Below, piece after piece: positions 1 to 50,126 of a DNA stretch of 50,126 nucleotides. The stretch covers positions 1-50,126 of the forward strand of contig SHUI01000003.1 in the NCBI GenBank assembly GCA_009697455.1, in the 5' to 3' direction. The notes beneath the pieces were generated by a model. That model worked only from the letters and a program-made list of their open reading frames with translations, did not search any database and was not told where the DNA came from. Every line of letters begins with the position of its first letter. The stretch's first letter is position 1. The translations under genes and the position numbers were made by a program. The stretch comes from Bryobacterales bacterium (GTDB lineage Bacteria; Acidobacteriota; Terriglobia; Bryobacterales; Bryobacteraceae).

Positions 1-19
1 AGCGTCCGGAATTTCTGAT

Positions 20-448
20 ATGAAGGATGACAGAAGGCGAATTGCTAATTCTTTAAGAGGTGGATGGGACTTGGCCCGGAAGAGATCGACGACACTGACT
101 GAAGCCGAAGCGAGGCTAATGGACATTGTGTGGGACAAGGGCCGCGCTACCGTTGGCGACGTTATGGAAGCGCTGCCGGACGCGCCTCCGCTCGCCTACA
201 GCACGGTCCTCACGACCATGCGGATCCTGGAGCAGAAAGGTTTTGTCCGCCACGTCAAGGAAGGCCGCGCGTTCCTTTACGAGCCCATTGTCGATCGCGG
301 CGAGGCCGGCGGCAGCGCGATCGCGCAGATTCTGGCGCGCTTCTTCCGCAACTCACCAGAGTTGCTTGTGATGAACCTTCTCGCCCATGAAAGCGTAGAC
401 AAGAAGGAGCTGAGGCGGCTGAAGAAGCTGATCGAGGAAGCGAAATAG
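20..448 (+). CDS. BlaI/MecI/CopY-family transcriptional repressor
   Basis: LTEAEARLMDIVWDKGRATVGDVMEAL...AYSTVLTTMRILEQKGFV winged-helix signature; paired with downstream M56 peptidase. Confidence 0.93.
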   Translation: MKDDRRRIANSLRGGWDLARKRSTTLTEAEARLMDIVWDKGRATVGDVMEALPDAPPLAYSTVLTTMRILEQKGFVRHVKEGRAFLYEPIVDRGEAGGSAIAQILARFFRNSPELLVMNLLAHESVDKKELRRLKKLIEEAK

Positions 449-460
449 GAGCGGACCCGG

Positions 461-2845
461 ATGAACCTCGCCTTACGGATTGTGCCATCGCTCATTAACG
501 CCGTTCCGGCGGGCTTGCTGGCCGCGGGCACCTGCTGGCTGATACTGCGGTACCTGCGCGGTATGAACGCCGCCACCCGGTATTCGATCTGGTTCGTTGC
601 GCTGGCGGCCGTTTCGGTAATGCCGCTCACGATTGGACGCCGTGCGGCACCGCCGCCATTGGCAGCGGAGACCCCTTTCGATTTCACCAGGACCCAGGCG
701 CGGGTGGAAATCGCGGTGGAGGCCATGCCTCCGCTCCGGGTTGAGCCGGCGCCGGACGAGCCGCGCCGGGCTCCCGCCAGCCTCACCTTGGACCTGGATT
801 TCGGCACGGCGCTGTTTGCGGGCTGGATCGCAGGCGTCGTTTTCATGGGGAGCCGCCTCGCACTCAGCGCGATCCGAACCCTCAATCTTCGCCGCGGTTG
901 CACCCCGCTCCCCGAGAACCTGCATACACGCCTTCCGTCCACCGCGCCTGCCCGCCTTGCGATTTCGGCGGATATCGCTTCGCCGGTCACGATAGGTTTT
1001 CGACAGCCCGTAATCCTGATACCGGCAGCGCTCGTGGACCGCATCAGCGACAGCGACCTGGAGCACATTGTGCTGCACGAAATGGCGCATGTCCTTCGGG
1101 GAGACGCATGGACCAATCTCGCGCAGCGGCTAATGGAAGCCGTGATGTTCTTTCATCCCGCCGTTTGGTTTATCGGGCGAAGACTGGACCTGGAACGCGA
1201 GATCGCCTGCGACGACTGGACCGTATCCCGGACGGAGCGGCACAAGAACTACGCCGAATGCCTGACACGGCTCATTGAGCTCGGCGCGGCGAATACGCGG
1301 CCGGCTCTCGCGAGCGGCGTTCTGCACTTCCCGCAGCAGATTTCGAGGAGGATTGAGATGATCTTGAACCAGAAACGAAACCGGGTTCCAACTCCCTATA
1401 AGCCGGCGGTGCTCGCCGGCGCCGCGCTTGCGATCGGGGCCGTGGCCCTATGCACCCAGGCCACCCGTCTGGTTGCGGCCGAGGATTCCAAAACGGTCCG
1501 CGCGCCGAAGTCCGAGAGCGCCGCTCACAAGAGCTTCCGGCTTCCCGACAGCGGCGGTGGCCACCGTGAAACGCAGATAAGCTGGTCGAGCGGGTGGGAC
1601 CGAGTTTCGATCCGCGCCAGAGGCGAAGTCGAGTTTACGGACGACGACCGCGACATACGGAGTCTCGAACCAGACGGCTATCTCCGCATCGAAGAGAAGA
1701 GCTGGTTTCTGGTGCAGCGCAGCATCGAGATCGCGGCCGGCCCTTCCGGAAACCTTACCCGAACCTACGAGGTCCATGGCGACCCGAAGGAGTTCGACGG
1801 CGCGGCGAGGAACTGGCTGAGCGCGATGCTGTCCGCGGCCGTCCGCGAGACGGGCATCGGCGCGGAGAGCCGCGTTCGGCGCATTTACAAGCGCGCCGGC
1901 ACGGCCGGAGTCCTGGACGACATTTCCCGTATGCGCTCCGACGGCGTCAAGTGCGTCTACTTCCGCTACCTGTTCGACCTGACCTCCCCGGACCCCGCGG
2001 ACCTCGGGCGGATTCTCAGGCGGGTGGGGCGCGACGTTCGATCCGACGGCGACAAGGCGCGCCTGCTTCACGAGATCGCCGAAGACGCGCTCGCCTCCGC
2101 CGCGCCCCGCATCGCATTCTTCGAAGCGGCTCAGACCATCGGCTCCGACGGCGACCGCAGCCGCCTGCTTCGCGAGGTTCTTACCGAAGGGGTGCGGCCT
2201 CCCGAAACCCTGGAGTTGGTTCTGAAGGCCGCGGCGCGCGTCAACTCGGACGGCGACAAGGCGCGGGTGCTTGTGGAGTTCACCGGCCTTCATCCCGTCG
2301 ACGACGCGCTTCGGACGGCGTTCTTCAGGGCGGTTGCCACAATTCAATCCGATGGCGATCGCGCGAGAGTGCTTTCCGCCGCGATGAGAGAATCGGCGGC
2401 GAGCAAAGAAACCATGGCCGAAGCCGTGAAGGCAGCCGGACGTATCGGTTCCGACGGAGAGAAGGCCCGGCTGCTCGTCCAGGCGGTTGAGTCCTATTCG
2501 CCGGACGACGCTTTGCGCGCCGCCTTCTTCCAGGCGGTTTCGACGATCGGCTCGGACGGCGAGCGCCACCGTGTTCTGGCCGCGCTTCTTCATCGCGGAA
2601 AGCTATCGCGGGAGACCATGCTCGATTTGCTGCGAGCCGCGACCCGCATGGGTTCGGATGGTGAAAAATCCAGGTTGCTGGTCGAGTTCACGAGAGTATG
2701 TCCCGGAGACGAGCCGCTGCTCGCGGCCGTGCTCGATGCCGCGGCCAGCATCGGATCGGACGGCGAGTACCGCCGCGTGGTCTCCGCGCTCACTGAGCGA
2801 AGCGGCGGCAAGAGCGTAGTCGGAAAGAAGGCGAAAGCCGACTGA
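461..2845 (+). CDS. BlaR1-like M56 family metallopeptidase with C-terminal SDG[D/E] tandem helical repeats
   Basis: N-terminal TM segments, HEMAH zinc motif (VLHEMAHVLRGDAW), position after BlaI-like regulator; eight repeats such as IGSDGDRSRLL. Confidence 0.9.
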   Translation: MNLALRIVPSLINAVPAGLLAAGTCWLILRYLRGMNAATRYSIWFVALAAVSVMPLTIGRRAAPPPLAAETPFDFTRTQARVEIAVEAMPPLRVEPAPDEPRRAPASLTLDLDFGTALFAGWIAGVVFMGSRLALSAIRTLNLRRGCTPLPENLHTRLPSTAPARLAISADIASPVTIGFRQPVILIPAALVDRISDSDLEHIVLHEMAHVLRGDAWTNLAQRLMEAVMFFHPAVWFIGRRLDLEREIACDDWTVSRTERHKNYAECLTRLIELGAANTRPALASGVLHFPQQISRRIEMILNQKRNRVPTPYKPAVLAGAALAIGAVALCTQATRLVAAEDSKTVRAPKSESAAHKSFRLPDSGGGHRETQISWSSGWDRVSIRARGEVEFTDDDRDIRSLEPDGYLRIEEKSWFLVQRSIEIAAGPSGNLTRTYEVHGDPKEFDGAARNWLSAMLSAAVRETGIGAESRVRRIYKRAGTAGVLDDISRMRSDGVKCVYFRYLFDLTSPDPADLGRILRRVGRDVRSDGDKARLLHEIAEDALASAAPRIAFFEAAQTIGSDGDRSRLLREVLTEGVRPPETLELVLKAAARVNSDGDKARVLVEFTGLHPVDDALRTAFFRAVATIQSDGDRARVLSAAMRESAASKETMAEAVKAAGRIGSDGEKARLLVQAVESYSPDDALRAAFFQAVSTIGSDGERHRVLAALLHRGKLSRETMLDLLRAATRMGSDGEKSRLLVEFTRVCPGDEPLLAAVLDAAASIGSDGEYRRVVSALTERSGGKSVVGKKAKAD

Positions 2846-2902
2846 GCAGTCCCACTGCTGTTATGCCGGATGGCGGCTGGCACCCCCGGCCAGCGGCCCG
2901 TC

Positions 2903-4216
2903 CTACTCCAGCATCCGCTGCTTCTTCACCCACTCGATGAGCGCGTCCCGCACCAGGGGACCGTCTTTCGAAAGCACTTGTCCTGCCGCTCCGATCAGCG
3001 CTTCCTGGTGCTCCGCCACGAAGTCCGGCATCGCGACGGTGTAATCTCGCGCCGGATCGATCGCGTGACCGGCCTTCGCGAATTGCCCGAGTTGCGAACC
3101 CTTGAAGCGCGCGACAACGACCTGGTTTTCGAACGGCATGATATTCCAAAGGTCCCGCACGAGGATGCGTCCCTTCGGCAATTTGTCCCGCACGCCGCCG
3201 GCATTCATGAAGCCGAAATCGGCCTTCGTGATTTCAACCATGGCCCGTTCAAGCATGGCGCGCAGTTCGGTCCGCGTGAACTCGCGCTTAGCCTCGCCTA
3301 CCCGGATGTCGACCAATGGGGCAATCTTCTTCTCCCAGGCGTCAACCTGAGCGGCCACGTCCGGGGCGGGCTTCACGGTGTGACCGTCGACCGGAATTTT
3401 ATGCCAGTTCCAAGACTCGAGCTTCTTTGCCGAAACATCGACCTTCATGGCCAGTCTCCCGGCTTCCACGCCATAGCCCTTTACGCGGACGTCGACGCGC
3501 CCTTCGTAAACGTCCGGAGCCGAAAGCCCGGCATGATCGTGGCCCGTCACCAGAACCTGTACTTCGGGCACGCCGCGTAGGATCGCCGTTTGATCCGCGG
3601 CATCGAGGTGGCCAAGAACCACCAGAAAGTCGGCTTTCTCGCGCACTTCCTTCGCGTACTTTCGCACGGTCTCGGCGACGGGCAACACGCTGTACGGCCC
3701 CACGCGGGACCTCAAGGAATTGTCCATCAGCCGTGTCAGCATCGCGCCGATAATGGCGACTCGAATTCCGTTTACCGTCTTGATGACGTAGGGCTCGGGC
3801 GTCAGCAGTTTGCCCGCGGCATCGGCCAGATTGGCGCTCACGATGGGGTAGTTAGCGGACTTGATGAAGGCCCGCGTCCTCTCGAAGCCGTAGTCGAGAT
3901 CGTGATTGCCAAGCGTCGCGGCGTCGAAATGAAGCAGGTTCGCCAAGTCGAAAATCAGTTGACCCTGATATAGGGACGATGCCGGCGTTCCCTGCACCAG
4001 ATCGCCTGCGTTCAGAATCAGGCAGGAATTGCAGCCTTCGGTCTCCTTGCGGAGAACGGCGGCGAGCACCGCGAAGCCGCCCTGCCGATCGCTATCCGGC
4101 GAGATGCGAGCGTGAAGATCGTTCGTGTGAAGAATGGTGAGAGCACGGGTTTCGGCGGCGAGCGCCGCGGCAACAAGGAGTATAGATGCCGCAGCGCGGC
4201 GGGGCTCTCGTGTCAT
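2903..4216 (-). CDS. Bifunctional metallophosphatase/5'-nucleotidase (UshA-like)
   Basis: LTILHTNDLHARISPD, LNAGDLVQGTPASSLYQG, LGNHDLDYG, GHDHAG motifs. Confidence 0.92.
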   Translation of the reverse strand: MTREPRRAAASILLVAAALAAETRALTILHTNDLHARISPDSDRQGGFAVLAAVLRKETEGCNSCLILNAGDLVQGTPASSLYQGQLIFDLANLLHFDAATLGNHDLDYGFERTRAFIKSANYPIVSANLADAAGKLLTPEPYVIKTVNGIRVAIIGAMLTRLMDNSLRSRVGPYSVLPVAETVRKYAKEVREKADFLVVLGHLDAADQTAILRGVPEVQVLVTGHDHAGLSAPDVYEGRVDVRVKGYGVEAGRLAMKVDVSAKKLESWNWHKIPVDGHTVKPAPDVAAQVDAWEKKIAPLVDIRVGEAKREFTRTELRAMLERAMVEITKADFGFMNAGGVRDKLPKGRILVRDLWNIMPFENQVVVARFKGSQLGQFAKAGHAIDPARDYTVAMPDFVAEHQEALIGAAGQVLSKDGPLVRDALIEWVKKQRMLE

Positions 4217-4255
4217 GCTTTGTTCACCTGAGGAAGGCCGGCCAACAGGCCCGTC

Positions 4256-7200
4256 CTACCACTCCACCCGTAGCACGATGATCGTGTGCCAGCGCCCGGT
4301 CCCGATGTCGGAGAAGCTGCCGCGCGTGCCAGTAAACGTTCCGAACGACGACGGATCGGTCCTGTTAAACGTCGAGTTGGGCGGATTGAAATTGTGGTAC
4401 TTGAAGATATTGTTGAAATCGCCGCGCAAGTTGAAGCGGATCTTCTCGAAAAGCATCCAGCTCTTCGAGATCGAAGTCTGAGGCCAGATCACGCCCGGAG
4501 CTTCCAAGGTGTTGCGTCCCAGGCTTCCGACGGTATACGAGGCTGGGTACTGGAAGCCGTTAACATCCAGGTATCGCTTCTGCGCGGAGAAGGGGAAGCG
4601 GTTCGAGCCGATATCGACATGAGCCAGCTTGACCTTGTCGTTTGCCGCGATTTGCGTAGGGCGGTTACCTACGCCAGGCAGGTAGAGATTCGGGCTTCCG
4701 GCAAATCCAACTGTGAAGGGAGGCCCGGTCTGGAAGGTCTGGATCCATACGACCTCCCATCCTCCCAGCAACGCATTCCTGACTCCGCCGGTGTTCATCC
4801 AACGGCGTCCCTTGCCTACCGGCAGTTCGTAGGTGAGGGTGCTCACCCAGCGGTGGTGGATATCGTAGCTCGCGCGGGCTTTTTCAAGGCGGCGATTGTA
4901 GAAGCTGATACCGCCCGTGCCGCCGTCGGCGTCGTAGTCGTTCAGCGTCTTCGACCAGGTGTAGAACGAGTTCATCGTCATGCCCTTTGAATACCGCTTC
5001 TCAAACCGCAGCGTGCTCGAATGATAGCTGTTGTGGCCGAGGTTGCTGATCAGGCTGACAGACCCGAACTGCGGGTAGGGCTTGAAATTCTGAAACGCCT
5101 GCCGGATGGGCTCGATGCGCGCCGGCTCGGAGGGAAACCAACTGATGGGCTGGACGTTCATGTCCCCGCTGTTAAGCAGTTTCACTCCTGAGGAGCCCTG
5201 ATAGGAGGCTTCCATCAGCCAGGTCTTGGCGAACTGCCACTCAACGCCTCCGGACCAACTCATCACGTAGGGGGTGCGGAGGCCCGGATCGTACCACGTG
5301 GCGTTGCGGCCGCTGAAGTTGGTTCCAATGAACGGGACGCTGCCATCGGACCGGCTTGCAAAATTGATAGGCGGCGGGCCTTGCGAAAGGCGGAAGACCG
5401 TGCGCGGATCGCCGGCGGGCGACTGAATGCTTGCCGTGGCAATATACTCTTCGAACATCTGGTTGATGTCACTGGTGAGCAGGTCGGCGGAAATGATGGT
5501 GAAGCTCGAGCGGAAGACCATGTTGTCGCGAAATTTCCAGGCGAAGCCTGCGCGCGGCTGGAAGTTGTTGAGGTCCTTGCGGCCCAGTTGACCGGGTTGA
5601 TGGACGATGGCTCCCAGGCGGCCGGAGATAGGGTCGGTTGCCGTGGGATCGAACTGCGACTGCTGGCCGTACTTGGTGGAGAAGGGCGATTCATACGACC
5701 AGCGCAGGCCCAGATTCAGAGTGAGATTCCTGCGCGGGCGAAAGTCGTCCTGGACGTAGAAGGCGTGACTCATCCAGCGCGGCAGCCAGGTGGCCTGATT
5801 GCGGGTATAGGTGGCCACCGCGACGTTGCCGAGCAGGAAGTTCGCGAACGTGTTGCCCGTGTTCGGAGTGAAGGGCATGTCGGTCCCGCCCATGGTGTAG
5901 CGGCCCGCGGGAAGCGCTTCGAGCAGCGAATTGTAGCGCGTCCGCACGAACTCATAGCCGAACTTGGCGGTGTGCTTTCCGGCGACCTTCGTCAGGTTCT
6001 CCTGGAACGTGAAATCCTCGGCGACATTCTGGAAGCGGCCGCCAGGATTGCCATTGAAACCGGTCACAATGGAGGGAAAGTTCTCGCCGCCTACGTTCGG
6101 GATTCCTAACTTGGCCGCCCAGCCCTGCCCGTAGGTTTGCGGGTCCTTGGTCTCGCGACGCCGGTTGAAGCCGATGCGGGCCTCGTTGATGACGGTGGGG
6201 GATATGGTGTACGTGTCGGAAACCACGACGTTGGTGAAGTCATTGGGCGTGACCAGCACGGGGTCGTAGGGTTGCCAGGCGACATCGGTCGAATATCGGC
6301 CGGGCGCGCGGTTGCGCATGCGGGAAAAGCGCCCGAAGATACGGTGATTCACGTTGAACTGGTGATCGACCTTGGCGTCGTAGCGGGTGAAATAGTAGCG
6401 TCCCTTGGTAGGCAACACCAGATCCTGCGTAACGCCGCTGGGAGTCACCACGCCCGGCCGGTTGGGTCGCGGCCAGGGATTGTTCGCCAGAAGATTCTTC
6501 GATACGGTGTCGAAACGGCTCACCGGAATCTGGTTGCCGGGGAACGCGTCGCGGATCCATCGGCCGGTGGAATCCTGACGGGTCGTCGTGGGATCGAAGA
6601 TAGGGAAGCCGCGCCCGCCGAAGGTGAAATCACCGTTGTACATTTCGGGCGTCGGCACGCTGGTAATTGCGGTTTCGGAAACCTTCTCATGGTGACGCTG
6701 GAAACCGAAGAAGAAGAACGTCTTGTCTTTGCCGTTGTAAATCTTCGGGAGATACACGGGGCCTCCCGCGGTGGCGGACATTTCGTGATAGGCCCAGGGG
6801 TTGCAGGGCAGACCCACGTCGCAGCGCTTCAACTGATCGAAGTACTGACGATGGACCAGCGAGCCGTTCAGGTAGCGGTCTTCAAGCGAACCGTGGAAGC
6901 TGTTGGTGCCGCTCTTATAGACGCCGGATAGGATGCCGCCGGTGGAATGGCCGAACTCGGCCGGCAGTCCGGTGGTCCACATTTTGAATTCCTGGATCAT
7001 GTCAAGCGTACCGGTCATGATGCGCTGGTCGTCGTTGACGGCTCCGCGCACGGGTTCCTTGCCGCTAACGCCGTCGAGGGTGAGGCCGAGGGCACGCTCT
7101 CTCTGCCCCACGCCGTGCAGGCCGTTGATGACGTTCAGGCCCGGCAGATAGAGGGTGAGGCGCTTGAAGCCTTTTTGCATGACGGGAATCTTGACGATGG

Positions 7201-7609
7201 TCGAGCCCTCCATGACCGTGCCGGAGGCGGAGGTTTCGGTTTCGAGCAGGGGCGCGGTGCCGGTGACGCTGATGGTATCGGATATGGAGCCAACGTCCAT
7301 GGTGACGTCGATACGCGGCGATTCGTTGGTGCGCAACACGATACCATCGCGGACGTAGGTCTTGAAGCCGCCGGCCGCGATGGTGAGGCGGTAAGCGCCG
7401 GGAATCAGGTAGGGCACGTAATAAGAGCCTTCGGCCGAAGTGATGGATTCGGAAACGAACGCGCTGGCCGTATTGATGACAGTGACCTTCGCGGCGGGAA
7501 CTACCGCGCCGGTGGAATCGGTGACATTGCCCACTAACGTGGCCGTCCCGGTGGACTGCGCGAAGACCAGCGGCAGCGTGAATAGAAGCGCGATGAAGAT
7601 ACGGAGCAT
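4256..7609 (-). CDS. TonB-dependent receptor with carboxypeptidase-regulatory-like N-terminal domain (Oar-like)
   Basis: Signal peptide, GTATLVGNVTDSTGAVVPAAKVTVIN plug-preceding domain, long beta-barrel ending in aromatic-type C-terminus (LRVEW). Confidence 0.92.
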   Translation of the reverse strand: MLRIFIALLFTLPLVFAQSTGTATLVGNVTDSTGAVVPAAKVTVINTASAFVSESITSAEGSYYVPYLIPGAYRLTIAAGGFKTYVRDGIVLRTNESPRIDVTMDVGSISDTISVTGTAPLLETETSASGTVMEGSTIVKIPVMQKGFKRLTLYLPGLNVINGLHGVGQRERALGLTLDGVSGKEPVRGAVNDDQRIMTGTLDMIQEFKMWTTGLPAEFGHSTGGILSGVYKSGTNSFHGSLEDRYLNGSLVHRQYFDQLKRCDVGLPCNPWAYHEMSATAGGPVYLPKIYNGKDKTFFFFGFQRHHEKVSETAITSVPTPEMYNGDFTFGGRGFPIFDPTTTRQDSTGRWIRDAFPGNQIPVSRFDTVSKNLLANNPWPRPNRPGVVTPSGVTQDLVLPTKGRYYFTRYDAKVDHQFNVNHRIFGRFSRMRNRAPGRYSTDVAWQPYDPVLVTPNDFTNVVVSDTYTISPTVINEARIGFNRRRETKDPQTYGQGWAAKLGIPNVGGENFPSIVTGFNGNPGGRFQNVAEDFTFQENLTKVAGKHTAKFGYEFVRTRYNSLLEALPAGRYTMGGTDMPFTPNTGNTFANFLLGNVAVATYTRNQATWLPRWMSHAFYVQDDFRPRRNLTLNLGLRWSYESPFSTKYGQQSQFDPTATDPISGRLGAIVHQPGQLGRKDLNNFQPRAGFAWKFRDNMVFRSSFTIISADLLTSDINQMFEEYIATASIQSPAGDPRTVFRLSQGPPPINFASRSDGSVPFIGTNFSGRNATWYDPGLRTPYVMSWSGGVEWQFAKTWLMEASYQGSSGVKLLNSGDMNVQPISWFPSEPARIEPIRQAFQNFKPYPQFGSVSLISNLGHNSYHSSTLRFEKRYSKGMTMNSFYTWSKTLNDYDADGGTGGISFYNRRLEKARASYDIHHRWVSTLTYELPVGKGRRWMNTGGVRNALLGGWEVVWIQTFQTGPPFTVGFAGSPNLYLPGVGNRPTQIAANDKVKLAHVDIGSNRFPFSAQKRYLDVNGFQYPASYTVGSLGRNTLEAPGVIWPQTSISKSWMLFEKIRFNLRGDFNNIFKYHNFNPPNSTFNRTDPSSFGTFTGTRGSFSDIGTGRWHTIIVLRVEW

Positions 7610-7925
7610 GTTGATTTTCCTGTTTCTCGTTCAACAACCGGAACCGTTTGAGCCGAAATTACATACTGTAAGACAGCTTGAGGCTACTATATAACCCGCC
7701 CCGGGCCGCGTCAACCGCATTCGGAGTTGGGGAGTCGGGAAGGTCCTTTCCGATTCGAGTCTACAGCATGGCTTCGGGGGACCGAGCCTGCGCAGCCCGC
7801 AAACGGAGGGCGTGGCGCTCCGTTCCATAGGCGCGCGAGAGATACATGGCGAGCGCGGCGATGCGTGCGAGGGCGATGGAGCGGGTGAGGCTGGGAAATG
7901 GGCCTCAGGCTCAGGGTGGGGTTGC

Positions 7926-8362
7926 AAGTGGCTTTTTATCAGGTATTTGGTGGGGGGTGACGCAGAGAGTGAATTTATTGTTTTTCCGTGTTGGGCGGGG
8001 GATTGTGGCGAAAGCGGGTCGGGATTTTGGTGGGTTTCGGGTGTCCGCGGCAGGGCTGCCGCGGCATGGTTCCAGACGGCAAATTCGGACCCCGGTTGCG
8101 AAGGGCGTTCTAAGTGGCTCTTTATCATACGCTTGGGACTGGGTGACGCAGAAGGAAAGTTTGTTGTTTCTTGCGGCGGACCCAAGGGAAGCGGGGGAGA
8201 GGGTCGGGTGGATCTCTCGTTGGTTTCGGCTGACGCCGGTGAGGCGGGCGCGGCGTGATTCCGGACGGGGAATGCGAAGAGCGCGTCAGGGTTGACGGTT
8301 AAGTGGCGTTTTATCATGTGGTTGTGGAGGGGGTGACGCAGAGATTTCATTTTGTGTGTTTC
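7926..8362 (+). repeat. Three tandem diverged copies (about 187-bp period) of a GGGTGACGCAGA-core repeat
   Basis: Copies begin near 7926, 8112, 8301: aagtgg(c/g)(t/c)ttt(t)atca...gggtgacgcaga. Confidence 0.85.
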
Positions 8363-8786
8363 GACTTGCCCGCTCCCTGAATGCCGTATTGCGCCAGGCG
8401 CTCCCCCCGGACTGGAGTATACACCTACCGCAGTTCCAAGCCGGAGCGACAAAAAGCTAAGAGCTTTGAAATCAACAGAGAAAAATGATCTCAACGGGGG
8501 ACTGGCAAGCTTGCAGGCCCCGCGGTCGGCGCGGTTCGGCGCACTCACCGAGCCGCCGGGCTCTCGTCACCCCAAACAAGGAGCGCGCGTTCGTCCAGTT
8601 CGTCGAACTCCGGATTTGGTTTGTTGCCGGGAGTCTCGCCGTGCCCTGAAGGGTTATTTTCTTGCGAATCGTTATCAATCGGTTCCATCAGAAGTTCTCC
8701 AGTCGCCAGGTGCGACAAGACGATTTGAACAAGTGAAGCCGGAAGATAAGCTCCCCCGAACCTGTAGATTTCTGTAAAATTGAGCG

Positions 8787-11498
8787 ATGGCGAAGGCCTT
8801 TGCGTTTGGTCCACCCGATGACCCGCGGAAATACCGGCTTGTTGAGGGGGACGGGCTGTATCGCGACGGGCGCGATCTGAAGCTCCGACCAACCGCCCTG
8901 AAAGTTCTGGAGCGGTTGGTGCAATGCGCTCCGGGGAAGTTATCGAGCGCCGCGCTTGCGAATGCCATCAACGGCGAAACGTGGGTAGGCGACGCCGTGG
9001 GATTCACGTCGGAGTACATACGGCAGATCCGGGACGTTCTGGACCGGGCGGAACGGCAGAAAGCGATCAAGAACGACCGATCCATCGGCTACGCCTTCGC
9101 TTGGGATGTGCTGCAACCGGAGAAAGACCCCGACGCCTACCTTAAGGTTTTAGAAGAAAACACGCGAACGATCCGCATCACCGGCTTAACCACCAAACGC
9201 GCCGAGCCGTACTTCTTCGGAATCGACGAAATTTATATCCCGCTCAGCACGCTCGGGAGCCATGGGGCGGGAGCAGTGCGGGGCACCGAGCACGGGCGGC
9301 GCATCGCGCTGGAGCAGGCGGTTTCGCAGCGGAATGTAGTCATTATCGGCGATCCGGGCGCGGGAAAATCGACGTTCCTGCGGCGGGTGGCGTTCGAGTT
9401 GTGCCGCAGTCTTCGAAAATCGCGTCCGCCGGAGGCGGTTCCGTTTCTTGCGGCCGACGACCAGCGTTTCCCGATCCTAATCCGCGTCGCGGAGTTCGCC
9501 AAACTGCTGGCTGCGGTGCCATCCGCCGCAGACCGGCTTCCCAAGATGGAAGATTCGCCGGATTGGATCGCCTACTTCCTGGGAAAGCAGGGCGAGGAGT
9601 ATCGATGGGACGCGGACGAGGCTTTCTTCAAGAGCAAGCTCGATCACGAGCGTTGCCTGGTGATGATGGACGGCCTCGATGAAGCCCCGGAATCGACGTT
9701 ACGGGCGCGGATCGCACGGATATTCGAACGGGCCACTCAAACCTTCAAGAAGTGCGATTTCCTGGTGAGCACGCGCCCGCAAACGAACGTGGGGGAGGCC
9801 GTGCTCAAGGACTTTCATCAGGTCCGGATCATGGAGTTGGAGAGGCCTGAAATCAGAGCGTTCTTCGATCACTTCGCGCGGGCGTTGGCCCTGAACGATC
9901 TTGAAGCGAAGAAATTCAAAGAAGAGTTGGAGGACGCGCTCGACCGCCGGATGGAGATTCGAGAGATGGCCGGGAATGCCGTGATGCTGACGGCGCTCGC
10001 CGTCTTGCAGCATAACGATCAACGGCTGCCCGAGTACAGGGTGGACTTGTATGCATCGATCCTGGGCTGGCTGGCCGCGGCGCGGGAGAAAAAGAAGGGC
10101 CGCCCCCCGGCCAAAGAATGCCTGGAATACATGCGGAAGCTGGCACTCGCCATGCAGGACGCGCCTGGCAAGCGGATGGTACAGATCAACAAGCGGGTGG
10201 CCGCGGACCTTTTCGCGGGTGTGTTTGGTGGAACTTCGGACGAGGCGGAAGTTCAGATTGAAGGCGAGACGCAAGACAGCGGGATCATCGTTTCGGTGGG
10301 CGACGATCTGAAGTTCTGGCATTTGAGCTTCCAGGAGTATCTGGCGGCGCGGGAAATCGCGAGCTTTGGCGAGAAGAAGCAGATCGAAAGAGTCTTCGAG
10401 GACGGCAAGCTCTACCGAGGGGAATGGCGGGAAACGATGCGACTGCTGGGCGGAGTATTGCGCCAGCAGGGCGAGCCTAAGATCGAAGGGTTCTTTGAGG
10501 CGACATTGGAACGGCTCGGGAACCGCTCGAAGCTTGCGGATCAGGCGCGGTGCGTGGTGTTGCTGGGCGTGATGATGCGCGATCTGTCGCGTATGGGTTA
10601 TACACCGAAGACGCAGGACTATGAGCGGACGGTGAAGGCGGTGATGCGGATATTCGATGCCGAGGCGGAGGGGATCGAGATCGGGACGCGGATCGAAGCG
10701 GCCGACGCATTGGGGCAGGTGGGAGATCCGAGGCTGGAGGAAGACAACTGGGTAACGATACCCCCATGCACGTTCACCATGGGAGCGCAGAAGAAGAACA
10801 AGAACGGCAAGAACTACGATCCGGAAGCTTTCGACTTTGAGGAGCCTGTCCACGAGGTGAAACTGAGTGGATACCGGATCAGGCGGTTCCCGGTGACGGT
10901 GCAGGAGTACGAAGCCTTCATTGATGCGGGAGGTTACGCGACTCCGAAATATTGGGAGGCAGGATCTGTCGAATTCGCAAAACCCGAGAATTGGGAGCGG
11001 CAGAAACAGTATCCAAACCGTCCGGTAGTGGGGGTGAGTTGGTCCGAAGCGGCAGCGTATTGCCGCTGGGCCGGAGGGCGATTGCCAACGGGGGCGGAAT
11101 GGGAACGGGCGGCGCGAGGTCCGGAAGGCTGCCGGTATCCGTGGGGGAATGAACCGGCGCTCGATCCTTCGTATGCGAACTATGAAGGTGTAAGCCATCC
11201 GACGCCGGTGGGCTTGTATCCGAAGGGGAATACATCGGAAGGGCTGTGTGATATGTTGGGCAACGTTTGGGGATGGTGCGGAGACTGGTTTGGCCCGTAT
11301 GTGAAGGGAAGTCAGGAGAACCCACGAGGTCCGGAGGATGGGGAGACCAGAGTGTTGCGCGGGGGCTCCTGGGGCAACCCTCCGGAGTGGGTCCGCGTCT
11401 CGAACCGTAACGGGGGCGGGCCGGCGGCTCGGGATCACGCCGTGGGGTTTCGTTGTGCCGGGGAATTACGTTTAGCGTCTAGAGTTTTGAGTTTATGA
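8787..11498 (+). CDS. DGR target protein: winged-helix (OmpR/PhoB-like) - NACHT ATPase - FGE-sulfatase/C-type-lectin-fold variable domain
   Basis: N-terminal LKLRPTALKVLERLVQ...ALANAI...EYIRQIRDVLDR; Walker A VVIIGDPGAGKSTFLRR; Walker B CLVMMDGLDEAP; C-terminal TMGAQ...PVTVQEYEAF...VVGVSWSEAAAYCRWAGGRLPTGAEWERAARG...RVLRGGSW...VGFRCAG. Confidence 0.93.
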   Translation: MAKAFAFGPPDDPRKYRLVEGDGLYRDGRDLKLRPTALKVLERLVQCAPGKLSSAALANAINGETWVGDAVGFTSEYIRQIRDVLDRAERQKAIKNDRSIGYAFAWDVLQPEKDPDAYLKVLEENTRTIRITGLTTKRAEPYFFGIDEIYIPLSTLGSHGAGAVRGTEHGRRIALEQAVSQRNVVIIGDPGAGKSTFLRRVAFELCRSLRKSRPPEAVPFLAADDQRFPILIRVAEFAKLLAAVPSAADRLPKMEDSPDWIAYFLGKQGEEYRWDADEAFFKSKLDHERCLVMMDGLDEAPESTLRARIARIFERATQTFKKCDFLVSTRPQTNVGEAVLKDFHQVRIMELERPEIRAFFDHFARALALNDLEAKKFKEELEDALDRRMEIREMAGNAVMLTALAVLQHNDQRLPEYRVDLYASILGWLAAAREKKKGRPPAKECLEYMRKLALAMQDAPGKRMVQINKRVAADLFAGVFGGTSDEAEVQIEGETQDSGIIVSVGDDLKFWHLSFQEYLAAREIASFGEKKQIERVFEDGKLYRGEWRETMRLLGGVLRQQGEPKIEGFFEATLERLGNRSKLADQARCVVLLGVMMRDLSRMGYTPKTQDYERTVKAVMRIFDAEAEGIEIGTRIEAADALGQVGDPRLEEDNWVTIPPCTFTMGAQKKNKNGKNYDPEAFDFEEPVHEVKLSGYRIRRFPVTVQEYEAFIDAGGYATPKYWEAGSVEFAKPENWERQKQYPNRPVVGVSWSEAAAYCRWAGGRLPTGAEWERAARGPEGCRYPWGNEPALDPSYANYEGVSHPTPVGLYPKGNTSEGLCDMLGNVWGWCGDWFGPYVKGSQENPRGPEDGETRVLRGGSWGNPPEWVRVSNRNGGGPAARDHAVGFRCAGELRLASRVLSL
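11356..11462 (+). repeat. DGR variable repeat (VR) at 3' end of target gene
   Basis: 107-bp gapless alignment to TR at 12931-13037; 21 mismatches, 19 at TR adenines. Confidence 0.95.
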
Positions 11499-11527
11499 GG
11501 GGGGGCAGGAGGGACCCTTCCCCCCCC
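11499..11527 (+). other. G7/C7 inverted repeat (hairpin) immediately after target stop codon
   Basis: ggggggg-caggagggaccctt-ccccccc directly after TGA at 11496-11498. Confidence 0.6.
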
Positions 11528-11538
11528 GGGGAAAAATT

Positions 11539-11877
11539 TTGAAGCCTTCGACAGAGCCGGCGGTAGTGGTGCAGAAAGCCTATGATTGGGCGCTCTGGAT
11601 TGTTCCGAAGGTGGAGAAGTTTCCGAAGTCCTACCGGTTCTCGATCAGGCAGAGTCTGGTGACGTCGTCAATCGAACTGCTGATGAATCTGGTGGACGCG
11701 ACCTATCAGGTGCGCAATGCGGGATCGCTCATCCGGTACCTGATGCGCCTCGCGAAGGATCTGCGCGTGATCAATCTGGACGGCCATGAATTCGCCGCGA
11801 AGGCGATGGACGAAGTGGGACGGATGGTGGGAGGCTGGCTGAAAAGCACGCGGCAGAGTCATGAAGCGGGTCGGTAA
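11539..11877 (+). CDS. avd: DGR accessory protein Avd-like four-helix bundle protein (TTG start)
   Basis: VVVQKAYDWALWIVPKVEKFPKSYRFSIRQSLVTSSIELLMNLVDA...MVGGWLKS is Avd/four-helix-bundle-like; lies between VR and RT. Confidence 0.88.
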   Translation: MKPSTEPAVVVQKAYDWALWIVPKVEKFPKSYRFSIRQSLVTSSIELLMNLVDATYQVRNAGSLIRYLMRLAKDLRVINLDGHEFAAKAMDEVGRMVGGWLKSTRQSHEAGR

Positions 11878-11959
11878 TCTGTGGAGCCAGGTGACCTGTT
11901 GGGAGAATCTGATCGAAGCCGCGCGTGCGGCGGCACGCGGGTAGCGCAAGAGGCCGGAC

Positions 11960-12985
11960 GTGGCCCGCTTTCTGCACGAACTCGAGCCGAATTTGTGCAG
12001 GCTTCAAAGGGAACTCGAGGAAGGAAGCTATCGCCCTGGTGGGTATCTCACGTTCTGGATAAACGATCCGAAGCCGCGGCAGATTTCGGCCGTGCCATTC
12101 CGGGACCGGGTGGTTCATCACGCGCTGGTCCGCGTGCTCGAACCCGTCTTCGAGCCCCGGATCACAGCGCACTCCTTCGCGTCGCGCAAGGGATTCGGAC
12201 AGCATAAGGCACTGAATCTGGCGCGGGAGGCGTGCCAGCGGTACCGCTACGTACTCAAGTGCGACGTCCGGAAATATTTCCCGTCGATCGATCACGCCAT
12301 TCTGAAAGACCTGATCGCGCGCGCCGTCAAGTGCCCCAGGACGCTCGAGCTTGCGGCGCGGATCATCGACGGGTCGAACGAACAGGAGGATGTCATCGAT
12401 TACTTTCCGGGGGACACGTTGTTCACGCCGTTCGAGAGGAGGCGGGGAATCCCGATCGGAAATCAGACCTCGCAGTTCTTCGCGAACGTTTATCTGAATC
12501 CACTTGACCACTTCGCGATGCGGGAGTTGCGGCCGGGCTTGTACCTCAGATACGTGGACGATTTCGTTTTGTTCGGCGACGACAAGAAGGAATTGAGATC
12601 CATGGCGAAACGGATTCGGGAGTTCCTTCAGAGCCCGCGTCTGAGTCCGCACGACCGCAAGTTCCGCGTCTACCGCTGCGGCGAGGGACTGACTTTTCTC
12701 GGCTGGCGGCTTCTGCCGGAACGGGCGCGGCTGGCGCGGCCCAACGTGCTCCGGATGAGACGGCGGCTCAGGAAAATGGAGGCGCTGTACCATGCGGGAC
12801 GGATGCGGTTTGCGGAAGTAAATAGCCGGGTACAGGCCTGGCTGGGCCACGCCGCTTTCGGGAACACATGGCGGCTTCGACAAAACCTCTTCGCGCGGTT
12901 TATCCCGAGAGCGGGGGAACACGGCCGAAATGCGCGGGGGCTCCTGGAACAACAATCCAGAGAGGGTCCGCGTCTCGAACCGTAA
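11960..12985 (+). CDS. DGR-type reverse transcriptase (open part; homologous N-terminus begins upstream at 11861 but is interrupted by TAG at 11942-11944)
   Basis: [13 protein letters not shown] catalytic motif; [17 protein letters not shown] (GxxxSQ DGR-RT motif); [30 protein letters not shown]. Confidence 0.95.
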
Positions 12986-13037
12986 CAGGAACGAGCCAGC
13001 GAAACGGAATGACAACACAGGGTTTCGTTGTGCCGGG
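12931..13037 (+). repeat. DGR template repeat (TR)
   Basis: tgcgcgggggctcctggaacaacaatccagagagggtccgcgtctcgaaccgtaacagg...tttcgttgtgccggg; adenine-rich counterpart of VR; overlaps RT 3' end. Confidence 0.95.
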
Positions 13038-13609
13038 TATGCGGAGCGCGGCCTCCGTAGTTCAGGGGGCCATGGGCGGGAACCGGAATCATCCACGGAG
13101 GTTCCGGGCGGGCCAACTCCGTTTCCGGGCCGTTAGTCCCGACGCCAGCGTCAACGGCGTCAAACAGCAAGCAGCCCGGGCTTTCCGGTAGCTCGCATGA
13201 GCGAACGTCAGCCCCGGGGCTGAGCCCTTTGAAATCAGGCGCCGCGTTCGCCGCGGGGATACACCCGGCCTGGACAACCTGACACGTGCGATCGCGACCT
13301 ATGCCGGGGACAGGATGCGGTCATGATGGGCGGCTCGCTCGACCTTCATGTCGTGATCGGCCGGACCTCGGCTTGGCCGGTCCTTGGTTCTACTCTCAAT
13401 GCTATGTGCAGGTTCTTCAACTGCTGAAACACAGAAAGCCAAGGTTCGTTGGATGGAGGCCTCTTCGCGGGCGTCCGGGCAGCCGCGCCGATGACATCCG
13501 GGCGGACCGAGGTGCAGGACGCAACGAAATCGCCGGATCAAATTAGTCCTACGCGCCTGTGCCGACTGCCGCCACTCCTGATATCGTAATACTGAGTAAA
13601 GGACACAAG

Positions 13610-14983
13610 ATGAACCGTAGAGATTTCCTGAAGAATACTGCCGGAGCCGTCTTGGCGGGACTCGGGCTCCCGGGCGCCGCACGAGCCGCGGGTACGCCGA
13701 ACTTCGTTATCATCTTCCTCGACGATTCCGGTTGGGGCGACTTCAAGCCGTTCGGGCATCCGAACTATCCCACTCCCAACGTGGAGCGGCTGGCGAGCGA
13801 GGGATGCCGTTTTAATAATTTTTACGTTCCGCAAGCGGTCTGCTCGGCATCCCGGTCGGCGCTGCTCAGCGGGTGCTATCCAGGCCGCACGAAGGTCTTT
13901 GGCGCGCATGGGCCGGGGGCCCGCGGGCTCGACCCGAGCTTCGCCACCTTGGGGGAGGTGCTCAAGCAGAAGGGTTACCGCACGGCGGTGTTCGGGAAGT
14001 GGCACATCGGCGACCAGCCGGATACGCGCCCGCCCGCGCGCGGTTTCGACGAATCCTGCGGCCTGATGTATTCGAACGACATGTGGGAATTCCATCCTGA
14101 GAATCCGGAGAACTATAAAACGCCGCTGCGGTTTTGGGACAACGGGAAGGTCACGGTGGAACGCGTGACACCGGAGCATCAGCCCATGCTGACTACCTGG
14201 TACACCGAGCATGCGGTGGACTTCATCAATCGAAACAAAGCGAATCCGTTTCTCCTCTACGTGCCGCATTCGATGCCGCACGTGCCCCTGTTCCGCAGCG
14301 AAAAGTTCAAGGGCAAATCCGGCTCAGGCGTTTATGGCGATGTGATGATGGAGATCGACTGGTCCGTAGGTGAAATCCTCAAGGCACTTCAGCAAAACGG
14401 CCTCGACGACAACACCCTTGTCATCATGACTTCCGACAACGGGCCGTGGACCTCTTACGGCAACTTCGCCGGCACGACGCCCTTCCGGGAAGCCAAAGGC
14501 ACCGGCTTCGACGGCGGCACGCGCAGCGCCTGCATCATGCGCTACCCCGGCAAGGTGAAGAGCGGCTCCGCTTCGACCAAAGCACTATGCACGATCGATT
14601 TGTTGCCAACACTTGCCCATCTGGCCGGCGCGCCGCTACCGAAGAATCCCATCGATGGCCTGAATGTGTGGGACCTGATCATGGATAAACCCGGGGCTGT
14701 GAATCCGCACGACTTTTACGCCTTCTGTACCGGCCAGAATTTCGAAGCGGTCATGACGGCCGACGGCCATTGGAAACTGCACGTGCCGCACACCTTCCGA
14801 ACGCTTACGGAGTCCGGCAACAACGGCAAGCCCGGCAAATTCCGCCAGGCAACGATCGAGCTTTCGTTGTTCGACATGGAGAAGGATCCTTTCGAGACCA
14901 TCAACGTGGCCGAAAAGTTTCCCGAGGTCGCCTCGCGTCTCAAAATGTTCGCCGAACAGCACCGCAAGCAGTTCTTTAATTGA
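13610..14983 (+). CDS. Sulfatase (arylsulfatase family), Tat-exported
   Basis: MNRRDFLKNTAGAVLAGLG Tat signal; FLDDSGWGDF; AVCSASRSALLSGCYPGR cysteine-type sulfatase signature; VIMTSDNGPW. Confidence 0.93.
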   Translation: MNRRDFLKNTAGAVLAGLGLPGAARAAGTPNFVIIFLDDSGWGDFKPFGHPNYPTPNVERLASEGCRFNNFYVPQAVCSASRSALLSGCYPGRTKVFGAHGPGARGLDPSFATLGEVLKQKGYRTAVFGKWHIGDQPDTRPPARGFDESCGLMYSNDMWEFHPENPENYKTPLRFWDNGKVTVERVTPEHQPMLTTWYTEHAVDFINRNKANPFLLYVPHSMPHVPLFRSEKFKGKSGSGVYGDVMMEIDWSVGEILKALQQNGLDDNTLVIMTSDNGPWTSYGNFAGTTPFREAKGTGFDGGTRSACIMRYPGKVKSGSASTKALCTIDLLPTLAHLAGAPLPKNPIDGLNVWDLIMDKPGAVNPHDFYAFCTGQNFEAVMTADGHWKLHVPHTFRTLTESGNNGKPGKFRQATIELSLFDMEKDPFETINVAEKFPEVASRLKMFAEQHRKQFFN

Positions 14984-15303
14984 CGCTGGGGGCCGGGCGA
15001 AAGGCGCGCGCCGTCAAAAAGCGTGGAAACTCATGGAACGCGCGTGGTTCGACGCGCCCGAGAGGTTTCTCCGAGCCGCGCGCGTCGAGTTGGACCAGCA
15101 ACCTCCTCGCGGTGTCCGCGGCCGCGCCGATGACTCGAGAGAGCGTGGAGAGCTTTCGCCAATCCTTCATTGCGAGCATCTGCCGGAGGAGATTAGTTCT
15201 CGCCTCGTCCAGAGCCCGGGTCTTGCGATTCTGTAGCGAGTTGCCCCACAATCGTGAGGAATCCTCCGACGACGGCACCGATAACGCCGATCCACACAGA
15301 CAT
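14976..15303 (-). pseudogene. Small membrane-anchored protein, apparently frameshifted
   Basis: ATG at 15303 gives TM segment MSVWIGVIGAVVGGFLTIVGQLAT; the continuation LDEARTNLLRQMLAMKDWRKLSTLSRVIGAAADTARRLLVQLDARGSEKP is in another frame. Confidence 0.5.
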
Positions 15304-15571
15304 CCGCTTACCGAACCATATGATGAATCAACAGCTTACCGACATCCCTTCCGAATGAGGTTCCCCAGTTTCCCGCAATGTCGCGGTTGGGGAGCCGAAA
15401 TCATTTCCGTTCGGCTGATTCGGCTCCCCGGTGGTTGACTGGGGAGATGCCGTGCAACCATAACATTTCAAATGGGTTGCGTCCCTTCCAATCGCTCTGC
15501 CTCAAAAGAGCAAAGGAGCTTCGAGCCCGAGACGGTTCCGGCCTCCTGGGTGCAGTTCTCTATTCATCGTG

Positions 15572-16111
15572 GTGGCGGGCAAGACCTCGCGGCTGGTGGA
15601 GCAACTACAGCAAGCGACATGGAAGCCGTCGGCGAAGACCGACGCCAATGGCGAGTGCGAATTCCGCTACCAGCCGAACGGATGGGACCAGGCGTTCCGC
15701 TTCGTGGCGCTGCGCTAGGAGAAGAAAGCGGACGAAGTGGAGGAGGGGGAGGCCGAGCAGTATCAATTGTTCGAGACCAGCCGGTATACCTACCGGGTCT
15801 TCGACGCGGGCCTGGCCGCACATCCCTCCAAGCGGTTCGACGTCAACGGCAATCACTTTCAGTTGGCGATGCTGGCCTACAACCTGAACTGCCGGCTCAT
15901 GCTGTTCAACCGGGAGGCTGGTGCGGATACCAACACGCTGCGGCACAAGACGCTGGCGACGGCGCGGTTCCTGTTCGTGGCGGCGAAAATCTGGCGTCAC
16001 GCGGGCAGGACCGGGGTGAGCTACAGCAACCACTACGAAGAGCGCGTCGTATTCCAGCAACTGATGGAACGGCTACGAGCGATTGCGATGCGTGAGGACT
16101 ATCGTGCATAA
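15572..16111 (+). pseudogene. IS1380-like transposase remnant with in-frame stop
   Basis: VVAGKTSRLVEQLQQATWKPSAKTDANGECEFRYQPNGWDQAFRFVALR*EKK...RFDVNGNHFQLAMLAYNLNCRLMLFNRE...LATARFLFVAAKIWRHAGRTGVSYSNHYEE; TAG between 15710 and 15720. Confidence 0.8.
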
Positions 16112-16537
16112 ATTTCTATGCACGACTCGGAACTGGAAGCAGCAAAACGACATAGACGGAAGAAGTTGCTGAAAGGCAAAAACGGGAGTCCAGGGAAATG
16201 GCGAGACGGAGCCGTTCGTTGAATTACTAAGGGATGGTCAGAGCAGCTTCCGTTCTCAGCCGTGCCACCGCTCACGCCACCGGTGCGCCAGTTCTCGTTT
16301 CCATGCATAATCCAGGTAACAGCAGGGCGAGTCGAGGGCCATTTATCGGAAAGATAGACGCGTCCGAGACGGCGACACTGCACGTTTCGTCGAGCGGCGG
16401 GAGAATTTCCTTACCTTAACCACGAGGCCGCGCTCAGGATTCGGAACGTCACCCTCGATCGCCTCACATTTCGTGGAGCTACGAACGCCGGTCTTTAGTA
16501 TCGAGGTTTTCCACCGTGTTAAGCGCGCCAAACAGAT

Positions 16538-16566
16538 AAAGGGCGCGAGCCGAGGCTCGTGCCCTT
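16538..16566 (-). terminator. Intrinsic-terminator-like hairpin downstream of dksA/traR-like gene
   Basis: aagggc-g-cgagcc-ga-ggctcg-t-gccctt inverted repeat. Confidence 0.6.
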
Positions 16567-16593
16567 CGTCTGTTGTTGCCCCGGTGAAATCCC

Positions 16594-16977
16594 TTAGGCT
16601 GCTACCGGCTCTTCGAACAGCTCGGAAGGTTCGAACTCGTGGCGGTCAGCCGCTTCCTGGCAGCGGATACAGAAGCGAGTCCAAGGCACCGCGGCAAGGC
16701 GCTTCGGACTGATATCCTCGTCACAGTGCATGCAACTGCCATAACTTCCCTCGGCCATCCGGCTTAGGGCGACACGCACGTTGCGCAGCAGATTCGACTC
16801 GCGGTCCAGGTTGCGGATTGCGAGCTCCCGCTCGCCAGCCAGTTGTACTTCGTCCAATGCGTCGGCGGTCTTTTCGATCGCAATCCCTTCGCGGTTGCGC
16901 AGTCCATCGGCCAGATCGGCTTTCCTGGCTTCCAGCAAATTCCTATAATGATTCAATTCGGTTTTGGTCATGGCCAT
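16594..16977 (-). CDS. DksA/TraR-family zinc-finger protein
   Basis: LRNVRVALSRMAEGSYGSCMHCDEDISPKRLAAVPWTRFCIRCQE C4 zinc finger. Confidence 0.93.
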   Translation of the reverse strand: MAMTKTELNHYRNLLEARKADLADGLRNREGIAIEKTADALDEVQLAGERELAIRNLDRESNLLRNVRVALSRMAEGSYGSCMHCDEDISPKRLAAVPWTRFCIRCQEAADRHEFEPSELFEEPVAA

Positions 16978-17286
16978 TCACTCCTTACTTCAACGCGGTG
17001 TCGCGTAATAAAGCTCAGTTGTTCTTTCTGCTCCTTTTCTTTTCGTTCTCTTCCGTCTCTACTTGATAATAGACGAGAAGTGCTGCCGAATGTTTCAAAA
17101 AATCTTAGTACCGGAGGCTCAGGACTTCCCATTACTCTTTCCGCCCCGCGGTACTGGTTTCCGCTCTCACTTACAGCCCACCCAAGACAGCTACCTTTTC
17201 ATAGCAATTTTGGGGCCGTTTTGTCAAGCCCTAATTCCCCTTGAGAGTTCCACTTCCGGGCCACTGCACAATTTGAATTATCGGCA

Positions 17287-19056
17287 GTGTCCCAGGAACC
17301 TTTAGTGCGTTCAGGCTGGAAAAAACTAAGCCAAGCCGAGAGGCGGAGCCGGTTTCGACCCACATTCGGATCAAAATGCTACCATCTATCTGAGACCACC
17401 GAACCGGAGGCGTTGATTCAGAAAATCTCCACTGCCATTTCCAGTGCCCGTTGGACGATAATTTTCTCGCTGTATTTTCTCGCGGCCGCTCTCGCGCTCA
17501 TTCCATATTTTGGAGTTCAGAACGACGAAGCGCTGTTCGCCGCCGGGATCTATCCTCCGTCGGGGGTTGTTTATTCCCAGGCCGTTCTCGGCCGCGAGCT
17601 GCCGGTGATGCTGATATCCTACCTGGGCACGCCGAAAACCTGGTTTTACATGGCTTGGTTCAAGCGTTGGGGACCCTCCGCGTTTTCGCTGCGCCTGCCC
17701 GTTGTCCTGGCGGGAATCGGTTTGATTTGGCTTTTTCGCTCGCTGATTCGCCGCGCGGCCGGGGAGCGGGCCGCCTTGTTTGGCTGTGCGCTGCTCGCGA
17801 CCGACACCACTTTCCTGCTCACGAACACTTTCGATTGGGGACCGGTGGCCCTCCAGCATTTGACCTTGATCGGCGGCGTGGTCCTGCTGGTCCGATTTCA
17901 CCGGAACGGGTCCATCGGCGCGCTAGCCGGCGGTTTTTTTCTTTTCGGGCTTGGGCTCTGGGACAAAGCCCTCTTCCTTTGGACATTGGGAGGCGTCGGA
18001 GTGGCCGGCCTCGCCGCCTATTGGACAGAGATCCGGCGCGCACTTTTGCCCCGGAATTTCGCGATCGCTTTGCTTGCGGGCTCGCTGGGCGCTTCGCCCC
18101 TGTTGCTGTATAACTACGACACGGATTTGGCGACGATTCGCGGAAACGCCCGGTGGACCACCTCCGAAATGGCTTTCAAGGCCCACGTCCTGCACCTCAC
18201 ACTTAACGGTTCGGCGCTGTTCGGGTGGCTGTCGAGCGAAGATCCGCGACTACTGGGAACCGTGGGCAAACCGCTGGAGCCCAGAACGCTCCTGGAGCGC
18301 GGTTCAGTCGCGCTTGGGGCAGCATCCGGCAAGCCGCGGATCGGGTTCCTGGCCTTCGCCGTCGCAGCGGCGGTAATGCTTGCCCCCTTCCTCTGGAACA
18401 CACCCGCGCGTCGGCCCTTACTGTTCGCGCTTATCTTCCTGGCCGTCGCCTGGATTCAAATGGCTGTGACTAAGGATGCGGGAGCGGGGGTCCACCATAC
18501 CGTTCTCCTATGGCCTTTCCCTCATTTCCTGGCTGCGGTCGCCTTCGACGCCCTCGCAACTCGGATCCCGCGTTATGGGCTCTGGATCGCGGCATCCTTC
18601 ATTGCCATTGTCTGCGCGCAGGACGCGCTCGTGACGAACAACTTCATCGCGGAAACAGTTCGGAACCGCGCGACGACACAATGGACGGACGCCATCTATC
18701 CTCTCTCGGAAGACCTGAAGCATCGAAAGCCGGTGCAGGTATTCGTGATGGACTGGGGCATTCTCGATTCCCTGCGACTCCTGAACCGGGGCCGCCTCCC
18801 GCTCAACGTCGGGAGCGATCCGCTGATGACCGCCAAAATGACCGCGGAAGATCATTTCGCTATCAAGCAATGGATCGCCAGCCCCGAGAACGTCTTCGTA
18901 GGCCATACCATAGGCAACGAATTTTTCGCCGGCGTTTCGAAACGGTTGCTAGTCGCGGCCGCGGAAGCGGGCCTGCGCAAAGACTTGCTGAAGACGATTC
19001 CGGATAGCACCGGCCGCCCGATCTTCGAACTTTTCCGCTTCGTGCCCGCCCGCTGA
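17287..19056 (+). CDS. Glycosyltransferase family 39/ArnT-like integral membrane protein (start uncertain)
   Basis: QNDEALFAAGIYPP catalytic-loop-like motif followed by multiple TM helices. Confidence 0.75.
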   Translation: MSQEPLVRSGWKKLSQAERRSRFRPTFGSKCYHLSETTEPEALIQKISTAISSARWTIIFSLYFLAAALALIPYFGVQNDEALFAAGIYPPSGVVYSQAVLGRELPVMLISYLGTPKTWFYMAWFKRWGPSAFSLRLPVVLAGIGLIWLFRSLIRRAAGERAALFGCALLATDTTFLLTNTFDWGPVALQHLTLIGGVVLLVRFHRNGSIGALAGGFFLFGLGLWDKALFLWTLGGVGVAGLAAYWTEIRRALLPRNFAIALLAGSLGASPLLLYNYDTDLATIRGNARWTTSEMAFKAHVLHLTLNGSALFGWLSSEDPRLLGTVGKPLEPRTLLERGSVALGAASGKPRIGFLAFAVAAAVMLAPFLWNTPARRPLLFALIFLAVAWIQMAVTKDAGAGVHHTVLLWPFPHFLAAVAFDALATRIPRYGLWIAASFIAIVCAQDALVTNNFIAETVRNRATTQWTDAIYPLSEDLKHRKPVQVFVMDWGILDSLRLLNRGRLPLNVGSDPLMTAKMTAEDHFAIKQWIASPENVFVGHTIGNEFFAGVSKRLLVAAAEAGLRKDLLKTIPDSTGRPIFELFRFVPAR

Positions 19057-19149
19057 AGAGGCGATTCACCGGGCGCGTGCCGCCATCGAGCCGCGCAGTC
19101 CTACACCAGGTGCGCGTTGGCTGGCCGTGGAATCGAGTACTCCAGCGAC

Positions 19150-19609
19150 ACGATGCCCGTCCTATACACCTTGTGCGCCGTAAGAGTAAGCTTGAATCGG
19201 GTCCGCCGGAACCGGCAGCAAAGGGATTCCCCCGCCGAGCAGAATCGGCATTACGGCGACCTCGACGGTATCGACGAGCCCGGCGTCCGCGAGGCTGCGG
19301 AATAATGTTCCGCCTCCAAACAGCCAGATATCTTTTCCCGGTTGCGACTTGAGGTCCTCCAAGATCGCTTCCGGTTCATCGCGGGCAATCGTCACGCCTG
19401 GATAATCCGTCTGCTTAAGCGTTCGCGAAAAGCGTTCCCCGCTCCTGCCATACCTTCAAAGGTCCGGCGGCCGAGCAGAATGTGTCGAACTGATTGAAAA
19501 TTGCACCGAAATCGATGTCCGGTTCCATGATGATCCAGTCCGCCTCGCCATCCGGTCCGGCGATGTATCCGTCCAGACTCGCCGCGACAGCATATCGAAT
19601 TCGCCGCAT
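19150..19609 (-). pseudogene. RibD C-terminal/dihydrofolate reductase-like protein, frameshifted
   Basis: MRRIRYAVAASLDGYIAGPDGEADWIIMEPDIDF in one frame, LGRRTFEGMAG in a second, TLKQTDYPGVTIARDEPEAILEDLKSQPGKDIWLFGGGTLFRSLADAGLVDTVEVAVMPILLGGG in a third. Confidence 0.85.
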
Positions 19610-19633
19610 TTGCGCCTCCGTGTCTCCAGGCCG

Positions 19634-21490
19634 CTAGTGTACGTCGAAGACGCCGAAGACAACCCCATACTCCTGCTTTCCATCGGGCGAGCGCACAGTC
19701 CGGGCCGTCTCAAGCCCAATTTCGATGGAGGGCTTGCCGGTAAGGCTATCGGGCAGCGGCAATTCGAACTCAAAGCTCGGGTTGCTCTTCTCGATTCGGA
19801 ACTCCCGCTCCGGCGTGCTCTCCACCCTTACTGTGAGTAGCACCGGACCGCGCTCGAAACTGATCGGTGGGCAGTTGCCTTCAAGCCGCAGACTCGATCC
19901 CGTTCTTGCGGGTCCGCCGATGCTGAGCGACGCCTGTTTCCGCATCCAACGGCCGCCACCGTGAATGGGATGCCACCCTGCGCCGAGAAGGTGGTCGAGG
20001 AGCGGGTTCGCGACGTCCACGCGTCGAGGGATATCGCGATCGAAGAGGTTCCGCGCCGAGGCTGCGTACGCCTGTGTAATATTCCGGATCGGATCGGCAC
20101 CCGCGTCGTAGACGGCGATTTTCCCGCCTTCGATTCCCCGGAGAACTTCGGCTCGGGAGAGTATGAAGTTCTCCGCGATCCCGGGCGCCTCCGGCCGGGA
20201 GCTGATCAAGGACTCGGAGCCTGGCACGAGAAAGACCCCCACGTCTCCCAGCGCCGCGAAAGGCCTGTGCCGAACCGCGTCCCAAAACAGTTTGTCAGTC
20301 ACGCCCGCGAGCAGGATGATCTTTCCCGAATGCAGCTTGTGGGCGGCCTCGACGCCCAGAACCAAGCGACGAGCCGCGTCTCCGCGCGACCGCCACCACG
20401 CCGCGCCGCCGTGCGCGGCCGGGACCGACAACCACAAGTAACCTGCGGCCAAGACAAGGGCGGGGACACGTGGCGCGCGCGCGAACGCATAACCGGCAAG
20501 CACGGCGAGACCCACGAGGGGCAGCGTCAGGTAATACTCGGACACATGGTCGCGAAGCGGCAACACCGGCGCGAGCAACATCGCGAACCATCCGAGGAAC
20601 AGGATTGGGAGCCGGTCTTTTTCCGCGAACCGGACGGCCACAAAACCCAAAAGAGCCAGGGACAAGACGGCCACTCCAGCGAACGCAATCCATGGCGGAA
20701 GGCCTGTTAGATAGAACTGATCGCGCGGTACGAGCGCGGCCTTCCAATACGTCCAGAACGTCCCGGGCAAAGATCCGCCGAAATACATAGCGTATGGCCC
20801 GCCAGCCTGCTTCTTCACAAGAGTCATGTGGAGAACCACGAAAGCGGCGGAGGGGAGAAACATGGGCAGAGTGGCGCGGAAACGGCGGCGCGCAAACAGG
20901 AACGTGTAGCTCGCGGCAAGGGCGGGATACACGAGGATGCTCTCCATCACGCCGAAACCGAAAAGAAACACGGCCCACTCAAGAACAAGGTATCTCCGCT
21001 TTCCGGTTTCGACGTGGCGAAGCAGGAAGTGGAAAGCGAGTAGAATCGAGAGCGCGCAGAGAGACTGCATGTAGGCTGAAGTCCACGACATTACCGTGGT
21101 CATGGCGCTGTTCGCGATCCAGAATACAGGCGCGGCGAAACCCGCGAGCGCCGAGCCGGTGAGACGGCGGACGATCGAGCTGAGGATGCCGAGATTTACG
21201 AACTGAGTAAGGAACACGCAAATGCGGAATGGCAGCGCGTCGAGGCCGAATAGACTTTGGAATAGGAGGAAAAAGCCGCGCTCACTGAACGGGCGGAAGG
21301 TGCCGTGCGCGGTCGGCAGAAAGACGGCATCGAACAGATCGCGAGGTCCAGAGAGCCCCGGCAGGAGTGAGAGGAAAGCGAAATCGTCGATCAGAAACCA
21401 GCACAGAAGCCCATCCCGATAGATGGCCAGGCAGGCCAGCGCAGGGAGTATCCAAGAGGCCGCGCGAACGGTTCGGCTCGAAACAGGCAC
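19634..21490 (-). CDS. Large polytopic membrane protein, glycosyltransferase (GT39/O-antigen polymerase)-like; likely GTG start near 21490
   Basis: LLCWFLIDDFAFLSLLPG...multiple TM helices; N-terminal part of the 822-aa ORF is antisense to the GT2 gene. Confidence 0.7.
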   Translation of the reverse strand: MPVSSRTVRAASWILPALACLAIYRDGLLCWFLIDDFAFLSLLPGLSGPRDLFDAVFLPTAHGTFRPFSERGFFLLFQSLFGLDALPFRICVFLTQFVNLGILSSIVRRLTGSALAGFAAPVFWIANSAMTTVMSWTSAYMQSLCALSILLAFHFLLRHVETGKRRYLVLEWAVFLFGFGVMESILVYPALAASYTFLFARRRFRATLPMFLPSAAFVVLHMTLVKKQAGGPYAMYFGGSLPGTFWTYWKAALVPRDQFYLTGLPPWIAFAGVAVLSLALLGFVAVRFAEKDRLPILFLGWFAMLLAPVLPLRDHVSEYYLTLPLVGLAVLAGYAFARAPRVPALVLAAGYLWLSVPAAHGGAAWWRSRGDAARRLVLGVEAAHKLHSGKIILLAGVTDKLFWDAVRHRPFAALGDVGVFLVPGSESLISSRPEAPGIAENFILSRAEVLRGIEGGKIAVYDAGADPIRNITQAYAASARNLFDRDIPRRVDVANPLLDHLLGAGWHPIHGGGRWMRKQASLSIGGPARTGSSLRLEGNCPPISFERGPVLLTVRVESTPEREFRIEKSNPSFEFELPLPDSLTGKPSIEIGLETARTVRSPDGKQEYGVVFGVFDVH

Positions 21491-21508
21491 CTCTCCGATT
21501 ATAAGAAG

Positions 21509-22279
21509 TTGAGCCGCGCGCGGCCGTGTGCTCCAATGGGTCACATAGAAGAGGCGGCTACGGACAGCATCTACATCGTGATTCCGACCTTCAACGAGCG
21601 CGAGAATATCGTGCCTCTGATTGAGGAAATCATGCGTCTCCACGGCGCACGCGGGCCGCGAATCGTCGTGATGGACGACAATTCGCCCGACGGAACGGCG
21701 GCCGCGGTGTTGAGCATGCGCCCGGCCTTCCCGGACGTCCACGCCATTGTGCGCCGGGGGCCGCGCGGATATGGACACGCGTGCGCCGAGGGGATGGCCT
21801 ATGCGATCGGGCAGGGCGCGGCATTGGTGATCACAATGGACGCCGATTTTTCGCACGCGCCGGAGACGCTTGGAGAGATGATCGACGCGGCCCGCGAAGC
21901 CGATCTCGTGATCGGGTCGCGTTACGTCTCGGCACGCGAGTCCACCGTGCGGAACTGGTCGGCGGGAAGGCTGTGGCTGAGCCGGCTCGCAAACCTGTAC
22001 GTGAACTGGCTGACTCCCGCGGGAGTTCACGACGCGACCAGCGGATTCCGTTGTTGGCGAGCCGGCGCGCTCAGCCGCGTCCTCGGTGGAAGCGAAGGCC
22101 ACGCCGCTGGTTATGCATTTCTGACAGAGACGCTTTACCGGGCCAGGCTTGCGGGAGCGCGAATCAAAGAGATCGGCAGCGTTTACAGGGGCCGGACGAA
22201 GGGCGAGTCGAAAATGAGTCTGGCCATCGTCGCGGAAGCGCTGTGGATTCCGTTGCGCGTCAGGTTTTCACGATTGTAA
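21509..22279 (+). CDS. Glycosyltransferase family 2 (dolichyl-phosphate mannose synthase-like)
   Basis: YIVIPTFNERENIVPLIEEI, VMDDNSPDGTAA, ITMDADFSHAPE, GSRYV. Confidence 0.93.
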   Translation: MSRARPCAPMGHIEEAATDSIYIVIPTFNERENIVPLIEEIMRLHGARGPRIVVMDDNSPDGTAAAVLSMRPAFPDVHAIVRRGPRGYGHACAEGMAYAIGQGAALVITMDADFSHAPETLGEMIDAAREADLVIGSRYVSARESTVRNWSAGRLWLSRLANLYVNWLTPAGVHDATSGFRCWRAGALSRVLGGSEGHAAGYAFLTETLYRARLAGARIKEIGSVYRGRTKGESKMSLAIVAEALWIPLRVRFSRL

Positions 22280-23051
22280 TCAACACCCAATCGTTCTTGC
22301 GGCGCCGGGCTGTGACTCTGGCGCCCGCGGCCTTGATCGCGGTCTCGACTGAGGCTTGCTCGCCGGCTTCGAAACCCGAAAGATACGCCATACCGCCGGG
22401 GCGAAGCGCGCGAACCAGATCGCGGGCCATCCCGGAGGCGGCCGCGGCGCTGATATTGCATACGACGGCGCTTGCGGCGCCGGGCCGCACTGCATCTACC
22501 GATCCCGTGAACAGCAGGGCGTCGACACCTGCCGCGTCGAAGTTTGCGCGGGCGATCGGAACAGCCACGGGATCGTCGTCGCAGGCGATCACCCGTCGCG
22601 CGCCAAGCAGGCTAGCGGCCACGCTCAGAATGCCTGAGCCGGTTCCCACGTCAAGCAAAGTATCGAAGGGGCTCTCCGCCTCCATCTCTTCGAGACAAAG
22701 CTGCGTGGCTTCGTGAAATCCGGTTCCGCAGGCAAGTCCGGGGTTGATGGGGATGCGGACGCGTCCCTCAGGCGCGGGGTCGTCGCGCCATTGAGGCACC
22801 AGGAAGAATCTGTCGCCCACGGTGAACGGTTCCCAAGCGGCCTGAGAGGTCTCGATCCAGTCGCGTTGTTCCACCGCCGTCCACGTTGGCCGGTTGGCGG
22901 CGAACCGTTCGAGCAACGCGGCGTCTTCGCCGTCGAAAAAAGCGCGCAGGCCATCCGGCAACTCAGTGATTCCGGTGCACCCGGCCTCCCACAACTCGGC
23001 GATGAGAAAGTCCGCCTCTTCGGGCGCGCAATCGAGGGCGAGGCTGAACAT
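22260..23051 (-). CDS. prmA: Ribosomal protein L11 methyltransferase
   Basis: INPGLACGTGFHEATQLCLE, LLDVGTGSGILSVAASLLGARRVIACDDDPVAV. Confidence 0.9.
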   Translation of the reverse strand: MFSLALDCAPEEADFLIAELWEAGCTGITELPDGLRAFFDGEDAALLERFAANRPTWTAVEQRDWIETSQAAWEPFTVGDRFFLVPQWRDDPAPEGRVRIPINPGLACGTGFHEATQLCLEEMEAESPFDTLLDVGTGSGILSVAASLLGARRVIACDDDPVAVPIARANFDAAGVDALLFTGSVDAVRPGAASAVVCNISAAAASGMARDLVRALRPGGMAYLSGFEAGEQASVETAIKAAGARVTARRRKNDWVLITIVKT

Positions 23052-23075
23052 ATTCCATGCTAGCTTAGCTGTTGG

Positions 23076-23831
23076 ATGAAACTACAGGGAATATACGCGG
23101 ACATCACGACGCCCTTCGACGAAACAGGCCGTATCTTCCGCTCGAAGATCGAACACAACGTGGAGAAATGGAACCGTATCGGGCTGGCAGGTTACGCCGT
23201 ATGCGGAGCGGCGGGCGAAGGGATGCTGCTCGACGCCGAAGAAACGCTGGCTGTTTTCGAGCTTGTTGCGAAGCTCGCGGCTCCGGGCAAGACTCTTATC
23301 GCGGCGACCGCCCGGCCTGGCGTGCATGAGACCGTGGCGCTGACAAATCGCGCCGCGGAACTCGGGTATCATTTCGCGCTGTTGGACGCTCCGGTGTTTG
23401 CACCGGAAACACTATCGCTCTACCTGCGGGCAGTAGCGGACCGGGCTAAGATTCCGCTTCTGGTTCGAGGCGCGGATGCCCCGCCTCACGCAAATCTACC
23501 GAACCCGGGACTGGCATGGTGCGCCACGAGCCTCTGGGATGGTTTGCAAAATGGCGCGCCGGGAGCGATTCTGAGTTTCGCCGCGGCCGCGCCTTACGCC
23601 GCTATCGCGCTGTGGGAAGCGCATCGAACGCGGGAGGAAGATGCGGGCCGCGACTGGCAAAACCGGATTCTCGCGGCCGCGGAACTCACGGCGCGATTCG
23701 GCGCCGCCGGAGTCAAACACGCAATGGATCTGAACGCGTATTACGGCGGCCCGCCGCGGCTGCCGTTTACGCCGCTTGTTGCCGCCGCGCGGAAGGAGAT
23801 TGAGGAGGCGTTCCGGGATCTGAAGGGGTAG
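23076..23831 (+). CDS. Dihydrodipicolinate synthase/N-acetylneuraminate lyase family protein
   Basis: GIYADITTPFDETGRI...NRIGLAGYAVCGAAGEGMLLDAEET...GAAGVKHAMDLNAYYGGPPRLPF. Confidence 0.88.
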   Translation: MKLQGIYADITTPFDETGRIFRSKIEHNVEKWNRIGLAGYAVCGAAGEGMLLDAEETLAVFELVAKLAAPGKTLIAATARPGVHETVALTNRAAELGYHFALLDAPVFAPETLSLYLRAVADRAKIPLLVRGADAPPHANLPNPGLAWCATSLWDGLQNGAPGAILSFAAAAPYAAIALWEAHRTREEDAGRDWQNRILAAAELTARFGAAGVKHAMDLNAYYGGPPRLPFTPLVAAARKEIEEAFRDLKG

Positions 23832-23988
23832 CGCGTTGGGTTGCACCCGGCGACGGGTGATCCTGTCCAAAACGAACGCCACCTGCTTCGTGAAATCGGC
23901 GCGAAGAACGCTGGCATCAAAATTTGCCGAACACGAGCCAGGCCTTTATTCGCCGGCTGCGAGCGCTGCGGGCATCCTGAGGAAGCCT

Positions 23989-25587
23989 CTACTCCAGAGA
24001 AAACACCACCAGCGACTGACCTGATGCGATGGCGACATGCTGCTTGCCGTCCACCATGTACGTCACCGGATTCGCGGTGATACGCCCGCCCGACGGAAAC
24101 CGCCACAGCAACTTTCCCGAGGCTGCGTCAAGGGCGAAGAAATGCCCCTCGTCCGTTCCGCCGAAAACCAGACCGCCTGCGGTTGAAAGCAGTCCGGCCC
24201 ATGTTGGCGAGTGAAGGGGAAATTCCCATTTCATCTTCCCGTCTTCAAGCTGAAGCGCTCGCACGGCGCCACGCGCCTCCTCACCTGGCATGGGGTGCCA
24301 GGATCCTCCGGAAAATAGCGCGCCCAAGCGATACGAAGCGGGTAACTTGTAGAAAACCGCACCGGCTTCCCGGACAGCCGCGTACAGCAGGTTCGTCGCT
24401 GGGCTGAAGGCCGGACTGTGCCAGTTGGTCGCGCCTTCGGGGGAGGGGTAAACCTTGGCGCCCGCCGCGGACGGAATAGCATCGGCCTTGACCACAGGCC
24501 TTCCTTTTTCGTCGATTCGCTCCGCCCACGTCTGTTTGACGAACGGTTCAGCCAGAAGAAATTCGCCGTTCGATCGATCAAGCACGTAGTAAAAGCCGTT
24601 CCGGTTCGGCGTCACAATCAACTTGCGCGGCTTTCCCTTGAATAGCGCGTCAACCAGCACCGGGACCTGAGCGGCGTCCCATGACCAGACGTCGTGCGGA
24701 GTGAACTGATAGTGCCACTTGAGGCCGCTCGTGTCGGCGTCGATGGCCAAAAGGCAATCAGAATACAGGTTGTCGCCCGCGCGTTCGTCGCCATTCCAGT
24801 TTGGCGCCGGATTTCCACTGCCCCAGTAGATCAGATTGAGGACCGGATCGTAACTGCCGGTCATCCACGTCGTGGCGGATCCCTGCCCCCACGCTTCGCC
24901 AGCCCAGGTTTTTTGCTCGGGCATACCGTTGCCGGGGATCGAATACCTGCGCCACACGCGACGCCCGGTTGCGGCGTCGTACGCGTCGAGGAAACCGATC
25001 ACGCCGAATTCCCCTCCCGAAACGCCGATAATGACCTTGTCCTTCACGACCAGAGGCGCGGCCGTGATGGAATAACCCGCCAGGAAATTTTCCACCGCGA
25101 CGTCCCATCTCACACGTCCGGTTTGCGCGTCGAGCGAGACGAGGTGAGCGTCCATCGTCCCTACGAACACCCGGTCTCCCAGGACCGCAACTCCTCGATT
25201 GACCTGCCCGCAGCACGCGCGGACACCCTGCGGGATGTTCCTTCGATAGCGCCAGTACGGCTGTCCCGTCCGCGCGTCGAGCGCTGTCACGTTGCTTGGC
25301 GGTTCGCTAACGTACATCACTCCGTTCACGATAATCGGGGAGGTCTCGAACTTGTGGCTCAGATCCATCTGGAACATCCACGCCGGGCGAAGCTTCGCGA
25401 CGTTCGTCACATCGATCTGCTTCAGCGCGGAATGCCTGCGTCCGCTGTAGTCGCCGGAATAAGTAAGCCAGTTGTGCGGTTCCTTTTCGGCGGCGCGAAT
25501 TCGCTCGAACGTCACTTGAGCGGAGCACGGAACCGCAACGGCGAGTAGCGCCAGCGCCGCGCCTTCGAAAGACCGGCAAAGCCTCAT
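23989..25587 (-). CDS. PQQ-binding quinoprotein alcohol dehydrogenase-like beta-propeller
   Basis: NWLTYSGDYSGRRHSALKQI, GSGNPAPNWNGDERAGDNLYSDCLLAIDADTSGLKWHYQFTPHDVWSWDA. Confidence 0.93.
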   Translation of the reverse strand: MRLCRSFEGAALALLAVAVPCSAQVTFERIRAAEKEPHNWLTYSGDYSGRRHSALKQIDVTNVAKLRPAWMFQMDLSHKFETSPIIVNGVMYVSEPPSNVTALDARTGQPYWRYRRNIPQGVRACCGQVNRGVAVLGDRVFVGTMDAHLVSLDAQTGRVRWDVAVENFLAGYSITAAPLVVKDKVIIGVSGGEFGVIGFLDAYDAATGRRVWRRYSIPGNGMPEQKTWAGEAWGQGSATTWMTGSYDPVLNLIYWGSGNPAPNWNGDERAGDNLYSDCLLAIDADTSGLKWHYQFTPHDVWSWDAAQVPVLVDALFKGKPRKLIVTPNRNGFYYVLDRSNGEFLLAEPFVKQTWAERIDEKGRPVVKADAIPSAAGAKVYPSPEGATNWHSPAFSPATNLLYAAVREAGAVFYKLPASYRLGALFSGGSWHPMPGEEARGAVRALQLEDGKMKWEFPLHSPTWAGLLSTAGGLVFGGTDEGHFFALDAASGKLLWRFPSGGRITANPVTYMVDGKQHVAIASGQSLVVFSLE

Positions 25588-26360
25588 TTCCCCTCCTTGC
25601 GGGTCATGAGATAAGCCCCCAGATCGTCGATCTGGGCATCCGTCAGGGTACCCTTATAGGATGGCATAGGTGATTTTCCGGGTTCGCGTTGCAGATCCTT
25701 CAAATCCTCCTTCCAAAAGCCGTACAGACTACCCGGCGCGCTGCGGAGACGAATGGAAAACGTATCTTCCGACAGGCGAATGCCCGCCACGGCCTTCCCG
25801 TCTTTTGTGACGGCGCGAACCAGAAGAAAGCCTTCGGGAAGGAACGACCCGGGTTCAACCAGCGCGGCACGCAGAAACGCGGGATTGCGGCGAAGCCCCA
25901 CTTGGGAGAGATCCGGACCCATCAGGCCGCCGGAGCCATCCATGGTGTGACACTTGTTGCAGCCCGCGGCGCGATAGATGCGATCGCCGGAAAAAGGATT
26001 CCCTGGCCCAACCGGTTCGATCTTGGCGGCGAGGGAGCGGACGTACAGCGCAACCTGCTTCAACTCTATTTCTGTGAAGCCGAGGTGAGAGGGCATCTCG
26101 GTACCACCGATGCCGAAGTAGATGATGCGCAAAAGCAGGTCGTCCGTGCCCGCGCGTTGCAGTTTGGGAAAGGTCAGAGCCGGCCCCGTAGTGCCTTCGC
26201 CTTTGGCTCCGTGACAGCGGGCGCAGTTTGCCGCGAAAACCTGCGCACCCGCTTCCACGGAAAGTGCGACCGGTTTCGCCGGAGCTTGCGCCAGGGAAGC
26301 TTGAACCGGAATGAGGATCGGAGCAAGCAAAGCGAAAACGTGTGTCGTCCTGAAGGTCAT
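25584..26360 (-). CDS. Diheme cytochrome c
   Basis: Two CxxCH motifs: NCARCHGAKGEG and GCNKCHTMDGSGGLMGPDL; adjacent to PQQ dehydrogenase. Confidence 0.93.
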   Translation of the reverse strand: MTFRTTHVFALLAPILIPVQASLAQAPAKPVALSVEAGAQVFAANCARCHGAKGEGTTGPALTFPKLQRAGTDDLLLRIIYFGIGGTEMPSHLGFTEIELKQVALYVRSLAAKIEPVGPGNPFSGDRIYRAAGCNKCHTMDGSGGLMGPDLSQVGLRRNPAFLRAALVEPGSFLPEGFLLVRAVTKDGKAVAGIRLSEDTFSIRLRSAPGSLYGFWKEDLKDLQREPGKSPMPSYKGTLTDAQIDDLGAYLMTRKEGK

Positions 26361-26373
26361 GGTTGCCGCGAAA

Positions 26374-27381
26374 TCAAGGTTTGAGGGAAATAATCACGCT
26401 TTGTTCGCTTCCTGGAATGCGCTCAATGGCGTTGTCCGCAAAGCCGGCATTCCGGAACATCGCCTCGTACTCGGAAAACGTATAGGCGTCGCCCGCCGCG
26501 GTTGTCGCGAGCATGACAAGGCTGAACATCGCCGCTCCGGGCGGCGACACGCGATCCTCGCCCGGCACGAATTCGAGCGTTACGGCGCGGCCGCCTGGCT
26601 TCAGGGCGGCGTGCGCTTTCCGTAGTAACTGCTCGTTCGTATCCCTATCGAAGTGATGCAGGAAATTCGTAATCAAGACGATATCGTAGCCCTCACCGAA
26701 GTCGACTTCGAACGCACTTCCCGCGATGGTATCGTAACGATCCGCTGCCCCGGCGGCGCGCGCATTCTCCACGGCAACTTCGAGGACGTGCTCCCAATCG
26801 AGCGCCACAATACGCGCTCGTGGATTCGCCCGCGCGATAGCAAGGCCGAACCGGCCATGGCCGGCGGCGAGATCCAGCACCTTCCAATCTCCGCCGTTGC
26901 TCGCGCCAACCAGTTCCGCGATCACCATGGCGGGCATCGTCATCATCGGCCCCATCGAACGCGCAAATTCAGCCTAAATTGGATGTTCGGGCGCGACGGT
27001 TCCCTGCTCACTCACGATCGTGCCGCCCTTGCGCACGGCGCCGGCAACGTCGTCGAAAGCGCCCAATAACATGGGCGAATGGAGGAACCCCACGGCCCCG
27101 CCCAGATAATGAGCCGAGCGGCGGTCGAGGAAAGCCGCCGTATCGGGAGTGAGTCCATAGCCGGAATCGGCCTTCGTGAGAAAACCCATCACAGCAAGGC
27201 AATCGCACAGAATGCGGATGCCCCTGACGGAGGCGCCGCAGCGCCTCGCGAGCGCGGACTCTGTAAGACATCCTTCGCCGATTGCCGTGAACACATCGAG
27301 ATCGATTGCGCCCTTCAGTGCCGCGCTGCGTTCATGCGCGCTAATTGTTTCGAAGAAAAGCGCTGGTGACGGATGACTCAT
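26374..27381 (-). pseudogene. SAM-dependent O-methyltransferase (dimerisation plus methyltransferase domain) split by one in-frame TAG at 26974-26976
   Basis: 27381-26974 (SHPSPALFFETISAHERSAALKGAIDLDVF...VAPEHPI*) continues in the same frame as AEFARSMGPMM...KVLDLAAGHGRFGLAIA. Confidence 0.85.
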
Positions 27382-28027
27382 GGTGAGATTTCTTCGATTA
27401 TACGATAGCGGGTTCTTACCCCGGGCACACCTCTCTAGTAACTGCTGCCAGAGCCGCGCATGGAACGGCTCATGATGGTAAGGAGCAACGTAGTCGTAAC
27501 CCGGTACCTTGTCTGGGTTACTTGGCTAGCCCGACGGTCATTTCTTTGGGCGCGCGCCGGCGGCCGCGTTTATCCGAGATTCGTGCCATCTGGCGACCCA
27601 ACGGCCATCAGGGATTCGTTGAAGCGTCTCCGCTTGATCGCTTGCCGCCAAAGTATCCGGACCAGGAGAGCATCGACACTTTCGCAATCACGTCGCGCTT
27701 AAAGCACCCCCTTGGACCCTCGAATCGAGAAGAAGAATTCGAGAAGCCCTCGGCGAAGGAACCAGCACTGTGGCCGCCACCGGAGTGATCGCGGCGATCA
27801 AGGGGCTTGGGTTACAGCCCTACGAAGCTCCAGCCCCCCTTCCGCCTATTGAGATCCGCGAAATCGACCTGATTCGCTGGCTGGCCTTCACAGCGGAGGG
27901 GACGGCCAGTCGCGTTGAAACCTCGGAGTGCTCCTGTTGATCGGAAAGGGTTGGAAAAGACGGAAAGGGAGCGCGCTCCTTATTTCGCGTGCTACACTGA
28001 ACGAGTTGAGCGGTTTTCCCGCAATGC

Positions 28028-28104
<77 letters not shown>

Positions 28105-28554
28105 CTCCTTTTCACCGCTTCCCCAGCTTTTCCAGTTATTTGCGGCTGGAGGCTCACAACGCCCCGCGGCAGCAACCGGCACGAAATCCCCCTAAGAATC
28201 GGATCGTTCCCTCATCCGCACGGAATCGCGCTCGGATCCGCGGCGAAGAGTTGCCGAGGCGGGCCAGCCGTAGGCTGCGGCGTGGCCGTCGCGTGCGCGC
28301 TTAATCTATAGGCCATAGCAGGGTAGGTAAGTCGTCGCAATCTGGCCGAAAGGAGCACACGCTGCACACGAGTAACTTCCTGGTGCCGCGCGGTCGGGCG
28401 GTCTCCGTGCACTAGTCGCGCACGAGGCTGGCGGGGGAAAGCGGCGAGCGCATCCGCAGTGCTGCACCGGGTATAACGGGTACATACCTTTGATGCCGGG
28501 ACGCACGCTCTTGTTCTAGAATGAATAAGGAAGTCAGATTCTTCCGGTTCTATT

Positions 28555-30309
28555 GTGAAAATCAGCGAGGCGCTAAAGGTCCTCCAATCCGTACCGCGCG
28601 AGGGTGAGCCCTTTGAAGCGGCTCTGGTCTGCGGCTTCACGCCACTCCATTTGGAAACACTGCTCGGAGCGCGATTGCAGCAGCGGCTGAGCGGCAGGCG
28701 GATCGCCGTCGCCAAAGGACTCTTCGGAGACACGGCAGGAACGCTCGAATCGTTGCGCGGGGCGCGCCCACACGCCGTCGCTTTGGCACTGGAGTGGCAG
28801 GATCTCGATCCCCGCCTTGGATTCCGAGCAGCGGGAGCCTGGAACCCCGCGGCCGTGGCGGACATCGTGACGAGCGCGGCCCGGATGCTGGACCGGATGG
28901 GTGCCGCGGTCGAACAGATTGAGCCCGGCGTGCCCGTCGCCTGCTGCCTGCCCACGCTCCCGCTCCCGCCGCTGTTTCACACACCGGGCTGGCAGTCTTC
29001 CGAGGCATGCGTGCTGCTCGAAGGCAGCCTGAACGACTTCGCGCTACGGGTGGTCCGGCGACCTGGCGCGGCGCTCGCCGACACCGCCCGGTTGGCCCAA
29101 AACTCGCCCCCGGCGGCCCGTTTCGATTTGAAGTCGGATTTGGCGAGCGGCTTGCCATACACGCTTGCGCACGCCGACGCCGTAGCCGAGGCGCTGGCGC
29201 TCCTGTTGGTCCCACCGGCGCCGAAGAAGGGGCTCGTGACCGATCTCGACGATACCCTCTGGCACGGCCTGGTGGGTGAAATCGGACCCGAGAATGTGTC
29301 ATGGGATCTCGACAGCCATCACCCCGTACATGGGCTTTATCAGAAGCTCCTGGCTTCCTTCGCCGAGGAAGGAGTCCTGATAGGCGTCGCGAGCAAGAAC
29401 GACGCGCAGGTTGCCGCCCGAGCGCTCGCCCGCCCGGACATTCTTCTGCCGCCAGGCAAGATCTATCCGCTCGAAGTGCATTGGAACCCCAAGTCGGGAT
29501 CTGTCGGGCGCATCCTGAAGGCGTGGAATATCGGCGCCGACAGCGTAGTGTTCGTGGACGACAGCCCCATGGAACTCGCCGAAGTGGCTGCGGCACATCC
29601 GGGGATCGAGTGTGTGCTGTTTCCGAAGAGCGACCCCGCCGCGTGCCTCGCCTTGTTACGCCGTCTGCGGGATTGGTTTGGAAAGCCGCGGATCGCCGGG
29701 GAGGATGCGTTACGCCTGGAGAGCATTCGCCAGGGCGAGGCCTTCCGCGAAGTTGAGAGCGGCGGCGGCGCCGAGGCTTTTCTGAGTCAGGCGGATGCCA
29801 CCCTCACCATCGATTTCGCCGTTTCGTCTTCCGACGCGCGCACGCTCGAGTTGGTGAACAAGACCAACCAGTTCAACCTGAACGGCGTGCGTTTCACGGA
29901 AGGGGACTGGCTTCGCCTGCTCGCGAACCCGAACGCGATTCTCGCCGCGGTCAGTTACCAGGATAAATTCGGCCCTCTCGGCAAGATCGCTGTATTGGCC
30001 GGCCACGTGGACGGAGACGAGATGCGCGTGAATTCGTGGGTTATGAGCTGCCGGGCGTTTTCGCGGCGCATTGAACATCGTTGCCTACAAAGCCTGTTCG
30101 ATCGCTGCGCCGCGCGGGAGATCATTTTCGATTTCCGGCCGACGGCAAAAAACGGACCTCTTCAGGACTTCTTCGAGAGCCTCACGGGCGGCCGCCCGCA
30201 GGGTCCTTTCCGGCTGACACGAGAACAGTTCGAAGAGAAACGCCCGCTGCTGTATCATAGAATAGTAGAAACCGAATCAACGTCATGGATGCCATCACAA
30301 CCCGCCTGA
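28555..30309 (+). CDS. FkbH-like HAD-IIIC family protein
   Basis: GLVTDLDDTLWHGLVGEIGPENVSWD; LIGVASKNDAQVA; VVFVDDSPMELAEV; C-terminal RTLELVNKTNQFNLNG. Confidence 0.93.
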   Translation: MKISEALKVLQSVPREGEPFEAALVCGFTPLHLETLLGARLQQRLSGRRIAVAKGLFGDTAGTLESLRGARPHAVALALEWQDLDPRLGFRAAGAWNPAAVADIVTSAARMLDRMGAAVEQIEPGVPVACCLPTLPLPPLFHTPGWQSSEACVLLEGSLNDFALRVVRRPGAALADTARLAQNSPPAARFDLKSDLASGLPYTLAHADAVAEALALLLVPPAPKKGLVTDLDDTLWHGLVGEIGPENVSWDLDSHHPVHGLYQKLLASFAEEGVLIGVASKNDAQVAARALARPDILLPPGKIYPLEVHWNPKSGSVGRILKAWNIGADSVVFVDDSPMELAEVAAAHPGIECVLFPKSDPAACLALLRRLRDWFGKPRIAGEDALRLESIRQGEAFREVESGGGAEAFLSQADATLTIDFAVSSSDARTLELVNKTNQFNLNGVRFTEGDWLRLLANPNAILAAVSYQDKFGPLGKIAVLAGHVDGDEMRVNSWVMSCRAFSRRIEHRCLQSLFDRCAAREIIFDFRPTAKNGPLQDFFESLTGGRPQGPFRLTREQFEEKRPLLYHRIVETESTSWMPSQPA

Positions 30310-30536
30310 CGGCCTGCTTTCAGACCGTTTTTCCGGCGTTGCCGGAAGACCAGATTCCGAGCGCGTCGCAAGCCTCGGTGCCGGCTTGGGATTCAACCGC
30401 GGCCATTCTCCTCGTCAACGTGATCGAGGATGAGTTCGCGATCGAAATGGATTTCGACCGCTTGGCGGATCTCGATACCTTTGAGCGTGTCCGCGAATAC
30501 CTGGGCGAGCAGGTTGGCGGGGGCGTCGCGCATTGA
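30285..30536 (+). CDS. Acyl carrier protein
   Basis: VPAWDSTAAILLVNVIEDEFAIEMDFDRLADLDTFERVREYL (DS phosphopantetheine site); overlaps FkbH end. Confidence 0.88.
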   Translation: MDAITTRLTACFQTVFPALPEDQIPSASQASVPAWDSTAAILLVNVIEDEFAIEMDFDRLADLDTFERVREYLGEQVGGGVAH

Positions 30537-31258
30537 TCCTGAAGTTGGTGAGGATGGGACGCCGCAGTGACGCGCCGTTCTTCCGCTTCCTGCGAACTGT
30601 CGCCAAACGCGTCCGCGCTGGCAACTTGCCGGTCCCCCGCTTTCTGCACCCGCTGCTGCTGCCGTTTTTTTACTTGCCCATGGTGGTTCGACGGGTTTCG
30701 TCCTTCCTGTTCAGCTATTTTATCCGGGAACCGCTGTTTCGCAGCCGCTGCGCCTCGATGGGCCGGAATTTCCGGTTGTCGCGCATGCCTTGGGTGGTGG
30801 GCCATGCGGAAATTCACATTGGCAACGACGTGAGTTTCTTCGGTAAGGTCGATATCTCGAGCGGGGGAGTTTTCGACCGGCCCCGGCTGATCCTGGGCGA
30901 TCGCGTGGATATCGGTCACGGCGTCGGATTCACGGTGAACAAAGAGATCATCATCGAAGAAGACGTGAACGTAGCCAATCACGTGCAATTCCGCGATAGC
31001 GACGCGCATCCGCGGGACGCCGTGGCTCGCATTGCGGACGAGCGTCCCCCAGCCGAGGAGATCAAACCCGTGCGCGTCTGCCGTCGCGCCTGGATCGGAG
31101 GGCACGTTTACATCATGAAGGGAGTGACAATCGGGGAGGGCGCGATTATCGGTGTCAACAGCGTCGTGGTGACCGATATTCCCCCCTATTGCGTCGCGAT
31201 GGGCAATCCGGCGCGCGTGGTTGTGAAGGGTCAAAAACCGGCGGGTGAGGGCGCGTAG
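30533..31258 (+). CDS. Left-handed beta-helix (hexapeptide) acyltransferase
   Basis: IHIGNDVSFFGKVDISSGG...WIGGHVYIMKGVTIGEGAIIGVNSVVVTDIPPYCVAMGNPARVV. Confidence 0.93.
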   Translation: MILKLVRMGRRSDAPFFRFLRTVAKRVRAGNLPVPRFLHPLLLPFFYLPMVVRRVSSFLFSYFIREPLFRSRCASMGRNFRLSRMPWVVGHAEIHIGNDVSFFGKVDISSGGVFDRPRLILGDRVDIGHGVGFTVNKEIIIEEDVNVANHVQFRDSDAHPRDAVARIADERPPAEEIKPVRVCRRAWIGGHVYIMKGVTIGEGAIIGVNSVVVTDIPPYCVAMGNPARVVVKGQKPAGEGA

Positions 31259-31268
31259 CCCGCTTCGG

Positions 31269-31410
31269 TCAGCTTTCCTTCCACATCATTTCGGCGTCGC
31301 AGCGGCGCACGTAGTTTGCGTCCAGCGCGGCGGGGTCCACCGCCTCGCCGGCCTGGTATTTGCGCCCGGCGATTCGCGCGACGGCGCCGGCAAGAGCGGG
31401 AGGCGCCTGC
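31269..31410 (-). repeat. Duplicated 3' end of tsaB (direct repeat of 34456-34597)
   Basis: Near-identical 142 bp; encodes APPALAGAVARIAGRKYQAGEAVDPAALDANYVRRCDAEMMWKES. Confidence 0.93.
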
Positions 31411-32173
31411 CGTCTGGACGTATTCATAGATGCACCGGATCGACGCGCTATCCTGCACGCGCATCGGGATGGCCACCGTTTCCGCGACCGCGAGCGCGCC
31501 GGGGATCTGGAATGTGTACGCGCCGCCGTTGCACGTCCGGTCACCCGGCATGAACGGTTCGCTATGGTGGCTGAGCGGAAACGTCGTGAACGGCCCGTAC
31601 CCGAAGTTGTTCGCCACGCCCGCGACCGCCGCGACCACGCAGACGGAGGGGATCTTGATCTCGATCCTGGCCGGAAGCCCCGGCGTCCGGAAGAATCCCT
31701 TCTTGACGCTGAACGTGAACATCTTCGAGTCGAGCTTGAAGAACCGGATGCCCGCCGCATGCGGGCATCGCAGCGTTTTGAACGAGGCCCAGTCTGCCGG
31801 TTCGCCCGCCCAGTGACGCTGAAACTGGAAGTTACCGGTGGGCACCACGTCGCCCTCGCTGCCGGGGCCGACGATCTGCGCGCACTCATACGAGCGCCGT
31901 CCACCCTGGCCGTCGGTCTGTGGGCCAGCATCAATGTTTCCATCGACAAGGACACCGATCCGGTACCCGTCCGTCTCCTGGGATTCGCTCACGTTCGAGT
32001 GCGGCGTTGTAGAAGCCCAGGACCGCGAAGTCTTCGGCGGCTTGGAAGGTGCCGGAGATGGACACACGCGGCGCGGAGGCGTCGTGGAGCGTGGTCGTCG
32101 CGCCACGACCGGTGAAGCCCTGCAACTGGAAGTTGCGGCGGAGATCGAAGATTTGGAGCGCCTCAGTTGCCAT
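31411..32173 (-). pseudogene. Copy A of an uncharacterised gene: frameshifted, C-terminus replaced by tsaB tail
   Basis: N-terminus MATEALQIFDLRRNFQLQGFTGRG... in one frame; ...GNFQFQRHWAGEPADWASFKTLRCPHAAGIRFFKLDSKMFTFSVKKGFFRTPGLPARIEIKIPSV in another; middle matches copy B. Confidence 0.8.
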
Positions 32174-32256
32174 TCCTGGGCCTCATTTGGGGCGATACCG
32201 GCGAGAGTGGGCTGAATGTGAACATGGAGCGATCAAACGCGGGTTCCCAACGCTAT

Positions 32257-32277
32257 GGCATATGCCGTAACATATGC
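32257..32277 (+). promoter_or_regulatory. Inverted repeat upstream of vapB, candidate autoregulatory operator
   Basis: gcatatg-ccgtaa-catatgc perfect 7-bp inverted repeat just upstream of the RBS aggaggcgg. Confidence 0.5.
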
Positions 32278-32290
32278 TTAGGAGGCGGTA

Positions 32291-32524
32291 ATGTTTCCCG
32301 AACGGCGAGTCAGGCTATTCAAGAACGGGCGGAACCAGGCAGTGCGTATTCCTCGAGGCTTTGAACTGCCCGGCAAGAACGCCGTAATGCGCAAGGAGGG
32401 CGAAAAGCTCATCGTGGAACCCGTCACCCCGAAATCCCTGCTGGGAGTCCTTGCGACGCTCACGCCCCTCGACGAGGAGTTCCCCGAGATCTCTGATCTG
32501 AGTCCGCGCTCCGTCGAACTCTGA
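32291..32524 (+). CDS. vapB: VapB-type (AbrB/MazE-like) antitoxin
   Basis: RVRLFKNGRNQAVRIPRGFELPGKNAVMRKEGEKLIVEP; overlaps PIN toxin. Confidence 0.92.
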   Translation: MFPERRVRLFKNGRNQAVRIPRGFELPGKNAVMRKEGEKLIVEPVTPKSLLGVLATLTPLDEEFPEISDLSPRSVEL

Positions 32525-32922
32525 TGCGCTACCTGCTCGATACAAACATCGTCTCCGAGTTGATCCGTAAACCGCAGGGCAGCGTGACGGAGCGGGTCCG
32601 AGAGGTAGGTGAATCGCAAGTGGCGACCAGCATCATTGTCGCTGCCGAGTTGCGCTACGGCGCCGCCAAGAAGGGATCGGCCCGTCTCACGGCTCAAATC
32701 GAGGCCGTGCTCGGAGCCTTGGAGGTTCTGCCCTTCGAAGAGCCGGCCGACCGCGTGTACGGCGTTCTCCGCGCCGGTCTCGAACAGAAAGGCCAACCGA
32801 TTGGCGGCAACGATCTGCTAATCGCCGCTCAGGCCCTCTCACTTGGATTCACGCTCGTCACCGCCAACGAACGGGAGTTTGCCAAAATCGAGGACCTTCC
32901 CCGCGAGAACTGGCTCGCTTAA
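32524..32922 (+). CDS. vapC: VapC-type PIN-domain toxin
   Basis: MRYLLDTNIVSELIRKP...SIIVAAELRYGAAK...GGNDLLIAAQALSLGFTLVTANEREFAKI. Confidence 0.95.
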   Translation: MRYLLDTNIVSELIRKPQGSVTERVREVGESQVATSIIVAAELRYGAAKKGSARLTAQIEAVLGALEVLPFEEPADRVYGVLRAGLEQKGQPIGGNDLLIAAQALSLGFTLVTANEREFAKIEDLPRENWLA

Positions 32923-32924
32923 GC

Positions 32925-33620
32925 TCACGTCTGGATCACCACGGTGAGGTTGCTGCCCGGGTCCGGGCTGGCGACCGCCAGGATATCGAACGCGAGGGTG
33001 TCGCCCTCGTAAAGGATCTGCGTCGGCCAGATCGTCGGCCGCACCGTCGCGCCAGTGCTGTGGTCTTTGGTGAACACCGCTCGGAACGTCTGCGCGACCG
33101 GATCGGCGGCTAGCACCTCGACGTACTCCTCGTTGGCGGGGCCGAGGTTCACGTGGACGAACTCGCGCACGCTCTGGCCGTCCGTGGTCGGCGTCTGGAC
33201 GTACGCATAGATGCACCAGATCGAGGCGCTATCCTGCACGCGCATCGGGATCGTCGCTGTATCCGCGACGGCGAGCGCTCCTGGGACCTGGAACGTGTAC
33301 GCGCCGCCGTTGCACCTCCGGTCCGGTTCGCTATAGTGGCTGAGCGGAAACGTCGTGAACGGCCCGTACCCGAAGTTGTTCGCCACGCCCGCGACCGCCG
33401 CGACCACGCAGACGGAGGGGATCTTGATCTCGATCCTGGCCGGAAGCCCAGGCGTCCGGAAGAAGCCCTTCTTGACGCTGAACGTGAAGTTCTTCGAGTC
33501 CAGCTTGAAGACCCGGATGCCCGCCGCATGCGGGCACCGCAGCGTCTCGAAGAAGGCCCAGTCTGCCGGTTCGCCCGCCCAGTGGCGCTGGAACTGGAAG
33601 TTGCCGGTGGGCGGCGTCGA
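32925..33620 (-). pseudogene. Copy B of the uncharacterised gene: intact middle and C-terminus, N-terminus missing
   Basis: GNFQFQRHWAGEPADWAFFETLRCPHAAGIRVFKLDSKNFTFSVKKGFFRTPGLPARIEIKIPSV...LAFDILAVASPDPGSNLTVVIQT. Confidence 0.7.
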
Positions 33621-33852
33621 GAGTCCAGTCAAGGATGTCACCCTTCCACAAATCGAGCATGATGCCTTGCCCGACGTGGAGCAGAGAGAAGGCATGGTGC
33701 GCAAGGGCAAGGCAGCATGGTCCAACGGAAAGCCCACGGGGGTGCATCTACGTTCGCGGCATTGGCAGGGATGGGCAGCGGCAGCGGCGACACTCCTGTG
33801 TCCTGTCCACACTCCTGTTGGCTGCGGTATACACTGGGCATATACTTCTCAT

Positions 33853-34158
33853 GTGGCGTCTTTTCCTGACGACTTGGCCGATTGCACCGGGTTTCAGTGG
33901 GACGCAGGCAATGTGGAAAAGAATTTGGAGTTGCATCGGGTGTCGAAGGCGGAGTGCGAACAGGTCTTCTTTAACCGGCCCATTCGTGTAGCGGCCGATG
34001 AGAAGCATTCACGGATTGAGTCGCGGCGGGCTGCACTGGGGCAGACCGGCGCGGGACGGTTGGTCAGCGTCGTTTGGACGGTACGGGGGACAGTGGTGAG
34101 AGTGATCTCGGCGCGGGACATGAGCCGCGCCGAACGGAGGCTTTATGACCAAACGTAA
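33853..34158 (+). CDS. BrnT-like toxin (start uncertain)
   Basis: FQWDAGNVEKNLELHRVSKAECEQVFFNRPIRVAADEKHSRIESRRAALGQTGAGRLVSVVWTVRGTVVRVISARDMSRAERRLYDQ. Confidence 0.8.
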   Translation: MASFPDDLADCTGFQWDAGNVEKNLELHRVSKAECEQVFFNRPIRVAADEKHSRIESRRAALGQTGAGRLVSVVWTVRGTVVRVISARDMSRAERRLYDQT

Positions 34159-34447
34159 GACACCCGCGCCGAAGCCGACTCCGCGCTTCGCATCGGAGGA
34201 TGCGGAACGGCGGTTCTGGGCTGAGCACGACACGACTGAGTACTTCGACTGGAGCCAGGCCGTCGAAGCTTCCTTTCCCAACCTTAAGCCGTCGACAACC
34301 GCCATCTCGCTGCGGCTTCCGGTGACGATGCTCCATGAGTTGAAGGCTCTCGCGAACGCCAAGGATGTACCATATCAATCTTTGCTCAAGGTATTTCTGG
34401 CGGACCGCCTGGCTCGTGAGCGGAGTCGCCGGGCGCCGACTCGATAG
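34145..34447 (+). CDS. CopG/BrnA-like antitoxin
   Basis: ATEYFDWS-like segment TTEYFDWSQAVEASFPNLKPSTTAISLRLPVTMLHELKALANAKDVPYQSLLKVFLADRL; overlaps brnT-like gene. Confidence 0.8.
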   Translation: MTKRKTPAPKPTPRFASEDAERRFWAEHDTTEYFDWSQAVEASFPNLKPSTTAISLRLPVTMLHELKALANAKDVPYQSLLKVFLADRLARERSRRAPTR

Positions 34448-34455
34448 TCTCCGAA

Positions 34456-35118
34456 TCAGCTTTCCTTCCACATCATTTCGGCGTCGCAGCGGCGCACGTA
34501 GTTTGCGTCCAGCGCGGCGGGGTCCACCGCCTCGCCAGCTCGGTATTTGCGCGCGGCGATTCGCGCGACGGCCCCGGCAAGGGCAGGAGGCGCCTGCGTC
34601 AGGTGACTGAATCGCGAACCCTCGAGCGCGGCGCGGAACGGGGTGAAGTCCGTCGAGACGATCTCGACGCCGTCCGGCAGCGTCTCTAGCCAATCAGGAA
34701 AACGGGTCACTACTTCGATGCCGGCGAAGGAGCAGTACGCTTCACCTCGCCGCGCGTCAAGTGCCGCGGCCCGCAATTTCGCCGTACCGAACGCCGCCAT
34801 CACTTCGAGATTTGAGACGCCCACCACCGGCTTTCCGGCGGCCTCGGCAAGCCCCTTCACGCACGCGAGGCCGACACGCACTCCGGTGAACGACCCCGGT
34901 CCATTTGCAACCGCGAAGCTCGAAACGTCCTCCACGCGGAGATTGTGGCGAAATAACAGCCTTTCGATTTCCCCGTAAAGCACGTCGCTGAATCCGGTTC
35001 GCGAGTGCAAGGGCGCTTCTTCAAGGAGTTCCACGTCCCCAGTCACGGATACGAGGCGCGCCAACGCCAGACTGCCCCGTTCACTCGTTGTATCCAAAGC
35101 GAAGACGAGTTCCGTCAC
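34456..35118 (-). CDS. tsaB: tRNA threonylcarbamoyladenosine biosynthesis protein TsaB
   Basis: VFALDTTSERGSLAL; FAVANGPGSFTGVRVGLACVKGLAEA; ALDARRGEAYCS. Confidence 0.93.
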   Translation of the reverse strand: MTELVFALDTTSERGSLALARLVSVTGDVELLEEAPLHSRTGFSDVLYGEIERLLFRHNLRVEDVSSFAVANGPGSFTGVRVGLACVKGLAEAAGKPVVGVSNLEVMAAFGTAKLRAAALDARRGEAYCSFAGIEVVTRFPDWLETLPDGVEIVSTDFTPFRAALEGSRFSHLTQAPPALAGAVARIAARKYRAGEAVDPAALDANYVRRCDAEMMWKES

Positions 35119-36938
35119 TTGGAGATCTGGTAGGTCTTGTCCACCGTGTAGACCTTGCCGTTTCCGTTAATCGCCGCCAGACGAACGTGCAGAACGGCCG
35201 GGTACCGTTTCGCAATGTTGTCCGGAATGTCGAACAGGCCCTTCTGTGAAGTGCCGAGCACGCGGAAACCCTGGCCATCGGCAGCCACTTCGCCGGTCCA
35301 TAGCCACATCATGGATCGCGTGGCGCGGGTCTCGCGCTTGACCTTTGCCGCATACGGCATTTTGGTGGACAGGGACCAATCGGTCTTTGACGGCTCCCCG
35401 ATCTCGTACGGGACTTTCTGAGGAGTCTGCTCTACCTCCTGCATCATGATGCGGCGCGCCTCGAACTTGTAGGACTTGAGCATCGATTCCTTCTTCCCTT
35501 CGCGCGAGAGGTGAAGCACCCAATCGTGCGCGGAGTCCGGCGGTTCACCCGTGAATTTCTCGCCCTTGTAGTCCTTCTTCTGGGTGATCGTTTCGCCCGT
35601 CAACGGATTAATCCACATCACGTCGTAGCCGTGCTTTTCCACCAGGACCTCGACCGGCCCGGGCTTTTCCACGTACACAATGTACTCGATCCCTTCAAGC
35701 GCCAGGGCGCGGCCGCCGTCAACGTCGAAATACGGTTCCAGATCCCAGTGACGCGTCCCGGAAAAGAACGACACAAACGCCGCGAATTGCTTCGGATCGG
35801 GCGTATCGACGCCGTTCGTCGAGATGTATTGCCCATTCATCGCGGCGTTCCACATGCCCCTGCGAAATGCGTCCGGTCCTTTCGCGTCCACGAATCCCGT
35901 GTTTACGAATGGCGCCGCGTAAAGCTGATGCTCCACCGCGCCCACGGCGTTCTCAGCGGCACTCTGGATAACGTGATCCATCCAGCCGTCGTCGAGGAGC
36001 GACGCCGAAGTTGCTGAAGTGCCGGTCGACCGCGGATGTTGATAGGGGTCCAACTTCTTCAGCAGACCGCCGAGCTCTTTCAGCAATTCACGGCCGCTCG
36101 CGTAACGTTCGAACTCGTCGACGCCCTGCCAGGTAACGTTCATAGCCGAATAGCGCGCGACAAGATACTTGATGAGCCGCTCGCGTTCCTGCCAGCCGGG
36201 GAAGCGGGTGGTGAGATGATCGGGGCCCGAAGCGAGGATCAGATCCGCGACAATACCCTTGCCGTTAAGGTAGAGAATGCGCTCGTCGAGCCTTCCAAAA
36301 TAGGCGGGATCGGGCTTGTCCGCGGAAGGGAAAATTTTTGCGGAATCTTCCGGGCCTCCGAGGACGGAGAAGCGCAGGTGATTGAATTTCGCGGCGGCCG
36401 CCCGGTCGATCAGTTGCCTGGCTTCGTCCGGACCGGCGAAAGCGAAACGCATTTCCGTTGCCCCGATCCAGAGATGAGGCGTGACGTTATCGGCATAAGA
36501 GAAGTGATGGACGTTCGCCGCGCGCACGAAACCCGGCGTATCGGAAGCGGTGGCGGTGATCTTGCCCATTTTCCCGTTGTAGCCGGCGACATTGCTGGTG
36601 ACTCGATAATCCCAGTCGCCCGCTTCGTTCGGAGCGAACCGGATGATCATCCGCTTTCCGCCATCCCAAAATGCCGGCATGCGAAACGTCCGATGACGCG
36701 GCGAACGGAACACGGCGTGCAGTTCCATTTGCGTATAAGGGTTTTGCGGAAGGTCCGCTGTATCGAAGACGAGATCGCACGGCACGTAGACGGGCGCGGA
36801 CGGGCACGGCTCCTGCGCGAAAACCGGGACGCACGCAACGACGGCGGCGAGGAACGACTTGGGCATTACAGACCGCCGCTTAGAAGCCAAGGGCACCCTC
36901 ATCCGCCGAAGGGCCGTAGAGGGAGGGTACCGGCACAT
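35115..36938 (-). CDS. DUF5060/DUF4038-like putative glycoside hydrolase
   Basis: PYTQMELHAVFRSPRHRTFRMPAFWDGGKRMIIRFAPNEAGDWDYRVTS followed by TIM-barrel-like region; signal peptide. Confidence 0.78.
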   Translation of the reverse strand: MCRYPPSTALRRMRVPLASKRRSVMPKSFLAAVVACVPVFAQEPCPSAPVYVPCDLVFDTADLPQNPYTQMELHAVFRSPRHRTFRMPAFWDGGKRMIIRFAPNEAGDWDYRVTSNVAGYNGKMGKITATASDTPGFVRAANVHHFSYADNVTPHLWIGATEMRFAFAGPDEARQLIDRAAAAKFNHLRFSVLGGPEDSAKIFPSADKPDPAYFGRLDERILYLNGKGIVADLILASGPDHLTTRFPGWQERERLIKYLVARYSAMNVTWQGVDEFERYASGRELLKELGGLLKKLDPYQHPRSTGTSATSASLLDDGWMDHVIQSAAENAVGAVEHQLYAAPFVNTGFVDAKGPDAFRRGMWNAAMNGQYISTNGVDTPDPKQFAAFVSFFSGTRHWDLEPYFDVDGGRALALEGIEYIVYVEKPGPVEVLVEKHGYDVMWINPLTGETITQKKDYKGEKFTGEPPDSAHDWVLHLSREGKKESMLKSYKFEARRIMMQEVEQTPQKVPYEIGEPSKTDWSLSTKMPYAAKVKRETRATRSMMWLWTGEVAADGQGFRVLGTSQKGLFDIPDNIAKRYPAVLHVRLAAINGNGKVYTVDKTYQISK

Positions 36939-37395
36939 CGTTCATCCGAAGATAGACGGTGAGTTGCCCCCGATGATGGATCGAGTGGCTGAATACGAAG
37001 CTTCGTAAGATCGCGATCTTGGGTAGAGTGAGCGTCACCTTTCCGCGCACCACGAGCGACCACGGCTTCATCAAGTCTTCGTCGCTCGCTCCCGCGATTG
37101 CGGCTTTCGCTTCGGCCACACACCTGTCGAAGAGTCCCAGCAACTCTTCCCTCGTCTCCGCCACGGGCGGCCGGGGCGGCGGCCCGCCTTCGGGCATGAT
37201 GTCGAGCGAATCGGTGTTGATTGTGACCGTTGCCCAACCTGCCAGGGTCGCGAGATGATGCGCGAGTTGACTGAAGGTCCATGATTTTTGGTGCGGCTTC
37301 CAGTCGAACTTGTCGCTGGGCACGCGCTCCAGGGACTTCCGAGTGCCCGCCGCTTCTTGCTCGAATTCCGCCAACAACGCCTCGTTGAGTGCCAT
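36880..37395 (-). CDS. DinB family protein
   Basis: HQKSWTFSQLAHHLATLAGWATVTI...FVFSHSIHHRGQLTVYLRMNDVPVPSLYGPSADE. Confidence 0.93.
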   Translation of the reverse strand: MALNEALLAEFEQEAAGTRKSLERVPSDKFDWKPHQKSWTFSQLAHHLATLAGWATVTINTDSLDIMPEGGPPPRPPVAETREELLGLFDRCVAEAKAAIAGASDEDLMKPWSLVVRGKVTLTLPKIAILRSFVFSHSIHHRGQLTVYLRMNDVPVPSLYGPSADEGALGF

Positions 37396-37405
37396 CGAAC
37401 CTTAC

Positions 37406-39007
37406 CTATACGTTCTTCACCGGACGTACCAAGCCACCCGGCGTTCCGTATTTGTGGCGGTGGGCGGTAAACTTCGCCTGACCATATTCGCCGAGTTCGA
37501 CCGTCCCGCGAATGATGCCGGCATCCACCGTGCCGGTGAAATCGTAGCCGAGCCGCGTCCCCTCAATCCGGTGCGAACTCCGGAAGCGGATCTCGTTACC
37601 CTCGACCGTGCCGCGAAGATCGCCCGCGAGGATATCGCCCTGGTGCGTGCCAACCAATTCGCCGCCCTTCTGCTCGAAGACCACGGCGTGCTGCGCGCTG
37701 CCGTAGATGTAGTCGAGTTGAACTTCCCATTGGCCGTCTACATCTGCCGGCTGTCCCGTGGGGCGCGCGGGCCGGTCCATCTTCGGCGGTTTCGCGAGCA
37801 GCGAGTTGATGCGGCTGGCGGCCAGTTTGTCGTCGCCGGGCATCATCATATAGGGCATGATCGTGATGGCACTCGCGGCGTTGTCCCGGCGTCCTCCGGA
37901 GGACCCGCCTACGATGATTCGCGGCGATCCTTCGAGAAGCAATTTCTCGATCTCCTGGCCGGTGATTCCGAGCTTGGCCGCGTCCCACTTGATCACCATG
38001 TGGGGAGCGCGGTTCGACAGCCCTCGCGGCTGAACCACCTGGGTCGTGACGCCATCCACCTTTGTGACGCTCGATGAAATGTGGCCGAGCCAGCCTTCCC
38101 ACTGTTTCCATTCCGCGTCGTGATCGCGTTTTGCCCACATCTCGACCGCCGTAAGCATGCCGACGATCTCTTCTTTCCCCACCTTCAGCGAGCGTCCGAA
38201 CGCATGGTGCGGAGCGCTGTTGAGCCACGCGGCTTGCAGAAGGTCCTTCGGGCCAAGGAGCATGCCCGCGCATTGGGGTCCGCGGATGCACTTGCCACCG
38301 CTGTAGGCGACCATGGTCGCGCCGCGCTTCAAATGGACGTTCGGAATCGTCAAATGCTCGGCTGCGGCGTCGACCAGGACGGGAATATTCTTCGCACGTG
38401 CGATCTTCGAGACGGCTTCCGTACCGAGAGGGCCGTCGTCGCCGTCGCCGGCGAGGATCATGATCATCGCGGTCTTCTCGCTGATCGCGGCTTCAAGCTG
38501 AGCGGGCGTATTGACGTCGATCATTTTCACGCCGAGCATGCGAATGGCGTGGTCGTAGACGTTGCGCGAGTACGAAGGGCAGATCACTTCGCTTTTGAGG
38601 CCCGTGAGATTGGGCAGGCGCTGCATTTTCTCGGGATCGGCGCCGGCGATGCAAGCGGCGGTGGCATGCGTGAGCGCAGCCGCGCAACCCGCCGTTACGA
38701 TACCCCACGGGGCCTGCGTGATCTCAGCCAGACGCTTGCTGACGCCCAACATCAGTTCGTCGATGTGGACGTAGTGGCGCGAAGCTTCTTCCATGGCGCG
38801 TTTCACTTCCGGCAGTGACTGAGAACCGCTGACGATCGTGAACGTGCCTTTGCAGTTGACGATCGGCTTGACGCCGATGGATTCGTAAATGCCGGGTCCG
38901 ACCTTCAGTTCGGCCGCTCCGCCTCCGGGCGCTGCGCTCGTCGCCAACGCCGCAAGCGCGCCACCGCGCTTGAAAAATTCTCTACGCTTAAAAGTTCCGG
39001 TCCGCAT
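37406..39007 (-). CDS. Tat-exported PLP-dependent aminotransferase class V/SelA-like protein
   Basis: FKRREFFKRGGALAALATS signal; YESIGVKPIVNCKGTFTIVSGSQSLPEVKRAMEEA; GIVTAGCAAALTHATAACIAG; YSGGKCIRGPQCAGMLLG. Confidence 0.85.
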   Translation of the reverse strand: MRTGTFKRREFFKRGGALAALATSAAPGGGAAELKVGPGIYESIGVKPIVNCKGTFTIVSGSQSLPEVKRAMEEASRHYVHIDELMLGVSKRLAEITQAPWGIVTAGCAAALTHATAACIAGADPEKMQRLPNLTGLKSEVICPSYSRNVYDHAIRMLGVKMIDVNTPAQLEAAISEKTAMIMILAGDGDDGPLGTEAVSKIARAKNIPVLVDAAAEHLTIPNVHLKRGATMVAYSGGKCIRGPQCAGMLLGPKDLLQAAWLNSAPHHAFGRSLKVGKEEIVGMLTAVEMWAKRDHDAEWKQWEGWLGHISSSVTKVDGVTTQVVQPRGLSNRAPHMVIKWDAAKLGITGQEIEKLLLEGSPRIIVGGSSGGRRDNAASAITIMPYMMMPGDDKLAASRINSLLAKPPKMDRPARPTGQPADVDGQWEVQLDYIYGSAQHAVVFEQKGGELVGTHQGDILAGDLRGTVEGNEIRFRSSHRIEGTRLGYDFTGTVDAGIIRGTVELGEYGQAKFTAHRHKYGTPGGLVRPVKNV

Positions 39008-39102
39008 GTTGACGAGCGTACCGCAAAAAATGCCCCCGCGCCATGCGTTCGGATACTTTCGGCACATTCGGATATAATAATTTGGCTGGAGACGACACAC
39101 AC

Positions 39103-39570
39103 ATGAGACGATTGGCGGGACTGGCGTTACTCTTAACGGCTTTGACCGGGAGCACCATGAATGCGCAACTTGCAACGAAAAAAGCGATGACGCTGGCGGC
39201 GGCGAAGCAGATTGCGGCCGCGGCGGAAGCGGAAGCGGCGAAGAACAAGTGGACCATGGTGATCGCCGTGATCGACGACGGCGGTAACCTGGTATACCTC
39301 GAACGAATGGACGGCACGCAGATCGGCAGCGTGGATGTCGCCATCCAGAAGGCGCAGAGCGCGGTCAAGTTCAAGAGGCCCACCAAGGTGTTCGAGGAGG
39401 CTCTCAAGGGCGGACGTCAGGCGATTCTCCGATTGCCCGGCGCCCTTCCAGTCGAAGGTGGTGTGCCGATCATTGTGGACGGCCAGGTCATCGGCGCGAT
39501 CGGTGTAAGCGGCGCGCAGTCGACCGAAGACGGCCAGTGCGCGGCCGCGGGAATAGCCGCGCTGAAGTAA
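39103..39570 (+). CDS. GlcG/HbpS-family heme-binding-like protein
   Basis: KKAMTLAAAKQIAAAAEAEAAKNKWTMVIAVIDDGGNLVYLERMDGTQIGSVDVAIQKAQSAVKFKRPTK. Confidence 0.93.
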   Translation: MRRLAGLALLLTALTGSTMNAQLATKKAMTLAAAKQIAAAAEAEAAKNKWTMVIAVIDDGGNLVYLERMDGTQIGSVDVAIQKAQSAVKFKRPTKVFEEALKGGRQAILRLPGALPVEGGVPIIVDGQVIGAIGVSGAQSTEDGQCAAAGIAALK

Positions 39571-39650
39571 GCGGCAGAGACCCGCAGGCGTCACGCGACA
39601 GCCCGGTGTCGTCGTCGTCTCACGCGGACCTGCGGGCTCGAAGATGAACG

Positions 39651-39944
39651 GTGACGGCGGGTCCTTACATCGATACCAGCGCCTTGGCGAAATGGTACTT
39701 GAGCGAGGCGCGTTCCGAGGAGTTCGAAGCCTTTATTCGCCGGCTTGGCCCGCCGCCGCCGGGCGGCGCGGTCGAGATTCAAGGCGCTTTGAAGGATTTG
39801 CCTCCGCGGAGCCTGGATGCGGCCGTCCTCGCCGCCTCGCGAGCGTTCAGGTTCCCGCCTTCACTCAGCGAAGCCCCGAGGTGTCAAGGAACTCCTTCGC
39901 CACATCCGCCACGGAGCGATGCTCTCCATCGGCTTTGTAGTTGA
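39651..39944 (+). pseudogene. PIN-domain (VapC-like) remnant, internally deleted
   Basis: YIDTSALAKWYLSEARSEEFEAFI joined directly to SLDAAVLAASRAF, missing the PIN middle. Confidence 0.5.
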
Positions 39945-40752
39945 GCGCCTGCATGGCGGAGTTAGTGATTTTCCCGGAAAGCCCGAGCAGCGCCTCTCGC
40001 AGCCCGGGCGTCCGAAGCATTGAATCCCGCCGGACGGCGATCGCGACTTCGTACGGCGGAAAAGCATGTTTGTCGTCGCGCAGCGCCTGGAGGTCAAGTT
40101 TTGACAGCAGACCATCGGTGGCGTTTGCCGCAATCATCGTCACCTGCCCCTGATCGAGCGCCTTGTAAAGAAGGCCCAGGTCCATGATCTTGGGCCGGCC
40201 GCGCCATCGAAGGCCATACGTCTTGTTCAACGCCGGCAATCCGTCCGCCCGCTGTTCAAATTCATAGCCGGCGCCGAGAATCCAGCCGTCATTTGCTCGG
40301 GCGGCGTCGCTGAGACTTTCGATCTTCCTGCCGCGGGCGTCGGATCCCCTCACAACCAATGCGAATCCATTATCGATACCTATAGGGTCGAGCCACTCGA
40401 TCTGGAAGTCGCGCAGATAGGCGGATCGCACCCGCGCGAGAACGTCCGACGGCCCGCTTGTCACGGACTCCTTGAGAATGGCCGCAAGCGCCGTGCCCGT
40501 GTACTCGGGATACAGGTCGATTTCACCGTTACGGAGTGCCTGATGCGCCAGCAGCGTGCCGCCCAGATTCAAACGCCTCTCTACCGGAAGGTGTAGCCGG
40601 CGCTCCAGGTATTGCGCGATGATTTCCCCCAGAATCACCTGTTCGGTGAAGTTCTTCGATCCGATTCGGATCGGACGCGTGCTTCCCGATGGAGCGCATC
40701 CGCCCAGTGCCAAGAGAACTATCAACGCGGCGACAGCTTTCGTTCTATCCAT
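39865..40752 (-). CDS. Osmoprotectant/glycine-betaine-type ABC transporter substrate-binding lipoprotein
   Basis: LLALGGCAPSG lipobox; IRIGSKNFTEQVILGEIIAQYLE; EIDLYPEYTGTALAAIL. Confidence 0.93.
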   Translation of the reverse strand: MDRTKAVAALIVLLALGGCAPSGSTRPIRIGSKNFTEQVILGEIIAQYLERRLHLPVERRLNLGGTLLAHQALRNGEIDLYPEYTGTALAAILKESVTSGPSDVLARVRSAYLRDFQIEWLDPIGIDNGFALVVRGSDARGRKIESLSDAARANDGWILGAGYEFEQRADGLPALNKTYGLRWRGRPKIMDLGLLYKALDQGQVTMIAANATDGLLSKLDLQALRDDKHAFPPYEVAIAVRRDSMLRTPGLREALLGLSGKITNSAMQALNYKADGEHRSVADVAKEFLDTSGLR

Positions 40753-41339
40753 CCCAATCCCCAATCCGCCAGGAGCGCGAGGACCGCCGAAGGAATCGCT
40801 CCCGCCAGAATCTGCTCCGCATCCACGGAGGCCACTCCTCGAAAAATGAAAACTCCCAGGCCGCCGCCGCCGATCGCGGCCGCGATCGCGGCCGTTCCGA
40901 CGGTTGTTACCGTCGCGACCCGAATACCGGCGAGGATGGTCGGCGCGGCCAGCGGCAATTGCACCTGCCGAAGCAACTGGCCGTCCGTCATCCCCATCGC
41001 CGCCGCCGACTCGCACACGCCGGGATCGACACTCGTAATGCCAACGAAGGTGTTCCGCAAAATCGGCAGCAGCGCGTACAGAAAGAGGGACACGACCGCC
41101 GTTCGCTGCCCGATTCCGCCAATCCAGGGAATGGGAATCAGAAAACCGAACAACGCCAGGCTGGGGATGGTTTGCATCACACTCGCCATCCCCAGAACCC
41201 ACCGCCTTGCGCCCGTGCGGCGGGTCAGGAGAATTCCCACGGGAACTCCCGCCAGAATTGCAAGCAGCATGGCGCTTCCCACAAGCGTCAGGTGCTCGGC
41301 GATGAGATGCGGAATGTCGTTCGCCAAATCGGATCGCAT
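40722..41339 (-). CDS. Osmoprotectant ABC transporter permease
   Basis: LAGVPVGILLTRRTG; MQTIPSLALFGFLIPI; LYALLPILRNTFVGI; GMTDGQLLRQVQLPLAAPTILAGIRVATV. Confidence 0.93.
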   Translation of the reverse strand: MRSDLANDIPHLIAEHLTLVGSAMLLAILAGVPVGILLTRRTGARRWVLGMASVMQTIPSLALFGFLIPIPWIGGIGQRTAVVSLFLYALLPILRNTFVGITSVDPGVCESAAAMGMTDGQLLRQVQLPLAAPTILAGIRVATVTTVGTAAIAAAIGGGGLGVFIFRGVASVDAEQILAGAIPSAVLALLADWGLGWIERKLSPR

Positions 41340-41344
41340 GGGGT

Positions 41345-42067
41345 TCAGAGACAGGCGAGGAAGGCGCGTGCATCCGGCGACCCGGCGTTCGCGAACTCCG
41401 CGGCGCGAGTGATTAGCTCCAGCCGGCCATTGACCAGGAGTGCGATTCGGCTCCCCAAGCGGAGAGCTTCGCGGATATCGTGAGTCACAAAGATCGAAGT
41501 CTTCCCAAAATCGGCTTGCCAGGCGAGGAATTGCTGTTGCAGTTCGAACCGCGTTACTGGATCGAGGGCACCGAATGGCTCGTCGAAGAGCAAGAGCGGC
41601 GGATTCGCGGCCAGCGCCCGGGCTACGCCGATCCTCTGGCGCTGCCCCCCGGAAAGCTGCCTTGGGTAGCGGGTCCGAAATTCGGCGGCCGGCATCCCGA
41701 CGCTTTCCAATAGTTGATCGACGCGTTGTTTCACGACCGGTTCCTTCCAACCCTCCAGCCTGGGGATCAAACCGACGTTCTGGGCCACGGTGTAGTGCGG
41801 AAACAGTCCGGCATCCTGAATCACGTAACCGATTCCGCGCTTGAGAGCGACCGGGTCCCAGTCCAGCGTGGACCGGCCGCCGACCAGAACTTGCCCGCGA
41901 GTTGGAAACAGCATTCCGTTTGTCAGCTTCAGAGCCGTGCTCTTGCCTGATCCGCTTCGGCCGAGCAGCACGAGCGTCTCTCCCGTCTCCACCGAAAGGC
42001 TGATTCCGGCGAGGATTTGCTTACCGGCGATCTCGTAGTCGACATTGCGAAACTCGACCAGTGGCAT
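41345..42067 (-). CDS. Osmoprotectant ABC transporter ATP-binding protein
   Basis: LLGRSGSGKSTALKLTNGM Walker A; RYPRQLSGGQRQRIGVARALAANPPLLLFDEPFGALDP. Confidence 0.95.
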   Translation of the reverse strand: MPLVEFRNVDYEIAGKQILAGISLSVETGETLVLLGRSGSGKSTALKLTNGMLFPTRGQVLVGGRSTLDWDPVALKRGIGYVIQDAGLFPHYTVAQNVGLIPRLEGWKEPVVKQRVDQLLESVGMPAAEFRTRYPRQLSGGQRQRIGVARALAANPPLLLFDEPFGALDPVTRFELQQQFLAWQADFGKTSIFVTHDIREALRLGSRIALLVNGRLELITRAAEFANAGSPDARAFLACL

Positions 42068-42297
42068 GACACCGCATTATTCCACATCCGCCACTGGGAA
42101 GACTCGCAGAATTCCGCGGGGTCAGGACGTTGACGATGGAGTCGGCAGGCTTCGCGGGCTCGCGACCTCAATAATACCGCTGGTCCGAAACCTTTGGCAG
42201 CACCACTCCAAGGTCAAGCCCGCGCGCTGTGAACCGCACGGGAGTGCCGACGCTCGACAGCGTTACGGAAACTGCGAGCGGCCCGTTGGGACGCCCC

Positions 42298-43524
42298 TCA
42301 AGAGGTGTGCTGGTTCGATCCCAGGTTGGACGACTTGTTCGTCCACGTCACGGGATTGGGAAGCGAAAAGGACGCACGGAACGCGCCAATACCAGCGCTC
42401 CCGGCTCCGTTGTCGAGCGTATACGATCCGGCGGACAGCGCTTGCGGGATGTCTGCCGCGTAGTAACCCTCAGCCTTTCGATCGACCTGCTGGATCCCGC
42501 GCGGTCCCGACAATGCCAGAGTCCCCGGATCGAGAGGCGAGGCAATTTGGGGCACGGATCCTATCGCGTCGACGTTTCCTTCAAGGCAGGTTCCCGCGGG
42601 CGGTAACCCGAGGATGTTCAGCGACCGGAGCATAGAGGCGGTGTCGAGCCGGGCGAAGCTTGCGCGCACGGCAGCGGTTGCACTCGCGGCGTTGCTCTCA
42701 ACCTGGATGGCGGCCGTGCGCAGGGCAATGCCCGACGCCAGTTGATCGAGTTCCGCGCCCGTAAGTCCCGTGGCATCCCGGCAGCGCCCGTCCGAAGCGA
42801 TCGCCAACGTCCCAGTGTTGCTGACCGCGCCCTCGGCCGGAATGTTCACAACCTGGCGGTTCGGATCTCCTGCGACGACCACGAGCGGCGCATAGCAGCC
42901 TTCGATCCCTTGCGGCACTTCGAAAACGATCTGGTCGACACCCGGGCAACATCTGGAGCGGCCTTTGTAGCGCACTTTCGCGGCCTGGAACCCGATGCGC
43001 ACGGTTAGAGGGATGTTCAGATCACCCGGCAGCGGGCGCACCGATTCCGGCCCATCCACCGGACCGAGTCCGGTTCCCCAAAGCGTCACAACCTGCCCAG
43101 GCCGCGCCGGCGCGAGGATCGTGTTGACAGGCTGTCTGGCTTCCGTCTCGAAGTTTTGCACCACCGCTGGACCGGAGCCCGTCTGGCTGAGAGTGAAGAT
43201 GCCGAAGTTCCGCTGCACTACGTCGATTGAGGCCGGCGCGCTGGTCTGTCCGCGAGCCGTCACGGTAAGTTGCGCCCTTCCCAGCCGGGCGCACCGAGGT
43301 CCCGTCGAGTTCGAGCGGAAGAGGATAGGCGGCCTGCACGAGGCGCTCCGGCCCAGGTTCTTTCCGAAGACAACAACCAGGGATCCCCGCGCCAGTCCGG
43401 AATTGAGATGGCCCGGCGGAGTGTAGCTCGCGGCGCTGCGAACCCCGCCCTCGAATATTACCGGTTGCGCGACCGCGACGGAAGCGAGCGCGAGAACAGT
43501 AAAGAACGGAACGGCTCGTGTCAT
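42298..43524 (-). CDS. TIGR03437-like Solibacter-type secreted protein
   Basis: VRSAASYTPPGHLNSGLARGSLVVVFGKNLG; VTLWGTGLGPVDGPES; VRYKGRSRCCPGVDQIVFEVPQGIEGCYAPLVV. Confidence 0.85.
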   Translation of the reverse strand: MTRAVPFFTVLALASVAVAQPVIFEGGVRSAASYTPPGHLNSGLARGSLVVVFGKNLGRSASCRPPILFRSNSTGPRCARLGRAQLTVTARGQTSAPASIDVVQRNFGIFTLSQTGSGPAVVQNFETEARQPVNTILAPARPGQVVTLWGTGLGPVDGPESVRPLPGDLNIPLTVRIGFQAAKVRYKGRSRCCPGVDQIVFEVPQGIEGCYAPLVVVAGDPNRQVVNIPAEGAVSNTGTLAIASDGRCRDATGLTGAELDQLASGIALRTAAIQVESNAASATAAVRASFARLDTASMLRSLNILGLPPAGTCLEGNVDAIGSVPQIASPLDPGTLALSGPRGIQQVDRKAEGYYAADIPQALSAGSYTLDNGAGSAGIGAFRASFSLPNPVTWTNKSSNLGSNQHTS

Positions 43525-43582
43525 GACGGACGTACGCGTTGACCGCTCAATCGGATTATCGCGGGCGTTTTGGCGGTTCCGG

Positions 43583-44308
43583 TCATAGCCCAAACAGGTT
43601 TGTCTGAAGCTTGACGTACCCTTGCTCGCGCGCCCAGAGGTCGAGCGGGATCATCGCCAGTTCGTCCACCTGCGGGACCGCAAGCGCGTTCCGGGTGAGA
43701 TCGACGCACGTAAGGTAGATGCGGCATTTTTCGCAGGCCTCGACGCGCACCGCCTCGAACTGCTCCGCCGTGTAGATCGCCAATCCCTTCGCGCTCTGCT
43801 CGCCGCACGCAGGACACTCGATTCGCGGGAATTGCCACTCAAGCGAGCACAGCGAACAGAGCAGCGTGCGCTTTGCGCCGTGACCTTCCGGCCGCAGTAC
43901 GCCCACGCCCGGCCTCGAACCGCAGCGAGGGCACAGGCGTGCAGAGGAACCGGCAGGCGAAACCGCCTGCCCCACCCAGTCGAGCCGCTCCATGTAAGGT
44001 TGCAGCAGCGCATTCGCGAGGAACGTTTCCGCGGGCGTTCCGGCGGCGGTCAGGATACTGCGCCAGTGAGCGTTTCCGCGCGCGCGAACCTCGGCCACCG
44101 CGACTGCGAGCGGCGCCGGTCCGAAGCTTTCCACCACGGAAAGCAACTCCGGCATGCGATCGGCGAGATGGTCGAAATCCTCGCGAACGGTGCTCTGGAA
44201 TTGCGCGATTCGAATGTAGAATTCGAGAACCTCACGCGCGAAAGCGTGAACGGCCAGCAACTCCGACGCGCGCTCGATGCGCCGGCCGATGGGTACTAGC
44301 GCTTCCAC
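43583..44308 (-). CDS. fdhE: Formate dehydrogenase accessory protein FdhE
   Basis: Paired CxxC motifs LCPRCGSRPGVGVL, LLCSLCSLEW, CPACGEQSAKGLAIYTAEQFEAVRVEACEKCRIYL; follows FDH operon. Confidence 0.9.
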   Translation of the reverse strand: MEALVPIGRRIERASELLAVHAFAREVLEFYIRIAQFQSTVREDFDHLADRMPELLSVVESFGPAPLAVAVAEVRARGNAHWRSILTAAGTPAETFLANALLQPYMERLDWVGQAVSPAGSSARLCPRCGSRPGVGVLRPEGHGAKRTLLCSLCSLEWQFPRIECPACGEQSAKGLAIYTAEQFEAVRVEACEKCRIYLTCVDLTRNALAVPQVDELAMIPLDLWAREQGYVKLQTNLFGL

Positions 44309-44892
44309 AACGGATGGTGCGTCCGCGCCCACTCCTCGGACACCTCGCCTCGGACAATGGACGTGAATCCGCCGCGCACCACCGCCGTACCCATGTAGAC
44401 GTGAATGATGAAGCCGCCAATGGTCGCAAGCGCCGCGCTCACGTGCACCAGTACGGCCCAATGACGGAGCCACCGCAGGCTCCACGGAATCGACGACGTG
44501 AACCACATCGCTACACCCGAGATCAGCAGCAGGACGCCGCCCAGAAACATCAACCAGAACAGATACTTCTGCCCCGCGTTGTAGCGGCCGACAGGCGGCA
44601 GGTGTTTGTCTTCATTCCGAACGTAGTGTCCAATGGCCCGGCCCCATGCCCGGTCGCCCTCGGTGATGCGCATGTCCGAGGCCCACATCACGTACATCAG
44701 CACCGTCGCCGCAACAAACACAAGGCCCGCCCACGGATGCCACTCGCGCGATGTCGTCCCGCCGCCAAGCACCACGGCAAGCCAATAAAGCTTCGGCGTG
44801 TAGAACGCCAATCCCGTAAGGAGCAGGTACACATAAGCGAAAGCCGCCACCCAATGCACGATGCGTTCCTTGAACGTGTAGCGGAGAATCAT
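44296..44892 (-). CDS. Formate dehydrogenase cytochrome b556 (gamma) subunit
   Basis: YTFKERIVHWVAAFAYVYLLLTGLAFY; PVGRYNAGQKYLFWLMFLGGVLLLISGV. Confidence 0.93.
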   Translation of the reverse strand: MILRYTFKERIVHWVAAFAYVYLLLTGLAFYTPKLYWLAVVLGGGTTSREWHPWAGLVFVAATVLMYVMWASDMRITEGDRAWGRAIGHYVRNEDKHLPPVGRYNAGQKYLFWLMFLGGVLLLISGVAMWFTSSIPWSLRWLRHWAVLVHVSAALATIGGFIIHVYMGTAVVRGGFTSIVRGEVSEEWARTHHPLWKR

Positions 44893-45746
44893 GAGTCCTT
44901 TCCGTGAGCGTGCTTGGCACCGTATTTCAGATAGTGTATCGCCGTCGCCACAATGCCACCGATCATGGCAATATTCCCCAACCATTTCAGGGGAGCTTTC
45001 CAGAATGAAACCGCCAGCGGAATCGACGGATTCGAAGGCAGCCCGTAAAGTTCAGGCTGGTCCGCATGTGCCAGCACCGTCACTACGCTGGTGCCGCCCA
45101 CGCCCGGCGGATCGTACACACCCGCCTCTCGAAAGCCGCTCTCCCGCAACTGATCCACGCGCTTCGCCGCAACCTCAAGAAGCTGCTCTTTAGTCCCGAA
45201 CTGGAGGCAACCTGTGGGGCACGCTTTGATGCAGGCCGGTTCCAGGCCCACCGCGACGCGGTCCACGCACATCGTGCATTTGTAGACCGTCTTCGTTTTC
45301 GAACTCAGTTTCGGAATGTTGAAGGGACATCCCGCCATGCAGTATCCGCAGCCGATGCATTGATCCTGCTGAAAATCGACGATGCCGTTCACGTACTGCA
45401 CGATCGCGCCGGGCGCGGGACACGCCTTCAGGCACCCAGGATCGCCGCAATGCATGCACTGATCCTTGCGCATGAACCAGTGGAATCCGCCCGCATCCTC
45501 GAACTCGCTGAACCGTATCAGATTCCAGAAATTCGCCGTCGTGTCGGGCATCGTCTGATAGGTGCCGATCTGAACGGTGGTCTCGGGAGGCAGATCGTTC
45601 CATTGCTGGCAGGCCACTTCACAGGCCTTGCAGCCGATACATGTCGTGGTGTCGATGTACTTCGCGAGAACGGGCGTGTCACGAATTCCCGGCGGAGGCG
45701 CCGCGGACGCCGAAATGCGCTTCAACTCAAGCGTGTTGCCCGCCAT
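44889..45746 (-). CDS. Formate dehydrogenase iron-sulfur (beta) subunit
   Basis: Multiple 4Fe-4S motifs CIGCKACEVACQQWNDLP, CMHCGDPGCLKACP, CIGCGYCMAGCPFNIP; C-terminal TM helix. Confidence 0.96.
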   Translation of the reverse strand: MAGNTLELKRISASAAPPPGIRDTPVLAKYIDTTTCIGCKACEVACQQWNDLPPETTVQIGTYQTMPDTTANFWNLIRFSEFEDAGGFHWFMRKDQCMHCGDPGCLKACPAPGAIVQYVNGIVDFQQDQCIGCGYCMAGCPFNIPKLSSKTKTVYKCTMCVDRVAVGLEPACIKACPTGCLQFGTKEQLLEVAAKRVDQLRESGFREAGVYDPPGVGGTSVVTVLAHADQPELYGLPSNPSIPLAVSFWKAPLKWLGNIAMIGGIVATAIHYLKYGAKHAHGKDS

Positions 45747-48700
45747 TACGCTTTCTCCAACTTCACCAGGAAACCCTTGTATTCGGGCGCGAACGAGTTC
45801 GGGTCGACGATCGTCGGCGTTACCAGATTCGCCAGCGATCCTTGCTGCTTCCCTTTTCCCAGAAAGCCCCAGTGAATCGGGAACCCGATCTGATACACTT
45901 TCTTCCCACCCACCGTCATCGGTTTGATGCGGCGCGTCACCATCGCCTTTCCCTCAATCGATCCCCGCGCCGACGTCACCTTGACCTTCCCGCCGTTCGC
46001 GATACCCTTCTCTTTCGCCAGTTCCTCCGGAATCTCGACGAAGAACTCAGGCTGCAACTGCATGTTGTACGGATTGTTCTTCGTCCAATAATGAAAGTGC
46101 TCCGTCAGCCGGTAGGTCGTGCAGACAATCGGATATTCCGCGGCTTCGCCGAGCTTGTCGAATTCCGTGGTGAACGGCTTCACGGCGGGGTTCGAACTCT
46201 GCGAAGGATGCAGCGGATTCGGTATGGGCGCTTCCACCGGCTCGTAGTGTTCGGAGAACGGGCCTTCGGCGAATTGCCCCGGCACGAATAGCCGCGCCAC
46301 GCCCTCGGGCAGCATGATGAACGCGCCCATCCCGGCGTCATGGGTACCGGCGGGCGTGTTTGCGGGCGCGCTGTCGGGCTTGAAGTCCGGAACGTCGCCC
46401 ACCCACTTCTCGCCGTTCCAGCTCAGCACCGGGCGCGATGCGTCCCACGGCTTCCCCGCGCCATCCGCCGAGCAGCGGTTGTACATAATGCGCCGGTTCG
46501 CCGGCCAGTTGAAAGACCAGTTCGGATGCGCGCCAAGGCCAGAAGGGTCCGCGGTGTTCCGCCGCTGCGTCAGATTCCCAGCCTCGGGATAGCACCCGAT
46601 GTAAAGCCAGTTGCCGCAGAGCGTAGAGCCGTCGGCGCGTGTGTCGAGGAACTTCCCAAGTTGGGCGCCCGCTTTCAGGACCACGGTCTTCGGGTCCTTT
46701 TCATCCTTGATATCCTGGATCGCCCAGCCGTTGATCTCCTTCAGAACCTCGTCCATCGAAGGCTTCGAAGGATTGCTGTACCACCAGTTCAAGTTGGTGA
46801 CGGACGCAGCTTGCCTGCCGCCTTCCGCCGCGTAAAGTTCGCGCACGCGAAGGAAAATGCGCGCGGTGATCTCCTGATCCGCCAGCGCTTCTCCGGGCGG
46901 ATCTATCGCCTTCCACTTCCACTGAATCCATCGCGCGGAATTCGTGAACGTCCCGTCCTTCTCGGCGAAGTTCGCCGCGGGTAACAGGAAGACTTCCGTC
47001 TGGACGTCCGCCGGCTTCTTGCCCACCAGTTCAAGAATGTTGGGCTTCCAGAAAGCGGCGGTTTCCTGTTCAAAATTCTCCGCCACCACCAGCCACTTCA
47101 GCTTCGACAAGCCGCTGAGAACCTTGCGCGAGTTCGGACCGTTCGACACCGGATTCATGCCATAGCTGATCAGCCCTTCCATGCGGCCCTGGAACATGTG
47201 GTCGAAGATGTAAGCCCAACTCCAGTTCTCGTCGACACCAGGCGCGGACTCCGGCAGCTTGGGATGAAGATGATAAGCGAAGTCGTTCTCTCTCGTCGCG
47301 GCCTTGCCGTAGAAGGCCTTCAATTGGCTCACCACGAAGCGGTCCGTATTCGAGTAGAAGTTCATCGCATTCGGCCGCAGCGGTTTGGGAGTTACCGCGT
47401 CGATAAACGTCTTGAGCGACTGATGGCCGGCCTTCTGGATCGCGACGTAGCCCGGCAGGTTGTGATATCCCATACCGCAATCCGTGCCGCCCTGAATATT
47501 CGCGTGCCCGCGCAGCGCGTTCAATCCGCCGCCCGCGATGCCCATATTTCCCAGCAATAACTGCAGCATCGCCGCCGTGTGAATCAGTTGCACGGAGGAG
47601 CTGTGGTGCGTCCATCCGAGCGCGTAGAGAATGGTTCCGGCCTTGTCCGGTTTGAAGGTGGACGTGATCAGTTCGGCAGCGCGGACAAACTCCTCGGGCT
47701 TGCAGCCGCAAATCCGCGAGACCATTTCCGGCGTGTAGCGCGCGTAGTGTTTCTTCATGAGCTGAAACACCGACCGCGGATGCTCCATTGTCGCGTCGAT
47801 CTTCGCGAAGCCTTGCGCGTCGAGCTCGTAACTCCACGACGATTTGTCGGCGTACGCTTTCTTCGCCGTGTCCCAACCGGAGAACAGTCCCGCGGCTTCG
47901 TCGAACGCGTAGCTTTCCGTGACAAGGAACGTCGCGTTGGTGAAGAGGCGCACGTACTCGGCGTGATACCGGTTCTGGGTGAGCGCGTAGTGAATGAGGC
48001 CGCCGAGAAACGCGATATCGGTGCCGACGCGAATCTGGGTGAATGAATCGGAGACGGCGGAGGTGCGGTTATAGCGCGGGTCCACCGAGATGAGCTTCGC
48101 GTTGCGGTTCCGCTTGGCGTCCATGACGAAACGGAAACCGACCGGATGATTCTCCGCCGGATTCCCGCCCATGGCGAGGATGACATCGGCATTCGCAATG
48201 TCGGTCCAACCATTGGTCATGGCCCCCCGGCCGAAGGTGGCGGCCAAACTGGCCACCGTGGGTCCGTGTCAAATCCTGGCCTGTTGTTCGAGTGGTACGA
48301 CGCCGAGCCCCGCGCGGAAGGCTTTCACGAGCAGGTAATTGTTCTCGTTCGAATCGGTGCAGCCGCCCACGACGCCCATGGCCGTGAGCGCGTTCACGGT
48401 CCGGCCGAGCGCGTCTTTCTCGACGAGATGTTCGTCGCGCGTTTTCTTGATGAGGCGCGCGATGCGGTCGATGGCCCAGTCCCACGATTTGTCTTCCCAG
48501 TGATCGGACCCCGGCGCGCGGTAGCGGACCTTGGTGAGGCGCAGGTCGTTGACGATGTCCTGTTTGAGCGTGATGCCTTTCGGACAGAGCGAACCGCGGT
48601 TGATGGGGTGATCGGGATCGCCTTCGACGTGCACGACGGATGGCTTGACGTTGCGCGACGAATCGCCGAGGGTGTGGATGATGACGCCGCAGCTTACCGA

Positions 48701-48877
48701 GCAATAGGGGCAGGTGGAACGGTTCTCCGTGGTGCGCGCTATTTTCAACTGGCGCGTTTGGGCGTAGGCGGGTGCGAGGTCGAAGCCGAGCACGGCGGCG
48801 GCCGCGCCGGCGGACGTTGCGGCTTTCAGGAACGTTCGGCGTGTCGGCGTCATGGCGAGTGCCTCATTGTTTGACAT
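45746..48877 (-). CDS. Formate dehydrogenase alpha subunit (FdnG/FdoG-type), selenocysteine-containing; UGA at 48269-48271 read as Sec
   Basis: Tat signal RRTFLKAATSAG; CPYCSVSCGVIIH 4Fe-4S; ...PLEQQARI-(TGA)-HGPTVASLAATFGRGAMTNGWTDIANADVILAMGGNPAENHPVGFR in one continuous frame. Confidence 0.94.
48236..48268 (-). promoter_or_regulatory. Candidate bacterial SECIS stem-loop downstream of Sec UGA
   Basis: cacggacccac then ggtggc-cagtttggcc-gccacc on the minus strand, 11 nt after UGA. Confidence 0.6.
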
Positions 48878-48929
48878 GATGGCGCACGGGGCGGGCTGGG
48901 CGCAAGTCGGAAGTGTGGGCGCGGGGGCC

Positions 48930-49480
48930 ACGCTTCGCCCCGTTGGCAGTCAAAACCGACTGCCCCGCCACCTGTCCGGGCTTTAAGCTATGGTTTATCA
49001 AGTACTTGAATAGGGGGTGACGCAGAGAATTTATTTTCGTTTTTTTCGCGGCATCCGCGGCGGTTGACTCGCTCCCCCGGTTCGGATTATACACGTCCGG
49101 GTTCGTCGGGCCGGCTGGAATTCTTCCGAAAGCTTGGTATCCCATGTGGGAAATCGTTCAAAGCCTGTGACTGGGGACGGCAGCCGCCCTGCCCGCGCGA
49201 AGCGGAACTGGCCGCGCCTCGCGCGGTAGTAGTCGAAACCGACTGCCTGCCGCCCATCCGGACTTTAAGCTGTGTTTTGTCAAGCACTTGAATCGGGGGT
49301 GACGCAGAGAATTTTTCCCCGTTTTTCGCGGCGTCCGCGACGGTTCATTCGCTCCCTGCTCGGATTATACCCGTCCGGGTTCTTCAAGCTGGCTGGGATT
49401 CTCCCGAGGGCTTCGGGATCAACGTCGAAAAATAGTTCAAGCACCGTGACTCGGGGACGACAGCCGTCGCGAGCGTTCTC
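48930..49480 (+). repeat. Two tandem copies (about 280-bp spacing) of the GGGTGACGCAGA-core repeat
   Basis: gtttatcaagtacttgaatagggggtgacgcagagaattta... and gttttgtcaagcacttgaatcgggggtgacgcagagaattttt..., with matching flanks including cggattatac(a/c)cgtccgggttc. Confidence 0.88.
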
Positions 49481-49482
49481 AG

Positions 49483-49695
49483 TCACGCAAGGATCAAGCG
49501 GCGTCCCTTTGGATCAGGAATCGGATCGCCAAACTCCTTCGCCGTGTCGAGCCAGAGTCGAGTAGCTTCCAGGGCGCTGCTGAGCGCCGCTTCCGGTGAA
49601 GAACCGTGTGCGGCGCATCCTGAGAGTTCCGGCACCTCGGCAACGAACACTTCGTCCTCTTCGCTCAAGTAAATGATGACCTCATACTTGCTCAT
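49483..49695 (-). CDS. hicB: HicB-family antitoxin-like protein
   Basis: MSKYEVIIYLSEEDEVFVAEVPELSGCAAHGSSPEAALSSALEATRLWLDTAKEFGDPIPDP. Confidence 0.88.
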   Translation of the reverse strand: MSKYEVIIYLSEEDEVFVAEVPELSGCAAHGSSPEAALSSALEATRLWLDTAKEFGDPIPDPKGRRLILA

Positions 49696-49907
49696 TCCAG
49701 CTTTGCCTGGTACGGCTTCGCGTTGTGGCCGTCCCGCCGCAGGTTGATTTTCTCCTCGACCCCTGCCTTCCGAAAGAGATGATGGCTGCCTTTGACGCGC
49801 TTCTCGAAGCCCAGGCTTTCCAGCAAAGGACACAGGTCGTCAAAACGGATCGACGCATCGGAGACTCCGCTCAGGAGGCGTCGAAGCGTCTTGGCAGCGC
49901 TCACCAC
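49692..49907 (-). CDS. hicA: HicA-family mRNA interferase toxin-like protein (GTG start)
   Basis: FDDLCPLLESLGFEKRVKGSHHLFRKAGVEEKINLRRDGHNAKPYQAKLE; overlaps hicB start. Confidence 0.85.
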   Translation of the reverse strand: MVSAAKTLRRLLSGVSDASIRFDDLCPLLESLGFEKRVKGSHHLFRKAGVEEKINLRRDGHNAKPYQAKLE

Positions 49908-49921
49908 AATATAGTACCCCG

Positions 49922-50092
49922 ATGGGTGTAAGCATTCGCGAGGCGGAGATTGCGCAGCGGCTCCCGACCGAACTCGCCATTGCGCCTTATGCGCAAGGAG
50001 CGCTCTCGCTCGGCAAAGCCGCCGAACTCGCGGAGATGAATCGGATGCTCTTCGGTGAGACAGCGGGACAGCGAGTGATGGCACGGCACTAG
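49922..50092 (+). CDS. UPF0175-like small protein, possibly truncated
   Basis: MGVSIREAEIAQRLPTELAIAPYAQGALSLGKAAELAEMNRMLFGETAGQRVMARH; divergent from hicAB and below ORF-track length. Confidence 0.6.
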   Translation: MGVSIREAEIAQRLPTELAIAPYAQGALSLGKAAELAEMNRMLFGETAGQRVMARH

Positions 50093-50126
50093 CTAGGGCG
50101 ACGCGGAGTTGGCGCAAGACGTCTCC

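Follow-up and report, generated by a model that had tools for sequence, protein, structure and literature searches.

Two open reading frames (ORFs) on the minus strand of the 50,126-nt stretch of DNA analyzed here (termed the window), 48269..48931 (220 aa) and 45746..48256 (836 aa), lie in one frame. With TGA read as selenocysteine (Sec, U), they become a single frame of 1043 residues that opens at ATG 48877, closes at TAA 45746 and holds just one TGA in between, in the context EQQARI-U-HGPTVASLAATFGRGAMTNGW and no further stop or frameshift across the 1043 codons. The original prediction had held that the two ORFs are one gene, and this reading stands, both ORFs having been recovered in place. 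A genome search with the protein returned an open frame of 1067 aa at this gene, fdnG, with '1 TGA' inside; ATG 48853 is an alternative start. No sigma-70-like promoter was found upstream of fdnG. The intergenic region on that side carries a ~170-nt repeat in two copies ~280 nt apart (window positions 48940-49420), for which there was no Rfam match; dispersed relatives of the repeat occur elsewhere in the genome, on contigs C29, C221 and C85 and as shorter pieces, at 69-90% identity.

Table 1. Features of the formate dehydrogenase locus, with positions in the window.
Feature	Coordinates	Strand	Evidence and remarks
fdnG, formate dehydrogenase-N-type alpha subunit	45746..48877	-	1043 aa; Sec is residue 203
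In-frame TGA, read as selenocysteine	48269..48271	-	Aligns with the Sec of 1kqf; TGA in 79/79 readable relatives
Bacterial SECIS, Rfam SECIS_3 (RF01989)	48216..48274	-	63.2 bits, E=1.7e-12, full-length 1-59
fdnH, iron-sulfur beta subunit with C-terminal transmembrane helix	44889..45746	-	TIGR01582, 396.6 bits (cut-off 334.7); PF13247, PF09163
fdnI, cytochrome b556 gamma subunit	44296..44985 (listed ORF)	-	TIGR01583, 175.3 bits (cut-off 115.85)
fdhE-like accessory protein	43583..44506 (listed ORF, from GTG 44506)	-	PF24859 and PF24860 (FdhE_central, FdhE_C), over cut-offs

The joined FdnG protein scored 1367.4 bits against the model for the alpha subunit of formate dehydrogenase-N (FDH-N), TIGR01553, for which the curated cut-off is 814.2. 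It contains the Pfam domains Molybdop_Fe4S4, Molybdopterin and Molydop_binding and a [4Fe-4S] motif, CPYCSVSC...LCPKG. Near its N terminus lies the twin-arginine motif TPTRRTFLK; the Pfam TAT_signal match there (19.6 bits) was below the cut-off of 22.7. Escherichia coli FdnG (PDB 1kqf_A) aligned to residues 12-1043 with 1083 bits, and in this alignment its Sec (X) faces the TGA-encoded residue.

Scanning genome contigs with the protein gave 80 best-matching loci, and the site was readable in 79 of them. The Sec codon was TGA in all 79, spanning several phyla, and a cysteine codon in none, a count that covers the best-matching loci and does not represent distant Cys-bearing homologs. The same-genus genomes have the same operon with TGA at the same codon, and on the Candidatus Sulfopaludibacter contig CAMDED010000056.1 (L021) the protein is 94% identical, with the same TGA, a near-identical SECIS and no notable difference. 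The earlier proposal that this TGA is the catalytic Sec of an FDH-N/O-type enzyme is borne out by the alignment with 1kqf and by the readable relatives, and together these results support the assignment of fdnG as a putative selenocysteine FDH-N alpha subunit with TGA at the catalytic position.

Downstream of fdnG, on the same strand and with frames that touch or overlap, follow fdnH, fdnI and the fdhE-like gene, the start of fdnH overlapping the stop of fdnG by one base. PDB 1kqf_C matched FdnI over residues 29-229 (E=1.5e-30), and the true start of fdnI is probably near ATG 44892. The fdhE-like protein scored 74 bits against TIGR01562, under the cut-off, and its translation probably starts near 44299, giving ~238 aa. 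A homolog of fdhE was found downstream of fdnG in six of the seven distinct related loci tried, with L021 and L142, which look like the same contig, counted once. The operon of the same-genus genome G001 aligned with the one described here over 5.4 kb at 84% DNA identity.

The RNA element expected just 3' of the TGA was also identified. The match to Rfam SECIS_3 covers the full length of the model and shares the GU of the hairpin loop, but it scored only 0.2 bits over the cut-off of 63; the homologous stretch of G001 reached 67.3 bits. The apical hairpin (48257-48239) pairs as GGUGGCCA-GUU-UGGCCGCC, with the loop GUU, and begins 11 nt past the TGA. The original prediction had placed a stem-loop at this distance and was right as to position; for the 3' arm it had given GCCACC, which lies three bases further on, and GCCGCC is favored instead. 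Folding energy of the stretch was ordinary relative to shuffles (z = 0.11) and is uninformative alone.

More was learned from homologous sites, of which one per locus was kept, giving 54 distinct sites. Five core stem pairs were formed in 268 of 270 cells, whereas 2,000 column shuffles averaged 236 paired cells and never exceeded 246; kinship is uncorrected in this comparison, which thus serves as support and not as a probability. One core pair shows exchanges between C-G and A-U, and another has four pair types. The fdnG element itself has a U-G wobble at a position left unpaired in other relatives, in which the U faces C or U. The loop is GUC or GUU at all 54 sites, with GU invariant, and the same loop codon is carried by the ~8 loci that were left out of the covariation analysis because a chance pattern match had overwritten the site. 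All 42 distinct rows with serine at the loop codon use AGT, a codon that accounts for only 4 of the 58 serines in the GC-rich fdnG. The Rfam match, the covariation and the conserved TGA support the view that the predicted hairpin is more than a chance fold.

The window corresponds to contig C119 in a bin of 4.49 Mb (G000; 320 contigs, 74% complete). Its best named relatives are Acidobacteriota metagenome-assembled genomes, the nearest being a Candidatus Sulfopaludibacter contig (94% identity), and the host is an uncultured acidobacterium near Candidatus Sulfopaludibacter. The original prediction expected SelA, SelB, SelC and SelD in this organism; selC and selD were found, selB was found as a C-terminal piece, and selA was not found in the 74%-complete bin. 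The two genes whose absence was to speak against Sec decoding, selB and selC, are represented in the same bin, selB by a fragment. A tRNA-Sec with anticodon TCA (70 bits) lies on contig C34; four other tRNA-Sec-like matches in the bin were assigned by ARAGORN to Ser, Ser, Gly and Leu tRNAs and rejected. The selD gene (C86:3323-4246, L018) scored 372-378 bits against a cut-off of 125 and has an in-frame TGA near its N terminus, in HVKAAGUASK, at the position usually occupied by Sec or Cys in SelD proteins; this SelD is probably itself a selenoprotein. The SelB piece comprises the C-terminal 298 aa, stands at the very start of C148 where it is cut by the contig end, and is 82.6% identical to SelB of G001; the N-terminal part was absent from the 74%-complete bin. 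A SelB-like match on C32 was rejected as SelB, being a 400-aa frame that is most likely EF-Tu.

Of the 41 genomes searched, 37 had a selA match over the cut-off, among them G001 and G002, the two other genomes of the genus. SelA-like matches in the bin were weak (19-41 bits), covered only the middle of the model, within longer frames, and were rejected; one of these matches falls inside the window (38123-38491), in a frame that Pfam identifies as a class-V aminotransferase. The selA gene of G001 is a neighbor of efp. A selA hidden in a contig gap beside efp was rejected for the bin, in which the efp locus (C22) runs on into other genes, and a selA adjoining selB upstream of C148 was unsupported, with G001 having selA and selB on different contigs. 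The G002 selA region showed no synteny with the efp locus, so the place of selA varies within the genus. The organism presumably carries a selA of its own.

A second formate dehydrogenase-like gene occurs in the bin (C303:771-2600, L141), with an in-frame TGA in NRTUHAPSVAGLATVFGMGG. It also has an in-frame non-TGA stop and a doubtful N terminus upstream.

Taken together, the locus almost certainly encodes an ordinary membrane-bound formate dehydrogenase of the FDH-N/FDH-O type (FdnGHI plus FdhE), containing selenocysteine and predicted to be exported by Tat, in an uncultured acidobacterium. The steps of its predicted action are established knowledge of the FDH-N family. On the mRNA, SelB, with GTP and Sec-tRNA, would bind the SECIS hairpin that closely follows the UGA and decode this codon as selenocysteine, which would then ligate the Mo or W of the bis-molybdopterin guanine dinucleotide (bis-MGD) cofactor. 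By analogy, FdnGH would be exported by Tat and formate oxidized on the outer side of the membrane, with electrons passing through the iron-sulfur clusters of FdnH to the FdnI hemes and on to quinone. The system resembles E. coli FDH-N (FdnGHI, PDB 1KQF/1KQG) in its three subunits, Sec position, [4Fe-4S] motif, putative Tat-type N terminus, SECIS right after the UGA and full-length alignment. It differs in belonging to another phylum, in having fdhE within the operon and in that fdhD was undetected in the bin and in two same-genus genomes. Against this interpretation stand the genes missing from the bin, namely selA, the N-terminal part of selB and fdhD, as well as the narrow margin of the Rfam match. 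Metagenome bins can mix contigs; the same-genus genomes nonetheless carry the same operon.

One alternative is that the TGA is a real stop, or came about by nonsense mutation or by an error of sequencing, the gene being either a pseudogene or one with cysteine (TGC/TGT) as its normal residue at this position. Mechanical gene calling does split the frame, and the bin is a fragmented draft, but the same codon is TGA in every readable best-matching relative, across several phyla, and in the same-genus genomes, the SECIS covaries, and the remaining codons run without another stop or frameshift. The conserved TGA and the SECIS already refute a stop or an error, which we regard as extremely improbable. 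The possibility that TGA is recoded genome-wide (e.g., as Trp), and that the codon is not selenocysteine, is also already refuted and retains a negligible chance: a single TGA occurs in the 1043-codon frame, in which Trp is TGG, a tRNA-Sec with anticodon TCA is present, and the site aligns with the Sec of 1kqf.

It is also very unlikely that the gene is real and that Sec decoding has been lost along with selA, leaving fdnG as a dead remnant. The failure to find selA in the bin, including at the efp locus that G001 uses, is what such a loss would predict; yet the bin is 74% complete, selA is present in the two other genomes of the genus as well as in most genomes searched, and its location varies within the genus. 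Moreover, selD and the second formate dehydrogenase-like gene of the bin keep their in-frame TGAs, and fdnG is otherwise intact.

FdhD sulfurates the formate dehydrogenase cofactor in E. coli and is needed there to activate the enzyme. No fdhD was detected in the bin. Sixteen of the 41 genomes had a long match to the Sec-containing alpha subunit (G000-G003, G005, G006, G008, G010, G011, G015, G016, G024, G025, G027, G036 and G038), and PF02634 detected no FdhD in 14 of these (all but G006 and G010), nor in 9 of the 11 that are >90% complete, absences that rest on a model which a diverged FdhD may escape. PF02634 works on such data, as 5 of the 41 genomes and 8 control genomes gave an FdhD match. 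Tentatively, the Sec-containing formate dehydrogenases of this acidobacterial lineage might be matured without FdhD, with another route sulfurating the Mo/W-bis-MGD cofactor, a possibility that we consider rather doubtful. A review (PMC10609526) had already remarked that some organisms expressing formate dehydrogenase have no fdhD. The lack of a detected FdhD in most of the relatives poses a small, testable question, i.e., the source of the sulfido ligand in such enzymes.

Formate dehydrogenase alpha subunits are commonplace among selenoproteins. A 2006 survey recorded FdhA in 67 of the 75 organisms that decode Sec; the FdhA type is one of the two most widespread bacterial selenoproteins, and each selenoprotein-containing organism has at least one of the two (PMC1794560). 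Because FdhA is so widespread among Sec-decoding organisms, the case of fdnG is an ordinary one: it is a classic bacterial selenoprotein gene, in an arrangement well known from other bacteria. It adds a further confirmed example of a selenoprotein gene split by automatic callers, which is useful for annotating this genome.

Two other genes of the window were recorded. A 431-aa frame (42298-43593) matched the Solibacter C-terminal domain TIGR03437 and had no Pfam match. A 903-aa protein (8787-11498) has an unusual combination of a sulfatase-modifying-factor (FGE) domain with a NACHT/AAA ATPase, and also weakly matches a DNA-binding domain of the response-regulator type.
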